This document shows, one piece after another, positions 1-36,607 of a stretch of 36,607 nucleotides of DNA. The first letter of the stretch is position 1. Every line of letters starts with the position of its first letter. Under the pieces are notes generated by a model. That model did not search any database, had not been told where the DNA came from, and saw nothing but the letters and a program-made list of their open reading frames with translations. The DNA comes from a virus. Location of the stretch: the IMG/VR virus record IMGVR_UViG_3300012096_000013, positions 1 through 36,607 of that record; one strand, 5' to 3'. The position numbers and the translations under genes are program-made.

Positions 1-80
1 GCGCAAAGGGTGAGCAGGAGCGGCACAGCCCACGGAAGGACGAAAAACACGATAATGTTGACGATGGTATTCAGGTCCAT
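1..80 (-). CDS. Small membrane protein, truncated by window edge (holin candidate)
   Basis: Only the first 26 or so residues are in the window. They start MDLNTIVNIIVFFVLPWAVP and form one hydrophobic segment from about residue 5 onward. The ATG follows a GGAGATATC ribosome binding site. The gene lies just downstream of the endolysin in the same direction, a usual place for a holin or other lysis membrane protein. Topology and length cannot be judged because the gene runs off the left edge. The holin role is inferred from context only. Confidence 0.5.
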   Translation of the reverse strand, partial: MDLNTIVNIIVFFVLPWAVPLLLTLC

Positions 81-89
81 GATATCTCC

Positions 90-1829
90 TTAGACCGCGA
101 GCGGATCAACGATAGACTTAATTGACTTCACGGCTGCCATATAGGCCGATTCCGGGCTGGCCGCCGCGCCACTTGCCGGGGCTCCCGGCGCTGCCCCTGC
201 CGCCAGTTGTTTCTCGGCGGTTGCGAGCTGGTCCAGGGCCATATTCAGCTTGTCTTGTGCGCCGTACAGGTTCTCAATATGCGGGCTATACACAACCCCG
301 GCGTGGGCCGGGCTGTCCTTCACATGGTGGGGGTCGAACCGTCGTTTGCAGCGTTCGAACTCCTGGTCCACAATTTCAGGGTGATTCGCCGGGTCCACCT
401 GGGTCTCGTTCCCTGTCGGGAGACCGATATCAGGAATGGCGGCCAGGCCGTGGTTACACCAGTCATCCTTGATTGCTCCCTTGAGAATAACTGGGGAGCC
501 CGCGCTGTCCACAACAACCTTGCCCGCTTTATCTAGCCGGGTCCAAGAACTGTCGGGGTTGGGTGTAAAGTATTGTTTTACATCATTCAGGGTCAGAGGT
601 ACCATGTCTTCTCCGATCTTGGACATTATCCAGATTTCATTGTCGAGTAGTAACGCTTCCCACCGCGCATCTGCCCTGGTGATATCCTTTGGCGGCCAGG
701 GGTCCATAACGGTCAGTTCCCCTGGCTTCTCAGGCGGGTGAAACACGCAGACGTGGGTATATACCGGATTCCCGTAAGGATTCGCAATGGTCATCACCAC
801 AGGATGACCAGCCTTCAGTTCCGTGTGTGTACGCTGCACAAGCTGGGCAGAGGTACCCTTGAAGGAGGCGAGCGTGATACCAAATTGCTTGGCCAGGTAG
901 GAAACAAAGGCAGAGGCTGCCATCCCCCCGACATACCCTTGCCCATACACCGCGTCCTTCAGGGCATCAGGGTTGAATGTGCTATCAAGTTGCGTTTTCC
1001 TAAGGAGCCACATCACCCCGGCCAGGATGGAGGCGGCAACACAGTTAAGCCCTGCATTCTCGCTGGGGTGACTATCCCCGGTCACCGGGGTTCGCTCACT
1101 GACCATAGGAAAGGGTGCATGGATCACTTGCGGCGGGGCTGGCGCTGTCTGGACTCCTGCAGCGGTCATAATCGCGCCGAGTCGGTCACCATGGGCGACC
1201 CCTTCTTCGTACTCCCAAATGGAAATGTCGGTACTCCCGAAGAGGTGGACATGGTTCGCCCCGGTGTTGGGGTCGCCGTCTCCAACTATTCCAACGGTTG
1301 GCTGCATAGGGAGGCCGTGAGGCCACTGGGCAAGGGCCATCGGGGCAAGCTTGTCTGAGTAGACCTGCGGCATCCAGGCCTGGACATGAGGCTTGAGCGC
1401 GTCTATAAAGCCAAGCTGGTTATGGTCGGCCGGGTTCGCCCAGGTCGAGATCCACAAACGCCCAGGATGCCCGTTCCAAATCGTGGCTAGCTTTTGCCCC
1501 CAGTCCGTATGTCCATCGAAGGCCGATTCGGAATCCATGCAGAAGACCCCATACTTGTCCATGAATAGGAGCCCCACCGCTGCCTCAGCAGGGAGGCCAA
1601 CACCTCCATATAAAAAACCATAGGGGATACACTCAAGCCTGGCTCCGGTGATGTGCTGATAGATTGCATCGAAGCCGGTGATCCCGCCATACCAGAGCCC
1701 TTGTGTGATCTCGTAGGCCTTGACCAGGAGCCCGGTGATCCCGTATTTTTTACACAAGGCAATAGGCCCGTCGTAGTTGGACGGACCCCATTTGAAATCC
1801 TCGGTGCCAATAAACAGGTAACTCTTCAT
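90..1829 (-). CDS. Endolysin: GH25-like barrel plus C39-like cysteine peptidase domain
   Basis: A 579-residue protein, probably the cell-wall lysin. Residues 1 to about 225 look like a GH25-type or DUF1906-type TIM-barrel glycosidase: it opens MKSYLFIGTEDF and has a Asp-x-Glu pair in CMDSESAFDG (about D99 and E101), plus a YSDKL and WEYEEG pattern near the barrel end. Residues about 245-410 resemble a papain-fold C39-like peptidase, with candidate catalytic Cys in LNCVAAS (about 263), His in YTHVCVF (about 359) and Asp in VMDPW (about 376). The C-terminal 170 residues are Ala/Pro-rich and unassigned. The start was placed at the ATG behind AGGAGGCGTT rather than seven codons upstream. The neighbours are small membrane proteins, consistent with a lysis cassette. 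The domain names are family-level recognition; the substrate bonds are inferred. Confidence 0.7.
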   Translation of the reverse strand: MKSYLFIGTEDFKWGPSNYDGPIALCKKYGITGLLVKAYEITQGLWYGGITGFDAIYQHITGARLECIPYGFLYGGVGLPAEAAVGLLFMDKYGVFCMDSESAFDGHTDWGQKLATIWNGHPGRLWISTWANPADHNQLGFIDALKPHVQAWMPQVYSDKLAPMALAQWPHGLPMQPTVGIVGDGDPNTGANHVHLFGSTDISIWEYEEGVAHGDRLGAIMTAAGVQTAPAPPQVIHAPFPMVSERTPVTGDSHPSENAGLNCVAASILAGVMWLLRKTQLDSTFNPDALKDAVYGQGYVGGMAASAFVSYLAKQFGITLASFKGTSAQLVQRTHTELKAGHPVVMTIANPYGNPVYTHVCVFHPPEKPGELTVMDPWPPKDITRADARWEALLLDNEIWIMSKIGEDMVPLTLNDVKQYFTPNPDSSWTRLDKAGKVVVDSAGSPVILKGAIKDDWCNHGLAAIPDIGLPTGNETQVDPANHPEIVDQEFERCKRRFDPHHVKDSPAHAGVVYSPHIENLYGAQDKLNMALDQLATAEKQLAAGAAPGAPASGAAASPESAYMAAVKSIKSIVDPLAV

Positions 1830-1873
1830 AACGCCTCCTAGCTTCAACAATGCGAAAATTGCAATGACAATGC

Positions 1874-2242
1874 TTAGGATCCTTCCTCCTTCTCCTGGGC
1901 AATTTCAATAGGCTTGGCCTCCTGCGTGGGAATAGTCACCGTTGTTTGCTTGCCCATATCATACAGGCTAATAAAATCCCCATCGTCCAGGCTGATAATC
2001 AGGCCTCGGCGCTTGAGGGCAAATTGGACCGTAGAGAGAATGCGCTTCTGCTTCCTTAGTTCCAGTTTCACCGCGTCAATTTCCTCTTGGAGTCCACGGC
2101 GTTCAATCTCCTGTGCGCGAATAATGCGATCCTGGGTCGATGCAAGCTGCCTGTTATACCCCTGCCTGAGCATCAATGCGCCCCCAAGGGCCGTGCAGAG
2201 AGCCAGGATGTAGGGGAGGAAGGTTGAGAGGAGTCCGATCAT
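1874..2242 (-). CDS. N-terminally anchored coiled-coil protein of the lysis cassette
   Basis: A 122-residue protein. Residues 1-25 (MIGLLSTFLPYILALCTALG) are a hydrophobic anchor or signal. Residues about 28-75 are rich in Arg, Glu, Gln and Leu in a heptad-like pattern. The C-terminal 45 residues are acidic and end in EKEEGS. It starts by an ATGA overlap with the stop of the preceding small membrane gene. The architecture resembles phage Rz-type spanins or accessory lysis proteins, but no lipobox is visible, so the role is inferred from position between tail tip and endolysin. Confidence 0.6.
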   Translation of the reverse strand: MIGLLSTFLPYILALCTALGGALMLRQGYNRQLASTQDRIIRAQEIERRGLQEEIDAVKLELRKQKRILSTVQFALKRRGLIISLDDGDFISLYDMGKQTTVTIPTQEAKPIEIAQEKEEGS

Positions 2243-2457
2243 GGCATGCCTGCTTTGGTGATTGCATCAGCGAGTATTCTGGCTGCCTCGGCTGCCTTGA
2301 CTGCTGCCTCACTTGAGCGAAACACGGAATCGGCCAACACTTCCTCAAGTTTTCGCGCACGCTCTGCACTCTTGCGTCCATAGTACCAGATGAGGAACGC
2401 CACGATAAAAAACCACAGGAGGAAGATGATAGAAAAGATCAGATTCAGTATAGCCAT
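2239..2457 (-). CDS. Small single-pass membrane protein, holin or spanin candidate
   Basis: About 72 residues from MAILNLIF. Residues 3-25 form one strong transmembrane helix (FSIIFLLWFFIVAFLIWYY). They are followed by GRKSAERARK and an Ala/Glu-rich amphipathic helix with the repeated pattern AVKAAEAARILADA. The chosen ATG follows AGGGGAACAATC; an upstream in-frame Met lacks a good ribosome site. The stop overlaps the next start (ATGA), so the two lysis-region membrane proteins are probably translated together. One helix with a charged tail fits a class III-like holin or a spanin partner. The assignment is by context only. Confidence 0.55.
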   Translation of the reverse strand: MAILNLIFSIIFLLWFFIVAFLIWYYGRKSAERARKLEEVLADSVFRSSEAAVKAAEAARILADAITKAGMP

Positions 2458-2467
2458 GATTGTTCCC

Positions 2468-2680
2468 CTAGAGCGTCTCCACTGCTGGCAACGATACAAG
2501 CGCCAGAATCACCTTGAGCGTTTGCAGGTTTTCAAAGTTGTCCTTATCGTCAGCCGTCGTGTTGGTCCAGATGTAGTATCTTCGCCCCGTCTCATTGTAG
2601 ATGTTGTTCGCGTTTTGATACCCGGACATGAGGTTGACCACGTCCGGGGTATTGCGTGTGACGATCAGGTATTGTTGCAT
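2468..2680 (-). CDS. Small phage protein of unknown function
   Basis: A 70-residue soluble protein beginning MQQYLIVTRNTPDVVNLMSG, with a TAAGGAGTTAGAGAG ribosome site. It has an Asn/Thr/Asp-rich centre and no transmembrane segment. It lies between the tail-tip gene and the lysis cassette in the same operon. I do not recognise the family. The position would suit a small tail-tip or lysis accessory protein. Confidence 0.55.
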   Translation of the reverse strand: MQQYLIVTRNTPDVVNLMSGYQNANNIYNETGRRYYIWTNTTADDKDNFENLQTLKVILALVSLPAVETL

Positions 2681-2692
2681 CTCTCTAACTCC

Positions 2693-5350
2693 TTAAAGTA
2701 CTCGGCTCCAACTGCCCAAAGAAGGCCCATCTGTGGCTTCTATGGCAGCAATATACACTGTATTGTTATTCTCTATCGTAGGAGTCAAAACGACCTTTGT
2801 GATTAGTAGTTGCCGGTCAAACATGAGCGGGTAACTGAGGATGAAGACGTTTGCCAGCATCCCGGGCAGGAGCCCCCATCGCCGGGTACTCCCAACCAGG
2901 GTGACCGCCGTTTTCGCAAACTTGGTAAGGAGCCCTGAGGCCATGGCGATAGCGGCGGCCATCGGGATACCGGCTCCGTCTACCACGTTCTCGACAATGC
3001 CGCTGGTCCCCTGTTCTATGCTGGCCCGCAACGTCTGTTCGGCCAATCTATCCTCTGTATAGAGCGTATCAAAGTTGCCCAGGTAGGTAACTGATATCAC
3101 CGTCAAGTTGGGAATGAGCGCCGCGTTGCTATCCTGGACAATGTTGACATCGTTGAGGAGCCAATAGAAATCTTTGTTGGTGTCGATCCCCTTGACCCCG
3201 ACCGACTTGTTGACGCCTCCCACCGTTATTGTAGGAGCCCCGGCCAGCCGGTAGCCCATAGCCCAACTGGTCGCCGTTCCATCGGCTACTTTCTGCTCGT
3301 TGTTGACCTGAATGGTGTCCACGACGTTGATGATCGTTTGCCGGTTTCTGTACGCATTCCCGCTATAAGCAGGCAGGACCGTAAAGGCCACAAGATCGCT
3401 TTCCGAGACCGGCCAGGGCGCGGGTACGGCTTGCCTCTGGCGGAAGGACAAGGCCTTGTTATCGTCCATCCCCCACCACTTATCAGCCGTGTCGGCCAGC
3501 GATTGTATCTCCTTGTCGATGTACTCGGCAAAGGGCTTGTTCAGTTGGTGGAGTTGTGGGATCACCGGGCCGCTCTCAATGGCCGGACTTTTGACCGAGG
3601 TGGTGATATCGGTAAGTTGACCGGTAAAGTTGACATCAGATGTATCGAGCCTCTGGCGGGTGTAAACATAGGTGTTGAGCAAGAGATCGCCCTGGGGCTG
3701 CACCCACAACATATAGTACCGGGAGCCCACCGCGCCTCCATCAGTCCTGAGTCCGATGTTGCCCGCCCCAAAGGGAGACGGGTCGGTATACGCCAGGGCA
3801 ACTGTGCCATCGAACCAGGCAGTGATGACGCCTCCCAGCATAGAGACGCGAACAGCATGGAACGTCCCTCGAGGAAAACTGATGGTTGCCTGGGCGAGCA
3901 GGGTATCCACATTTGCCAACACCTTATACAAGGTAAGGCGAGAAGCGGTCCCCACGTTGGAGGAGTCATCGGCCACGACCAGGCGGTAGAAGTTGCTTTG
4001 GTCTTGGAAGCGCAAGACCAGACCCCCGGCGTCTGACTGGTCCATAATCACCAGCTCGTCGATATCGGCCCGGGCTATCGAGTTGAGATAGTAGATCGCC
4101 ATGCTCCCGCCGGTGAGGATCAGCCGGGAGTTTGCCAGGTCATAGAAGACGGTCGCTACACTCCCGCCAGTTCGGAAGGTGCTGGTATAGAGCGCGCTCG
4201 TATCAGCGGAGAAGCCGTCTGTCGTTGGGTCAGGCTGCGTGAAAATGCCAGGAATAGGACCACCGTTTTGGGCCGACACATCTACCCAGTCAGTCCCATC
4301 GCCCCGAGTCGAGGTATCTATCCCGACCGTGGTAGCAGCCGTGGGCAGGTTCGCATTCCACCCGACATAACTACTCCCTGCCCGGCCTGCCGGTTCGCAC
4401 GCGAGCGAGGGGTCAGGGAAGGCCGTCACCCTGAAGTCATCGAAAGAGGCAACCCCGGTTCCGTTGGCATAGAGGGCAAAGCCGCCCGAGGTTGGGCCTG
4501 GAATGGTGAGGGCGGCAGTCATCGGAACCGTCCGGGTCTTTGTTGCCAGGAGCGCCGCGCTCATCGGAACGGAGCGTACGCTGGTGAAATTGAGTGATGC
4601 GCTCATGGGAACGGTGCGCGTCCTGGTCTGGATAAGCGCAGTGCTCATCGGAACGGTTCGATTTGGAGGACCGACCGAGGCGCTCATCGGAACCGTCCGG
4701 GTCTTTGTTGCCAGGAGCGCCGCGCTCATTGGGACCGTCCGGGTGCTGGTGGTAAGCGAAGGCACATACCCCTGAGTAGCCACCTCTGCATCACCCGCTA
4801 CACCTGTTGTACCACTGTTACTCCAGTAATTTGTGAGTGTGTTAGCGCCACCAAGCGGCCCGGTGGTGATGTCGAGTAGGAAATCATAGCTCAGATATTG
4901 CCCGCTGGTGAACGCCTGTGCCGGAATGGTGCCTGTATAGGTATATGTGGTTTTGGCTGTGGCGAGTGTCTGACTGGAGGCCGAGACATCACTGCCTATT
5001 TGGGTGTATGTTGTCCCATTCCAGAGCCAGACCCGCATAACGAGGACCCCGACCATGGTCCGGGTTTGGGAAATGGTGTGCTTGACGGTGAAGGTGCCGC
5101 CAGTAAGGGTATTGCCCACCAGCGTCGTGGCATCGAAAAAGAAGTGCTTGCCAGACGGTGTGGTAGGCTCACTCCCCGCTGGGGTTGGAGTTCCGGTGAC
5201 TCCCGGTGAAAGTTCAAGCCATCCCGTTGAGGAGAGAGCAACCAACACGGTGCTAGTTGTCTCGGTGCCCCCTGTCGCCGGAGCAGCCTTAAAGCCGGTT
5301 GAGACGATAGCCGCTGCTACGTTGGAACCGTTGAGTTGTAGGACTGTCAT
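2693..5350 (-). CDS. Large tail-tip protein carrying the C-terminal half of a hub-like domain
   Basis: An 885-residue structural protein. The N-terminal 200 residues are Thr/Ser/Gly-rich beta-type sequence. Next come six tandem units of about 14 residues with the core RTVPMSAAL (about 205-290), then a LamG or concanavalin-like jelly-roll region (about 290-560; GLVLRFQDQSNFY and similar). The C-terminal 300 residues contain WWGMDDNKALSFRQRQAVPA and PAYSGNAYRNRQTIINVV, the pattern that follows the N-terminal lobe in siphophage tail-hub (gp27-like) proteins. That lobe is missing here but is found in the gene at 6272-8245. It probably forms part of the baseplate or receptor-binding tip. The hub assignment is pattern recognition, not a database result. 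Confidence 0.65.
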   Translation of the reverse strand: MTVLQLNGSNVAAAIVSTGFKAAPATGGTETTSTVLVALSSTGWLELSPGVTGTPTPAGSEPTTPSGKHFFFDATTLVGNTLTGGTFTVKHTISQTRTMVGVLVMRVWLWNGTTYTQIGSDVSASSQTLATAKTTYTYTGTIPAQAFTSGQYLSYDFLLDITTGPLGGANTLTNYWSNSGTTGVAGDAEVATQGYVPSLTTSTRTVPMSAALLATKTRTVPMSASVGPPNRTVPMSTALIQTRTRTVPMSASLNFTSVRSVPMSAALLATKTRTVPMTAALTIPGPTSGGFALYANGTGVASFDDFRVTAFPDPSLACEPAGRAGSSYVGWNANLPTAATTVGIDTSTRGDGTDWVDVSAQNGGPIPGIFTQPDPTTDGFSADTSALYTSTFRTGGSVATVFYDLANSRLILTGGSMAIYYLNSIARADIDELVIMDQSDAGGLVLRFQDQSNFYRLVVADDSSNVGTASRLTLYKVLANVDTLLAQATISFPRGTFHAVRVSMLGGVITAWFDGTVALAYTDPSPFGAGNIGLRTDGGAVGSRYYMLWVQPQGDLLLNTYVYTRQRLDTSDVNFTGQLTDITTSVKSPAIESGPVIPQLHQLNKPFAEYIDKEIQSLADTADKWWGMDDNKALSFRQRQAVPAPWPVSESDLVAFTVLPAYSGNAYRNRQTIINVVDTIQVNNEQKVADGTATSWAMGYRLAGAPTITVGGVNKSVGVKGIDTNKDFYWLLNDVNIVQDSNAALIPNLTVISVTYLGNFDTLYTEDRLAEQTLRASIEQGTSGIVENVVDGAGIPMAAAIAMASGLLTKFAKTAVTLVGSTRRWGLLPGMLANVFILSYPLMFDRQLLITKVVLTPTIENNNTVYIAAIEATDGPSLGSWSRVL
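4515..4755 (-). repeat. Tandem RTVPMS repeats inside the tail-tip gene
   Basis: Six in-frame units of 13-14 codons share the core RTVPMS(A/T)(A/S)L. Two stretches of about 48 nt (near 4517-4565 and 4683-4731) are almost identical in DNA, pointing to recent segmental duplication. The array lies between the N-terminal beta region and the jelly-roll region, so it probably acts as a linker of variable length. Confidence 0.7.
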
Positions 5351-5359
5351 GCTATGCCC

Positions 5360-5716
5360 CTAGACCGCTTGCAAATCATCCGTGAGCAGTGTACTCCCAT
5401 CGTCCCATACGAACAGGTAAACCGCGTCCTGCTCGCGCTTCCACCCGATGCAATGGATGGTTTTCCGCTCCACCTGACCCCCGTCCACTATCCCGACGGT
5501 GAGGCTCCTCCGTCTGAAAAATACAGGGATTGCCCCGCTGCGAATATGGACGCTGTATTCTCTGCCTTGACCCACCAGGGTAAGGCGCTTTACACGCGCC
5601 TGGTCAACCTCTGCCCACCCGCGCCCGAACGTTCCCACCCCTTCAAATTCAGGAACGCTCGTCGTATCCTCATAGGTGACCTGCCAGGTGTAAGCATCAC
5701 TTGTTACGATTGCCAT
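5360..5716 (-). CDS. Minor tail-tip protein, unknown
   Basis: A 118-residue beta-rich protein starting MAIVTSDAYTWQVTYEDTTS, with GRGWAEVDQARVKRLTLV in the middle and FVWDDGSTLLTDDLQAV at the end. There are no transmembrane segments or catalytic motifs. It lies between the two large tail-tip genes and is read in the same direction, so it is probably a small virion or tail-tip assembly component. I do not recognise the family. Confidence 0.55.
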   Translation of the reverse strand: MAIVTSDAYTWQVTYEDTTSVPEFEGVGTFGRGWAEVDQARVKRLTLVGQGREYSVHIRSGAIPVFFRRRSLTVGIVDGGQVERKTIHCIGWKREQDAVYLFVWDDGSTLLTDDLQAV

Positions 5717-5730
5717 ACTTCCTCCAAATC

Positions 5731-6252
5731 TTATGCCTCGTCGTAGGTAAACGTCAGGCTCGGCAGGGCCGTTGCATTGCCAGGGCCGCCGACAAAGGTG
5801 AAGTCCACCCCTAGCACAATCACGGTCATACCCCCGTTTGGACCGGTTCCCGATGTTACCACTCCTGTGTTATCGTACTGGACCGGGGAGGTCGTCATGA
5901 GCGTATACCCGGCAGGGGTCGCGCCATTGGAGCCCGAAGCGGCGGGCATGTTGCCGACGGCGGATTGAACGTAGGAGGCCACGGCGACCAACTTCCAGAA
6001 CAGTTGGAGCCCGGTCGAAGGTGAGCTTGCCATCTGGATACGCCGGTTGCTCATAGTCGTGGTACCTGCCCCGGTCACCGCTAACACCAGGTTCTTTATC
6101 CATGAGAAGTTGGTACCCGTGGCGAGCGGAATAGGAATCGGCGTCGTTCCTGCCAAACTGTCCTCTCTGGACATCTTCGCGCCGGTTTCAGCGTTTGCCC
6201 ACGATACCGAGCCCCCGGTGCCACACTGGGCTTGAACGGTTGCTGCTGCCAT
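5731..6252 (-). CDS. Minor structural protein, Gly/Thr/Ala-rich
   Basis: A 173-residue protein rich in Gly, Thr, Ser and Ala, beginning MAAATVQAQCGTGGSVSWAN and ending PSLTFTYDEA. The composition is that of a beta-structured virion protein. The start follows AACAAGGAGATAACGA. It sits between the two large tail-tip genes and separates the two apparent halves of the hub. No family is recognised. Confidence 0.55.
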   Translation of the reverse strand: MAAATVQAQCGTGGSVSWANAETGAKMSREDSLAGTTPIPIPLATGTNFSWIKNLVLAVTGAGTTTMSNRRIQMASSPSTGLQLFWKLVAVASYVQSAVGNMPAASGSNGATPAGYTLMTTSPVQYDNTGVVTSGTGPNGGMTVIVLGVDFTFVGGPGNATALPSLTFTYDEA

Positions 6253-6271
6253 TCGTTATCTCCTTGTTCTC

Positions 6272-8245
6272 TTAATCAAAGCCGACTACGGTCCATTGCG
6301 GGTTGACTGGACCCCCGGGTTCTACTGTCTGATCTGTCCATACATGACCAGCGAGGGTTGCTGGCCCGGTTCCAGGGACTCCCACAATCCTGAATCTCAG
6401 CCGGTACCATGTTGCCAGGCTGATGGCAATGGCGGCGGAGGCTAAGGTCGCTATTGCCCCGGCCACACATTTATAGAGAGTGAGCGAGGTCGGGGTGACA
6501 ACTGCCGCATACCAGTTGTTTGCGTCCACATAGCGCAGGACGAGCCCGGGGGAGATCGTCGAGACTCCTAGTTGAAACTCGATACTGCTCTCACTATCGG
6601 CGGCTGTTTTACTTCCCAGGTGTTCGAAGACGATCCCGGTCGTGTTGGCAATGGTCGCGACCCCCGCGGCTATTGCGCTCGTTCCCGTTCCTACCTCTGC
6701 ATAGGTCTGTCCATCGCTGGCCGTTCCCAGGAGCGCCTGGTTGGCCCGATTCATGAAGTCTATGGCAAGCGGGAGGGTGTGTCTGCTTCCACTGGACACA
6801 TAGCCGCCAGAAACGACCCAGGACAGCGAGCGGATAATGGGCATGTACTGAGTGCTGGTGACACTTTCATTCACCTTCACTAGTAGGCTTTTTCCGGTTC
6901 CTGATGATCCAGGGCCAAGGTCTGGAATGGAGCCGCCATTGGTACAGTTCTTCCAGGTCGTCCCGCCATTGGTGGAGGTCTGAACGAGGATCGTTCCACC
7001 CTGCGAAAGCGATGGGTCCCAGGATATCCTCGAGGAGGCGACCGTGGTGACGCTGTTGATCGAGATCGATGGAGATTGCCAGATACCGGACTTGGCCTTC
7101 ATCACCCCGAAATTATCGCTCTGCATGTTGATGCTAATGGCTGGCTCCCCATTACGGTTTCGTATGGCGAGGTAGCCCGCCGAGGAATAGGTGGAGTCGG
7201 TCACTGAGAGCTTGAGGGAGCCGCCCACATAGATGCTATGGGTGGAGCCCGACAAAACCACACGGATACGATACCAGCCGGGGGAGAGCTTGGTGCCGAA
7301 AGTGACCGATGCAAGCTGAGAAGAGGTACCCGAGCCCGCGTTTGCGCCGAGCCTGAGTTGGATCACCTGTGTCGTCAGTTCAATCGCATAGGCGTAGCCG
7401 TTATCGTTATTGCCCCAAAACGTCGTTAGGTAGGTGATGCTCTGCGTCGGGACATCACCGCCCAGGTAGACATCACATTCTGCTGTGAAGGGTGTCGCCC
7501 ACAAGCCCGCGAAGGTCAGACGCGATCTCGTTTCAGAGGCTTTCGTGCAGCCAAGAATATAGACCCCGGATGAGACCGAATCGGTCGGGCTCCCATTCCC
7601 ATACAAGTCCTGTCCTGCACGGCTCCCATCGGTCCAGTTGCGGATCACCCCGTTCAACTGGACCGAGCCATCAGTATTGACCTTGACGTTAGTGAGCGTC
7701 CCGGCGTTCCAATCGGCAGGTACATTGTAACTTTGGGTGACCGTTCCGCCAGTGGAGCCAAGTTCTAAGTCTCCATCTCCCGAGGGCTGCGGCAGAACGT
7801 TGGTCAGCGTGCCGCCTGCGAAATCGGCCTGGCTACTCTCAAAGCGGGTCGCATAGGGAACAACAACGCCCTCGGCGGCCAGATAGGTCGAGGCCATGTC
7901 GGCGACCATATCCCCTGCTGTTCGATTGGTGTAGTTTTTGAAGTTCAGCCGTTTGTTCGGAAGATACCGCTCATCCTGGCAGGTGATGACCCAGGCTCCC
8001 TCCTGGCTTGTGGACGTGGCTCGGGCCGGAGCGGCGATGACGATGTAGCCGCTAAAGAGCTTGCCCAGGATGCTATCAGTCAGAACGACGTGTTGCCTGA
8101 ACTGCGTATAGTTCCCGACCATGGTGGGATCGTTGATCGTGAAGGTAGCCACCCCGGAGGCATCGATATACTTTTCGATGGAGAGGCTCCCTTGCTGGAC
8201 ATCGACAGGAACATCGTTGATCTTGGCCGTGAGTGTGTTTGCCAT
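6272..8245 (-). CDS. Tail-tip protein carrying the N-terminal half of a hub-like domain
   Basis: A 657-residue protein. The first 130 residues have the hub N-lobe pattern: a FTINDPTMVG segment, WVITCQDERYLPNKRLNFKN, then YTNRTAGDMVADMASTYLAAEGVV. The middle is a series of beta-rich carbohydrate-binding-like regions. The last 120 residues resemble the jelly-roll in the gene at 2693-5350 (GLVLRYVDANNWYAAVV) but stop early, at WTVVGFD. In related siphophages the N-lobe runs on to the WWxDDxKxLxF region, which here lies in that other gene. The start overlaps the tape-measure stop (TAATG). It probably sits at the tail tip below the tape measure. Confidence 0.65.
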   Translation of the reverse strand: MANTLTAKINDVPVDVQQGSLSIEKYIDASGVATFTINDPTMVGNYTQFRQHVVLTDSILGKLFSGYIVIAAPARATSTSQEGAWVITCQDERYLPNKRLNFKNYTNRTAGDMVADMASTYLAAEGVVVPYATRFESSQADFAGGTLTNVLPQPSGDGDLELGSTGGTVTQSYNVPADWNAGTLTNVKVNTDGSVQLNGVIRNWTDGSRAGQDLYGNGSPTDSVSSGVYILGCTKASETRSRLTFAGLWATPFTAECDVYLGGDVPTQSITYLTTFWGNNDNGYAYAIELTTQVIQLRLGANAGSGTSSQLASVTFGTKLSPGWYRIRVVLSGSTHSIYVGGSLKLSVTDSTYSSAGYLAIRNRNGEPAISINMQSDNFGVMKAKSGIWQSPSISINSVTTVASSRISWDPSLSQGGTILVQTSTNGGTTWKNCTNGGSIPDLGPGSSGTGKSLLVKVNESVTSTQYMPIIRSLSWVVSGGYVSSGSRHTLPLAIDFMNRANQALLGTASDGQTYAEVGTGTSAIAAGVATIANTTGIVFEHLGSKTAADSESSIEFQLGVSTISPGLVLRYVDANNWYAAVVTPTSLTLYKCVAGAIATLASAAIAISLATWYRLRFRIVGVPGTGPATLAGHVWTDQTVEPGGPVNPQWTVVGFD

Positions 8246-10833
8246 TAGCGTAGACCCGTCGGCGGCATTCTTCCCTGCCTCAGTATCTTTTGGGCGGCCA
8301 GGTGCGGCCCGAGCTTGGCCGCCAGGGTATCCCCGTCTATGGCAATGACCTGCCCGGCCTCTGCCGCCTTCACCAGTCGCTCTAACAGGTCAACAACACG
8401 CGAGGAACCACCAGAGGATGAGGCTCCCATACTCCCGGTGCCAGAGACAACAGGGACGGCCATCCCGGACGGGAGCGCCCCGGCCAGGGCTGAGGCTGCT
8501 GCTCGCACAACAGGGATACCATTGAGGAGGCCTTGCGCGTACATTCTGACGAAGTTGGGAGCCCACTGGTCGGCGAACCGGCCAGGGCCGTACTCAGTCG
8601 GTGAGTGGAAGCCGAGGGCCTTAGCGACCTGGCCGGCCAGGTTGGCCGCAGCAGAAAGGAGATTCCCTATCATGGACAGGAGCCCATCGATAAACTTCTG
8701 AACGAGATTGACGCCCCATTGCCAGGCAGAAGTAGCGAGCCCCGCAAAAAACTTGCCGATGTTCCCAAGCAAGCTACCGAGCGGCCCACTCACACGGCCC
8801 CATATCCCCTGGAAGATGGATACCACGAAATTCCAGGCAGTCGTTACCCCGGAACGGATGTTCGCCCATATCCCGGCCAGGAAAGAGACCACTGAGGTAA
8901 AGACAGAGGTGATATGGCCCTTGGCCTCCGTGGCTTTGCCAAAAATGAGGGTGGATATAAAGCTCCATATGACCTGAGCCCCTGTTTTTAGCGTATTCCA
9001 CACCCCGACGATAAAATTGAGGGTATTGACCCAGGCCGTATGTAGCCAGGCCAGGCCCGCGCCTACTACGTTGACAATGGTATCGATCAACTGCTTGAAA
9101 TAGGTGTTGTGGTTATACAGCCAGACGAACAGCGCCCCGATAGCGAGAAAAGGCGCGGTGAAAATGAGGATCAACCCTGCCAGCGTATTCTTGAGATAGT
9201 TCAGAATGGCCCCCCACACGGCAGAGGTCACCGTTTGGATACCATGCCAGATGTTGACAAAAAACTGACCCACATTGTGCAGCGCAGTATCAAACCATGC
9301 GACGGTCGCCGCCCATGCGCCTTGAAGCCATTTCGAGATAGCCCCCCAGTGCTGGACCGCGAGAATGATTCCAACGACGACCGCGCCCACAATCAGGCCA
9401 ATAGCGATGAAAGGAGCGGCGGCAATAATTGTTGCCACGGCAGCCGCCCCGGCGGCCACAGCCCACGCGCCGAATCCGGCGACAATGAGGGGGATGCTCG
9501 CGATAAAGCCAACAATGGCCCCGATGTTCATAGCGATAATGGTTGCCGCCAGGGCTGCTATCGCCCCGACCAGGATATCACAGGCAAGTTGACTATTCTT
9601 AAAAAAGTTCACTATGGAGGTACCGACCGACACGACCCCGGTGATTGCCCCAACGACGGCATTTAAGGCGGTTTCAATCCCATGCGTTTTTGTCTCCCAG
9701 GCAACAAAGCCGGTGATGATCGGGGAGATGCCACTGAGAAGTTTTCCAAGCGTTGGGAGTAAGGCCGTACCCAGCACGATCATAAAGGCCCCGGCGGCGG
9801 CCTTGGCCTGGTCCATCTTGAAATTGAAGTTGCTTTGCACAGCACTCCACCCCGCAATGGAGGAGCCGCCGGTTTTGACAGCAGAGGTAACGCCATTGAC
9901 ATTATCCTGGAATGTCTTCAGGTGGCTCCCGGTCAATTCCAGGAAGCCCATCATCTGACGCGACCCACCCGAGATATTCTTAATGGCCTGATTGTAGGCG
10001 GCGCTCCCTTCCGGGAAGGTCTTACCCACTGCCGTCGTAATCATCTTGAGTGCGCCCGGTAAACTTATCTTCATCTCATCGGCGACCTGCTGGCTGGTAA
10101 GCCCTACCGACTTGAGAGCAGCCACCCCTATCTTGGAAGGGGCTTCCAGGGCAAGCAACACCTGGCGCAAGTGGGTAGCGGCTGAGGCTGGCTTGTCACC
10201 TTCAGCGGTCATGGTCGCCATCGCAGCGGTGACATCGATGAGGCTTATTTTGAACTTGGCAGAGGCGGGCAGGACATTGGAGACGGCAGTAGAGAGGTCT
10301 TGCAAGGTCATCTCACCCCGGGAGGTTGCAGCAATCAGCGTATTCATCGCGCCAGCCGCCCCGAGCGAGGTCCCGGCATAGGCGTTGAGGGCAAAGGTCA
10401 GAACCTTGGCGACATCGGTGACGTTGGCATTTTCAGCTTTTGCCCCCATGGCAGCGATGCGTAGGACATTGAGGCCAGCCGCCCCATGGTAGCCCCCGGA
10501 CTCTACCCAGTACATCGCCTGAAGTAACTGCTGCGCCCCGGTTCCGACCTGCCCGGCCATAGAGAGGACGCCCGCGCCAACCATGGAAAGATTCGATTTT
10601 AGCTCGTTGGCGGTCGTGAAAAGCCGGGTGATACCAGCCTGAAAGTCACCGGCCATCTTGGCGGCAGCGACCCCAACGGCGATAGCCCCGGCGACGATAG
10701 CGGCGGCGGCCGCCACGGCGAGCAAGGCGACCTGAGCCTTCCAGACCCCTGTTCGGGTCTGCATCTCAGTGAGCCCGTGTACATAGCCTGAGATGTCCGA
10801 TCCGAACCTGGCTAGTACCTCGCCTGCATTCAC
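8245..10833 (-). CDS. Tail tape measure protein (TP901-type)
   Basis: An 862-residue protein that sets siphovirus tail length. Features are a GTG start behind GGGAGAGTAACC, an Ala-rich hydrophobic stretch at about 35-60, the TP901-like core at about 65-330 (SGGYHGAAGLNVLRIAAMGA, ATSRGEMTLQDLSTAVSNVL), and several hydrophobic helices in the C-terminal half (about 385-560). Trp-rich helical repeats (NIWHGIQTV, GVWNTLKTGAQ, GIWANIRSGV) follow. The C-terminus contains the common FHSPTEYGPG motif. Its place right after the frameshifted chaperone and before the tail-tip genes is canonical. Confidence 0.9.
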   Translation of the reverse strand: MNAGEVLARFGSDISGYVHGLTEMQTRTGVWKAQVALLAVAAAAAIVAGAIAVGVAAAKMAGDFQAGITRLFTTANELKSNLSMVGAGVLSMAGQVGTGAQQLLQAMYWVESGGYHGAAGLNVLRIAAMGAKAENANVTDVAKVLTFALNAYAGTSLGAAGAMNTLIAATSRGEMTLQDLSTAVSNVLPASAKFKISLIDVTAAMATMTAEGDKPASAATHLRQVLLALEAPSKIGVAALKSVGLTSQQVADEMKISLPGALKMITTAVGKTFPEGSAAYNQAIKNISGGSRQMMGFLELTGSHLKTFQDNVNGVTSAVKTGGSSIAGWSAVQSNFNFKMDQAKAAAGAFMIVLGTALLPTLGKLLSGISPIITGFVAWETKTHGIETALNAVVGAITGVVSVGTSIVNFFKNSQLACDILVGAIAALAATIIAMNIGAIVGFIASIPLIVAGFGAWAVAAGAAAVATIIAAAPFIAIGLIVGAVVVGIILAVQHWGAISKWLQGAWAATVAWFDTALHNVGQFFVNIWHGIQTVTSAVWGAILNYLKNTLAGLILIFTAPFLAIGALFVWLYNHNTYFKQLIDTIVNVVGAGLAWLHTAWVNTLNFIVGVWNTLKTGAQVIWSFISTLIFGKATEAKGHITSVFTSVVSFLAGIWANIRSGVTTAWNFVVSIFQGIWGRVSGPLGSLLGNIGKFFAGLATSAWQWGVNLVQKFIDGLLSMIGNLLSAAANLAGQVAKALGFHSPTEYGPGRFADQWAPNFVRMYAQGLLNGIPVVRAAASALAGALPSGMAVPVVSGTGSMGASSSGGSSRVVDLLERLVKAAEAGQVIAIDGDTLAAKLGPHLAAQKILRQGRMPPTGLR

Positions 10834-10835
10834 GG

Positions 10836-11485
10836 TTACTCTCCCATCATGGCTTTCATTCGTTCGTTCTCCCGCCGCTCACTCTCCATCAAGTAGGCGA
10901 TCCAGACCGTCATGTTGAGGGAGGTTCCTACCTTTTCGCACATTTCTGCTAGATTGCCGCACCCGAGCTTGTCCATGACCTGGCAGGCATAGAAGAAGTC
11001 CGGGCGCTCCCTCAGTTTTTTATTATGCTGTCCAGGGTCTCCTTATCAAGCCCTGAAATCTTGGTCGCCGTGAGGGCGATGCGTTCCACGGCGAGCCCGA
11101 GCCGTTGTTGGAGCATCCCCCGGTCACCTGGCTTGAAGAGGAGTTTTTCGGTCTTTGGGTGACGTGCACACATGATCGCCAGGTCCGGGTACACCTTGGT
11201 CATATCATTGTCTGTGCGTTGCAGCAGGTTAATAAACTGCGTGCGCTCCAGGGTGTTCAACGCCCGGACAAGCACCTGGACAATACGCGTTTTGCCGTCT
11301 TTGCCCTTCACCTTCCACTCGGGGATAGGAACGAGCTTCTCAACCTTATCGGAAATTTGAGAGATGATGCTTCGTAGTTCGCCCTCGTCCTCAGTCTCAA
11401 GGTACTCCACCGGCTCTACCTCCACCACTCCATCGGCGGCGGGTAGCTCTGCGTTGGTATCAATATCTTCTAAAACTTCTGCCAT
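10836..11485 (-). CDS. Tail assembly chaperone, -1 frameshift (GT-type) product
   Basis: Ribosomes slipping -1 on the A AAA AAC heptamer at 11021-11015 avoid the TGA at 11014-11012 and add 59 residues, giving a protein of about 216 residues. The extension begins LRERPDFFYACQVMDKL and ends NERMKAMMGE, with its stop at 10838-10836, three bases before the tape-measure start. The open second frame, the exact in-frame slippery heptamer and the position before the tape measure match the conserved G/GT chaperone arrangement of lambda-like phages. The short and long forms together should chaperone tape-measure assembly. Frameshift efficiency cannot be judged from sequence. Confidence 0.85.
11012..11485 (-). 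CDS. Tail assembly chaperone, unshifted (G-type) form
   Basis: The 157-residue zero-frame product. The acidic N-terminus (about 1-40) is followed by a helical domain containing VQVLVRALNTLERTQFINLL and a basic-hydrophobic C-terminus ending SGLDKETLDSIIKN. It lies between the tail-tube genes and the tape measure, the standard place for the chaperone pair. The short form normally predominates over the frameshifted one. Confidence 0.85.
   Translation of the reverse strand: MAEVLEDIDTNAELPAADGVVEVEPVEYLETEDEGELRSIISQISDKVEKLVPIPEWKVKGKDGKTRIVQVLVRALNTLERTQFINLLQRTDNDMTKVYPDLAIMCARHPKTEKLLFKPGDRGMLQQRLGLAVERIALTATKISGLDKETLDSIIKN
11015..11021 (-). other. Programmed -1 frameshift slippery heptamer A AAA AAC
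   Basis: Read on the minus strand, the zero-frame codons are ATA AAA AAC TGA. The last A of ATA plus AAA AAC forms the canonical X XXY YYZ slippery site, immediately before the stop. The -1 frame stays open for 59 codons, up to the tape-measure start. Confidence 0.88.
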
Positions 11486-11506
11486 CGTGTTCGCTTTCTT
11501 TTGGCT

Positions 11507-12151
11507 CTATACTGTTCTGAAGTAACAATCTGCCTCAACATCAAAGGACATGGCTTGCTCCTCCACCCCTTTGACATCGCCTTTTGGGTCTACCCCGGTC
11601 ACCCAACCAAGGGCCTCCCAGCGGTAGTTGAGCGTCTTGGAGGCATAAAGTTGCAGGGCCACAATCGCCCCTAGTTCTGCGGTAACGCGCCCGTCTGAGC
11701 GGAAGGTGTCGATCTTGCCCGAGCCTTCTTTAGTCGTGGCGGTTCTCGTTGCCCACCCGCCCGGCGTCTGAAAGCGCGTGTTATCGACAGCCGTGGCCTT
11801 GAGGGAGAGCGCCCAGGTGTGAGCATCATCCAGTTGGGTGAGGTTAAAGAAGTTGCCAGTTTGGATACGGACAAAGTTATTGACCCCCGAGGTCCGGGCC
11901 GTGTTAAAGACGATGACACCGCCCGCGTACTGAAACACGTAGTCGGTCGCCGTCGTATAGGTACCGCCAACGGTTGGGGCGGTCTGGACCACAATAGGCA
12001 CGCGCTTATCCCAGGCCCAATGGGTGTTGGCTTTGTAGAGGATCCACGCGCCCGAATCGGTATTGCCAGCCGCCTCGGGCGCGCCCAGGGCGACACTTGG
12101 GTTGGCAGCCATCCATACGTCAGCATCGTAGCCAGAAAGTGGGTTGCCCAT
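11507..12151 (-). CDS. Tail tube-like protein (paralogue of the next gene upstream)
   Basis: A 214-residue beta-rich protein starting MGNPLSGYDADVWMAANPSV. Its C-terminal part (GWVTGVDPKGDVKGVEEQAM) parallels the C-terminus of the neighbouring 129-residue protein (LVTGIDPKADVKTMVDVAFS), and both share a preceding WATR-T-KE-GK-D pattern. The position just before the tail chaperone is where the major tail protein usually lies. Either this or its paralogue is probably the tube subunit; the other may be a variant or decoration. The start follows AAGAAGGGGGCGAT. Confidence 0.65.
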   Translation of the reverse strand: MGNPLSGYDADVWMAANPSVALGAPEAAGNTDSGAWILYKANTHWAWDKRVPIVVQTAPTVGGTYTTATDYVFQYAGGVIVFNTARTSGVNNFVRIQTGNFFNLTQLDDAHTWALSLKATAVDNTRFQTPGGWATRTATTKEGSGKIDTFRSDGRVTAELGAIVALQLYASKTLNYRWEALGWVTGVDPKGDVKGVEEQAMSFDVEADCYFRTV

Positions 12152-12163
12152 ATCGCCCCCTTC

Positions 12164-12553
12164 TTAGGTGAAGGTCAACGGCCCTGTGCCATCCAGGGAA
12201 AAAGCCACATCGACCATGGTTTTGACATCGGCCTTGGGGTCGATCCCGGTGACAAGGGCCGAGCCCGACCAGAAATGAACCCCGGCGGCATCAACGTTGA
12301 ACTGCATGACAAGGACCGTTCCCAGGCCATTGATGAGGGCCAGTTGCCCCGCGTCTGTCGGGTCAAGCCGCCCGTCGGTCTTGCCCGTCCATTCCTTAAT
12401 GGTCGCGCCCCTGGTTGCCCAGTTGCCTGTCGCCCCAAAACTGGTTGTATCGGCCGTGCCTACTTTTTCCGAGACCGACCAGACGCCCAGGTTGGCGATA
12501 GTTACAGCCCCCTCTTTTACCAGGCTGGTGATGCCTGCGGTTGGGACTCCCAT
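12164..12553 (-). CDS. Tail tube-like protein, short paralogue
   Basis: A 129-residue protein beginning MGVPTAGITSLVKEGAVTIA, with WATRGATIKEWTGKTDGRLD in the centre and a C-terminus shared with the downstream 214-residue protein. It is the right size for a compact tail-tube fold. It lies between the tail-terminator-like gene and the longer paralogue. Which paralogue builds the tube cannot be told from sequence alone. Confidence 0.6.
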   Translation of the reverse strand: MGVPTAGITSLVKEGAVTIANLGVWSVSEKVGTADTTSFGATGNWATRGATIKEWTGKTDGRLDPTDAGQLALINGLGTVLVMQFNVDAAGVHFWSGSALVTGIDPKADVKTMVDVAFSLDGTGPLTFT

Positions 12554-12577
12554 GGTATACCTCCATGCTGCCTTGTT

Positions 12578-13003
12578 TTAGGCAGGATAGTTATACGTTG
12601 TATAGCGGGCCATGATATGGTTGACATACAAGGCCTGCTCAATGGTGGACAGCGCAATGATGGTCCACAGTTCGCACTCAGTCAGCACATTGACGTAGTT
12701 GACCAGGGTAAGAATTTTATGATGCACCAGGCGGTTCATCTCGTTGATAATGGCGATCCCGCCCTCGTCGCCCCCGGCCTCCCAAAAGACATCCCACACC
12801 ATCGTTACCTCTTTGCCCTCGCCATTGGGCCCAAAGGTCATCCAGGGTATCTCGGTCGATGCTCCCTTGGCAATGTAGGGTAACGCCTGGTTCTCAGGGA
12901 CTCCATCGAAGACACCGGCCACAAGGGCCATGAGTGTCGAGTCAGCAATCCATTTTGCCCGCATGGCGGTTTGCACTTCTAAGGCTGCTGTGTATGCGAC
13001 CAT
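12578..13003 (-). CDS. Tail terminator/completion-like protein (DUF3168-like by position)
   Basis: A 141-residue protein starting MVAYTAALEVQTAMRAKWIA with a GGAGGTAAGCC ribosome site. The layout (short helix, VFDGVPENQALPYIAKG, a mixed core, then a C-terminal strand) and its place between the HK97 gp10-like gene and the tail-tube genes match tail-completion proteins of the DUF3168 type. It would cap the tail tube and join it to the head. Assignment rests on pattern and gene order. Confidence 0.6.
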   Translation of the reverse strand: MVAYTAALEVQTAMRAKWIADSTLMALVAGVFDGVPENQALPYIAKGASTEIPWMTFGPNGEGKEVTMVWDVFWEAGGDEGGIAIINEMNRLVHHKILTLVNYVNVLTECELWTIIALSTIEQALYVNHIMARYTTYNYPA

Positions 13004-13016
13004 GGCTTACCTCCGA

Positions 13017-13388
13017 TCACCCGAGCGCCTTCATCACCCCGAACAGACGTTCGACCAGCCGTTTGCGTCCGTACACCAGGGCGGGCGTTAGACAGTCCTG
13101 GGGCGGGACCCAACTTCCTGAACGGGTATGATGCCCAAAGATCAGGAATTTTGCATAGTCGGCGTCATTGACCAGGTTGCGCGAGAGCTTGGTATCCCCC
13201 GGCTGCACCTGCCAGCGACTACGGAAGTAGCCGGTCAGCACTGCCGATAAGTCCATCGCCATACTCTGGCCGTCCAGGGCCGAATCGACCACGGCTTGCT
13301 CCACCAGGGCCGCCGATTCGACCTTTATAAACTCCATGCGGGCAAGCAGCGCCTCTATGCCTGTGATCTCGATTGATACCCCGGCCAT
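13017..13388 (-). CDS. HK97 gp10-like head-tail joining protein
   Basis: A 123-residue protein starting MAGVSIEITGIEALLARMEF. The LARM helix, the TGYFRSRW segment, then YAKFLIFGHHTRSGSW and LTPALVYGRKRL follow the gp10 family layout (small residue-Tyr-Phe/Leu-x-Phe-Gly before a conserved C-terminal helix). It is encoded between the connector proteins and the tail terminator, as in HK97-like phages. It probably helps close the neck. Confidence 0.7.
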   Translation of the reverse strand: MAGVSIEITGIEALLARMEFIKVESAALVEQAVVDSALDGQSMAMDLSAVLTGYFRSRWQVQPGDTKLSRNLVNDADYAKFLIFGHHTRSGSWVPPQDCLTPALVYGRKRLVERLFGVMKALG

Positions 13389-13391
13389 GGC

Positions 13392-13638
13392 TTACTTGCT
13401 TTCCTCGATAGGCGAAAAGATGACGTCATACTCTTGCCCGATGGGAGCGGCATGGAACGCTTTAGCCGCCTCTGGATTGACAATGAGCATCTCGGCATGA
13501 GCCGAAGGGGTCGCCTTGAACCCCGTTAAGTTGGACATAGGCCGCCTCAACTGATTTGGCCTCAGCCTCGCCAGAAGCCTTGTAATAGCCTCGGGACCTG
13601 TCTACCTTGTCTAAGCGAAAGCGTGCATGTATCCTCAT
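13392..13638 (-). pseudogene. Small neck-region gene interrupted by a +1 frameshift
   Basis: The ATG at 13638 follows TAAGGAGGAACT and opens MRIHARFRLDKVDRSRGYY. This frame stays open through AKSVEAAYV and then ends early. The next frame carries SNLTGFKATPSAHAEML and QEYDVIFSPIEESK before a TAA three bases upstream of the gp10-like start. Joined by a +1 shift near 13530, the two parts give about 81 residues that match a common small phage protein layout (MRxRAKF...AVY...F.K.TPSG.....NP.A...F..GKEYYVDFTP). It may be a sequencing or assembly indel, a real mutation, or recoding; a programmed site is not obvious. Confidence 0.6.
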
Positions 13639-13647
13639 AGTTCCTCC

Positions 13648-14034
13648 TTATGTGATTGAGAGCCGACTAACCAACACCTGGCGCAGCACCTCAATGGTAT
13701 CTGGCCCTTTGGCGTCGATAATGTGGTAGGTTATCGCTCCTACCTGGATTCGGTCGGTGTCCAGGACATCGGTTCCGCGCGGGAGTAACACCAGCTTGGG
13801 AGCCGACCCGACCGTCTGACTGGCAAGCGTTTGCTCGGTGGGTGTCCCGGCGTCAATCACCGCGCAAGGTACTCCAGAATGGGCCGCCGGGAAGGTGATT
13901 GATGCCCCGCCAGAGCCCGAGGGCTTGGGCGTGCGCGTCTCCCGCAGGATATTGCAGGTGTCAGTCAGGAGTACGGCACTCCACCAGTCACCCATGCGTT
14001 GTAAGTCGGCTGCGCTAAAAAGGAGTCCTGGCAT
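13648..14034 (-). CDS. Head-tail connector/head completion-like protein
   Basis: A 128-residue beta-rich protein, MPGLLFSAADLQRMGDWWSA at the start and VLRQVLVSRLSIT at the end. The TDTCNILRETRTP and GVPCAVIDAGT segments resemble head-closure (SPP1 gp16-like) proteins, which contain a TCTIYR and VPCRV pattern. It follows the gp6-like connector gene, the expected order. The function is inferred from pattern and order. Confidence 0.6.
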   Translation of the reverse strand: MPGLLFSAADLQRMGDWWSAVLLTDTCNILRETRTPKPSGSGGASITFPAAHSGVPCAVIDAGTPTEQTLASQTVGSAPKLVLLPRGTDVLDTDRIQVGAITYHIIDAKGPDTIEVLRQVLVSRLSIT

Positions 14035-14036
14035 GG

Positions 14037-14462
14037 CTAAAACTCCCCGGGTCCAGGTTCTAAGAAGTCCAGATTGTAGCGACCGGCGATCATCTGTTGA
14101 ACTGGCCCGATGCCCAGTTGGAGCAGATGCTTCTCTGCCTTGTCCAACATGGTATTGACCATTGCCCCTACCTGGGAACGTTTGGCAGAGACGGCCACGC
14201 CGATAGAAACATCCATCCGAATGGCGAAAAACCTGGCAAAACGGGTCAGCGCGTAGTAGTCCAGGAGCGCAATGTACTTGATGACGTTGACTTGATCGAC
14301 GTTGACCGTCGGCAGGTCAGTTTCGTTATAACCAAGCGCCCGCAAGCTCTGATCGACCACGACCACATAAGCCGAGGTGATTGTCCCGGCTATCCAGCCG
14401 GTCTCGGTTGCCAGGTCTGCGTATTCCTCGGTGAGATAGGCGGTCGCCGTCGGTCTGTCCAC
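14037..14462 (-). CDS. gp6-like head-tail connector protein
   Basis: A 141-residue mostly helical protein. The GTG start at 14462 overlaps the previous stop (TAGTG) and follows AAGGGAAGAA; an earlier in-frame Met would overlap the upstream gene by 90 bases. Helices include YLTEEYADLATETGW, VIKYIALLDYYALTRFARFF and SQVGAMVNTMLDKAEKHLLQ. This size, fold impression and place after the capsid region fit the HK97 gp6/SPP1 gp15 adaptor group that docks onto the portal. Confidence 0.6.
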   Translation of the reverse strand: MDRPTATAYLTEEYADLATETGWIAGTITSAYVVVVDQSLRALGYNETDLPTVNVDQVNVIKYIALLDYYALTRFARFFAIRMDVSIGVAVSAKRSQVGAMVNTMLDKAEKHLLQLGIGPVQQMIAGRYNLDFLEPGPGEF

Positions 14463-14710
14463 TACTTCTTCCCTTTGCTTTTTAGCTCGTCCTGCCAGTT
14501 TTGAGGAAGCGCACTCATCCAGCCGAATTGTTGGGCCTTCCTGATAACGCACGCCTTGATTTGCGCTCGTTCGGCATCATCATTGGCCCGGCCCAAGGCG
14601 TTAGCAGCGTTGGGGATATCACCCCGCTGGGTCACATAGAAGGAGCGCCCGCGCCCGCAAAAAGCCGAATCCGGGAGCTTATCCTGTTGAGCCTGGGTGA
14701 GTCTCCCCAT
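14462..14710 (-). CDS. Small phage protein with FAGPGRSFP-type motif (DUF6582-like)
   Basis: An 82-residue protein from MGRLTQAQQDKLPDSAF, preceded by AGGAGGCCGTCA. LPDSAFCGRGRSFYV, then A-NALGRA, then IKACVIRKAQQFGW matches the layout LPdsaFagpgrsFPv...hv..A..l..ra...ikarI.rkA...G that I recognise from phage head-region proteins. It can be a stand-alone protein or a domain. Its role is unknown. It is translationally coupled to the connector gene. Confidence 0.6.
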   Translation of the reverse strand: MGRLTQAQQDKLPDSAFCGRGRSFYVTQRGDIPNAANALGRANDDAERAQIKACVIRKAQQFGWMSALPQNWQDELKSKGKK

Positions 14711-14720
14711 TGACGGCCTC

Positions 14721-14984
14721 CTACTTGGTGAATGGCAGCCCCGGCTTGCCAGTGCTACTTGTGGGCAAGCTCCCGCCACTTGCCGCCCCGGTCCCCACGA
14801 ATGGAACCTGTGAAGCTACATTCTGTACGAAACCTTCAGGCAAGCTATTGCCTCCACCTCCACCCGTAAAGGGCAAGCCCGCCGGGTTCTGCGTATGGGC
14901 TGGTCCGGGCTGGCTCTCTTTATGGAGGCGACCTCCATAGGTCGCGAGCATGGCCTTCTGAATTTTCTGATATTTCTGCTGCAT
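14721..14984 (-). CDS. Small low-complexity head-region protein
   Basis: An 87-residue protein, MQQKYQKIQKAMLATYGGRL at the start, then Gly/Ser/Pro-rich sequence with two related segments, GLPFTGGGGGNSLP and GKPGLPFTK. It is probably disordered. It sits among capsid-proximal genes, three bases from the preceding stop. I do not recognise it. Confidence 0.5.
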   Translation of the reverse strand: MQQKYQKIQKAMLATYGGRLHKESQPGPAHTQNPAGLPFTGGGGGNSLPEGFVQNVASQVPFVGTGAASGGSLPTSSTGKPGLPFTK

Positions 14985-14986
14985 GA

Positions 14987-15229
14987 CTAGGTTCCTTCCG
15001 GGGCCTTGAGCGTCCCATCTTCGTTGATCGGCTGGCCGTCGTGGTTGATAAGGACGCCATCTTTGATGAAGCGCCCGCCGCCCGGCGTCTCGTCAAGTTT
15101 GCGGACTTCACCCGCCGGGATTGGCGCTGGCGGCGGCGGCACAATGAAAACTGGCTGGGGTGGCTGAACCACCGGCGGCGAAGTCGCGGAAGCATCGGCG
15201 GCCCCCGGATCGTCTTTCTTGGTCGCCAT
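14987..15229 (-). CDS. Pro-rich small protein downstream of the capsid gene
   Basis: An 80-residue protein from MATKKDDPGAADA, placed at the ATG behind AAAGGAGTACCAACT. The first half is Pro-rich (PQPVFIVPPPPAPIPAG). The second half has KLDETPGGGRFIKDGVLINH and ends with a small GTLKAPEGT segment, which gives a short folded C-terminus. It is the first gene after the major capsid gene and after a long hairpin. Function unknown. Confidence 0.55.
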   Translation of the reverse strand: MATKKDDPGAADASATSPPVVQPPQPVFIVPPPPAPIPAGEVRKLDETPGGGRFIKDGVLINHDGQPINEDGTLKAPEGT

Positions 15230-15250
15230 AGTTGGTACTCCTTTATTGCT

Positions 15251-15287
15251 CCTTATTCTCGCTTCAGGGGTCGAAACGAGAATAAGG
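15251..15287 (-). other. 11-bp perfect hairpin after the major capsid gene
   Basis: CCTTATTCTCG and CGAGAATAAGG flank a 15-base loop in the gap between the capsid stop and the next start. No T-run follows on the minus strand, so it is more likely an mRNA-stabilising, processing or attenuating element than a simple intrinsic terminator. Confidence 0.65.
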
Positions 15288-15322
15288 ACGATTTTATTGC
15301 TGCTTGTTATCGCTCCCAACCA

Positions 15323-16414
15323 TTACAGGAGGCTGGTAGCAGGAACGGTATAGGAAGTCCCGGCAGTGTACAGGGTGGCGGCGGCTACCCGGTTCCATAC
15401 CCCGAAACCGAACTCCCGGCCATAGGAACGAGACCGAAGTGGGAACATCTCGTTATCGAACAGGAGCTCGAGGTTCCCACTCCCGACATTGCGGGTCCTC
15501 ATCGCCAGGGCCTTTTGCGGGCTACCGATCAGGACGCCGACAACGTAGTTGGGCGGTATCCATGGCTTGATCCAGACCTCAGCCGCTCCAAACACGCCAA
15601 TAGCGCGGTTTGTGATGTTCATAACATCCAAATCGCCCATAGCGTTTGTTTGGTTGATTGAAGGGATCAGGCGGGAGTCATAGTACGGGAAGAAGCCGTT
15701 CGCCGCCCGTATGTTCACTTCCTGAGCAGGATTGCAAAGAAACTGGATTGCCCCGGTCAGGAAATGCTCAATGATCGTCTGGTTGAGCGCGGTAAGGTCA
15801 GTCCCGATTTGGGCAGCAGTAGCGCCCGACCAGGCGGCGGTTGCCCCGAGGTAGTGGGTATGGGTCGCTGCGTTGAAGGTGGTACCATCTGGCGCGATAG
15901 GAATGGGAGCCGAGTCGGCATTGACCAGGGCCTTCAAAGGAAGGTTGACATGGTCTACCCGCCGATCTTCGAAGGTTGCATTGGTCGGCGTGAAAATGGC
16001 GAGCTTCAATTGACGGTGCATGTTTTTAATGTCGGCATCCATCATCGCTGTGACCTGCGCGGCAAGCTCTGCCCCGGTCGCATTCTGGAAAAAGAGGCGG
16101 GTCCACTGCAAAGAGCCGCTAAAGAAACGCAGGGGGAAACCCAGGGTTGCGCCCGCGTTGATCTTTTGGGCTCCTGCCGTCCCGAACTCGTCCAGTTCCT
16201 CCATCAGCATCTGGTCGGGTCCACCATAGCGCCTGAGCCGGTCAGTGGTCGAATCGACGAAACCAGAGAGAGACTCCTGCAATAACTGGTTGTGAGCGGC
16301 AAGGGCCGCTTCAATTGCGTTGAAGGCGATATCTTCGCCTATGTCTGCGACGACACCCGTAGCGGCTCTGAGAGAGGCTAGGGTATCGAGAGTTGTTAAT
16401 GTACCGAATGCCAC
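15323..16414 (-). CDS. Major capsid protein (HK97-fold type)
   Basis: A 363-residue protein with a GTG start behind AGGGAGGGCTTAAACC. The N-terminal 90 residues are helical (GEDIAFNAIEAALAAHNQLL). The rest is mixed alpha/beta with IKNMHRQLKLAIFTP, then FLCNPAQEVNIRA, then IKPWIPPNYVVGVLIGSPQKA near the end, the pattern of phage major capsid proteins with a P-domain/A-domain order. Size and position after the scaffold and decoration genes agree. No cleavage-type protease gene is seen nearby, and a scaffold gene is present, so assembly is probably scaffold-dependent. Confidence 0.75.
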   Translation of the reverse strand: MAFGTLTTLDTLASLRAATGVVADIGEDIAFNAIEAALAAHNQLLQESLSGFVDSTTDRLRRYGGPDQMLMEELDEFGTAGAQKINAGATLGFPLRFFSGSLQWTRLFFQNATGAELAAQVTAMMDADIKNMHRQLKLAIFTPTNATFEDRRVDHVNLPLKALVNADSAPIPIAPDGTTFNAATHTHYLGATAAWSGATAAQIGTDLTALNQTIIEHFLTGAIQFLCNPAQEVNIRAANGFFPYYDSRLIPSINQTNAMGDLDVMNITNRAIGVFGAAEVWIKPWIPPNYVVGVLIGSPQKALAMRTRNVGSGNLELLFDNEMFPLRSRSYGREFGFGVWNRVAAATLYTAGTSYTVPATSLL

Positions 16415-16436
16415 GGTTTAAGCCCTCCCTAGCCTA

Positions 16437-16838
16437 CTAGTAGCCGCTTTGACGAAAGTAAATTCTGGTTGCATCAATGGCAAAGCCGATTTCGCCTGTG
16501 CCACCAGTAGAGGCCGCGTCGGCGATGCCACCAAGGACAGTGCCACTGAGGAAGTAGCCAGCGCCGGGTGTGAGCCCCGCGCCATACTGGAAAACGACAT
16601 GGTACATGAGCGTCACCGGCTCACCGATATTGGCTTTGGTGGGAGCAATACCGCGCACTTTCGCGGGAGCGGTTGCAGCGGCGCCATTTGAGCGAAACAC
16701 GGTCCCAGCAGAGGACACATAACAGAGGTCTCCGGCTGCAATGGCCTCCCCGGCCAGCAAGCTAGGATGCTTACAAGCACCGGGGTCCGGGCCGAGGGTG
16801 TGCAGGGAAGGAGTACCCGACTTGGCTATTTCAGCCAT
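16437..16838 (-). CDS. Capsid decoration-like protein (DUF2190-like)
   Basis: A 133-residue Gly/Ala-rich beta protein. LLAGEAIAAGDLCYVSSAGT and KVRGIAPTKANIGEPVTLM are typical of small capsid-stabilising proteins in which a GE-I-AGD-V motif is followed by an A-G-A---G--V pattern. It lies directly before the capsid gene. It probably trimerises on the capsid surface. Assignment by motif and position. Confidence 0.65.
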   Translation of the reverse strand: MAEIAKSGTPSLHTLGPDPGACKHPSLLAGEAIAAGDLCYVSSAGTVFRSNGAAATAPAKVRGIAPTKANIGEPVTLMYHVVFQYGAGLTPGAGYFLSGTVLGGIADAASTGGTGEIGFAIDATRIYFRQSGY

Positions 16839-16854
16839 GATCTTCTCTCAATCA

Positions 16855-16877
16855 TCCCTGCGCTTGGAAGGCAGGGA
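16855..16877 (-). other. Hairpin between scaffold and decoration genes
   Basis: TCCCTGC and GCAGGGA form a 7-bp stem around a 9-base loop in the short gap after the scaffold stop. There is no T-run on the coding strand. It may tune relative expression of scaffold and capsid-shell genes. Confidence 0.5.
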
Positions 16878-16880
16878 ATA

Positions 16881-17516
16881 CTAGAGGAGGCGAGCCTTCT
16901 CTTTTCTCATTTCCGCCATGTTTCGCGCGATCATATCCTCACGTGAGGGTTGACCTTGCGCGGGCGGGTTAGGCCGATTGCCGGGAAGACTCCCACGGGC
17001 CTGAATGTTGAGATCGGCGACAATAGCGCGGGCTCGGGTGAGCCATTCCAGGCGCGTTTCAATGGAGGCGTCCTTACCCGGATCAAGGGCCTTGACTGAG
17101 GCAGGCCACTCTTTCATCTCTGTTTTGATCTGCTCGGAGACAAGCTCGGACAGGGCGGCATAACGGGAGGCGATGGGTTCTAGTTCTTTTACGCGGGCCT
17201 CATGCTGTTCTGCCAGTTTCTTGAACTCGCCTTGTTCCTTCAGTTTCGCGTCGGCTGCCGTTTGCGCATCCCGTTGGATGACCTCGAGCGCCTCTCGCGA
17301 TTCCTTGGCTTCTTTGCGCAGACCACGAACTAAGTCCTGAATGTCCTGCGGCAAGTCATTCAATGACGTTCTGCTTTGCCCGCTTGTCGGCGTCTGCCCT
17401 GGCGTGGCTGTTGTTGGGGGCGTCTGCCCCGGTTGTTGTTGTTGGGGCGTCTGCCCCGGAGGATCTCCACCTGGGGGCGTCTGCCCGCCTGGTGTGAGAA
17501 GTGGATTATTTAACAT
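16881..17516 (-). CDS. Capsid scaffold protein
   Basis: A 211-residue protein from MLNNPLLTPGG, behind a TGAGG site. The first 60 residues are a Gly/Gln/Thr/Pro linker with repeated GQTP units. Residues about 65-150 are strongly charged and helical with coiled-coil character (EAKESREALEVIQRDAQTAA, KLAEQHEARVKELE). The C-terminus is Arg/Lys-rich (MAEMRKEKARLL). This low-complexity plus coiled-coil plus basic-tail layout, just before decoration and capsid genes, is typical of siphovirus scaffolds. An upstream in-frame Met would overlap the preceding gene. Confidence 0.75.
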   Translation of the reverse strand: MLNNPLLTPGGQTPPGGDPPGQTPQQQQPGQTPPTTATPGQTPTSGQSRTSLNDLPQDIQDLVRGLRKEAKESREALEVIQRDAQTAADAKLKEQGEFKKLAEQHEARVKELEPIASRYAALSELVSEQIKTEMKEWPASVKALDPGKDASIETRLEWLTRARAIVADLNIQARGSLPGNRPNPPAQGQPSREDMIARNMAEMRKEKARLL

Positions 17517-17526
17517 AAGTATAGCC

Positions 17527-17727
17527 TCATTTCTCGCGTTGCGCAAGTCTACCTTTTTTGTTGGGCTGGCCTGCCTGAGCTCGCAGGTCATGTTTCAATG
17601 TGTCAAACTGCTCAGGTGTATAGCTGGTGAGCGACTGAAGTTCCTTCATGCCCGCCAGGAAATCAAAGTACGCTCGTATCCCCTTCTCACAATCACATGG
17701 AACCGGGAGAGTGTCGTCATTGCTCAC
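17527..17727 (-). CDS. Small protein with N-terminal CDC motif, unknown
   Basis: A 66-residue protein with a GTG start behind AGGAGCAACAA. It opens MSNDDTLPVPCDCEKGIRAY and ends in a basic tail. The GTG overlaps the stop of the preceding 46-codon gene. Two cysteines in CDC and charged helices are the only visible features. It lies in a chain of small genes between portal and scaffold. Confidence 0.5.
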   Translation of the reverse strand: MSNDDTLPVPCDCEKGIRAYFDFLAGMKELQSLTSYTPEQFDTLKHDLRAQAGQPNKKGRLAQREK

Positions 17728-17864
17728 TTGTTGCTCCTCGGTTGAGGGCGTTTCTGTTGGGCTGGCCTGGGCTTCGTTTTGCTGGTCGAGGCCGTAGGCT
17801 TGTTACGTGCCAGGCGTTGATCTTTGGGTGTCCCGGGATTCGGTTTGCCTCCCAAGTGAATCAC
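17724..17864 (-). CDS. Small basic protein with GGKPNPGTPKD motif
   Basis: Up to 46 residues. The GTG at 17864 overlaps the previous stop (GTGA); a TTG at 17855 in the same frame is an alternative start, giving MGGKPNPGTPKDQRLARNKP. The C-terminal half is rich in Lys, Arg, Gln and Pro. The opening motif is one I recognise from short basic proteins in the head regions of many actinobacterial and other phages. It ends by overlapping the next GTG. It is too short to assign a fold. Confidence 0.55.
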   Translation of the reverse strand: MIHLGGKPNPGTPKDQRLARNKPTASTSKTKPRPAQQKRPQPRSNK

Positions 17865-17956
17865 TTCCTTTTCTTAGAATGTCGATGGATCAGGCCAAGC
17901 CCGATCAGAAACGGGACGAGTGGCAGGGTAAGGCCGATCAGAAAGGCAGTGAACAT
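17861..17956 (-). CDS. Tiny membrane peptide
   Basis: A 31-residue peptide, MFTAFLIGLTLPLVPFLIGL followed by a basic tail (HRHSKKRK). It is almost entirely one transmembrane helix. The ATG follows AAAGGTGACCTACCT, and the stop overlaps the next gene's GTG. It might be a small membrane or lysis-timing peptide, but no family is recognised. Confidence 0.45.
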   Translation of the reverse strand: MFTAFLIGLTLPLVPFLIGLGLIHRHSKKRK

Positions 17957-17963
17957 AGGTAGG

Positions 17964-18767
17964 TCACCTTTCTTTCATGGTGAATGGCTTCCAATCGTGC
18001 CCGCCATACTGTTCTCGCCGTTTCTCGACCTTCGCTTTGACCTGGGCGAGTGCCTCCTCGACCGTTTTGGCTGAGGCGCCGATGGATAAGAATGCGTCAT
18101 CGTCACAATCCCAAGAGTTCTCGCCCTTGCCAGGAACAGGAATACCCGTCTCGCTATTGACCTCGGCCCCATCGCGCAGTTTGGGCCAGGGCCAGCGAGG
18201 CCGCTTCCATCGCTGGTGAAAGAACACAACGGTCACCGGGTAGTCACCTTCAGCAAAGGTGAGCGTGGCAGGTATCGGCTCCTGGTCTGTTTTCGTGTGG
18301 GTTGCTTTGCCCAACAGGAAATCAGGAAGGTCGAACCATCCATCGCGCCACCTCGGTTTCGTTGGGCTCCACCCGGACGGGTCGGCCCATAGGGTCCAAC
18401 TGAGCGACCAGGAATAAAAAGACAGCCCTATTTTGCGCATCGTGCCAGAATACCCGCTAAAGAGGTGGAACCGATCAAAGGCTCGTATGCCCTGGACATG
18501 GATCCACCCGGCAAACAACGGGCAGGCCAGCGAGGCGGTGATCTGGTAGTCGCCATCCCCAAACTCGATAGATGCATGGGTGAAGGGGGAGGGAAGGAGC
18601 CATTCTAACCCCAGTCGGAACCGGGAGCGCCGGTCGTTTAACCAGCCGCTCCCGTGTAGCCATGCTTTCGGGCTGTCTTCCTTCAGGTTCTGCCAGTGCC
18701 ACCAGAAGCGCGGGCTCCTTATGCGCTCCTCTCGCTCGGCAAACTGTTTCAATCGGTCTTCGTCCAT
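17964..18767 (-). CDS. Conserved phage protein with PGKGENSWDCDDD motif
   Basis: A 267-residue, Trp-rich soluble protein. The N-terminus has ERIRSPRFWWHWQNLKED; the middle has repeated aromatic strands. The C-terminal section contains IPVPGKGENSWDCDDDAFLS and then YGGHDWKP, which I recognise as a conserved pattern in phage proteins of unknown function that follow portal-region genes. The Cys-Asp cluster could bind metal, but no enzymatic assignment is justified. Start and preceding stop overlap (TGATG). Confidence 0.6.
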   Translation of the reverse strand: MDEDRLKQFAEREERIRSPRFWWHWQNLKEDSPKAWLHGSGWLNDRRSRFRLGLEWLLPSPFTHASIEFGDGDYQITASLACPLFAGWIHVQGIRAFDRFHLFSGYSGTMRKIGLSFYSWSLSWTLWADPSGWSPTKPRWRDGWFDLPDFLLGKATHTKTDQEPIPATLTFAEGDYPVTVVFFHQRWKRPRWPWPKLRDGAEVNSETGIPVPGKGENSWDCDDDAFLSIGASAKTVEEALAQVKAKVEKRREQYGGHDWKPFTMKER

Positions 18768-18961
18768 CAGCCGCTCACCTGCTGCGGGTTGGCTCCAACG
18801 ATAGCGGTAACGCTGGCCCCTTTGGGAATAGGGACACCGGACTTGAGAACGACTTGTCCGTTCCCGCCCTGTGTGTTCATCCCGCCTGCCACGGCGGGAA
18901 CGACGTCGGTAATGGCGACCGACTTGGGAGCCGGGACGCCTGCCTTGAGTTGAATAGCCAT
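18767..18961 (-). CDS. Small protein with two internal repeats
   Basis: A 64-residue protein with a duplicated unit: KAGVPAPKSVAITDVV and KSGVPIPKGASVTAIVG. It is Val/Gly/Pro-rich and lacks cysteines or membrane segments. The ATG follows AAAGGAGATGTGAC. The upstream gap (18962-19013) is AT-rich and may hold a weak promoter, although no clear consensus is seen. Confidence 0.5.
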   Translation of the reverse strand: MAIQLKAGVPAPKSVAITDVVPAVAGGMNTQGGNGQVVLKSGVPIPKGASVTAIVGANPQQVSG

Positions 18962-19013
18962 GTCACATCTCCTTTAGAAAAGGGTGTTATAAAATTGCAC
19001 GAAAATTAACTGC

Positions 19014-19493
19014 TCACTCTGGTTTCTTGAGTTCATTAAAGATCAACATTACATGGGAGCCGGTCGCTCCACAATATCCTTCATAGTATCCAGGAACATT
19101 GATATCCCAACTTTTGATAACCTGCCAAATCGCTTCAAAGAGCGGATCGTTCAATTGTTCAGGGGTTGGGTTTGGCATGACCAACATTGCCGTCTTGACT
19201 TGTATAGGGTGTGCTGGAAGTGGCCTTCCTCCTTCAAACGATTCTTTGATCTTTCTTCCCTCGTCGCTTTCCCAGTATGCCTTCCAGATCGGATCATCAG
19301 GGTTATCATAGGCTTCATAGATCGCTTGCAGCAATTGAAATGTCCGGGCTGCTGACCCCCCACTATGCCCTTGACTTGCTATAAATGCCCATGTTTCCTC
19401 TACTGACTTTCCTAGCCAGCCGTCATAATCGCTGTCCTTATCAAACAGCCCATGCGTTTCTAACCAGATATGTGCAAATTGGTTTGAGTTCAT
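19014..19493 (-). CDS. AT-rich accessory (moron-like) gene between portal and head genes
   Basis: A 159-residue soluble acidic protein, MNSNQFAHIWLETHGLFDKD at the start, with IASQGHSGGSAARTFQLLQA and PNPTPEQLNDPLFEAIWQVI later. The ATG follows AAAGGATAGAGCG. Sampled lines of this gene have about 40-50% GC while the adjoining portal gene reaches about 70% in places, suggesting later acquisition. It has no standard counterpart in the head operon. No family is recognised; a defence-evasion or lysogenic-conversion role is only a possibility. Confidence 0.6.
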   Translation of the reverse strand: MNSNQFAHIWLETHGLFDKDSDYDGWLGKSVEETWAFIASQGHSGGSAARTFQLLQAIYEAYDNPDDPIWKAYWESDEGRKIKESFEGGRPLPAHPIQVKTAMLVMPNPTPEQLNDPLFEAIWQVIKSWDINVPGYYEGYCGATGSHVMLIFNELKKPE

Positions 19494-19511
19494 CGCTCTA
19501 TCCTTTCTATT

Positions 19512-21152
19512 TTATTGCCCCGGCCTTGCGCCATTGCCCACCGGTGCGACTGGTATAGTCGGCGGCCCGGCTATGGCAGGAACGGCAGGAGCCGGGCTCG
19601 CTGATTGCTGTGCGAGTTGGGCCTTGGCCGTCACTATCTGCTGAATGACATCCTCAGTCCACCCGGCCTCTCTCAATACGAACTCAGCCGATACTCCCGC
19701 CTCGGCTGCGTACCAAACACCCTTCCACATCAGTTCATTCTCTTGGGCAAGCTCATGCCTGGTCGGGGTCAAGAGCGCACGCGGCATGATCGCCATGTCC
19801 AGATCGCCGTTTTCGTAGGAGTCCAGGGTATAGGGTTTGAACTTTTGTTGTTGCCGGTTGAGTATCCCCCATGCTCCCGAGTTGGCCCGGAATCCTGCAA
19901 TCGCCGTTGCCATCTGGAATAGCTTGATGTTTGCCTGGTCATAGGAGGCTGCGACCTCTGCGAACCGGGATGCGACATCGCCCACCAGGCGGGAGGCAGC
20001 CGGGCCAGTGACCTGGCTCATGGCTCGCAGTTCCCGGTAGAACACCAGTTCGGGGTGATCCTGTTCTATTTCACCTAGCAGATCTTTCATGGCGGCCAGC
20101 GCCTCGGTGAGATTGAGGTTGCCTGCCAGGGAGGAGACGCGGCTATCGGCACTCCCTTTCAACATCAACACGCTTTCCTGGTCACTTTCCACCGATGGGA
20201 AGTCAGCGGTCGGGACGCGCTTGGGTGTGTTGGAAATGTTGGTTATAGCCGAGGATGAGGAGATGAGGATGGGAGCCCCGATGACCTTATGAATCTGGTC
20301 GTGAACGTGGCTCGCGAGGTTATTCAGTTCGTCAATCTTGCCGAACGAGCCCGCTATGGCCGGGCTGCCATGGTGACCGCCCACGTCGATGTGTTTGATC
20401 CAGACAGCAGGCGCGAACCCGTACGGGTTGGATGCTACCTTGCCCGAGCCATAGTCCCATGGTTCATCATTGCGGAAGTAGCGAAACTCGTTGCCATCAA
20501 CAACCTTGCGATACATGTAGCCGCCGGTCTCATCTTGCGCCTGGTATTGAATCGTGTAACTTTTGACGTTCCCGGAGGTGTCGCAATCCAAATCGATGAC
20601 GAAGCCCGGCCACACGATATCAGCCGAGATAACCCCGTTATCCAGATCATCCACTACCTCGATCATCACACTCCCGAGCGCCGCCCCGTATCTGACCTGA
20701 ACGGCCTTCCTGGCTTGCCAGTTTGACCATTGCCAGAATTGCGAGATCGCGCTTTTCAAGGCTTTGGGAGTATCCTTGCTGAACGGGACGGCCAGCGGGA
20801 CGCCATCGGGTAAGTTCTGTCCATCCTCAGAGAGAACCCCGGGGTAGACCTGCCCGGCGTAAAAGTCCACCAGGCGGCGCGTCGGATTGTACACAAGCCT
20901 GATATTGCGATAGAGATTGTAGTTCATTTTATAGGCTTGCCAGCCCCCGGCGTAGGCCGCCCAGTTCCAATTGAGGGAGCCGACAATACGCTCAAACATG
21001 CTCCCGTTGTAGTACGCCCATAACAGGTTATAGGCTGCCTGCTGGTTGAGATAGAGCGCCTGGTCGTGAGCGACACTGGGCTCCTCGAACACGCGCCGGG
21101 CTGAGGTGTAAGCGGCGACTCCTGCTTGTATCATCGTTGAAAACCATCCCAT
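19512..21152 (-). CDS. Portal protein
   Basis: A 546-residue protein, the portal ring subunit of the head vertex. It contains LYRNIRLVYNPTRRLVDFYA, then KALKSAISQFWQWSNWQARK, VIGAPILISSSS and TGPAASRLVGDVASRFAEVA, the layout of SPP1/gp6-type portals (clip, stem and wing, long crown helix). The C-terminus is Ala/Pro-rich. The ATG at 21152 follows GAGG at suitable spacing; a TTG two codons upstream is possible. It overlaps or abuts the terminase stop, as is common for terminase-portal pairs. Confidence 0.85.
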   Translation of the reverse strand: MGWFSTMIQAGVAAYTSARRVFEEPSVAHDQALYLNQQAAYNLLWAYYNGSMFERIVGSLNWNWAAYAGGWQAYKMNYNLYRNIRLVYNPTRRLVDFYAGQVYPGVLSEDGQNLPDGVPLAVPFSKDTPKALKSAISQFWQWSNWQARKAVQVRYGAALGSVMIEVVDDLDNGVISADIVWPGFVIDLDCDTSGNVKSYTIQYQAQDETGGYMYRKVVDGNEFRYFRNDEPWDYGSGKVASNPYGFAPAVWIKHIDVGGHHGSPAIAGSFGKIDELNNLASHVHDQIHKVIGAPILISSSSAITNISNTPKRVPTADFPSVESDQESVLMLKGSADSRVSSLAGNLNLTEALAAMKDLLGEIEQDHPELVFYRELRAMSQVTGPAASRLVGDVASRFAEVAASYDQANIKLFQMATAIAGFRANSGAWGILNRQQQKFKPYTLDSYENGDLDMAIMPRALLTPTRHELAQENELMWKGVWYAAEAGVSAEFVLREAGWTEDVIQQIVTAKAQLAQQSASPAPAVPAIAGPPTIPVAPVGNGARPGQ

Positions 21153-21154
21153 CT

Positions 21155-22477
21155 TCAATATCCTCGGTAGCCGCTCAGGGCGGCCACGGTTGCATCGTCC
21201 AACGCTTCTAAGTTGTCTCCACCGTCAACGTGCATCACCATATACCTAGAACAGTCCATCCCATGATTGTCCTTATCAACTGGCACCTCTTTTTCTTTCT
21301 TCCCGTTGGACTCATCCCACACATAGCCGTCATACTCCTCTATGGTCGAGGCGGGAGCCTTGGTCGCATCCAAATGGGGGTCGCGCTCAACCAGGCAATC
21401 GCGAAAGTAACGGACCCCTGGTCTTCCTCGCTTGTCTGACTTCAAACGGGCCTGTACTGCCTGTATACCCAGGTTGATCGCTTTGGAGGCGGGAATCGTG
21501 TCAACCTGGGCGTGCCTGGCGAACGTCGCCCTATCTTCGGCATCGTGATCGCAGATCACCCCGATGGGCCGGGGCTCGCCAGCAGTCACTTCAACAACCT
21601 GGCGGGCGAGGTCTTCCACCAGCCGCCCGGTCATAAATATTTCATGGTAACAATACAGGTCGCCATCGTGGCTCTGCGCCCACGCCTGCCAGACAAAGGG
21701 ATTGCGGAAGCCCCAGTCAATCGCCCAGTAGCGGCGCCACAGGGGCGGTATCTCGAAGGCGTCGATAACGTGTAGGGAGGTGTCCCACATCTCGTACACC
21801 ATGCCCTCGGCGGCGGCCCATTGCCCATCGCGTAAACGTTTGCGCCGAACCCCGGTCAAGTTGTCAAGGGCGTCCTGATCCTCCTTGGTATGGGTCGGAT
21901 TATCTTTATGGCGGGACTCAAGCATCAACGTTTTGCCCTTGTCACACCTCTTTTTCAGCCAGTGGGTCGGCTTGTTCGGGTTACAATCCCCGAGCAGTTG
22001 TTGATAGGGCATGGAGTGCCATCTGAGCCGGGTTGTCAAGTCTTCCCAGTCGCCCTCGGTCAGTTCGGTCGCCTCCTGAGGATAGATCATATCCCACTCG
22101 GATGACATAATTTTCTGAGCGTCATCCAGGCCGCCGACAGCCAGTATGCTCCCGTTAGGATACTCGTACTGCTGATCGGTGACGTTGAAATGGATAATGT
22201 TGTCAAGCCAGCCCCGAGGTAACACCCTTTGTTCGTAGGTGACCATGGCGGTCTGCGTGAGGGAGCGCCGGGACTTGCGAAGCATCAGGCTCCTGGAGCC
22301 GGGATACTTGTCCATGCAATGATGGAGCTTCTCAAGGGCTCCCCGGCTTTTACCAGTGTTGGCCGGCCCGCATAACAACACCTCGCGGCGACTAGAGCGA
22401 ATAGCCTTGTATGCCGCCCCAAAAGGCTGGTAGGAAGCACGTTCCCGAGGACGGGCAAGGAGAGCCTCTCTGTTCAT
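21155..22477 (-). CDS. terL: Terminase large subunit
   Basis: A 440-residue packaging ATPase-nuclease. The ATPase half has Walker A GPANTGKS (about 37-44) and a Walker B-like WDMIYPQEATEL (about 129). The nuclease half has acidic clusters in YWAIDWGF, ICDHDAEDRATF and KDNHGMDCSRYMVM, the RNase H-like metal sites. The start overlaps the TerS stop (ATGA) and the stop abuts the portal start, so the three are probably translated together. The short length and motif set fit the large terminase_6N/Terminase_3-type enzymes; the exact class needs a search. Confidence 0.9.
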   Translation of the reverse strand: MNREALLARPRERASYQPFGAAYKAIRSSRREVLLCGPANTGKSRGALEKLHHCMDKYPGSRSLMLRKSRRSLTQTAMVTYEQRVLPRGWLDNIIHFNVTDQQYEYPNGSILAVGGLDDAQKIMSSEWDMIYPQEATELTEGDWEDLTTRLRWHSMPYQQLLGDCNPNKPTHWLKKRCDKGKTLMLESRHKDNPTHTKEDQDALDNLTGVRRKRLRDGQWAAAEGMVYEMWDTSLHVIDAFEIPPLWRRYWAIDWGFRNPFVWQAWAQSHDGDLYCYHEIFMTGRLVEDLARQVVEVTAGEPRPIGVICDHDAEDRATFARHAQVDTIPASKAINLGIQAVQARLKSDKRGRPGVRYFRDCLVERDPHLDATKAPASTIEEYDGYVWDESNGKKEKEVPVDKDNHGMDCSRYMVMHVDGGDNLEALDDATVAALSGYRGY

Positions 22478-22986
22478 GGGTCCACTCCATCCTCGGGCCA
22501 ATTGATATACTCCTTTGGCGTGGTGAGGTTAACATTGACCGCAGCCCCTTCCTTGAAGCCGGGGATGCGCCAGGACATCAGGCGCAAGAGAACGGTGTCG
22601 CTGTACTCCCGCTCTATAAGCGGTACCATGACCTTCTTCCCGCTCTTGTCCTTGACCTCGACATAGACCGGGCGGCCCATGCTGATCTTGTGGCGCTCCA
22701 CTCCCTTGACCGCTCGTTGCCAGGCGGCGGCTAGTAACATATCGTTGGCGGCCTGGTCGGCTTGATTGAGGCGGAACGAAAAGGTCTGGTCGTGTTCTTC
22801 CCAGTAACGCATGGTGTTGTAGTCGATGTTAGCTTGCATACAGGCGAGGGTCTTATTGGCGTTGAGCTTGTAACTCTCGATGAAGGTATCTTGGGCGACC
22901 AGACGGGCGGCCTTACTGAGATGGACTCCCCGAGGGCGGGTACTTGTGCGCGTAGAAGATTGAGACTTCTGAGTCATCTTACCCAT
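22474..22986 (-). CDS. terS: Terminase small subunit-like DNA-binding protein
   Basis: About 170 residues from MGKMTQKSQSS behind GGAGCGTGGCT. Residues about 30-75 (KAARLVAQDTFIESYKLNAN then CMQANIDYNTMRYWEEHDQT) look like the helix-turn-helix start typical of small terminase subunits; the rest is helical with a YSDTVLLRLMSWRIPGF motif. It lies directly before TerL with an ATGA overlap. It overlaps the end of folE by 8 bases, coupling packaging to the modification genes. A second in-frame Met nine bases on is an alternative start. Confidence 0.75.
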   Translation of the reverse strand: MGKMTQKSQSSTRTSTRPRGVHLSKAARLVAQDTFIESYKLNANKTLACMQANIDYNTMRYWEEHDQTFSFRLNQADQAANDMLLAAAWQRAVKGVERHKISMGRPVYVEVKDKSGKKVMVPLIEREYSDTVLLRLMSWRIPGFKEGAAVNVNLTTPKEYINWPEDGVDP

Positions 22987-23545
22987 AGCCACGCTCCACA
23001 AGCCGCAAGAACTCCATGCGGGCAGCATCGCGCTCCCGGAACAAGCCACGCATAACTGAGGAGGTCATTCGCCCGTTGGTCCGTATCCCGCGCATCTCCA
23101 TACATAAATGTTCACCTTGCGCCAGCACTGCGATATCACTGCTTTGGGTGACCCCGGCGATCTCGTCAGCGATCTGGTGAGTCAACCGCTCCTGCAGTTG
23201 CAATCGGTGAGCATACTTGTGGGCAATCCGAGCAAACTTCGAGAGGCCAAGCACCCGAGAGGTCGCAATGTAGCCGATAGAGATGTCACACCAGAATGGG
23301 AGTAAATGGTGTTCACACAGCGACCAGACCCGCATACCAGAAACGACTACCATTTGGTCGGTCGAGAGCGTTTCAAAGTAGGTTGTCATCGTTCCTGCGT
23401 CGTATTCGATGAACTCCCTCCACCAATCGGCAAAGCGCCGGGGTGTCTCCCAAAGTCCTTCCCGGTCAGGGTCTTCACCTATGGCGCAGAGAAGCTCGCG
23501 GGCGATATCCTTCAATGTTTCATACTTGACCAGTTCAGACCCCAC
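22979..23545 (-). CDS. folE: GTP cyclohydrolase I
   Basis: A 188-residue type I enzyme that converts GTP to 7,8-dihydroneopterin triphosphate, the first step to queuosine-type 7-deazaguanines. Motifs include SLCEHHLLPF, VLGLSKFARI, RLQLQERLTHQIAD and EHLCMEMRGIR. The zinc ligands are visible as C77, H80 and C148. Length is normal for a compact bacterial FolE. It overlaps queE by 11 bases and terS by 8. In this context it feeds QueD and QueE rather than folate synthesis. Confidence 0.95.
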   Translation of the reverse strand: MGSELVKYETLKDIARELLCAIGEDPDREGLWETPRRFADWWREFIEYDAGTMTTYFETLSTDQMVVVSGMRVWSLCEHHLLPFWCDISIGYIATSRVLGLSKFARIAHKYAHRLQLQERLTHQIADEIAGVTQSSDIAVLAQGEHLCMEMRGIRTNGRMTSSVMRGLFRERDAARMEFLRLVERGYG

Positions 23546-24230
23546 GGCGGTTACCCCATAACAAGGTGTGAAGTTGAGGCAATACGGTTACATCGTTCCA
23601 CTGGTCGGCCTTCACCAGTTCGATGAGCCAGGCGAGTTTGCCCAACACGCTCGCCATATCAAAGGACTTGCCGACGGTTTCGTTGCCGGGCTGCAAATAG
23701 AAGGGTATCCCGGGATACCGGGAGGCGACCGACCTGGCGAACATATAGTCGGCCTCGTCGAACACAACGACCTTGATGATAACAACAGCCCCGGTAGAGA
23801 AGCACCAATCAAGCCGGTCCATGCGTTGACTCATCCCCGAGCTTGGAGGCTTGGGCGAGAGAGTAAGGTAGTCAAGCCAGCGCATCCAGGGCTTCATAAT
23901 GCTGCCTTGCGTCTCCAGCGCAAAGGTGTAGCCCGCCTGGTGACCCATATCCACCAACGGGCCAAAGGGCTGCATGGCCGGGTTACCCCCCGAGAGAGTG
24001 ACCAGGATGGGCAAAGGGGATAACTCCCGGACCTTTGCGAACACCTGTTCGGGGCTCATCTTGACCCACTCATCTTTATATTTGGGAAGGACCGCGTACA
24101 GGGTATCGCACCAGGAGCAACGGAAGTCACAGCCCCCGGCCCGGACGAACACGGTGGGCTTGCCGATCAGGGCTCCTTCGCCCTGTATCGTGATTCCAAA
24201 TATTTCGCTGATGTTCAACGTCTCAATCAT
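23535..24230 (-). CDS. queE: 7-carboxy-7-deazaguanine synthase (radical SAM)
   Basis: A 231-residue radical SAM enzyme converting 6-carboxytetrahydropterin to 7-carboxy-7-deazaguanine (CDG). The cluster motif CDFRCSWCDT (C34, C38, C41; CX3CX2C) is intact, preceded by TIQGEGALIGKPTVFVR and followed by LSGGNPAMQP and ALETQGS, all QueE hallmarks. The start overlaps the queD stop by ATGA. The gene is complete and of normal size. Confidence 0.95.
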   Translation of the reverse strand: MIETLNISEIFGITIQGEGALIGKPTVFVRAGGCDFRCSWCDTLYAVLPKYKDEWVKMSPEQVFAKVRELSPLPILVTLSGGNPAMQPFGPLVDMGHQAGYTFALETQGSIMKPWMRWLDYLTLSPKPPSSGMSQRMDRLDWCFSTGAVVIIKVVVFDEADYMFARSVASRYPGIPFYLQPGNETVGKSFDMASVLGKLAWLIELVKADQWNDVTVLPQLHTLLWGNRRGV

Positions 24231-24595
24231 GGTTGAGTGTACTCCGCAAACGTTGACGGTGTTTCATGGACCCGGACGGTGATAAGAATATTCTCCGGCC
24301 TGTACAGTTCGGCGGCCACGTCCCACAGGTACTCGGCGATCCGCTCCGCCGTCGGCATCTCCATGCGGTCGTTGAGGTGGCGATGGTCCAGGGTCTCATA
24401 AATGTGTTTGGCAAAGGGAGCCATCTCGTTGTAGTCCAGGACGAAGCCCCGGCGATCAAGGGCGTGGCTGCACAAGATCAACTCGACCGTGTAGTTATGG
24501 CCGTGGAGCCTCTTGCAGGGGTGACCATCGGGCAAGTGGACGAGCTGGTGACTGGCGCTGAAATGAAATTGCTTGCCTATGGTGTACATCACCAT
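24227..24595 (-). CDS. queD: 6-carboxy-5,6,7,8-tetrahydropterin synthase
   Basis: A 122-residue T-fold enzyme that turns dihydroneopterin triphosphate into 6-carboxytetrahydropterin. All key residues are visible: zinc ligands H16 (FSASHQL), H31 and H33 (LHGHNY), catalytic C27 in HPCKRLHGH, the DH pair in LDHRHLND, and E111 in VRVHET. The PTAERIAEYL motif is also present. It overlaps queE (ATGA) and the QueD-like gene before it. It is a normal, active-looking QueD, which makes the neighbouring divergent paralogue more notable. Confidence 0.94.
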   Translation of the reverse strand: MVMYTIGKQFHFSASHQLVHLPDGHPCKRLHGHNYTVELILCSHALDRRGFVLDYNEMAPFAKHIYETLDHRHLNDRMEMPTAERIAEYLWDVAAELYRPENILITVRVHETPSTFAEYTQP

Positions 24596-24951
24596 ACCTC
24601 CTTATCTGAGGTGTAGAAGTTTGCCTGGGCTCCCACTTCGTTATCCTCAAAAACAGAGACCGACACACATCGGCGTGGGTACCGCTCGGCGACCAGGGCG
24701 ACCAGGGAGGCGGCCATGGTTTCGCAGGAAGCCGAACCCATCTCTCCTCCCGGAAAGCACTCTTGACAGTAGTCCAGCAGGTCGTGATACTCAATCTCGC
24801 GCTCCTTATGCAACACCTCCACCCGGACCTCGACATAAAACACATGTCGATGCCGGGCTGCCAGATATGCCCGTTTGCCGGTTGCCTCGGGCCAGCAGTG
24901 AAAGCCCTCTCGAGTGAAGGTGACAATGGCCTCAAGTTCAATTCTTGACAT
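24589..24951 (-). CDS. QueD-fold paralogue with altered active site
   Basis: A 120-residue protein from MSRIELEAIVTFTREGFHCW, behind GGAGGCCACGA. It follows the QueD pattern: H18 (FHCW) and H34/H36 (ARHRHVF) could form the zinc triad, EIEYHDLLDY replaces the VLDYNEMA strand, and SCETMAASLVALV replaces PTAERIAEYL. The QueD catalytic Cys that lies four residues before HGH is absent (Leu here), and the DHRHLND diad is missing. So it is probably not a second QueD. Placed between dpdA and queD in one operon, it is a candidate for a deazaguanine-tailoring enzyme, for example CDG decarboxylase (DpdL-like). That function is inference. Confidence 0.65.
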   Translation of the reverse strand: MSRIELEAIVTFTREGFHCWPEATGKRAYLAARHRHVFYVEVRVEVLHKEREIEYHDLLDYCQECFPGGEMGSASCETMAASLVALVAERYPRRCVSVSVFEDNEVGAQANFYTSDKEVW

Positions 24952-26008
24952 TCGTGGCCTCCAATCCTTTAAGGGGGGGCGGGTAGGTCGCAAAGCCCAT
25001 ACGCGCCAGTTCTGATACATAGCCCTGCCAGGTCAGCCCGTCGAGATGGTGGGTATAGCCGCACACGGCGACCGCGTGTTTGGAGCCTCCAAGATCGTCA
25101 GAGGTCGCCCCATCCTTGGTCAATACATAACGATACTCAGGCCCCATCAATCCATTGACCGCGCCCATGCACCGGGACGGGTAGCGAGGCCAGCGAACAG
25201 GGTGGAGCCAGGATGAGGTGTCGCAACTGTTGAGAGGCAAGGAGTATAACCAGGAATGGAGTTGAAGCCCCAGGACATGGATCCACAGATGGGGGTATTT
25301 TCGGTGGCGCTCCCAAGCGGTCGCAATGAGGCGCTTGCGGGTGGCATCTTTTGCGTTGACGATGTTGCCGAAGCAGATACGATCATACCGCTCTGCCAGG
25401 TAGTCGAAATAGTCCCACCCGTCGTTTAAGGGATGATACACCGGGATGGGATGGAGGCCGAGGGCTTCCAACCGGGCGCGCGTTTTGATCTTGTTCTCCC
25501 GGCCTCCCTGGTCAATCTCGATATAGCCCCATAGGCACTCATCGAGAGCGTGGACGATGGAAACGTAGCGGGTGAACAGGTTTTCGAAGCCTTCCATCTC
25601 GGAGGGAGCAAACGAAAGCGCCTGGTCCATCGAGAGGTCGTGGGTAAGGGCGTACTGGGTGGCAAAGTTGTAGACCCCCGAATCCAGAAATATCTTTTTC
25701 TCAGGGTCATCGACAAACCAGCTTCTGACCATGGCAAGGTCAGCATCGCCGTAGTCAAGCTCGTTGACCGCTATAAGCAGGTTTTTCGCGACGGGTATGA
25801 TCATCTTCATACGGTCCGGGCCGGAGGCCAGGAAGTACAGAGGAGGGCCGTCCGGGTCATAGGTCGCCCCGGCGGTCTTCTGAATCTGGATCGTCGGCTG
25901 AGTCTGAGTCGTCGGTATCTTCGTCTTCTTCTTCGGACTGGACAAGGTTGAAAGCCCCCGCTTTCCAAACGGATTGTTGGCCGTGGACCTCAGCATAGCG
26001 GTCAACAA
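24938..26008 (-). CDS. dpdA: DpdA-type DNA guanine transglycosylase
   Basis: Up to 356 residues; a TGT-like enzyme predicted to exchange guanine in phage DNA for a 7-deazaguanine. Visible family features: PPLYFLASGPDR (about 55-66), KKIFLDSGVYNF (Asp109 at the DSGG position of TGTs), WGYIEIDQGG (about 160-169), HPIPVYHPLND, YDRICFGNIV, WIHVLGLQ and CDTSSWLHPVRW (D263-T-S-S-W). The TGT zinc-binding CxCxxC site is not seen, as in other DNA-type enzymes. The first 45 residues are low-complexity and overlap the ParB-like gene by 150 bases, so the true start is uncertain. It stands next to folE/queD/queE, which supply substrate. Confidence 0.85.
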   Translation of the reverse strand: MLTAMLRSTANNPFGKRGLSTLSSPKKKTKIPTTQTQPTIQIQKTAGATYDPDGPPLYFLASGPDRMKMIIPVAKNLLIAVNELDYGDADLAMVRSWFVDDPEKKIFLDSGVYNFATQYALTHDLSMDQALSFAPSEMEGFENLFTRYVSIVHALDECLWGYIEIDQGGRENKIKTRARLEALGLHPIPVYHPLNDGWDYFDYLAERYDRICFGNIVNAKDATRKRLIATAWERHRKYPHLWIHVLGLQLHSWLYSLPLNSCDTSSWLHPVRWPRYPSRCMGAVNGLMGPEYRYVLTKDGATSDDLGGSKHAVAVCGYTHHLDGLTWQGYVSELARMGFATYPPPLKGLEATNVKN

Positions 26009-26765
26009 CGTGGCCGGCTATGTAGGGGTCGGGCTGGACGAGTACAAGGATATGGGTATCGGCGTTTTGGGAGAGAGCGCAGAGCGGCCCGGCAAAGGGC
26101 AAGAACAGGGAGTTCTCCCCTTTGAGGTACCGGGTCCACAACGACCAGTCACGGAAGACGTGAGCGCAAATCAAAAAGTGATTATCGAGCGCCCACACCT
26201 CGCCCCGAGCAACCGGGTGAATTGGCTCGGCCAGGGTGACATGGAGTAAGGCTAAGAGTTGCCCCTTGTTCGGTCCGGTCTCTACCACGTCCTCGGCTCC
26301 CGGGTCGGGCTCAGCCTCCTCCTCCTGTAAGCCGTTGATCATCTCTTGGAGCGCCTTGTCATCGTAGCCCATCGAGAGCAGGTCATACCCGGCGTCTCGT
26401 TGTTCTTGGAGGAGCCCGGAAAGTTGGTCGGTATCATCCTCGGTGTGGTCGGCAAGTGCGTTGTCAGCGATGAGGTACCCTTTTACCTGGCCGGGAGTCC
26501 AGTCGGCGGGGAGGATGTCGGCCCGAAGCTCGCGCCATTTCATGCGGCGGGCGGCCTCCACGACGCCATGACCGGCTACCAGTAAGAGGTGTTCGGGTCC
26601 ATCTTGACACACGATAGAGCGGGCTTGACCAAACCGGGTCAGCGAGGCGATGAGGCCTTTTATTTGAAATTCGTTATGAGTGCGGTAGTTCTCAGGATGA
26701 GCGACAAGCCGCGCAAGGGAGACGATCTCGTTGGCTTTAATATGAGTGGTCGCGATCTGCTGCAT
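25857..26765 (-). CDS. ParB-like domain protein with degenerate methyltransferase-like C-terminus
   Basis: A 302-residue protein from MQQIATTHIKANEIV, behind AGAGG. Residues about 1-140 are a ParB/Srx-type domain: LVAHPENYRTHNEFQIKGLI, LLLVAGHGVVEAARRM and LIADNALADHTEDD. Residues about 195-275 follow the layout of the DNA methylase fused to ParB in many phages (ARGEVWALDNHFLICAHVFR; VLVQPDPYIAGHVVDRY), but the catalytic DPPY and FxGxG motifs are gone and the region is short. It may bind DNA without methylating it. It opens the deazaguanine operon and overlaps dpdA; the tail is acidic (SEEEDEDTDDSDSADD). A targeting or accessory role for DpdA is inferred. Confidence 0.7.
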   Translation of the reverse strand: MQQIATTHIKANEIVSLARLVAHPENYRTHNEFQIKGLIASLTRFGQARSIVCQDGPEHLLLVAGHGVVEAARRMKWRELRADILPADWTPGQVKGYLIADNALADHTEDDTDQLSGLLQEQRDAGYDLLSMGYDDKALQEMINGLQEEEAEPDPGAEDVVETGPNKGQLLALLHVTLAEPIHPVARGEVWALDNHFLICAHVFRDWSLWTRYLKGENSLFLPFAGPLCALSQNADTHILVLVQPDPYIAGHVVDRYAEVHGQQSVWKAGAFNLVQSEEEDEDTDDSDSADDPDSEDRRGDL

Positions 26766-26837
26766 ACAAACCTCTTTGCAAGGGGGCCGCTGAAAACGCG
26801 CCCCATGGCCGTGTACAGCATATCCCTCCCACTTGCA

Positions 26838-26866
26838 ATAGTAGCACATGTAGAACAGGCAATCAA
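26838..26866 (-). promoter_or_regulatory. Extended -10 promoter of the modification/packaging operon
   Basis: On the minus strand TTGATT, 17 bases, then TACTAT preceded by TGC (extended -10). It lies just after the intrinsic terminator and about 65 bases before the ParB-like gene, with no gene between. It would drive parB-like, dpdA, que genes, folE and the packaging genes. Confidence 0.65.
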
Positions 26867-26895
26867 GGGAGCGGGCAAGCCATAAAAAAAGGCAC

Positions 26896-26928
26896 AAAAA
26901 AAGGCCGGGAACCTTTCGGCTCCCGGCC
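26896..26928 (-). terminator. Strong intrinsic terminator closing the early operon
   Basis: Minus strand: GGCCGGGA pairs with TCCCGGCC, with a G-T and two C-G pairs inside closing a GAAA tetraloop (11-bp stem), immediately followed by TTTTTTT and, after a few bases, another seven Ts. It follows the stop of the 68-residue gene at 26950 and precedes the next promoter. Confidence 0.92.
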
Positions 26929-26949
26929 CTCTTGCTACTTGGCATTAGA

Positions 26950-27156
26950 CTACTTTTTAATGTAAGCGTTCAATCCAAGAACGACGTTCGTCCCCGGGAT
27001 GACCTGGTTGCCACCCGTGGAGGCGACCTTCACGCTCTTGCCGCTCCCGGAGTCGCCCCCGCGATGCTTGAGGTCAATCGTGATAATCGCCTTCCCGTCC
27101 TTCACCTCGATGGAGATGTTCTCGCCGAGTTCCACTGTCTTTGTATCCGTTGCCAT
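26950..27156 (-). CDS. Small conserved protein, last gene of the early operon
   Basis: A 68-residue protein from MATDTKTVELGENISIEVKD, behind AAAGGAGGTGAACGAA, one of the best ribosome sites in the window. The strand ITIDLKHRGG, then SGKSVKVASTGGNQVIPG, then LGLNAYIKK suggest one small beta domain. I recognise the pattern from short proteins in phages and mobile elements but cannot name a function. The intrinsic terminator follows directly. Confidence 0.65.
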   Translation of the reverse strand: MATDTKTVELGENISIEVKDGKAIITIDLKHRGGDSGSGKSVKVASTGGNQVIPGTNVVLGLNAYIKK

Positions 27157-27181
27157 TTCGTTCACCTCCTTTCAATCTGTT

Positions 27182-27763
27182 TTATCTGAATCGACCTGGT
27201 TTCTTCATATCGGCAGGCATAATGTAGGCGATATGCCCGTACACGGCAGAGACTCGCACGACCCCGCCATACCCGTCTAACAGTTCAAACAAGAAACCCT
27301 GGAGCCCGTCCAGGTCAGGGTTGAGCATGTCGCAGAACTTTTTGTCGAGGAAGACCGTCCCGAAGTAACGAGCATCGCCCAGGATAAACCGGGTGTCGTC
27401 ATAACGGAACCTTCGATAGAACGTTCCGGGCTTATTGCGCGATCCCGGCCATTCGATCAGTTCATCGGTAAGGGTGAGTGGTTGCACCACCGGCAGGCCT
27501 TCAAACCTCGTCCACAGGGCGGCTGCGTCCGGGCCGCCAGCCTCGGGGGCGGCCTTGCCCTTGTAGGTCGCTCGCTGCCACTCCTGGGGGAAGACTTCGA
27601 ACGCGAAGAGGTCGGGGTGGTTGGGCCCCTTGACCATGCAATTCCCGTTGGCAATGAGAAAGTCAGCATCCAGGCGAGTGACCCGGGTCTCGTCCTGTTT
27701 CATAAAGTAGGATGCGACCCACTTATAGACGAGCTTACTTGCGACGTTGACGTTGGTCATCAT
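27182..27763 (-). CDS. Early-operon protein, unknown
   Basis: A 193-residue soluble protein, starting MMTNVNVASKLVYKWVASYF with YDDTRFILGDARYFGTVFLD near the middle and YGHIAYIMPADMKKPGRFR at the end. The ATG overlaps the previous stop (ATGA) and is preceded by AAAGGAGCCG. Aromatic and charged residues are mixed; no catalytic motif, finger or membrane segment is visible. Function unknown. Confidence 0.6.
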   Translation of the reverse strand: MMTNVNVASKLVYKWVASYFMKQDETRVTRLDADFLIANGNCMVKGPNHPDLFAFEVFPQEWQRATYKGKAAPEAGGPDAAALWTRFEGLPVVQPLTLTDELIEWPGSRNKPGTFYRRFRYDDTRFILGDARYFGTVFLDKKFCDMLNPDLDGLQGFLFELLDGYGGVVRVSAVYGHIAYIMPADMKKPGRFR

Positions 27764-28305
27764 CGGCTCCTTTGCAGGTGCAATCCGTCGAGTTGTATGT
27801 TGGCCTCCTGCCAGGTAAGGCCGGTCGCCATCAACATCTTCACTTCAATTGACCTGGCAGCCAGCGAAAAGAAATCGCGCTGGTCGCCGGGCTCAAGGAT
27901 GATCTTGGCTATTTCCTCGGTCGTGAAATCAGCCCCGCCGAGCATATCATCGAGAACGTACTGCGCCAGGTGGACCCGGGCGCGTGCCTCGGCCTCGTCT
28001 CGCTTGGGACCGATGGAGTGAAAGTTGCTTTTGATTTCACCCTTGACCGAATCAGGTCGTATGGTGTACATCCATGTTGCCTGGTCGCGCCATACCAGGG
28101 CGATATATCCCCCAAAGGGGATGACAACCGGGGTGAAATCACCCACGGTACTCGCCCGCAGCGCCCCGAACAGGGAGGCCGTGGCCTCGTCCTGTGTTGC
28201 CCCGCGCTCCTCAATCCCGCCAAAGGCAGCCGTCCAGTTGGGGCGGAACCGCTTCACGGGCGCGGTGTATCTGATAAAATCGGAAAGTTTCAAGCTCGTT
28301 TCCAT
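27760..28305 (-). CDS. Early-operon protein, unknown
   Basis: About 181 residues if begun at METSLKLSDFIRYTAPVKRF; an upstream in-frame Met at 28344 would overlap the previous gene further. The C-terminal third is helical (GADFTTEEIAKIILEPGD, MATGLTWQEANIQLDGLHL). The middle is beta-like (PVVIPFGGYIALVWRDQATW). Start choice is uncertain because the ribosome site is close to the ATG. It overlaps the following gene by ATGA. Not recognised. Confidence 0.55.
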   Translation of the reverse strand: METSLKLSDFIRYTAPVKRFRPNWTAAFGGIEERGATQDEATASLFGALRASTVGDFTPVVIPFGGYIALVWRDQATWMYTIRPDSVKGEIKSNFHSIGPKRDEAEARARVHLAQYVLDDMLGGADFTTEEIAKIILEPGDQRDFFSLAARSIEVKMLMATGLTWQEANIQLDGLHLQRSR

Positions 28306-28673
28306 CCTTTCGATGTTTCTTTGAACCAGCGGCCTTCGCGCCATGCAATGACGAGCTTACGCCCGCGCTGTATGGGAGGAGGAACGGCTTCGGTCTCGCT
28401 CCACTCGGGTTGTGTTTGCCCGCCCTCTCGTAAGCGATATCCCAGGAATTTCTCATCCAAGAAAACGCCGTTCCCTCGACTGGTCATCTTCATGCCGATG
28501 CGGGATTGAGCCTCTTCGGTACTACCGACCCGTTGGCCCAGATCATACATGGTCACTCCAATAGGCCAGTAGTGAATGTATCGCTCAGGCTTGGACCAGT
28601 TCGCAATGATACATTTTACGTATAACCAGCCACCTTTTTCGTACAGTGTTTCGCTCTCGCCCAGTGCGCTCAT
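28290..28673 (-). CDS. Early-operon protein, unknown
   Basis: A 127-residue protein from MSALGESETLYEKGGWLYVK, placed at the ATG behind GGAGGATACG rather than four codons upstream. It has alternating aromatic/basic residues, with SKPERYIHYWPIGVTMYDLG and IQRGRKLVIAWREGRWFKET. No known domain is visible. It ends by overlapping the next gene. A 10-bp hairpin lies between it and the preceding gene. Confidence 0.55.
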   Translation of the reverse strand: MSALGESETLYEKGGWLYVKCIIANWSKPERYIHYWPIGVTMYDLGQRVGSTEEAQSRIGMKMTSRGNGVFLDEKFLGYRLREGGQTQPEWSETEAVPPPIQRGRKLVIAWREGRWFKETSKGWKRA

Positions 28674-28686
28674 CGTATCCTCCATG

Positions 28687-28711
28687 GGGGTGGGAGGTCG
28701 GCTCCCACCCC
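28687..28711 (-). other. Intercistronic GC hairpin after the DUF932 gene
   Basis: GGGGTGGGAG and CTCCCACCCC form a perfect 10-bp stem around GTCGG, right after the DUF932 stop. No T-run follows, so it is more likely an intercistronic stabilising or attenuating structure than an intrinsic terminator. Confidence 0.6.
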
Positions 28712-28719
28712 GGTCTCGG

Positions 28720-29592
28720 TTAGCTTTTGAACTTTAACAACTCTTGGGCGAACTGCCATACCAGGCGATTCACCTTGACCGACTGGTCGATCCCGTTGAT
28801 CGCCCTGGTCGTGTGTCGTTTGCCCTTGCGATCCCGGCGGGAGACGTGGCCCTTAATGGCGCGCTCTTGCAGAACGCTAAAGGTTTTGAACAAGTCGTTA
28901 CCCCGGTCAGCAGAGCGTTGGGGTTGGAGGAAGTCGGCGGGCTGGTAGGGAACCAGCGCCCGAGCGGGAGCCGGTATCTCACCGACGATTTCACCGTCAA
29001 CTACGAGCGCCTCGTCCTCAATACCAAATCTGGCCCGGATGACGTACTCGGCAAACATCAATCGCTCGGCCTCGGTCAACTGGACCTCTTTCATCCGAGC
29101 GATGGTCTCCATCATCTGGCCGCTCTCCTCGACAATTTTCACCGTCGTTTTGACGACCTGCTCGGCGATGTTGCCCTTGTGGTAGACCTTGAGGCGGGTA
29201 TCAATGTCGCCAGCGATGCACCCGTTGGCGCATACCATGCGAAAGAAGCCAGCCATCAGATCATAGGCGCTCGTCCCATCGTGGGAATTAACGATCACCA
29301 CTTCGTGAACCTCGGGCTTGCTTACTCCCAGGTCATCCCGGGTCCGAAGGCGCATCATGTGCTTGGTGAAGGCCTCCCGGCCCTCGAAGCGCGTCCGTCC
29401 TTGCATCACTTGTGTTGGGACGAACCCGGCCACGTCAAGGGCAGTAAGGATGTCGCTCGTCGGGATAAGAGCATACCGGCTTGAACGTGACTCATGGGCG
29501 GCCTCGGCATAGACCGACGGAACCGCCTGGCGAATCGCCTCAGGGGTGAGGCCATACAAGTTTTGTGCAAAGTGCAATTTCTGTGTCGCCAT
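28720..29592 (-). CDS. DUF932-type phage/plasmid protein
   Basis: A 290-residue protein from MATQKLHFAQNLYGLTPEAI, behind AAAGGATACCACAC. Segments RYALIPTSDILTALDVAGFV, FTKHMMRLRTRDD, EVVIVNSHDGTSAYDLMAGF and FFRMVCANGCIAGDIDTRLK follow the DUF932 pattern (variable N-terminus, SHDGTSA-Y---F-R-VC-NG). These proteins are widespread in phages and plasmids, and their biochemical role is unknown to me. It is the largest early-operon gene, flanked by hairpins on both sides. Confidence 0.8.
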   Translation of the reverse strand: MATQKLHFAQNLYGLTPEAIRQAVPSVYAEAAHESRSSRYALIPTSDILTALDVAGFVPTQVMQGRTRFEGREAFTKHMMRLRTRDDLGVSKPEVHEVVIVNSHDGTSAYDLMAGFFRMVCANGCIAGDIDTRLKVYHKGNIAEQVVKTTVKIVEESGQMMETIARMKEVQLTEAERLMFAEYVIRARFGIEDEALVVDGEIVGEIPAPARALVPYQPADFLQPQRSADRGNDLFKTFSVLQERAIKGHVSRRDRKGKRHTTRAINGIDQSVKVNRLVWQFAQELLKFKS

Positions 29593-29651
29593 GTGTGGTA
29601 TCCTTTCTGTGTCCACTTTTTCCTCCAAGGTTTGAGGTGGACTGATAACAA

Positions 29652-29676
29652 GAGGCAGGGGGCCATCCCCCGCCTC
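29652..29676 (-). other. Intercistronic GC hairpin upstream of the DUF932 gene
   Basis: GAGGCAGGGGG and CCCCCGCCTC form a 10-bp stem with one bulged A around CCAT, in the gap after the stop at 29685. No T-run follows. It is one of several such hairpins in this operon. Confidence 0.6.
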
Positions 29677-29684
29677 TAACTTCC

Positions 29685-29921
29685 TTAGAACATCGCTATG
29701 CTGGTGTATACCCCATCAATCGGGAGTATCTTGGCCTTGGTTCGCCTGGTCGGGCAAACGACCAGGCCAGTATCCAGAATATCGGTCACGTCATACATAT
29801 TTGGATGCCTGGCATTTCTCACGGTCAGCTTGGGCGAACGCCCGAGCAGTTCCGTGAAATCGTGGACCTTCTCAAGGAGTTGGGTATGGGTGATCTCTTG
29901 AAAAGAGATCGTCCCGGTCAT
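29685..29921 (-). CDS. Small early-operon protein, unknown
   Basis: A 78-residue protein from MTGTISFQEITHTQLLEKVH, with the ATG behind GAGGAGCGAT. An earlier ATG at 29933 overlaps the previous stop and is an alternative. KLTVRNARHPNMYDVTDILD and LVVCPTRRTKAKILPIDG suggest a small mixed alpha/beta protein. No family is recognised. Confidence 0.5.
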   Translation of the reverse strand: MTGTISFQEITHTQLLEKVHDFTELLGRSPKLTVRNARHPNMYDVTDILDTGLVVCPTRRTKAKILPIDGVYTSIAMF

Positions 29922-29929
29922 ATCGCTCC

Positions 29930-30190
29930 TCATTGGTTCGTCCTTCCTGCCTCAGCCTCGGCAGCAAGCCGGTTCGTTTGAGCTTTGAAAACCAAGATCG
30001 CATCTTGTAGGTTATACACGGCCATGTGAGCCCGGTACCCATCGGCTTCTGTCCATTCAACCCGGTAGAGTTTAACGCGCATCCCAGTATAGCCAGGCTG
30101 CATACAGGCAATGACCATAACGCCGTTTTCATCGGCAAGCAGATACTCAGCATATCCGTCTGTGCCCTGGTAGAGAATCTTTCCAAACAT
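29930..30190 (-). CDS. Small early-operon protein, unknown
   Basis: An 86-residue protein starting MFGKILYQGTDGYAEYLLAD, with GYTGMRVKLYRVEWTEADGY in the middle and a helical C-terminus (LVFKAQTNRLAAEAEAGRTN). The ATG follows AAGGAAGGACAAACTC. It is preceded by a 7-bp hairpin. Not recognised. Confidence 0.55.
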   Translation of the reverse strand: MFGKILYQGTDGYAEYLLADENGVMVIACMQPGYTGMRVKLYRVEWTEADGYRAHMAVYNLQDAILVFKAQTNRLAAEAEAGRTNQ

Positions 30191-30214
30191 GAGTTTGTCC
30201 TTCCTTATAGGTAA

Positions 30215-30232
30215 GGGGCGGTTGCCCGCCCC
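30215..30232 (-). other. Intercistronic GC hairpin after the SWIM-finger gene
   Basis: GGGGCGG and CCGCCCC form a 7-bp stem with a TTGC loop between two small genes. There is no T-run. It matches the position of the other intercistronic hairpins. Confidence 0.55.
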
Positions 30233-30240
30233 AGGCCGTG

Positions 30241-30504
30241 TTAGGCGCTCAGTAGGAGCATTTCATAATAGTAGTAGTTGGCTCGCTTGGCCTCAATAAC
30301 CACCGGGCTCCGAACATCGAAGCGGGCTTTCAAGGCTGCAAACGCGATGGCCAGCGCAAACGCTGCGTTATAGTGTTTGCTGTGTTTGCACTCATGCTGG
30401 CGGAAGAAGCAATCAGGGCAGGAGCAATCGTGCGCCAGCCCGTCCTCGCCGATGGTCAAAAAGTAGTGAACGTTTCGTGTGTCGCTCTTTATAGTGCGTG
30501 TCAT
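30241..30504 (-). CDS. SWIM-type zinc finger protein
   Basis: An 87-residue protein beginning MTRTIKSDTRNVHYFLTIG. It carries CSCPDCFFRQHECKHSKHYN, which matches a SWIM zinc finger (CxC...CxH) and so probably binds DNA or protein. The rest is a helix and a Tyr-rich tail (ANYYYYEMLLLSA). The ATG follows AAAGGGCTCCACA. As an early-operon gene with a finger, a regulatory role is plausible but not shown. Confidence 0.75.
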   Translation of the reverse strand: MTRTIKSDTRNVHYFLTIGEDGLAHDCSCPDCFFRQHECKHSKHYNAAFALAIAFAALKARFDVRSPVVIEAKRANYYYYEMLLLSA

Positions 30505-30524
30505 TGTGGAGCCCTTTCAAAGTA

Positions 30525-30579
30525 GGGCGGGTACCGAGGTACATTCCGGAGGACCCGGTACCCTCGTACATTCCCGCCC
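30525..30579 (-). repeat. Inverted and direct repeats in the leader of the SWIM gene
   Basis: GGGCGGG and CCCGCCC flank two copies of an 18-base unit, GGTACCGAGGTACATTCC at 30530-30547 and GGTACCCTCGTACATTCC at 30557-30574. The first copy is itself near-palindromic (GTACC GA GGTAC). It lies upstream of a start codon in transcribed leader, so it could be an RNA structure or a protein-binding site. Confidence 0.6.
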
Positions 30580-30671
30580 GTATGGTGTGTGAAATAGAAG
30601 ACCGGGGGCTTAGACTCCTCATTTCCGGTTGCCCGGGGTAGTCACGGGGCCGTTAATCGGCTCCCGGTATA

Positions 30672-30760
30672 GTGGGGGGAGAGGACTCGAACCTCTGAAA
30701 AGCGCCGTTTTGACGGGCGGGTTACGCTCCTCTAAACGCTTCTTGGACCTTCCTCCCCCA
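30672..30760 (-). ncRNA. tRNA-like element (class II length, non-canonical middle)
   Basis: Minus strand: TGGGGGA pairs with CCCCCCA (six of seven pairs), and a clean T-arm AGAGG-TTCGAGT-CCTCT lies just inside it. The 89-nt length would suit a long-variable-arm tRNA. The middle does not fold as one: a possible D-stem TCC/GGA has six bases between it and the acceptor, and the best central hairpin (CGCC...GGCG) has a 9-base loop. CCA is not encoded. It lies in the leader of the early operon. It may be a degenerate tRNA, a tRNA mimic, or a real tRNA I cannot parse. Confidence 0.4.
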
Positions 30761-30774
30761 TGTGTGGGAGTGGA

Positions 30775-30921
30775 TCAAGCCGTACCTTTTCGTTGTCGCA
30801 TCGCTAGACTAGTCAGGCCCTCGCTCGTCCGCCGCTCCCTCATCTGTGTGTCTTTTTCAGTTGTTCCGCCGGGTTTTTGCCGCCCCTTCCCTTGGGCTGT
30901 TCCCGGTTCCACCTCTTCCAT
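30775..30921 (-). CDS. Small basic protein, first gene of the early operon
   Basis: A 48-residue ORF beginning MEEVEPGTAQGKGRQKPGG, very rich in Arg, Lys, Gly and Thr. The ATG is preceded by GAGGAGGAGGG and lies about 23 bases downstream of the predicted transcription start of the strong leftward promoter. This placement is the main reason to accept it. Composition suggests a disordered nucleic-acid-binding peptide. No homologue is recognised. Confidence 0.5.
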   Translation of the reverse strand: MEEVEPGTAQGKGRQKPGGTTEKDTQMRERRTSEGLTSLAMRQRKGTA

Positions 30922-30950
30922 CCCTCCTCCTCTCCCCACCTCCTATATAG

Positions 30951-30970
30951 AGTATACGACATCGTATACT
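30951..30970. promoter_or_regulatory. Near-perfect 20-bp palindromic operator
   Basis: AGTATACGACATCGTATACT: 9-bp arms are exact inverted repeats around a 2-bp centre. It covers the -10 element and much of the spacer of the leftward promoter. The right half ATCGTATACT recurs exactly at 31035-31044 in the rightward promoter. It is a strong candidate repressor site. Confidence 0.75.
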
Positions 30971-30979
30971 GTCTGTCAA
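30951..30979 (-). promoter_or_regulatory. Strong leftward early promoter
   Basis: Minus strand: consensus -35 TTGACA (30979-30974), 17-base spacer, -10 TATACT (30956-30951). The first gene starts about 23 bases after the predicted start point. It should drive the leftward early operon as far as the terminator at 26.9 kb. The operator overlaps it. Confidence 0.85.
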
Positions 30980-30987
30980 GCGATTTC

Positions 30988-31008
30988 GGCCAGTTTTGGG
31001 CCAGTTTT
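30988..31008. promoter_or_regulatory. 11-bp-spaced direct repeat GGCCAGTTTT
   Basis: Two copies of GGCCAGTTTT begin at 30988 and 30999, so the repeat period is 11 bp, about one helical turn. They lie between the -35 elements of the two divergent promoters, suggesting a site for a regulator that binds along one face of the helix. Confidence 0.55.
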
Positions 31009-31015
31009 CAGGGAC

Positions 31016-31044
31016 TTGCAAAAAACTCGTCGATATCGTATACT
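31016..31044 (+). promoter_or_regulatory. Rightward promoter of the HTH gene
   Basis: TTGCAA, 17 bases, TATACT on the plus strand, ending 33 bases before the GTG start of the HTH gene, with AGGAGGAGGAG in between. The -10 lies inside the half operator ATCGTATACT, so occupancy of the operator sites could control both promoters. Confidence 0.7.
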
Positions 31045-31077
31045 TAGAAGGAAGGCAAAAGGAAGGAGGAGGAGACG

Positions 31078-31338
31078 GTGCAGCAAAACACCCTTGAGAA
31101 CTGGTATACCCCTGAGGAGGCGGCTCTTGTCCTGACGAAGAACAGCGAGCGAGCGGTTTCTGCCGGGTACATCCGCCAGCTTGCCCACCTGGGGAAGATC
31201 ACGACCAGGCAAATCGGCAAGCGGATGAAGCTCTACCTCAAAACAGAGATTGACGCCTATGTGGTTGAGCCCCGGGGGGCCAAGTTAGGGCGAGCGATGA
31301 CGGCCAGGCTCCATGAAAAAGAAATTGCCAGCGGGTGA
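31078..31338 (+). CDS. HTH (MerR/excisionase-like) regulator, the only convincing plus-strand gene
   Basis: An 86-residue protein with a GTG start behind AGGAGGAGGAGACG. Residues about 8-55 form a helix-turn-helix of the excisionase/MerR-like type: WYTPEEAALVLTKNSERAVS, GYIRQLAHLGKITTRQIGKR, then KLYLKTEIDAYV. The C-terminal third is basic. It is transcribed opposite to the early operon from the shared promoter region, so it is a candidate switch regulator. No CI-like repressor with a peptidase domain is seen. Its 3' end overlaps a cloverleaf-like structure on the other strand. Confidence 0.8.
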   Translation: MQQNTLENWYTPEEAALVLTKNSERAVSAGYIRQLAHLGKITTRQIGKRMKLYLKTEIDAYVVEPRGAKLGRAMTARLHEKEIASG

Positions 31339-31393
31339 CTCGAACACCGCCCTGCGAGCAGCATTGCAGGGGCTCCCAGTGAGCACGCTGGCA
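31326..31393 (-). ncRNA. Compact 68-nt cloverleaf-like RNA
   Basis: Minus strand, all bases accounted for: 8-bp acceptor-like stem (TGCCAGCG/CGCTGGCA), D-like stem GCTC/GAGC with a 5-base loop, a 6-bp central stem CCCTGC/GCAGGG with a 10-base loop, a single C, then GGTG/CACC with the T-loop TTCGAGT. No 7-base anticodon loop or proper variable region exists, so it is not an ordinary tRNA. ATTTCTTTTT follows, so it could be a terminator-like or tRNA-mimic structure between convergent genes. Confidence 0.45.
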
Positions 31394-31398
31394 TCTGG

Positions 31399-31647
31399 CT
31401 ATTGGAGGCTTGAGAGTAACTCCTTGATCTCGTCGGGTGAAAGCATGGACACAATCACCGGGATAAAGATCTCACCGAAGGAGAGCACGACCGCCTCTGC
31501 CTCAACACGATAGAACTCGCGCGATCCCTCTTCAAATTCCTCCCAGGTTATGTGGCTCCTTGGCGATGAGCCATAGAGCGTATCAAGGCTCATCTGTCTT
31601 GCCTCATATGCTACCTTACCCAGCCTCTCTCGTAATTCTTGTCTCAT
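31399..31647 (-). CDS. Small protein at the end of the int/FtsK operon
   Basis: An 82-residue protein, MRQELRERLGKVAYEARQMS at the start, with SHITWEEFEEGSREFYRVEA in the middle and SPDEIKELLSSLQ at the end. Helical and acidic. Its start overlaps the preceding stop by ATGA, and its stop is five bases from the cloverleaf. Not recognised; probably soluble. Confidence 0.6.
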   Translation of the reverse strand: MRQELRERLGKVAYEARQMSLDTLYGSSPRSHITWEEFEEGSREFYRVEAEAVVLSFGEIFIPVIVSMLSPDEIKELLSSLQ

Positions 31648-32585
31648 TCTGATTGGGGCTCCACTATCCCGGCCTCCTTCATCTCGGCGGCCAGCTCGTC
31701 CCGACGTTTGGGCCAGGGTTGATGCAAGCCCATCGGATGGAGGAGGAGGGAGAGCGCGCGGGATGAGAGGGCAGCAAGGGCCTGGTATTTCTTAATGAGG
31801 TCATTACTCTTTGTATTGAGCCGTGCCAGGGCAGCCGTTCCCTTCTCCATCTCATCAGTTGAAAGGGCAAGGGTCTCTTGTGCTGTGGAAAGCTCACCTC
31901 GTAACCCAACAATAGTTTCATGATCCTGGTTGAGTCGAGTTTCTAGCTTCGCCATCTCCTCTTGTAGTTTGCGGGTATCACGCTCGTAGTCCAGCAGCCC
32001 TTGATGTTGGGTTGAGATGACCTCGCTTTGAGAGCCCTGAACCTCTTCGGCCAGTTGTCTAGCGGCCAACACACGCCCATGCTCCTTGGTCAAGGCCTCC
32101 ATGGCCCTCTCCCGACCTGCCATTAGTTCCACCAGTTCCCACTTTTCTTTTTCAAGCCGGGCGATAATGGCTGCGTCCTCCCGTTGCCTTACGACAAGTT
32201 GCTCGTATCCATCGCTCATTAACCGACCTCCCGCCAGGGAATCGGACCAGGCCTTTTCTAACCGGATGATAGTGGCTGCGTCCCGCTCGGCCCGGCCATG
32301 TTCCAATTGTGTCGCCTCAATGAGCGCCTGATAGGAGGTCTCCACCTCCTTACATCTCCGTTGCAAGGTCTCAATCCAGTTGGCTTGTTCCTCAGCCTGA
32401 TCGCCTGCTATGGCAACAGCCGCGTCATAGGCCGCTTTCTGCGCGGTCAACTGGACCTCTTGTTCGTGATTCAAGGCCGCCCAGTCCCGGGCGAGCCCTT
32501 CCCAGTCGGGAGCGTAAGGAAGCCCGACGTCGGGCTTCCTCCCAAACGCTGCTAACCAGGCCCGGGATGCATCGATAAACTTCAT
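31644..32585 (-). CDS. Coiled-coil protein, unknown
   Basis: A 313-residue protein from MKFIDASRAWLAAFGRKPDV, behind GGAAGGAGTCACGT. From about residue 40 to 265 it is almost continuously helical and charged (VQLTAQKAAYDAAVAIAGDQ, ARLEKEKWELVELMAGRERA, RDTRKLQEEMAKLETRLNQD), with heptad-like Leu/Ala spacing, hence a long coiled coil. The C-terminal 45 residues contain HPMGLHQPWPKRRDELAAEM. It sits in the int/FtsK operon. It could organise DNA or membrane complexes, but no family is recognised. Confidence 0.65.
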   Translation of the reverse strand: MKFIDASRAWLAAFGRKPDVGLPYAPDWEGLARDWAALNHEQEVQLTAQKAAYDAAVAIAGDQAEEQANWIETLQRRCKEVETSYQALIEATQLEHGRAERDAATIIRLEKAWSDSLAGGRLMSDGYEQLVVRQREDAAIIARLEKEKWELVELMAGRERAMEALTKEHGRVLAARQLAEEVQGSQSEVISTQHQGLLDYERDTRKLQEEMAKLETRLNQDHETIVGLRGELSTAQETLALSTDEMEKGTAALARLNTKSNDLIKKYQALAALSSRALSLLLHPMGLHQPWPKRRDELAAEMKEAGIVEPQSE

Positions 32586-32601
32586 ACGTGACTCCTTCCG
32601 G

Positions 32602-32694
32602 TCAATGCGGAAAGTGGGATATATGCCTGAAGCGACCACACAAACCGCAATAATAGTACAGGCCTTCCTTAAAACGTTGTAGCAGGTGTCTCAT
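32602..32694 (-). CDS. 30-residue Cys/His peptide
   Basis: MRHLLQRFKEGLYYYCGLCG followed by RFRHISHFPH. One CxxC and a following HxxH give a possible small zinc-ribbon or finger. The ATG overlaps the previous stop exactly (ATGA), and the stop lies just before the next ribosome site. The clean coupling is the main argument; no homologue is known to me. Confidence 0.45.
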   Translation of the reverse strand: MRHLLQRFKEGLYYYCGLCGRFRHISHFPH

Positions 32695-32912
32695 CGCTTG
32701 CCCTTCCTTTTCATCTGGTCGGGATATTCCCAGCATTTTAGCCCATCTTCCCACTCGACAAACACGTCCTCATCATCGCAGTTGTTATAGCCCTGGTCGC
32801 CGTCAAAATGAGTCACGTGCCCGGTGACGCCATCGGCGCGGGTGACCTCCTCGCCTCGGGCGAACGCTGGCCCGCGAAAGTCAACGGTGATGTCTACTCC
32901 AAACAGTCTCAT
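32691..32912 (-). CDS. Small protein, unknown
   Basis: A 73-residue protein from MRLFGVDITVDFRGPAFARG, behind AAAGGAGGAGGC. The acidic loop NNCDDEDVFVEWEDG is followed by a basic C-terminus (MKRKGKR). The segment VTGHVTHFDGDQGY has the look of a small SH3-like beta barrel. It overlaps both neighbours by ATGA. Not recognised. Confidence 0.55.
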   Translation of the reverse strand: MRLFGVDITVDFRGPAFARGEEVTRADGVTGHVTHFDGDQGYNNCDDEDVFVEWEDGLKCWEYPDQMKRKGKR

Positions 32913-33829
32913 GCCTCCTCCTTTCGGTGTTTCGCGGCCCATTTGCCCGCCGTTCGGGGCGTTGTGTTGGCGATCTCTGCAAGCTCCTGGTCGCTGGCGC
33001 GTGGGTTGGCTTGGAGCGCGGCCATGATCGCTTGCTCCTTACTTGCATACTGAGGCATGTAAATGGGCTCGCTAATCTCTTTTCGATTTGCCGACAAATC
33101 TGCCGGTGAAGTCAACCCGTCTGTTTCACCCAGGAGACGCCAGTAGCGAGCAGCTGCCGGGCGTTCAATCCCCAGGTAGGTCGCCAGTTCCTTATCAGTC
33201 GCTCCCGGATGAAGTTTGAGATAGACCTGTGTTTTTTGTCGTTTCTCGGGCTCAGGCGGGGCGGCCAATTGCAAAGGAGCGGGCTCGACAGGGGCTTCTA
33301 CCACGGTGACCGGCTTGGACTCGGGGGAGGCCACGGCGGCCACGGTACCCTCTCCGTCCGTTTTGTCCTGCCTGAGCCAGCCGCTCATGAAGATAAGGAA
33401 CAGGACCAGGCACGACCGTTCCCAGGTCAGTTGTATCATGCTGATACCCAGTTGCCCGGCGGCCTGGTCGATGGGTATGGCCTCGGCGTTGACCCGGGCT
33501 ATAATCGATTGCATCTGAATCGAGACAAACGAGATAGCCCCGGCTATGGCAACGGCCAGGGCGACCTTGCCAACCAATGCCCACCCGTTTTTCTCAGTCG
33601 CGACCACCCGGCGCGCCTGGACTCCCAGGATCAACACAGTGAAGTCTAGGGTCAACATAAGGGTGACCGCCCAAATCAAGGTAACAAGCCAGTTGAACCC
33701 GGCCAGCAGGTGACCCCCGGTAAGGAGGTCAACGCCTGCCACAATGCCCGAGACGGCCAGCGCTGGGCCGCTTATGACTACTATCCCGTTTTCAAGCCAG
33801 GTGACCCGACTTGCCAAGGTTTGTTTCAT
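32909..33829 (-). CDS. Polytopic membrane protein with two C-terminal helix-turn-helix segments
   Basis: A 306-residue protein. About four membrane helices lie in residues 15-150 (VVISGPALAVSGIVAGVDLL, NWLVTLIWAVTLMLTLDFTV, KVALAVAIAGAISFVSIQMQ, SCLVLFLIFMSGWL). A Pro/Ala/Val-rich linker follows (about 160-200). The C-terminus has two similar HTH units: HPGATDKELATYLGIERPAA and NPRASDQELAEIANTTPRTA. It is coupled to the FtsK-type gene by an ATGA overlap, so it may be its membrane partner, as the membrane Spd proteins are in actinomycete conjugative elements. Function is inferred; the HTH pair is the unusual part. Confidence 0.7.
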   Translation of the reverse strand: MKQTLASRVTWLENGIVVISGPALAVSGIVAGVDLLTGGHLLAGFNWLVTLIWAVTLMLTLDFTVLILGVQARRVVATEKNGWALVGKVALAVAIAGAISFVSIQMQSIIARVNAEAIPIDQAAGQLGISMIQLTWERSCLVLFLIFMSGWLRQDKTDGEGTVAAVASPESKPVTVVEAPVEPAPLQLAAPPEPEKRQKTQVYLKLHPGATDKELATYLGIERPAAARYWRLLGETDGLTSPADLSANRKEISEPIYMPQYASKEQAIMAALQANPRASDQELAEIANTTPRTAGKWAAKHRKEEA

Positions 33830-35148
33830 GGATTCTTCCCTTCATCTAACACTGCTTTGATGAGCGGGTACTTATTCCCGCCCCATCCTAACATCCTCCT
33901 GATCTTGCGCCGGGGCGTTTTGGCCTGTGCCAGGGCGATGATCTGCCGACGCTCCTCCTCAGAAACGGCGATTGCCGGCGTCTCACACGCTGGTGTATCC
34001 CCGCTGAGAAACGTTCCCGGAACCGCCGAATCATCGGCCTCGTCTTGCTCGGGCAGCCAGTTGGAACCGCTAACGTTGTTGGTTCGCGAAGTGTGACTTG
34101 TTCCCAGGGCTCCGGAACCGGAAAGTAACCACCTCACCGCCTCGTTATCAGCCCACGGTACCCGGACCTCTTGCATCGTCGAAAGCACCGTTTTGAGATA
34201 GACTCGGCCAGCTTCACCTAACCCGGCCTCGTTGATAGATTGCCCCTTTTGAAGATCTAACAACACGCGAGCCGTGGTCATGTCGCCCCCGGTGTAGAAG
34301 CCGGTCCGAAAGCACTCCCGGACGCCTCCACCCGTTCCAAGGGTGGAAACGAGGATATCTTGCGCAGCCCCTATGACACACAAGTCATACTGGCGACCCT
34401 GGCGCAAGAGCTTTGCCAGGTCGGGTATCACGTCCTTTCTCTCTCCCACCAGTGCGGGTAACTCCTCGATTGCCAGGTACATCGGGGCTCCTATGGCCTC
34501 GCCCCTGAACTCCCGGTCAATCCTGGCTTGCAACTCTTGCCGGGCCATCCATTTGACCAGTTCGGCGATTGTCGCCACGTCCCGGACAGGGGGGGCGGCC
34601 AGGCGGCCAGCAATCGGCGTCCAGTCCACCCCGCGCTTGACTGGCGCATAGTGGATATCGCAGAGGTAGCAGACCGCCCCGAGGTGGAGGAGTTGCGCCA
34701 GGATGAGGCGCAGAATGTTGGTCTTGCCTCCACCTGTCGCCCCGGCCAGGGCGATATGCCAGAGCCTGGACATCGGAACCAGCACCGGGCCCGAGGCCGC
34801 CCGCCCGAGGAATATCCCGCCCGGTGAGGGGGTGAACGCCGCCAGTTCACGAGACAGGTCAAAGGGCGGCGGGAGCCCTCCGGTGATTTGCAAAGGCTCT
34901 GTATTCTGTTCAGAGACCCGGCGCGAGCCGATCATAAGCCGGTCGTACTTCATGGACAGGGCGACCCGCGCCAGGTGATAGCGCCGGTCTTCCTCGAGCT
35001 TGGCCCGGTAAAGCGGGGATAATACAAGCTCCAGCCGGGAACGTTCTTCCTGGCGGCGAGCCATGCCCCGACCTATCCAGCGCCACCATGCCCATGACCC
35101 CAGGGCCGCTCCTGCCGCGATTGCGCCCGTGATAATCAGTCCATTCAT
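33826..35148 (-). CDS. FtsK/SpoIIIE-type DNA translocase-like ATPase
   Basis: A 440-residue protein from MNGLIITGAIAAGAALGSWA, with the ATG behind AGGAGGAGCCC. Residues 4-25 are one membrane anchor. The ATPase has Walker A GATGGGKT (about 136-143), a Walker B-like MYLAIEELPAL (about 222) and the following LRQGRQYDLCVIGAAQDI. The C-terminus has an HTH-like segment (RQIIALAQAKTPRRKIRRML then GWGGNKYPLIKAVLDE). This is the type of ATPase used by single-protein conjugative DNA translocases such as those of actinomycete integrative elements. In this phage it lies between xis/int and a membrane protein. Confidence 0.8.
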   Translation of the reverse strand: MNGLIITGAIAAGAALGSWAWWRWIGRGMARRQEERSRLELVLSPLYRAKLEEDRRYHLARVALSMKYDRLMIGSRRVSEQNTEPLQITGGLPPPFDLSRELAAFTPSPGGIFLGRAASGPVLVPMSRLWHIALAGATGGGKTNILRLILAQLLHLGAVCYLCDIHYAPVKRGVDWTPIAGRLAAPPVRDVATIAELVKWMARQELQARIDREFRGEAIGAPMYLAIEELPALVGERKDVIPDLAKLLRQGRQYDLCVIGAAQDILVSTLGTGGGVRECFRTGFYTGGDMTTARVLLDLQKGQSINEAGLGEAGRVYLKTVLSTMQEVRVPWADNEAVRWLLSGSGALGTSHTSRTNNVSGSNWLPEQDEADDSAVPGTFLSGDTPACETPAIAVSEEERRQIIALAQAKTPRRKIRRMLGWGGNKYPLIKAVLDEGKNP

Positions 35149-35173
35149 GGGCTCCTCCTTCCCTTTCCTTCCT

Positions 35174-35386
35174 CTAAGATCGCTGGGGCGGGTGTAACAC
35201 ATCATCCAGGGATGATTGCGGGATGCGATACGCTTCCCTTTTTCCACGATGAGGGAGGCTGATCGCCCTGAGCGTTTTGGCCTTGATCCACCTGCGTACC
35301 GTGGTATCATCGACGCGCAAGCGCCTGGCGACCTCCTTGACGGTATACAATTTTTCTTGTTTCTGTTCTTGGTCCACTAACAACAT
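35174..35386 (-). CDS. xis: Excisionase-like HTH protein
   Basis: A 70-residue protein beginning MLLVDQEQKQEKLYTVKEVA, then RRLRVDDTTVRRWIKAKTLR and KREAYRIPQSSLDDVL. This is the excisionase/MerR-like HTH domain (HTH_17 type). It lies directly downstream of the integrase gene in the same operon, the usual place for a recombination directionality factor. The ATG follows AAAGGAACCT. Confidence 0.8.
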   Translation of the reverse strand: MLLVDQEQKQEKLYTVKEVARRLRVDDTTVRRWIKAKTLRAISLPHRGKREAYRIPQSSLDDVLHPPQRS

Positions 35387-35409
35387 AGGTTCCTTTCCTT
35401 CCTTCCCAA

Positions 35410-36345
35410 CTAGACTTGGGTCCCTTCCGATTTCCGATAGAGAGCCAGGACATCCAGGCTCCCAAACTTCCTCAAGTAGCCTTCCGTCGTGCTGATATGC
35501 TCATGTCCAAGGAGCTTCTGCAGGAGGAAGATGTTTCCGTTGGCAAGCATAAAATTCCTGGCAAACGTATGGCGGAACACATGCGGCCTCACATTCACCC
35601 CCGAGAGCCCGGCAAAGGCCGCCAGGCGGTGAAGCACATCTTCCAAACCGGCCACGGTTAAGGCCTCTTTGCCCGCTCGCGTCACGAACAACGGGAAGCC
35701 CGGGGAGGCCGCGAACTGCCGCTCCTGGTGGATATACTTGTGCAAGAGCCGCCGGGTCGGCGTGTCCAGGGGCAACAGCCGTTCCTTCTGGCCCTTCCCA
35801 AGCACCTTGATATAGGACTCGTCCGGGCTGAGATGGGTATTGCCAAGGGTCAGCCCGCACAACTCGGAGGCTCGTATCCCCGTCGTGAATAGGACGGTGA
35901 TAATCACCTCGTCGCGCAGCTTCAACATCTCGTTATAGTTTCGCTTGGCCGCCTCCCGCAAGGCTGCAACTTGCGCGTCCGAGAGCGTCTCGATGACGTT
36001 CCCGCCCGTCTTTGGCACCTTGATGCGCCGGGGTAAGATCGGTTTCACATAGTCACCGTACTCGTCATCCTGGCTGCACCAATTGAGAAAGGCCTTCACG
36101 ACCCTGATATAGCCTGCCAGGGTATCCCCCGAGAGCGGAGAGCCCGCATGGTGGGAATGATGAGAACTGGCTAGATGCGTAACGAACAGGTCAATCGTCT
36201 TGGGGCGAATGCCCTCAAGGGTGATTTGGGCCACATGGCACCAGGATACAAACACGCCCAGGCGTTGGGTATAGCCTATCCTACTCTTGGGGCGCAACCG
36301 TAAGAGCGAGGCAAGGTATTCATCGGCAGCATCCTTAATGTCCAT
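35410..36345 (-). CDS. int: Tyrosine recombinase/integrase
   Basis: A 311-residue site-specific recombinase. The N-terminal 110 residues are a SAM-like core-binding domain (MDIKDAADEYLASLLRLRPK, SGDTLAGYIRVVKAFLNWCS). The catalytic residues are visible: R158 (TTGIRASELCG), K184 or so (VLGKGQKERLLPL), H255 and R258 (HVFRHTFARNF), H281 (LGHEHISTTEGY) and the nucleophile Y290. All are intact, so the enzyme should be active. It is the first gene of the int/xis/ftsK operon. Family resemblance is to phage/ICE tyrosine recombinases of the XerC/D type; the attachment site is not identified. Confidence 0.92.
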   Translation of the reverse strand: MDIKDAADEYLASLLRLRPKSRIGYTQRLGVFVSWCHVAQITLEGIRPKTIDLFVTHLASSHHSHHAGSPLSGDTLAGYIRVVKAFLNWCSQDDEYGDYVKPILPRRIKVPKTGGNVIETLSDAQVAALREAAKRNYNEMLKLRDEVIITVLFTTGIRASELCGLTLGNTHLSPDESYIKVLGKGQKERLLPLDTPTRRLLHKYIHQERQFAASPGFPLFVTRAGKEALTVAGLEDVLHRLAAFAGLSGVNVRPHVFRHTFARNFMLANGNIFLLQKLLGHEHISTTEGYLRKFGSLDVLALYRKSEGTQV

Positions 36346-36397
36346 AAAACTCCTTGTTTCAACTTTTTTCGTGTTTTGTCACGTCCTACAAGGATAA

Positions 36398-36607
36398 CCT
36401 CGCCCTGTCGGGCCTTTCCCTGCCTACGCCATACCCAACCACGCCTGGCCCTACCTCGCCATGCCAACCCTCGCCAACCTCGCCATACCCCGACTTGTCA
36501 CGCCTAACCTTCCCATGCCTCTCCCGGCCATGCCTGCCTCGCCTCACCGTTGCCCGCCCCGCCATCCCTTAGCCCACCATGCAAAGCCACGCCTGACCAT
36601 GCCGACC
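36398..36607. repeat. Degenerate pentamer tract, CCNNN (GGNNN on the minus strand)
   Basis: From about 36398 to the window end, CC recurs almost every five bases. Its phase is constant from 36429 to 36475, then shifts by -1 near 36475 and again near 36535. The three spacer bases vary. On the minus strand this is an array of GG runs separated by three bases, the layout of a two-tetrad G-quadruplex. It is non-coding in the sense that no convincing gene lies here. It is upstream of the integrase and continues past the window edge. Confidence 0.85.

Follow-up and report, generated by a model that had tools for sequence, protein, structure and literature searches.

The window is an entire IMG/VR record (36,607 bp, linear, perhaps incomplete) and carries a 7-deazaguanine DNA-modification cassette without queC, an assignment that is well supported and of a known kind. 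A queC-less cassette is not new as such, because Mycobacterium phage Bipper has already been named as lacking QueC only and as possibly carrying 7-carboxy-7-deazaguanine (CDG) (Hutinet et al. 2019, PMC6884629). The new point here is an exchangeable slot, in which queC is replaced by the gene of a QueD-fold protein, QD2. QueC and QD2 are mutually exclusive in 80 related records, and the 'missing' queC is a gene replacement in this one slot. Our preferred reading, which we consider probable, is that the cassette modifies the phage DNA, with QD2 replacing QueC on CDG (most likely by decarboxylation) and DpdA inserting the product to give dDG and protection from restriction.

Cassette layout and synthesis genes

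After an intrinsic terminator, the minus strand carries in order the ParB-like gene, dpdA, QD2, queD, queE and folE, followed by the genes of the small and large terminase subunits (Table 1). The first-pass annotation had placed folE, queD and queE in one chain with a dpdA-type transglycosylase, and this is borne out by a conserved minus-strand cassette. Its gene list was right but overlooked the sixth gene, QD2, and the ParB-like gene heading the operon is also part of the conserved cassette.

Table 1. Features of the cassette and its surroundings in the window
Feature	Position	Strand	Remarks
Intrinsic terminator	26903..26928	minus	between upstream gene and cassette
Weak candidate promoter, TTGATT-17-TACTAT	26838..26866	minus	TG before it (extended -10); 8/12 consensus positions
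ParB-like protein, 302 aa	25857..26765	minus	phrog_620 E=2e-25, phrog_498 E=2e-25
DpdA-type DNA-guanine transglycosylase	24938..25855	minus	phrog_887 E=1.7e-19; 5' end uncertain
QD2, QueD-fold protein, 120 aa, QueC slot	24589..24951	minus	phrog_17812 E=7e-15
QueD (6-carboxytetrahydropterin synthase)	24227..24595	minus	PF01242 E=2e-30
QueE	23535..24230	minus	TIGR03365 309.8 bits, cut-off 206.1
FolE (GTP cyclohydrolase I)	22979..23545	minus	PF01227 E=4e-55
Terminase small subunit, next gene after folE	22474..23049	minus	phrog_4044 E=3.5e-19
Terminase large subunit	21155..22501	minus	phrog_2 E=3e-33

FolE, QueD and QueE stand in one cluster, the mark of phage 7-deazaguanine cassettes. Together the three enzymes convert GTP to CDG. 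Their catalytic residues were said to be present, and the profiles agree: FolE gives a whole-length PF01227 match above the Pfam cut-off, the CX3CX2C motif of QueE is intact, and QueD has its Cys/His-x-His/Asp-His/Glu set, with Cys24, His28, Asp67-His68 and Glu108 invariant. QueD scores 86.3 bits, just below the TIGR03367 cut-off (89.25). The reading frames of the synthesis genes and of QD2 are open both in the window and in its relatives. The reported absence of queC holds for the whole record, as PF06508 has no match anywhere in its 36,607 bp; the window lacks the cassette-borne QueC that marks the dPreQ0 type, as in Rosebush and CAjan. Matches of QueF to FolE (E 0.04 and 0.0095) were far under the cut-offs and were discarded.

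The DpdA of the window matches phrog_887 and retains the active site: DSG, E/D, the equivalent of His196 of the phage 9g enzyme and the catalytic Asp are all kept. The His196 equivalent is aligned and invariant in all 19 DpdA sequences compared, in agreement with DpdA1 as against DpdA2; this residue is present in 9g DpdA and absent from DpdA2 (PMC6884629). The proteins of the window and of Enterobacteria phage 9g share a homologous core, but the alignment to the family profile covers only about 110 residues and the operon partners differ. PADLOC and NCBIfam gave no match for DpdA or QD2, and a PDB sequence search with the DpdA profile likewise gave none. Compared with its relatives, the homologous start of dpdA has no ATG, GTG or TTG, and the nearest upstream ATG is at 25996. 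Nearly all relatives likewise have the ParB-like gene at the head of their cassette. Its product ends in a methyltransferase-like tail from which the catalytic DPPY motif is missing; the tail is conserved (PYPGPF etc.) across about 50 loci. The protein may guide DpdA to DNA.

A strong intrinsic terminator isolates the cassette from the upstream gene. It has a long G+C-rich stem, a GAAA loop and seven T, is a unique match and folds with -30.1 kcal/mol, as compared to -14 ± 2.9 kcal/mol in shuffles (z -5.5). The cluster had also been credited with a promoter of its own; the candidate agrees with the consensus at fewer positions than the scan threshold of 9/12, and the four promoter-like sites of the region are no clear excess over shuffles (2.0 ± 1.5), so this claim could not be upheld. 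Elsewhere in the window, a tyrosine integrase gene (36345-35410) suggests that the virus is a temperate phage. Its large terminase subunit is closest to those of Thermobifida and Streptomyces phages (47% identity). No relative of the window cassette was found among cultured phages searched at the DNA level.

QD2 and the slot after dpdA

The QD2 reading frame is located between dpdA and queD and matches phrog_17812, a family of unknown function. No Pfam family matched above cut-off; a match to Zn_ribbon_2 (E 0.06-0.07) was discarded as chance. A sequence search of the PDB with QD2 gave no match, and the assignment was therefore carried by fold comparison. Aligned to QueD with hhalign, the QD2 profile gives a probability of 95.5 (E=1.5e-8), whereas FolE, QueE, ParB and DpdA reach E-values of only 0.04-0.36. 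The best PDB matches of the AlphaFold2 model (mean pLDDT 91) in Foldseek are structures of E. coli QueD (probability 1.00, TM about 0.7).

Like E. coli QueD (4ntk), a member of the PTPS family, QD2 has the T-fold, all three zinc histidines in the H...HxH arrangement and a Glu near the C-terminus. Unlike QueD, it has an invariant Leu (54 homologues) at the position of the catalytic Cys before HxH, and the Asp-His pair is absent. The invariant residues are H18, H34, H36, S75-C76-E77 and E102 in protein numbering. In the aligned domain (protein numbering minus 8), H10, H26, H28, R43, E46, S67-C68-E69 and E94 are unchanged in the 54 homologues. With the fold and the zinc site kept but the Asp-His pair and the catalytic Cys absent, QD2 is a paralogue of QueD, not a QueD enzyme; its active site is conserved but lacks QueD's own catalytic residues. 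The true QueD is encoded separately in the same operon.

The distribution of QD2 and QueC was determined in 80 IMG/VR records, chosen by DpdA similarity alone and searched over their whole length. QD2 is present in 65 and QueC in 6, and no record has both; this holds for the first set (50 records, 43 with QD2 and 4 with QueC) and for the second (30 records, 22 and 2). The pooled hypergeometric chance of zero overlap is 1.7e-5, a value to be taken as indicative since the records are related and partly fragmentary, most viral records being fragments. In about 60 of 66 loci, dpdA is directly followed by QD2. In three of the six QueC carriers (L031, L033 and L059), QueC takes this place and begins only a few bases from the dpdA end; in the remaining ones it does not directly follow dpdA. 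The QueC carriers fall at four separate places in the DpdA tree, at least two of which are forced by well-supported branches. No QueC above cut-off was found in the cultured phages that carry QD2. QD2 occurs with FolE, QueD and QueE and without QueC, the pattern of co-occurrence expected of DpdL. For a degenerate search the alignment of QD2 proved too little conserved, and a single-protein QueE search of IMG/VR returned pattern matches that are not relatives.

The records with neither QD2 nor QueC are fragmentary contigs and four others (L043, L058, L103 and L119), in which a different protein of about 130 residues, here called slot-3, follows dpdA. L116 has a slot-3 protein after dpdA and a distant QueC. 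The slot-3 family corresponds to gene 4 of the mycobacteriophages Bipper and Typha, located between dpdA and queD; Bipper has no PF06508 match. The slot-3 protein of L116, modelled with AlphaFold2 (pLDDT 82), best matches PTPS/QueD structures (Foldseek probability 1.00, E about 1e-3), and the sequence similarity of slot-3 is weak to QueD (probability 12.5) and nil to QD2. On these models, QD2 and slot-3 would represent two QueD-fold families without detectable common sequence similarity. We tentatively suggest that the gene after dpdA forms an interchangeable slot fixing the inserted base, occupied by QueC (preQ0), QD2 or slot-3, each tailoring CDG differently. Slot-3 would then be an enzyme for tailoring CDG that has not been described before: it could be a second decarboxylase of independent origin, or it could make an unknown base.

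Proposed reaction of QD2 and the inserted base

In the proposed pathway, FolE, QueD and QueE would make CDG from GTP, and QD2 would act on CDG at the point where QueC acts in sister cassettes. Any enzyme that stands in for QueC has to take CDG as its substrate or render it usable. The likeliest reaction would be decarboxylation of CDG to 7-deazaguanine. DpdA, probably aided by the ParB-like protein, would swap this product for guanine in DNA, and the resulting dDG would protect the phage DNA from restriction. A decarboxylase would fit QD2, which is small, has a zinc T-fold and contains no cofactor domains. QD2 has retained the zinc site together with the substrate-binding Glu and has lost the Asp-His pair and the catalytic Cys. 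That QD2 is a decarboxylase is probable from its pathway position and by analogy with DpdL, rather than from the sequence itself. DpdL, reportedly described by Cui et al. in 2023, is a CDG decarboxylase of phages that leads to dDG where QueC is lacking; as proposed for QD2, it would act on CDG in QueC-less phages. Cellulophaga phage phiST, said to be among the phages studied there, carries QD2 and no QueC, and QD2 may be DpdL. Against the proposed pathway, Faecalibacterium phage Roos has ParB, QD2, DpdA and a YhhQ-like transporter, with no folE, queD or queE within the stretch read; from this gene set, the base on which QD2 acts may in some cases be imported.

CDG itself might instead be inserted (as dCDG), with QD2 carrying or delivering it to DpdA or capping it non-catalytically. 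The FolE-QueD-QueE pathway does stop at CDG, the base proposed for QueC-less Bipper (Hutinet et al. 2019, PMC6884629). However, QD2 keeps its zinc ligands and its Arg, Glu and Ser-Cys-Glu residues unchanged in 54 sequences, which points to catalysis, and a cassette stopping at CDG needs no enzyme in the QueC slot. We regard dCDG as unlikely.

The hosts bear on another route, in which host QueC turns CDG into preQ0, DpdA inserts preQ0 and QD2 does something else. Relatives of the cassette were found in bacterial assemblies of Amycolatopsis (three), Streptomyces (one) and Bradyrhizobium (one) and in two MAGs. Neither a full-length QueC nor a TGT is present in the four actinomycete carriers, which means that the pathway there cannot use host QueC or serve tRNA queuosine; their cassettes are nonetheless complete with all six genes. 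The PF06508 matches in these genomes are partial, covering about 60 of 210 positions, and lie in long ORFs; other ATP-pyrophosphatases would be expected to give such matches. Full-length QueC and TGT do occur in some carriers, namely Bradyrhizobium, where the cassette still has QD2, and the L062 and L067 MAGs. Together with the mutual exclusion of QD2 and QueC in one common slot, the actinomycete genomes make the use of host QueC quite improbable. The first-pass annotation had offered host QueC or a CDG- or deazaguanine-like base as the two possibilities; the second was rightly named and the first is disfavoured.

A third possibility is that QD2 turns CDG into a 7-substituted base other than 7-deazaguanine and that DpdA inserts this base. 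The data fix the pathway position only, a QueD-fold zinc site could support different chemistry, and in other phages the same slot is occupied by the second QueD-fold family, slot-3. Against this, the 120 residues of QD2 show no sign of a cofactor-binding domain or of a second site for a substrate, and decarboxylation needs none; we consider such a base very unlikely. That there is no DNA modification at all, the genes boosting host tRNA queuosine (as raised for phages with pathway genes but without DpdA; Hutinet et al. 2019, PMC6884629) or the pathway having decayed, is hardly credible given that the cassette DpdA is conserved including its active site, that four carriers without TGT and QueC are unable to make queuosine, and that the synthesis genes and QD2 have kept open frames.

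Comparison with known phage systems

The order ParB-DpdA-[slot]-QueD-QueE-FolE-terminase is shared with Rosebushvirus Godines, in which the terminase gene is TerL. Godines has QueC in the slot where the window has QD2, and its DpdA is only distantly related. The gene order was read in Godines, and the dPreQ0 chemistry is that of Rosebush, of the same genus, in whose DNA dPreQ0 amounts to about 28% of G (PMC6884629). Bipper and Typha also show the same order, with ParB, DpdA, QueD, QueE and FolE and no QueC (tested in Bipper), but their slot is occupied by slot-3, which is unrelated in sequence although its predicted fold is also QueD-like. In the large phages ACP17, X1, PA5oct and BUCT-ZZ01, QD2 lies beside or near folE/queE and TGT-like genes, and QueC above cut-off is absent, as in the window. 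Their TGT-like proteins belong to another family, and they have glycosyltransferase-like neighbours that are absent from the window cassette.

Replacement of QueC by QD2 would explain how many phages, including those in queuosine-less hosts, could run the 7-deazaguanine pathway without QueC. A vague 'queC missing' becomes a one-gene hypothesis, and a candidate function is offered for the unannotated family phrog_17812. The slot gene would predict the base, a simple rule open to testing by mass spectrometry in cultured phages with QueC (Rosebush/Godines), slot-3 (Bipper/Typha) or QD2 (phiST/ACP17).

Genes of the window

Within 25855-26008 of the window, ATG, GTG and TTG are all absent from the position where DpdA, the transglycosylase, starts in relatives; translation must either begin upstream, within the ParB gene, or use a rare start codon. 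The ParB-like protein carries a fused methyltransferase-like tail, as in approximately 50 relatives; in this tail a conserved PYPGPF-type motif takes the place of the catalytic DPPY. It is possibly a DNA-targeting partner for DpdA. Among the head genes, a Pfam match to Tad3, a type I Thoeris inhibitor, barely exceeds the cut-off of 27 (29.2 bits, E=8.5e-7). The tyrosine integrase suggests a temperate phage.

Coordinates of the features discussed
Feature	Locus	Position	Detail
Upstream DpdA start options	window	25996; 26008	ATG; TTG
ParB-like fusion	window	25857-26765	
Tad3 match	window	19014-19493	
Tyrosine integrase	window	35410-36345	PF00589, E=6.5e-26
ParB, QD2, DpdA, YhhQ-like transporter	L006 (Roos)	7288-9884	
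QD2-domain ORF	L009 (MA9V-3)	7428-8312	294 residues
Slot-3 member	L116	10882-11289	
Slot-3 member	L119	2732-3139	
Slot-3 member	L058	10933-11349	
Slot-3 member	L103	1669-2058	
Slot-3 member	L043	4838-5230	
Slot-3 member	L123	2047-2472	Bipper gene 4

QD2 in other phages

QD2, the QueD-fold protein encoded after dpdA in the window, is grouped with ParB, DpdA and a YhhQ-like transporter in Faecalibacterium phage Roos. No folE, queD or queE was seen within the stretch of Roos that was read; the substrate of QD2 in this phage may be a precursor taken up from outside. In the large phages X1, ACP17, Phosso, PA5oct and BUCT-ZZ01 (L001, L003, L004, L005 and L007, respectively), QD2 adjoins or lies close to glycosyltransferase-like genes, and the base that is inserted may receive additional decoration. 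In Chryseobacterium phage MA9V-3, the QD2 domain is C-terminal to an HNH endonuclease-like half.

A further family after dpdA

Some phages without QD2 encode small proteins of another family, slot-3, after dpdA. A PHROG search with this family gave zero matches at E < 0.01; a QueD-like fold is predicted. The slot-3 family is a candidate for a third CDG-tailoring enzyme.
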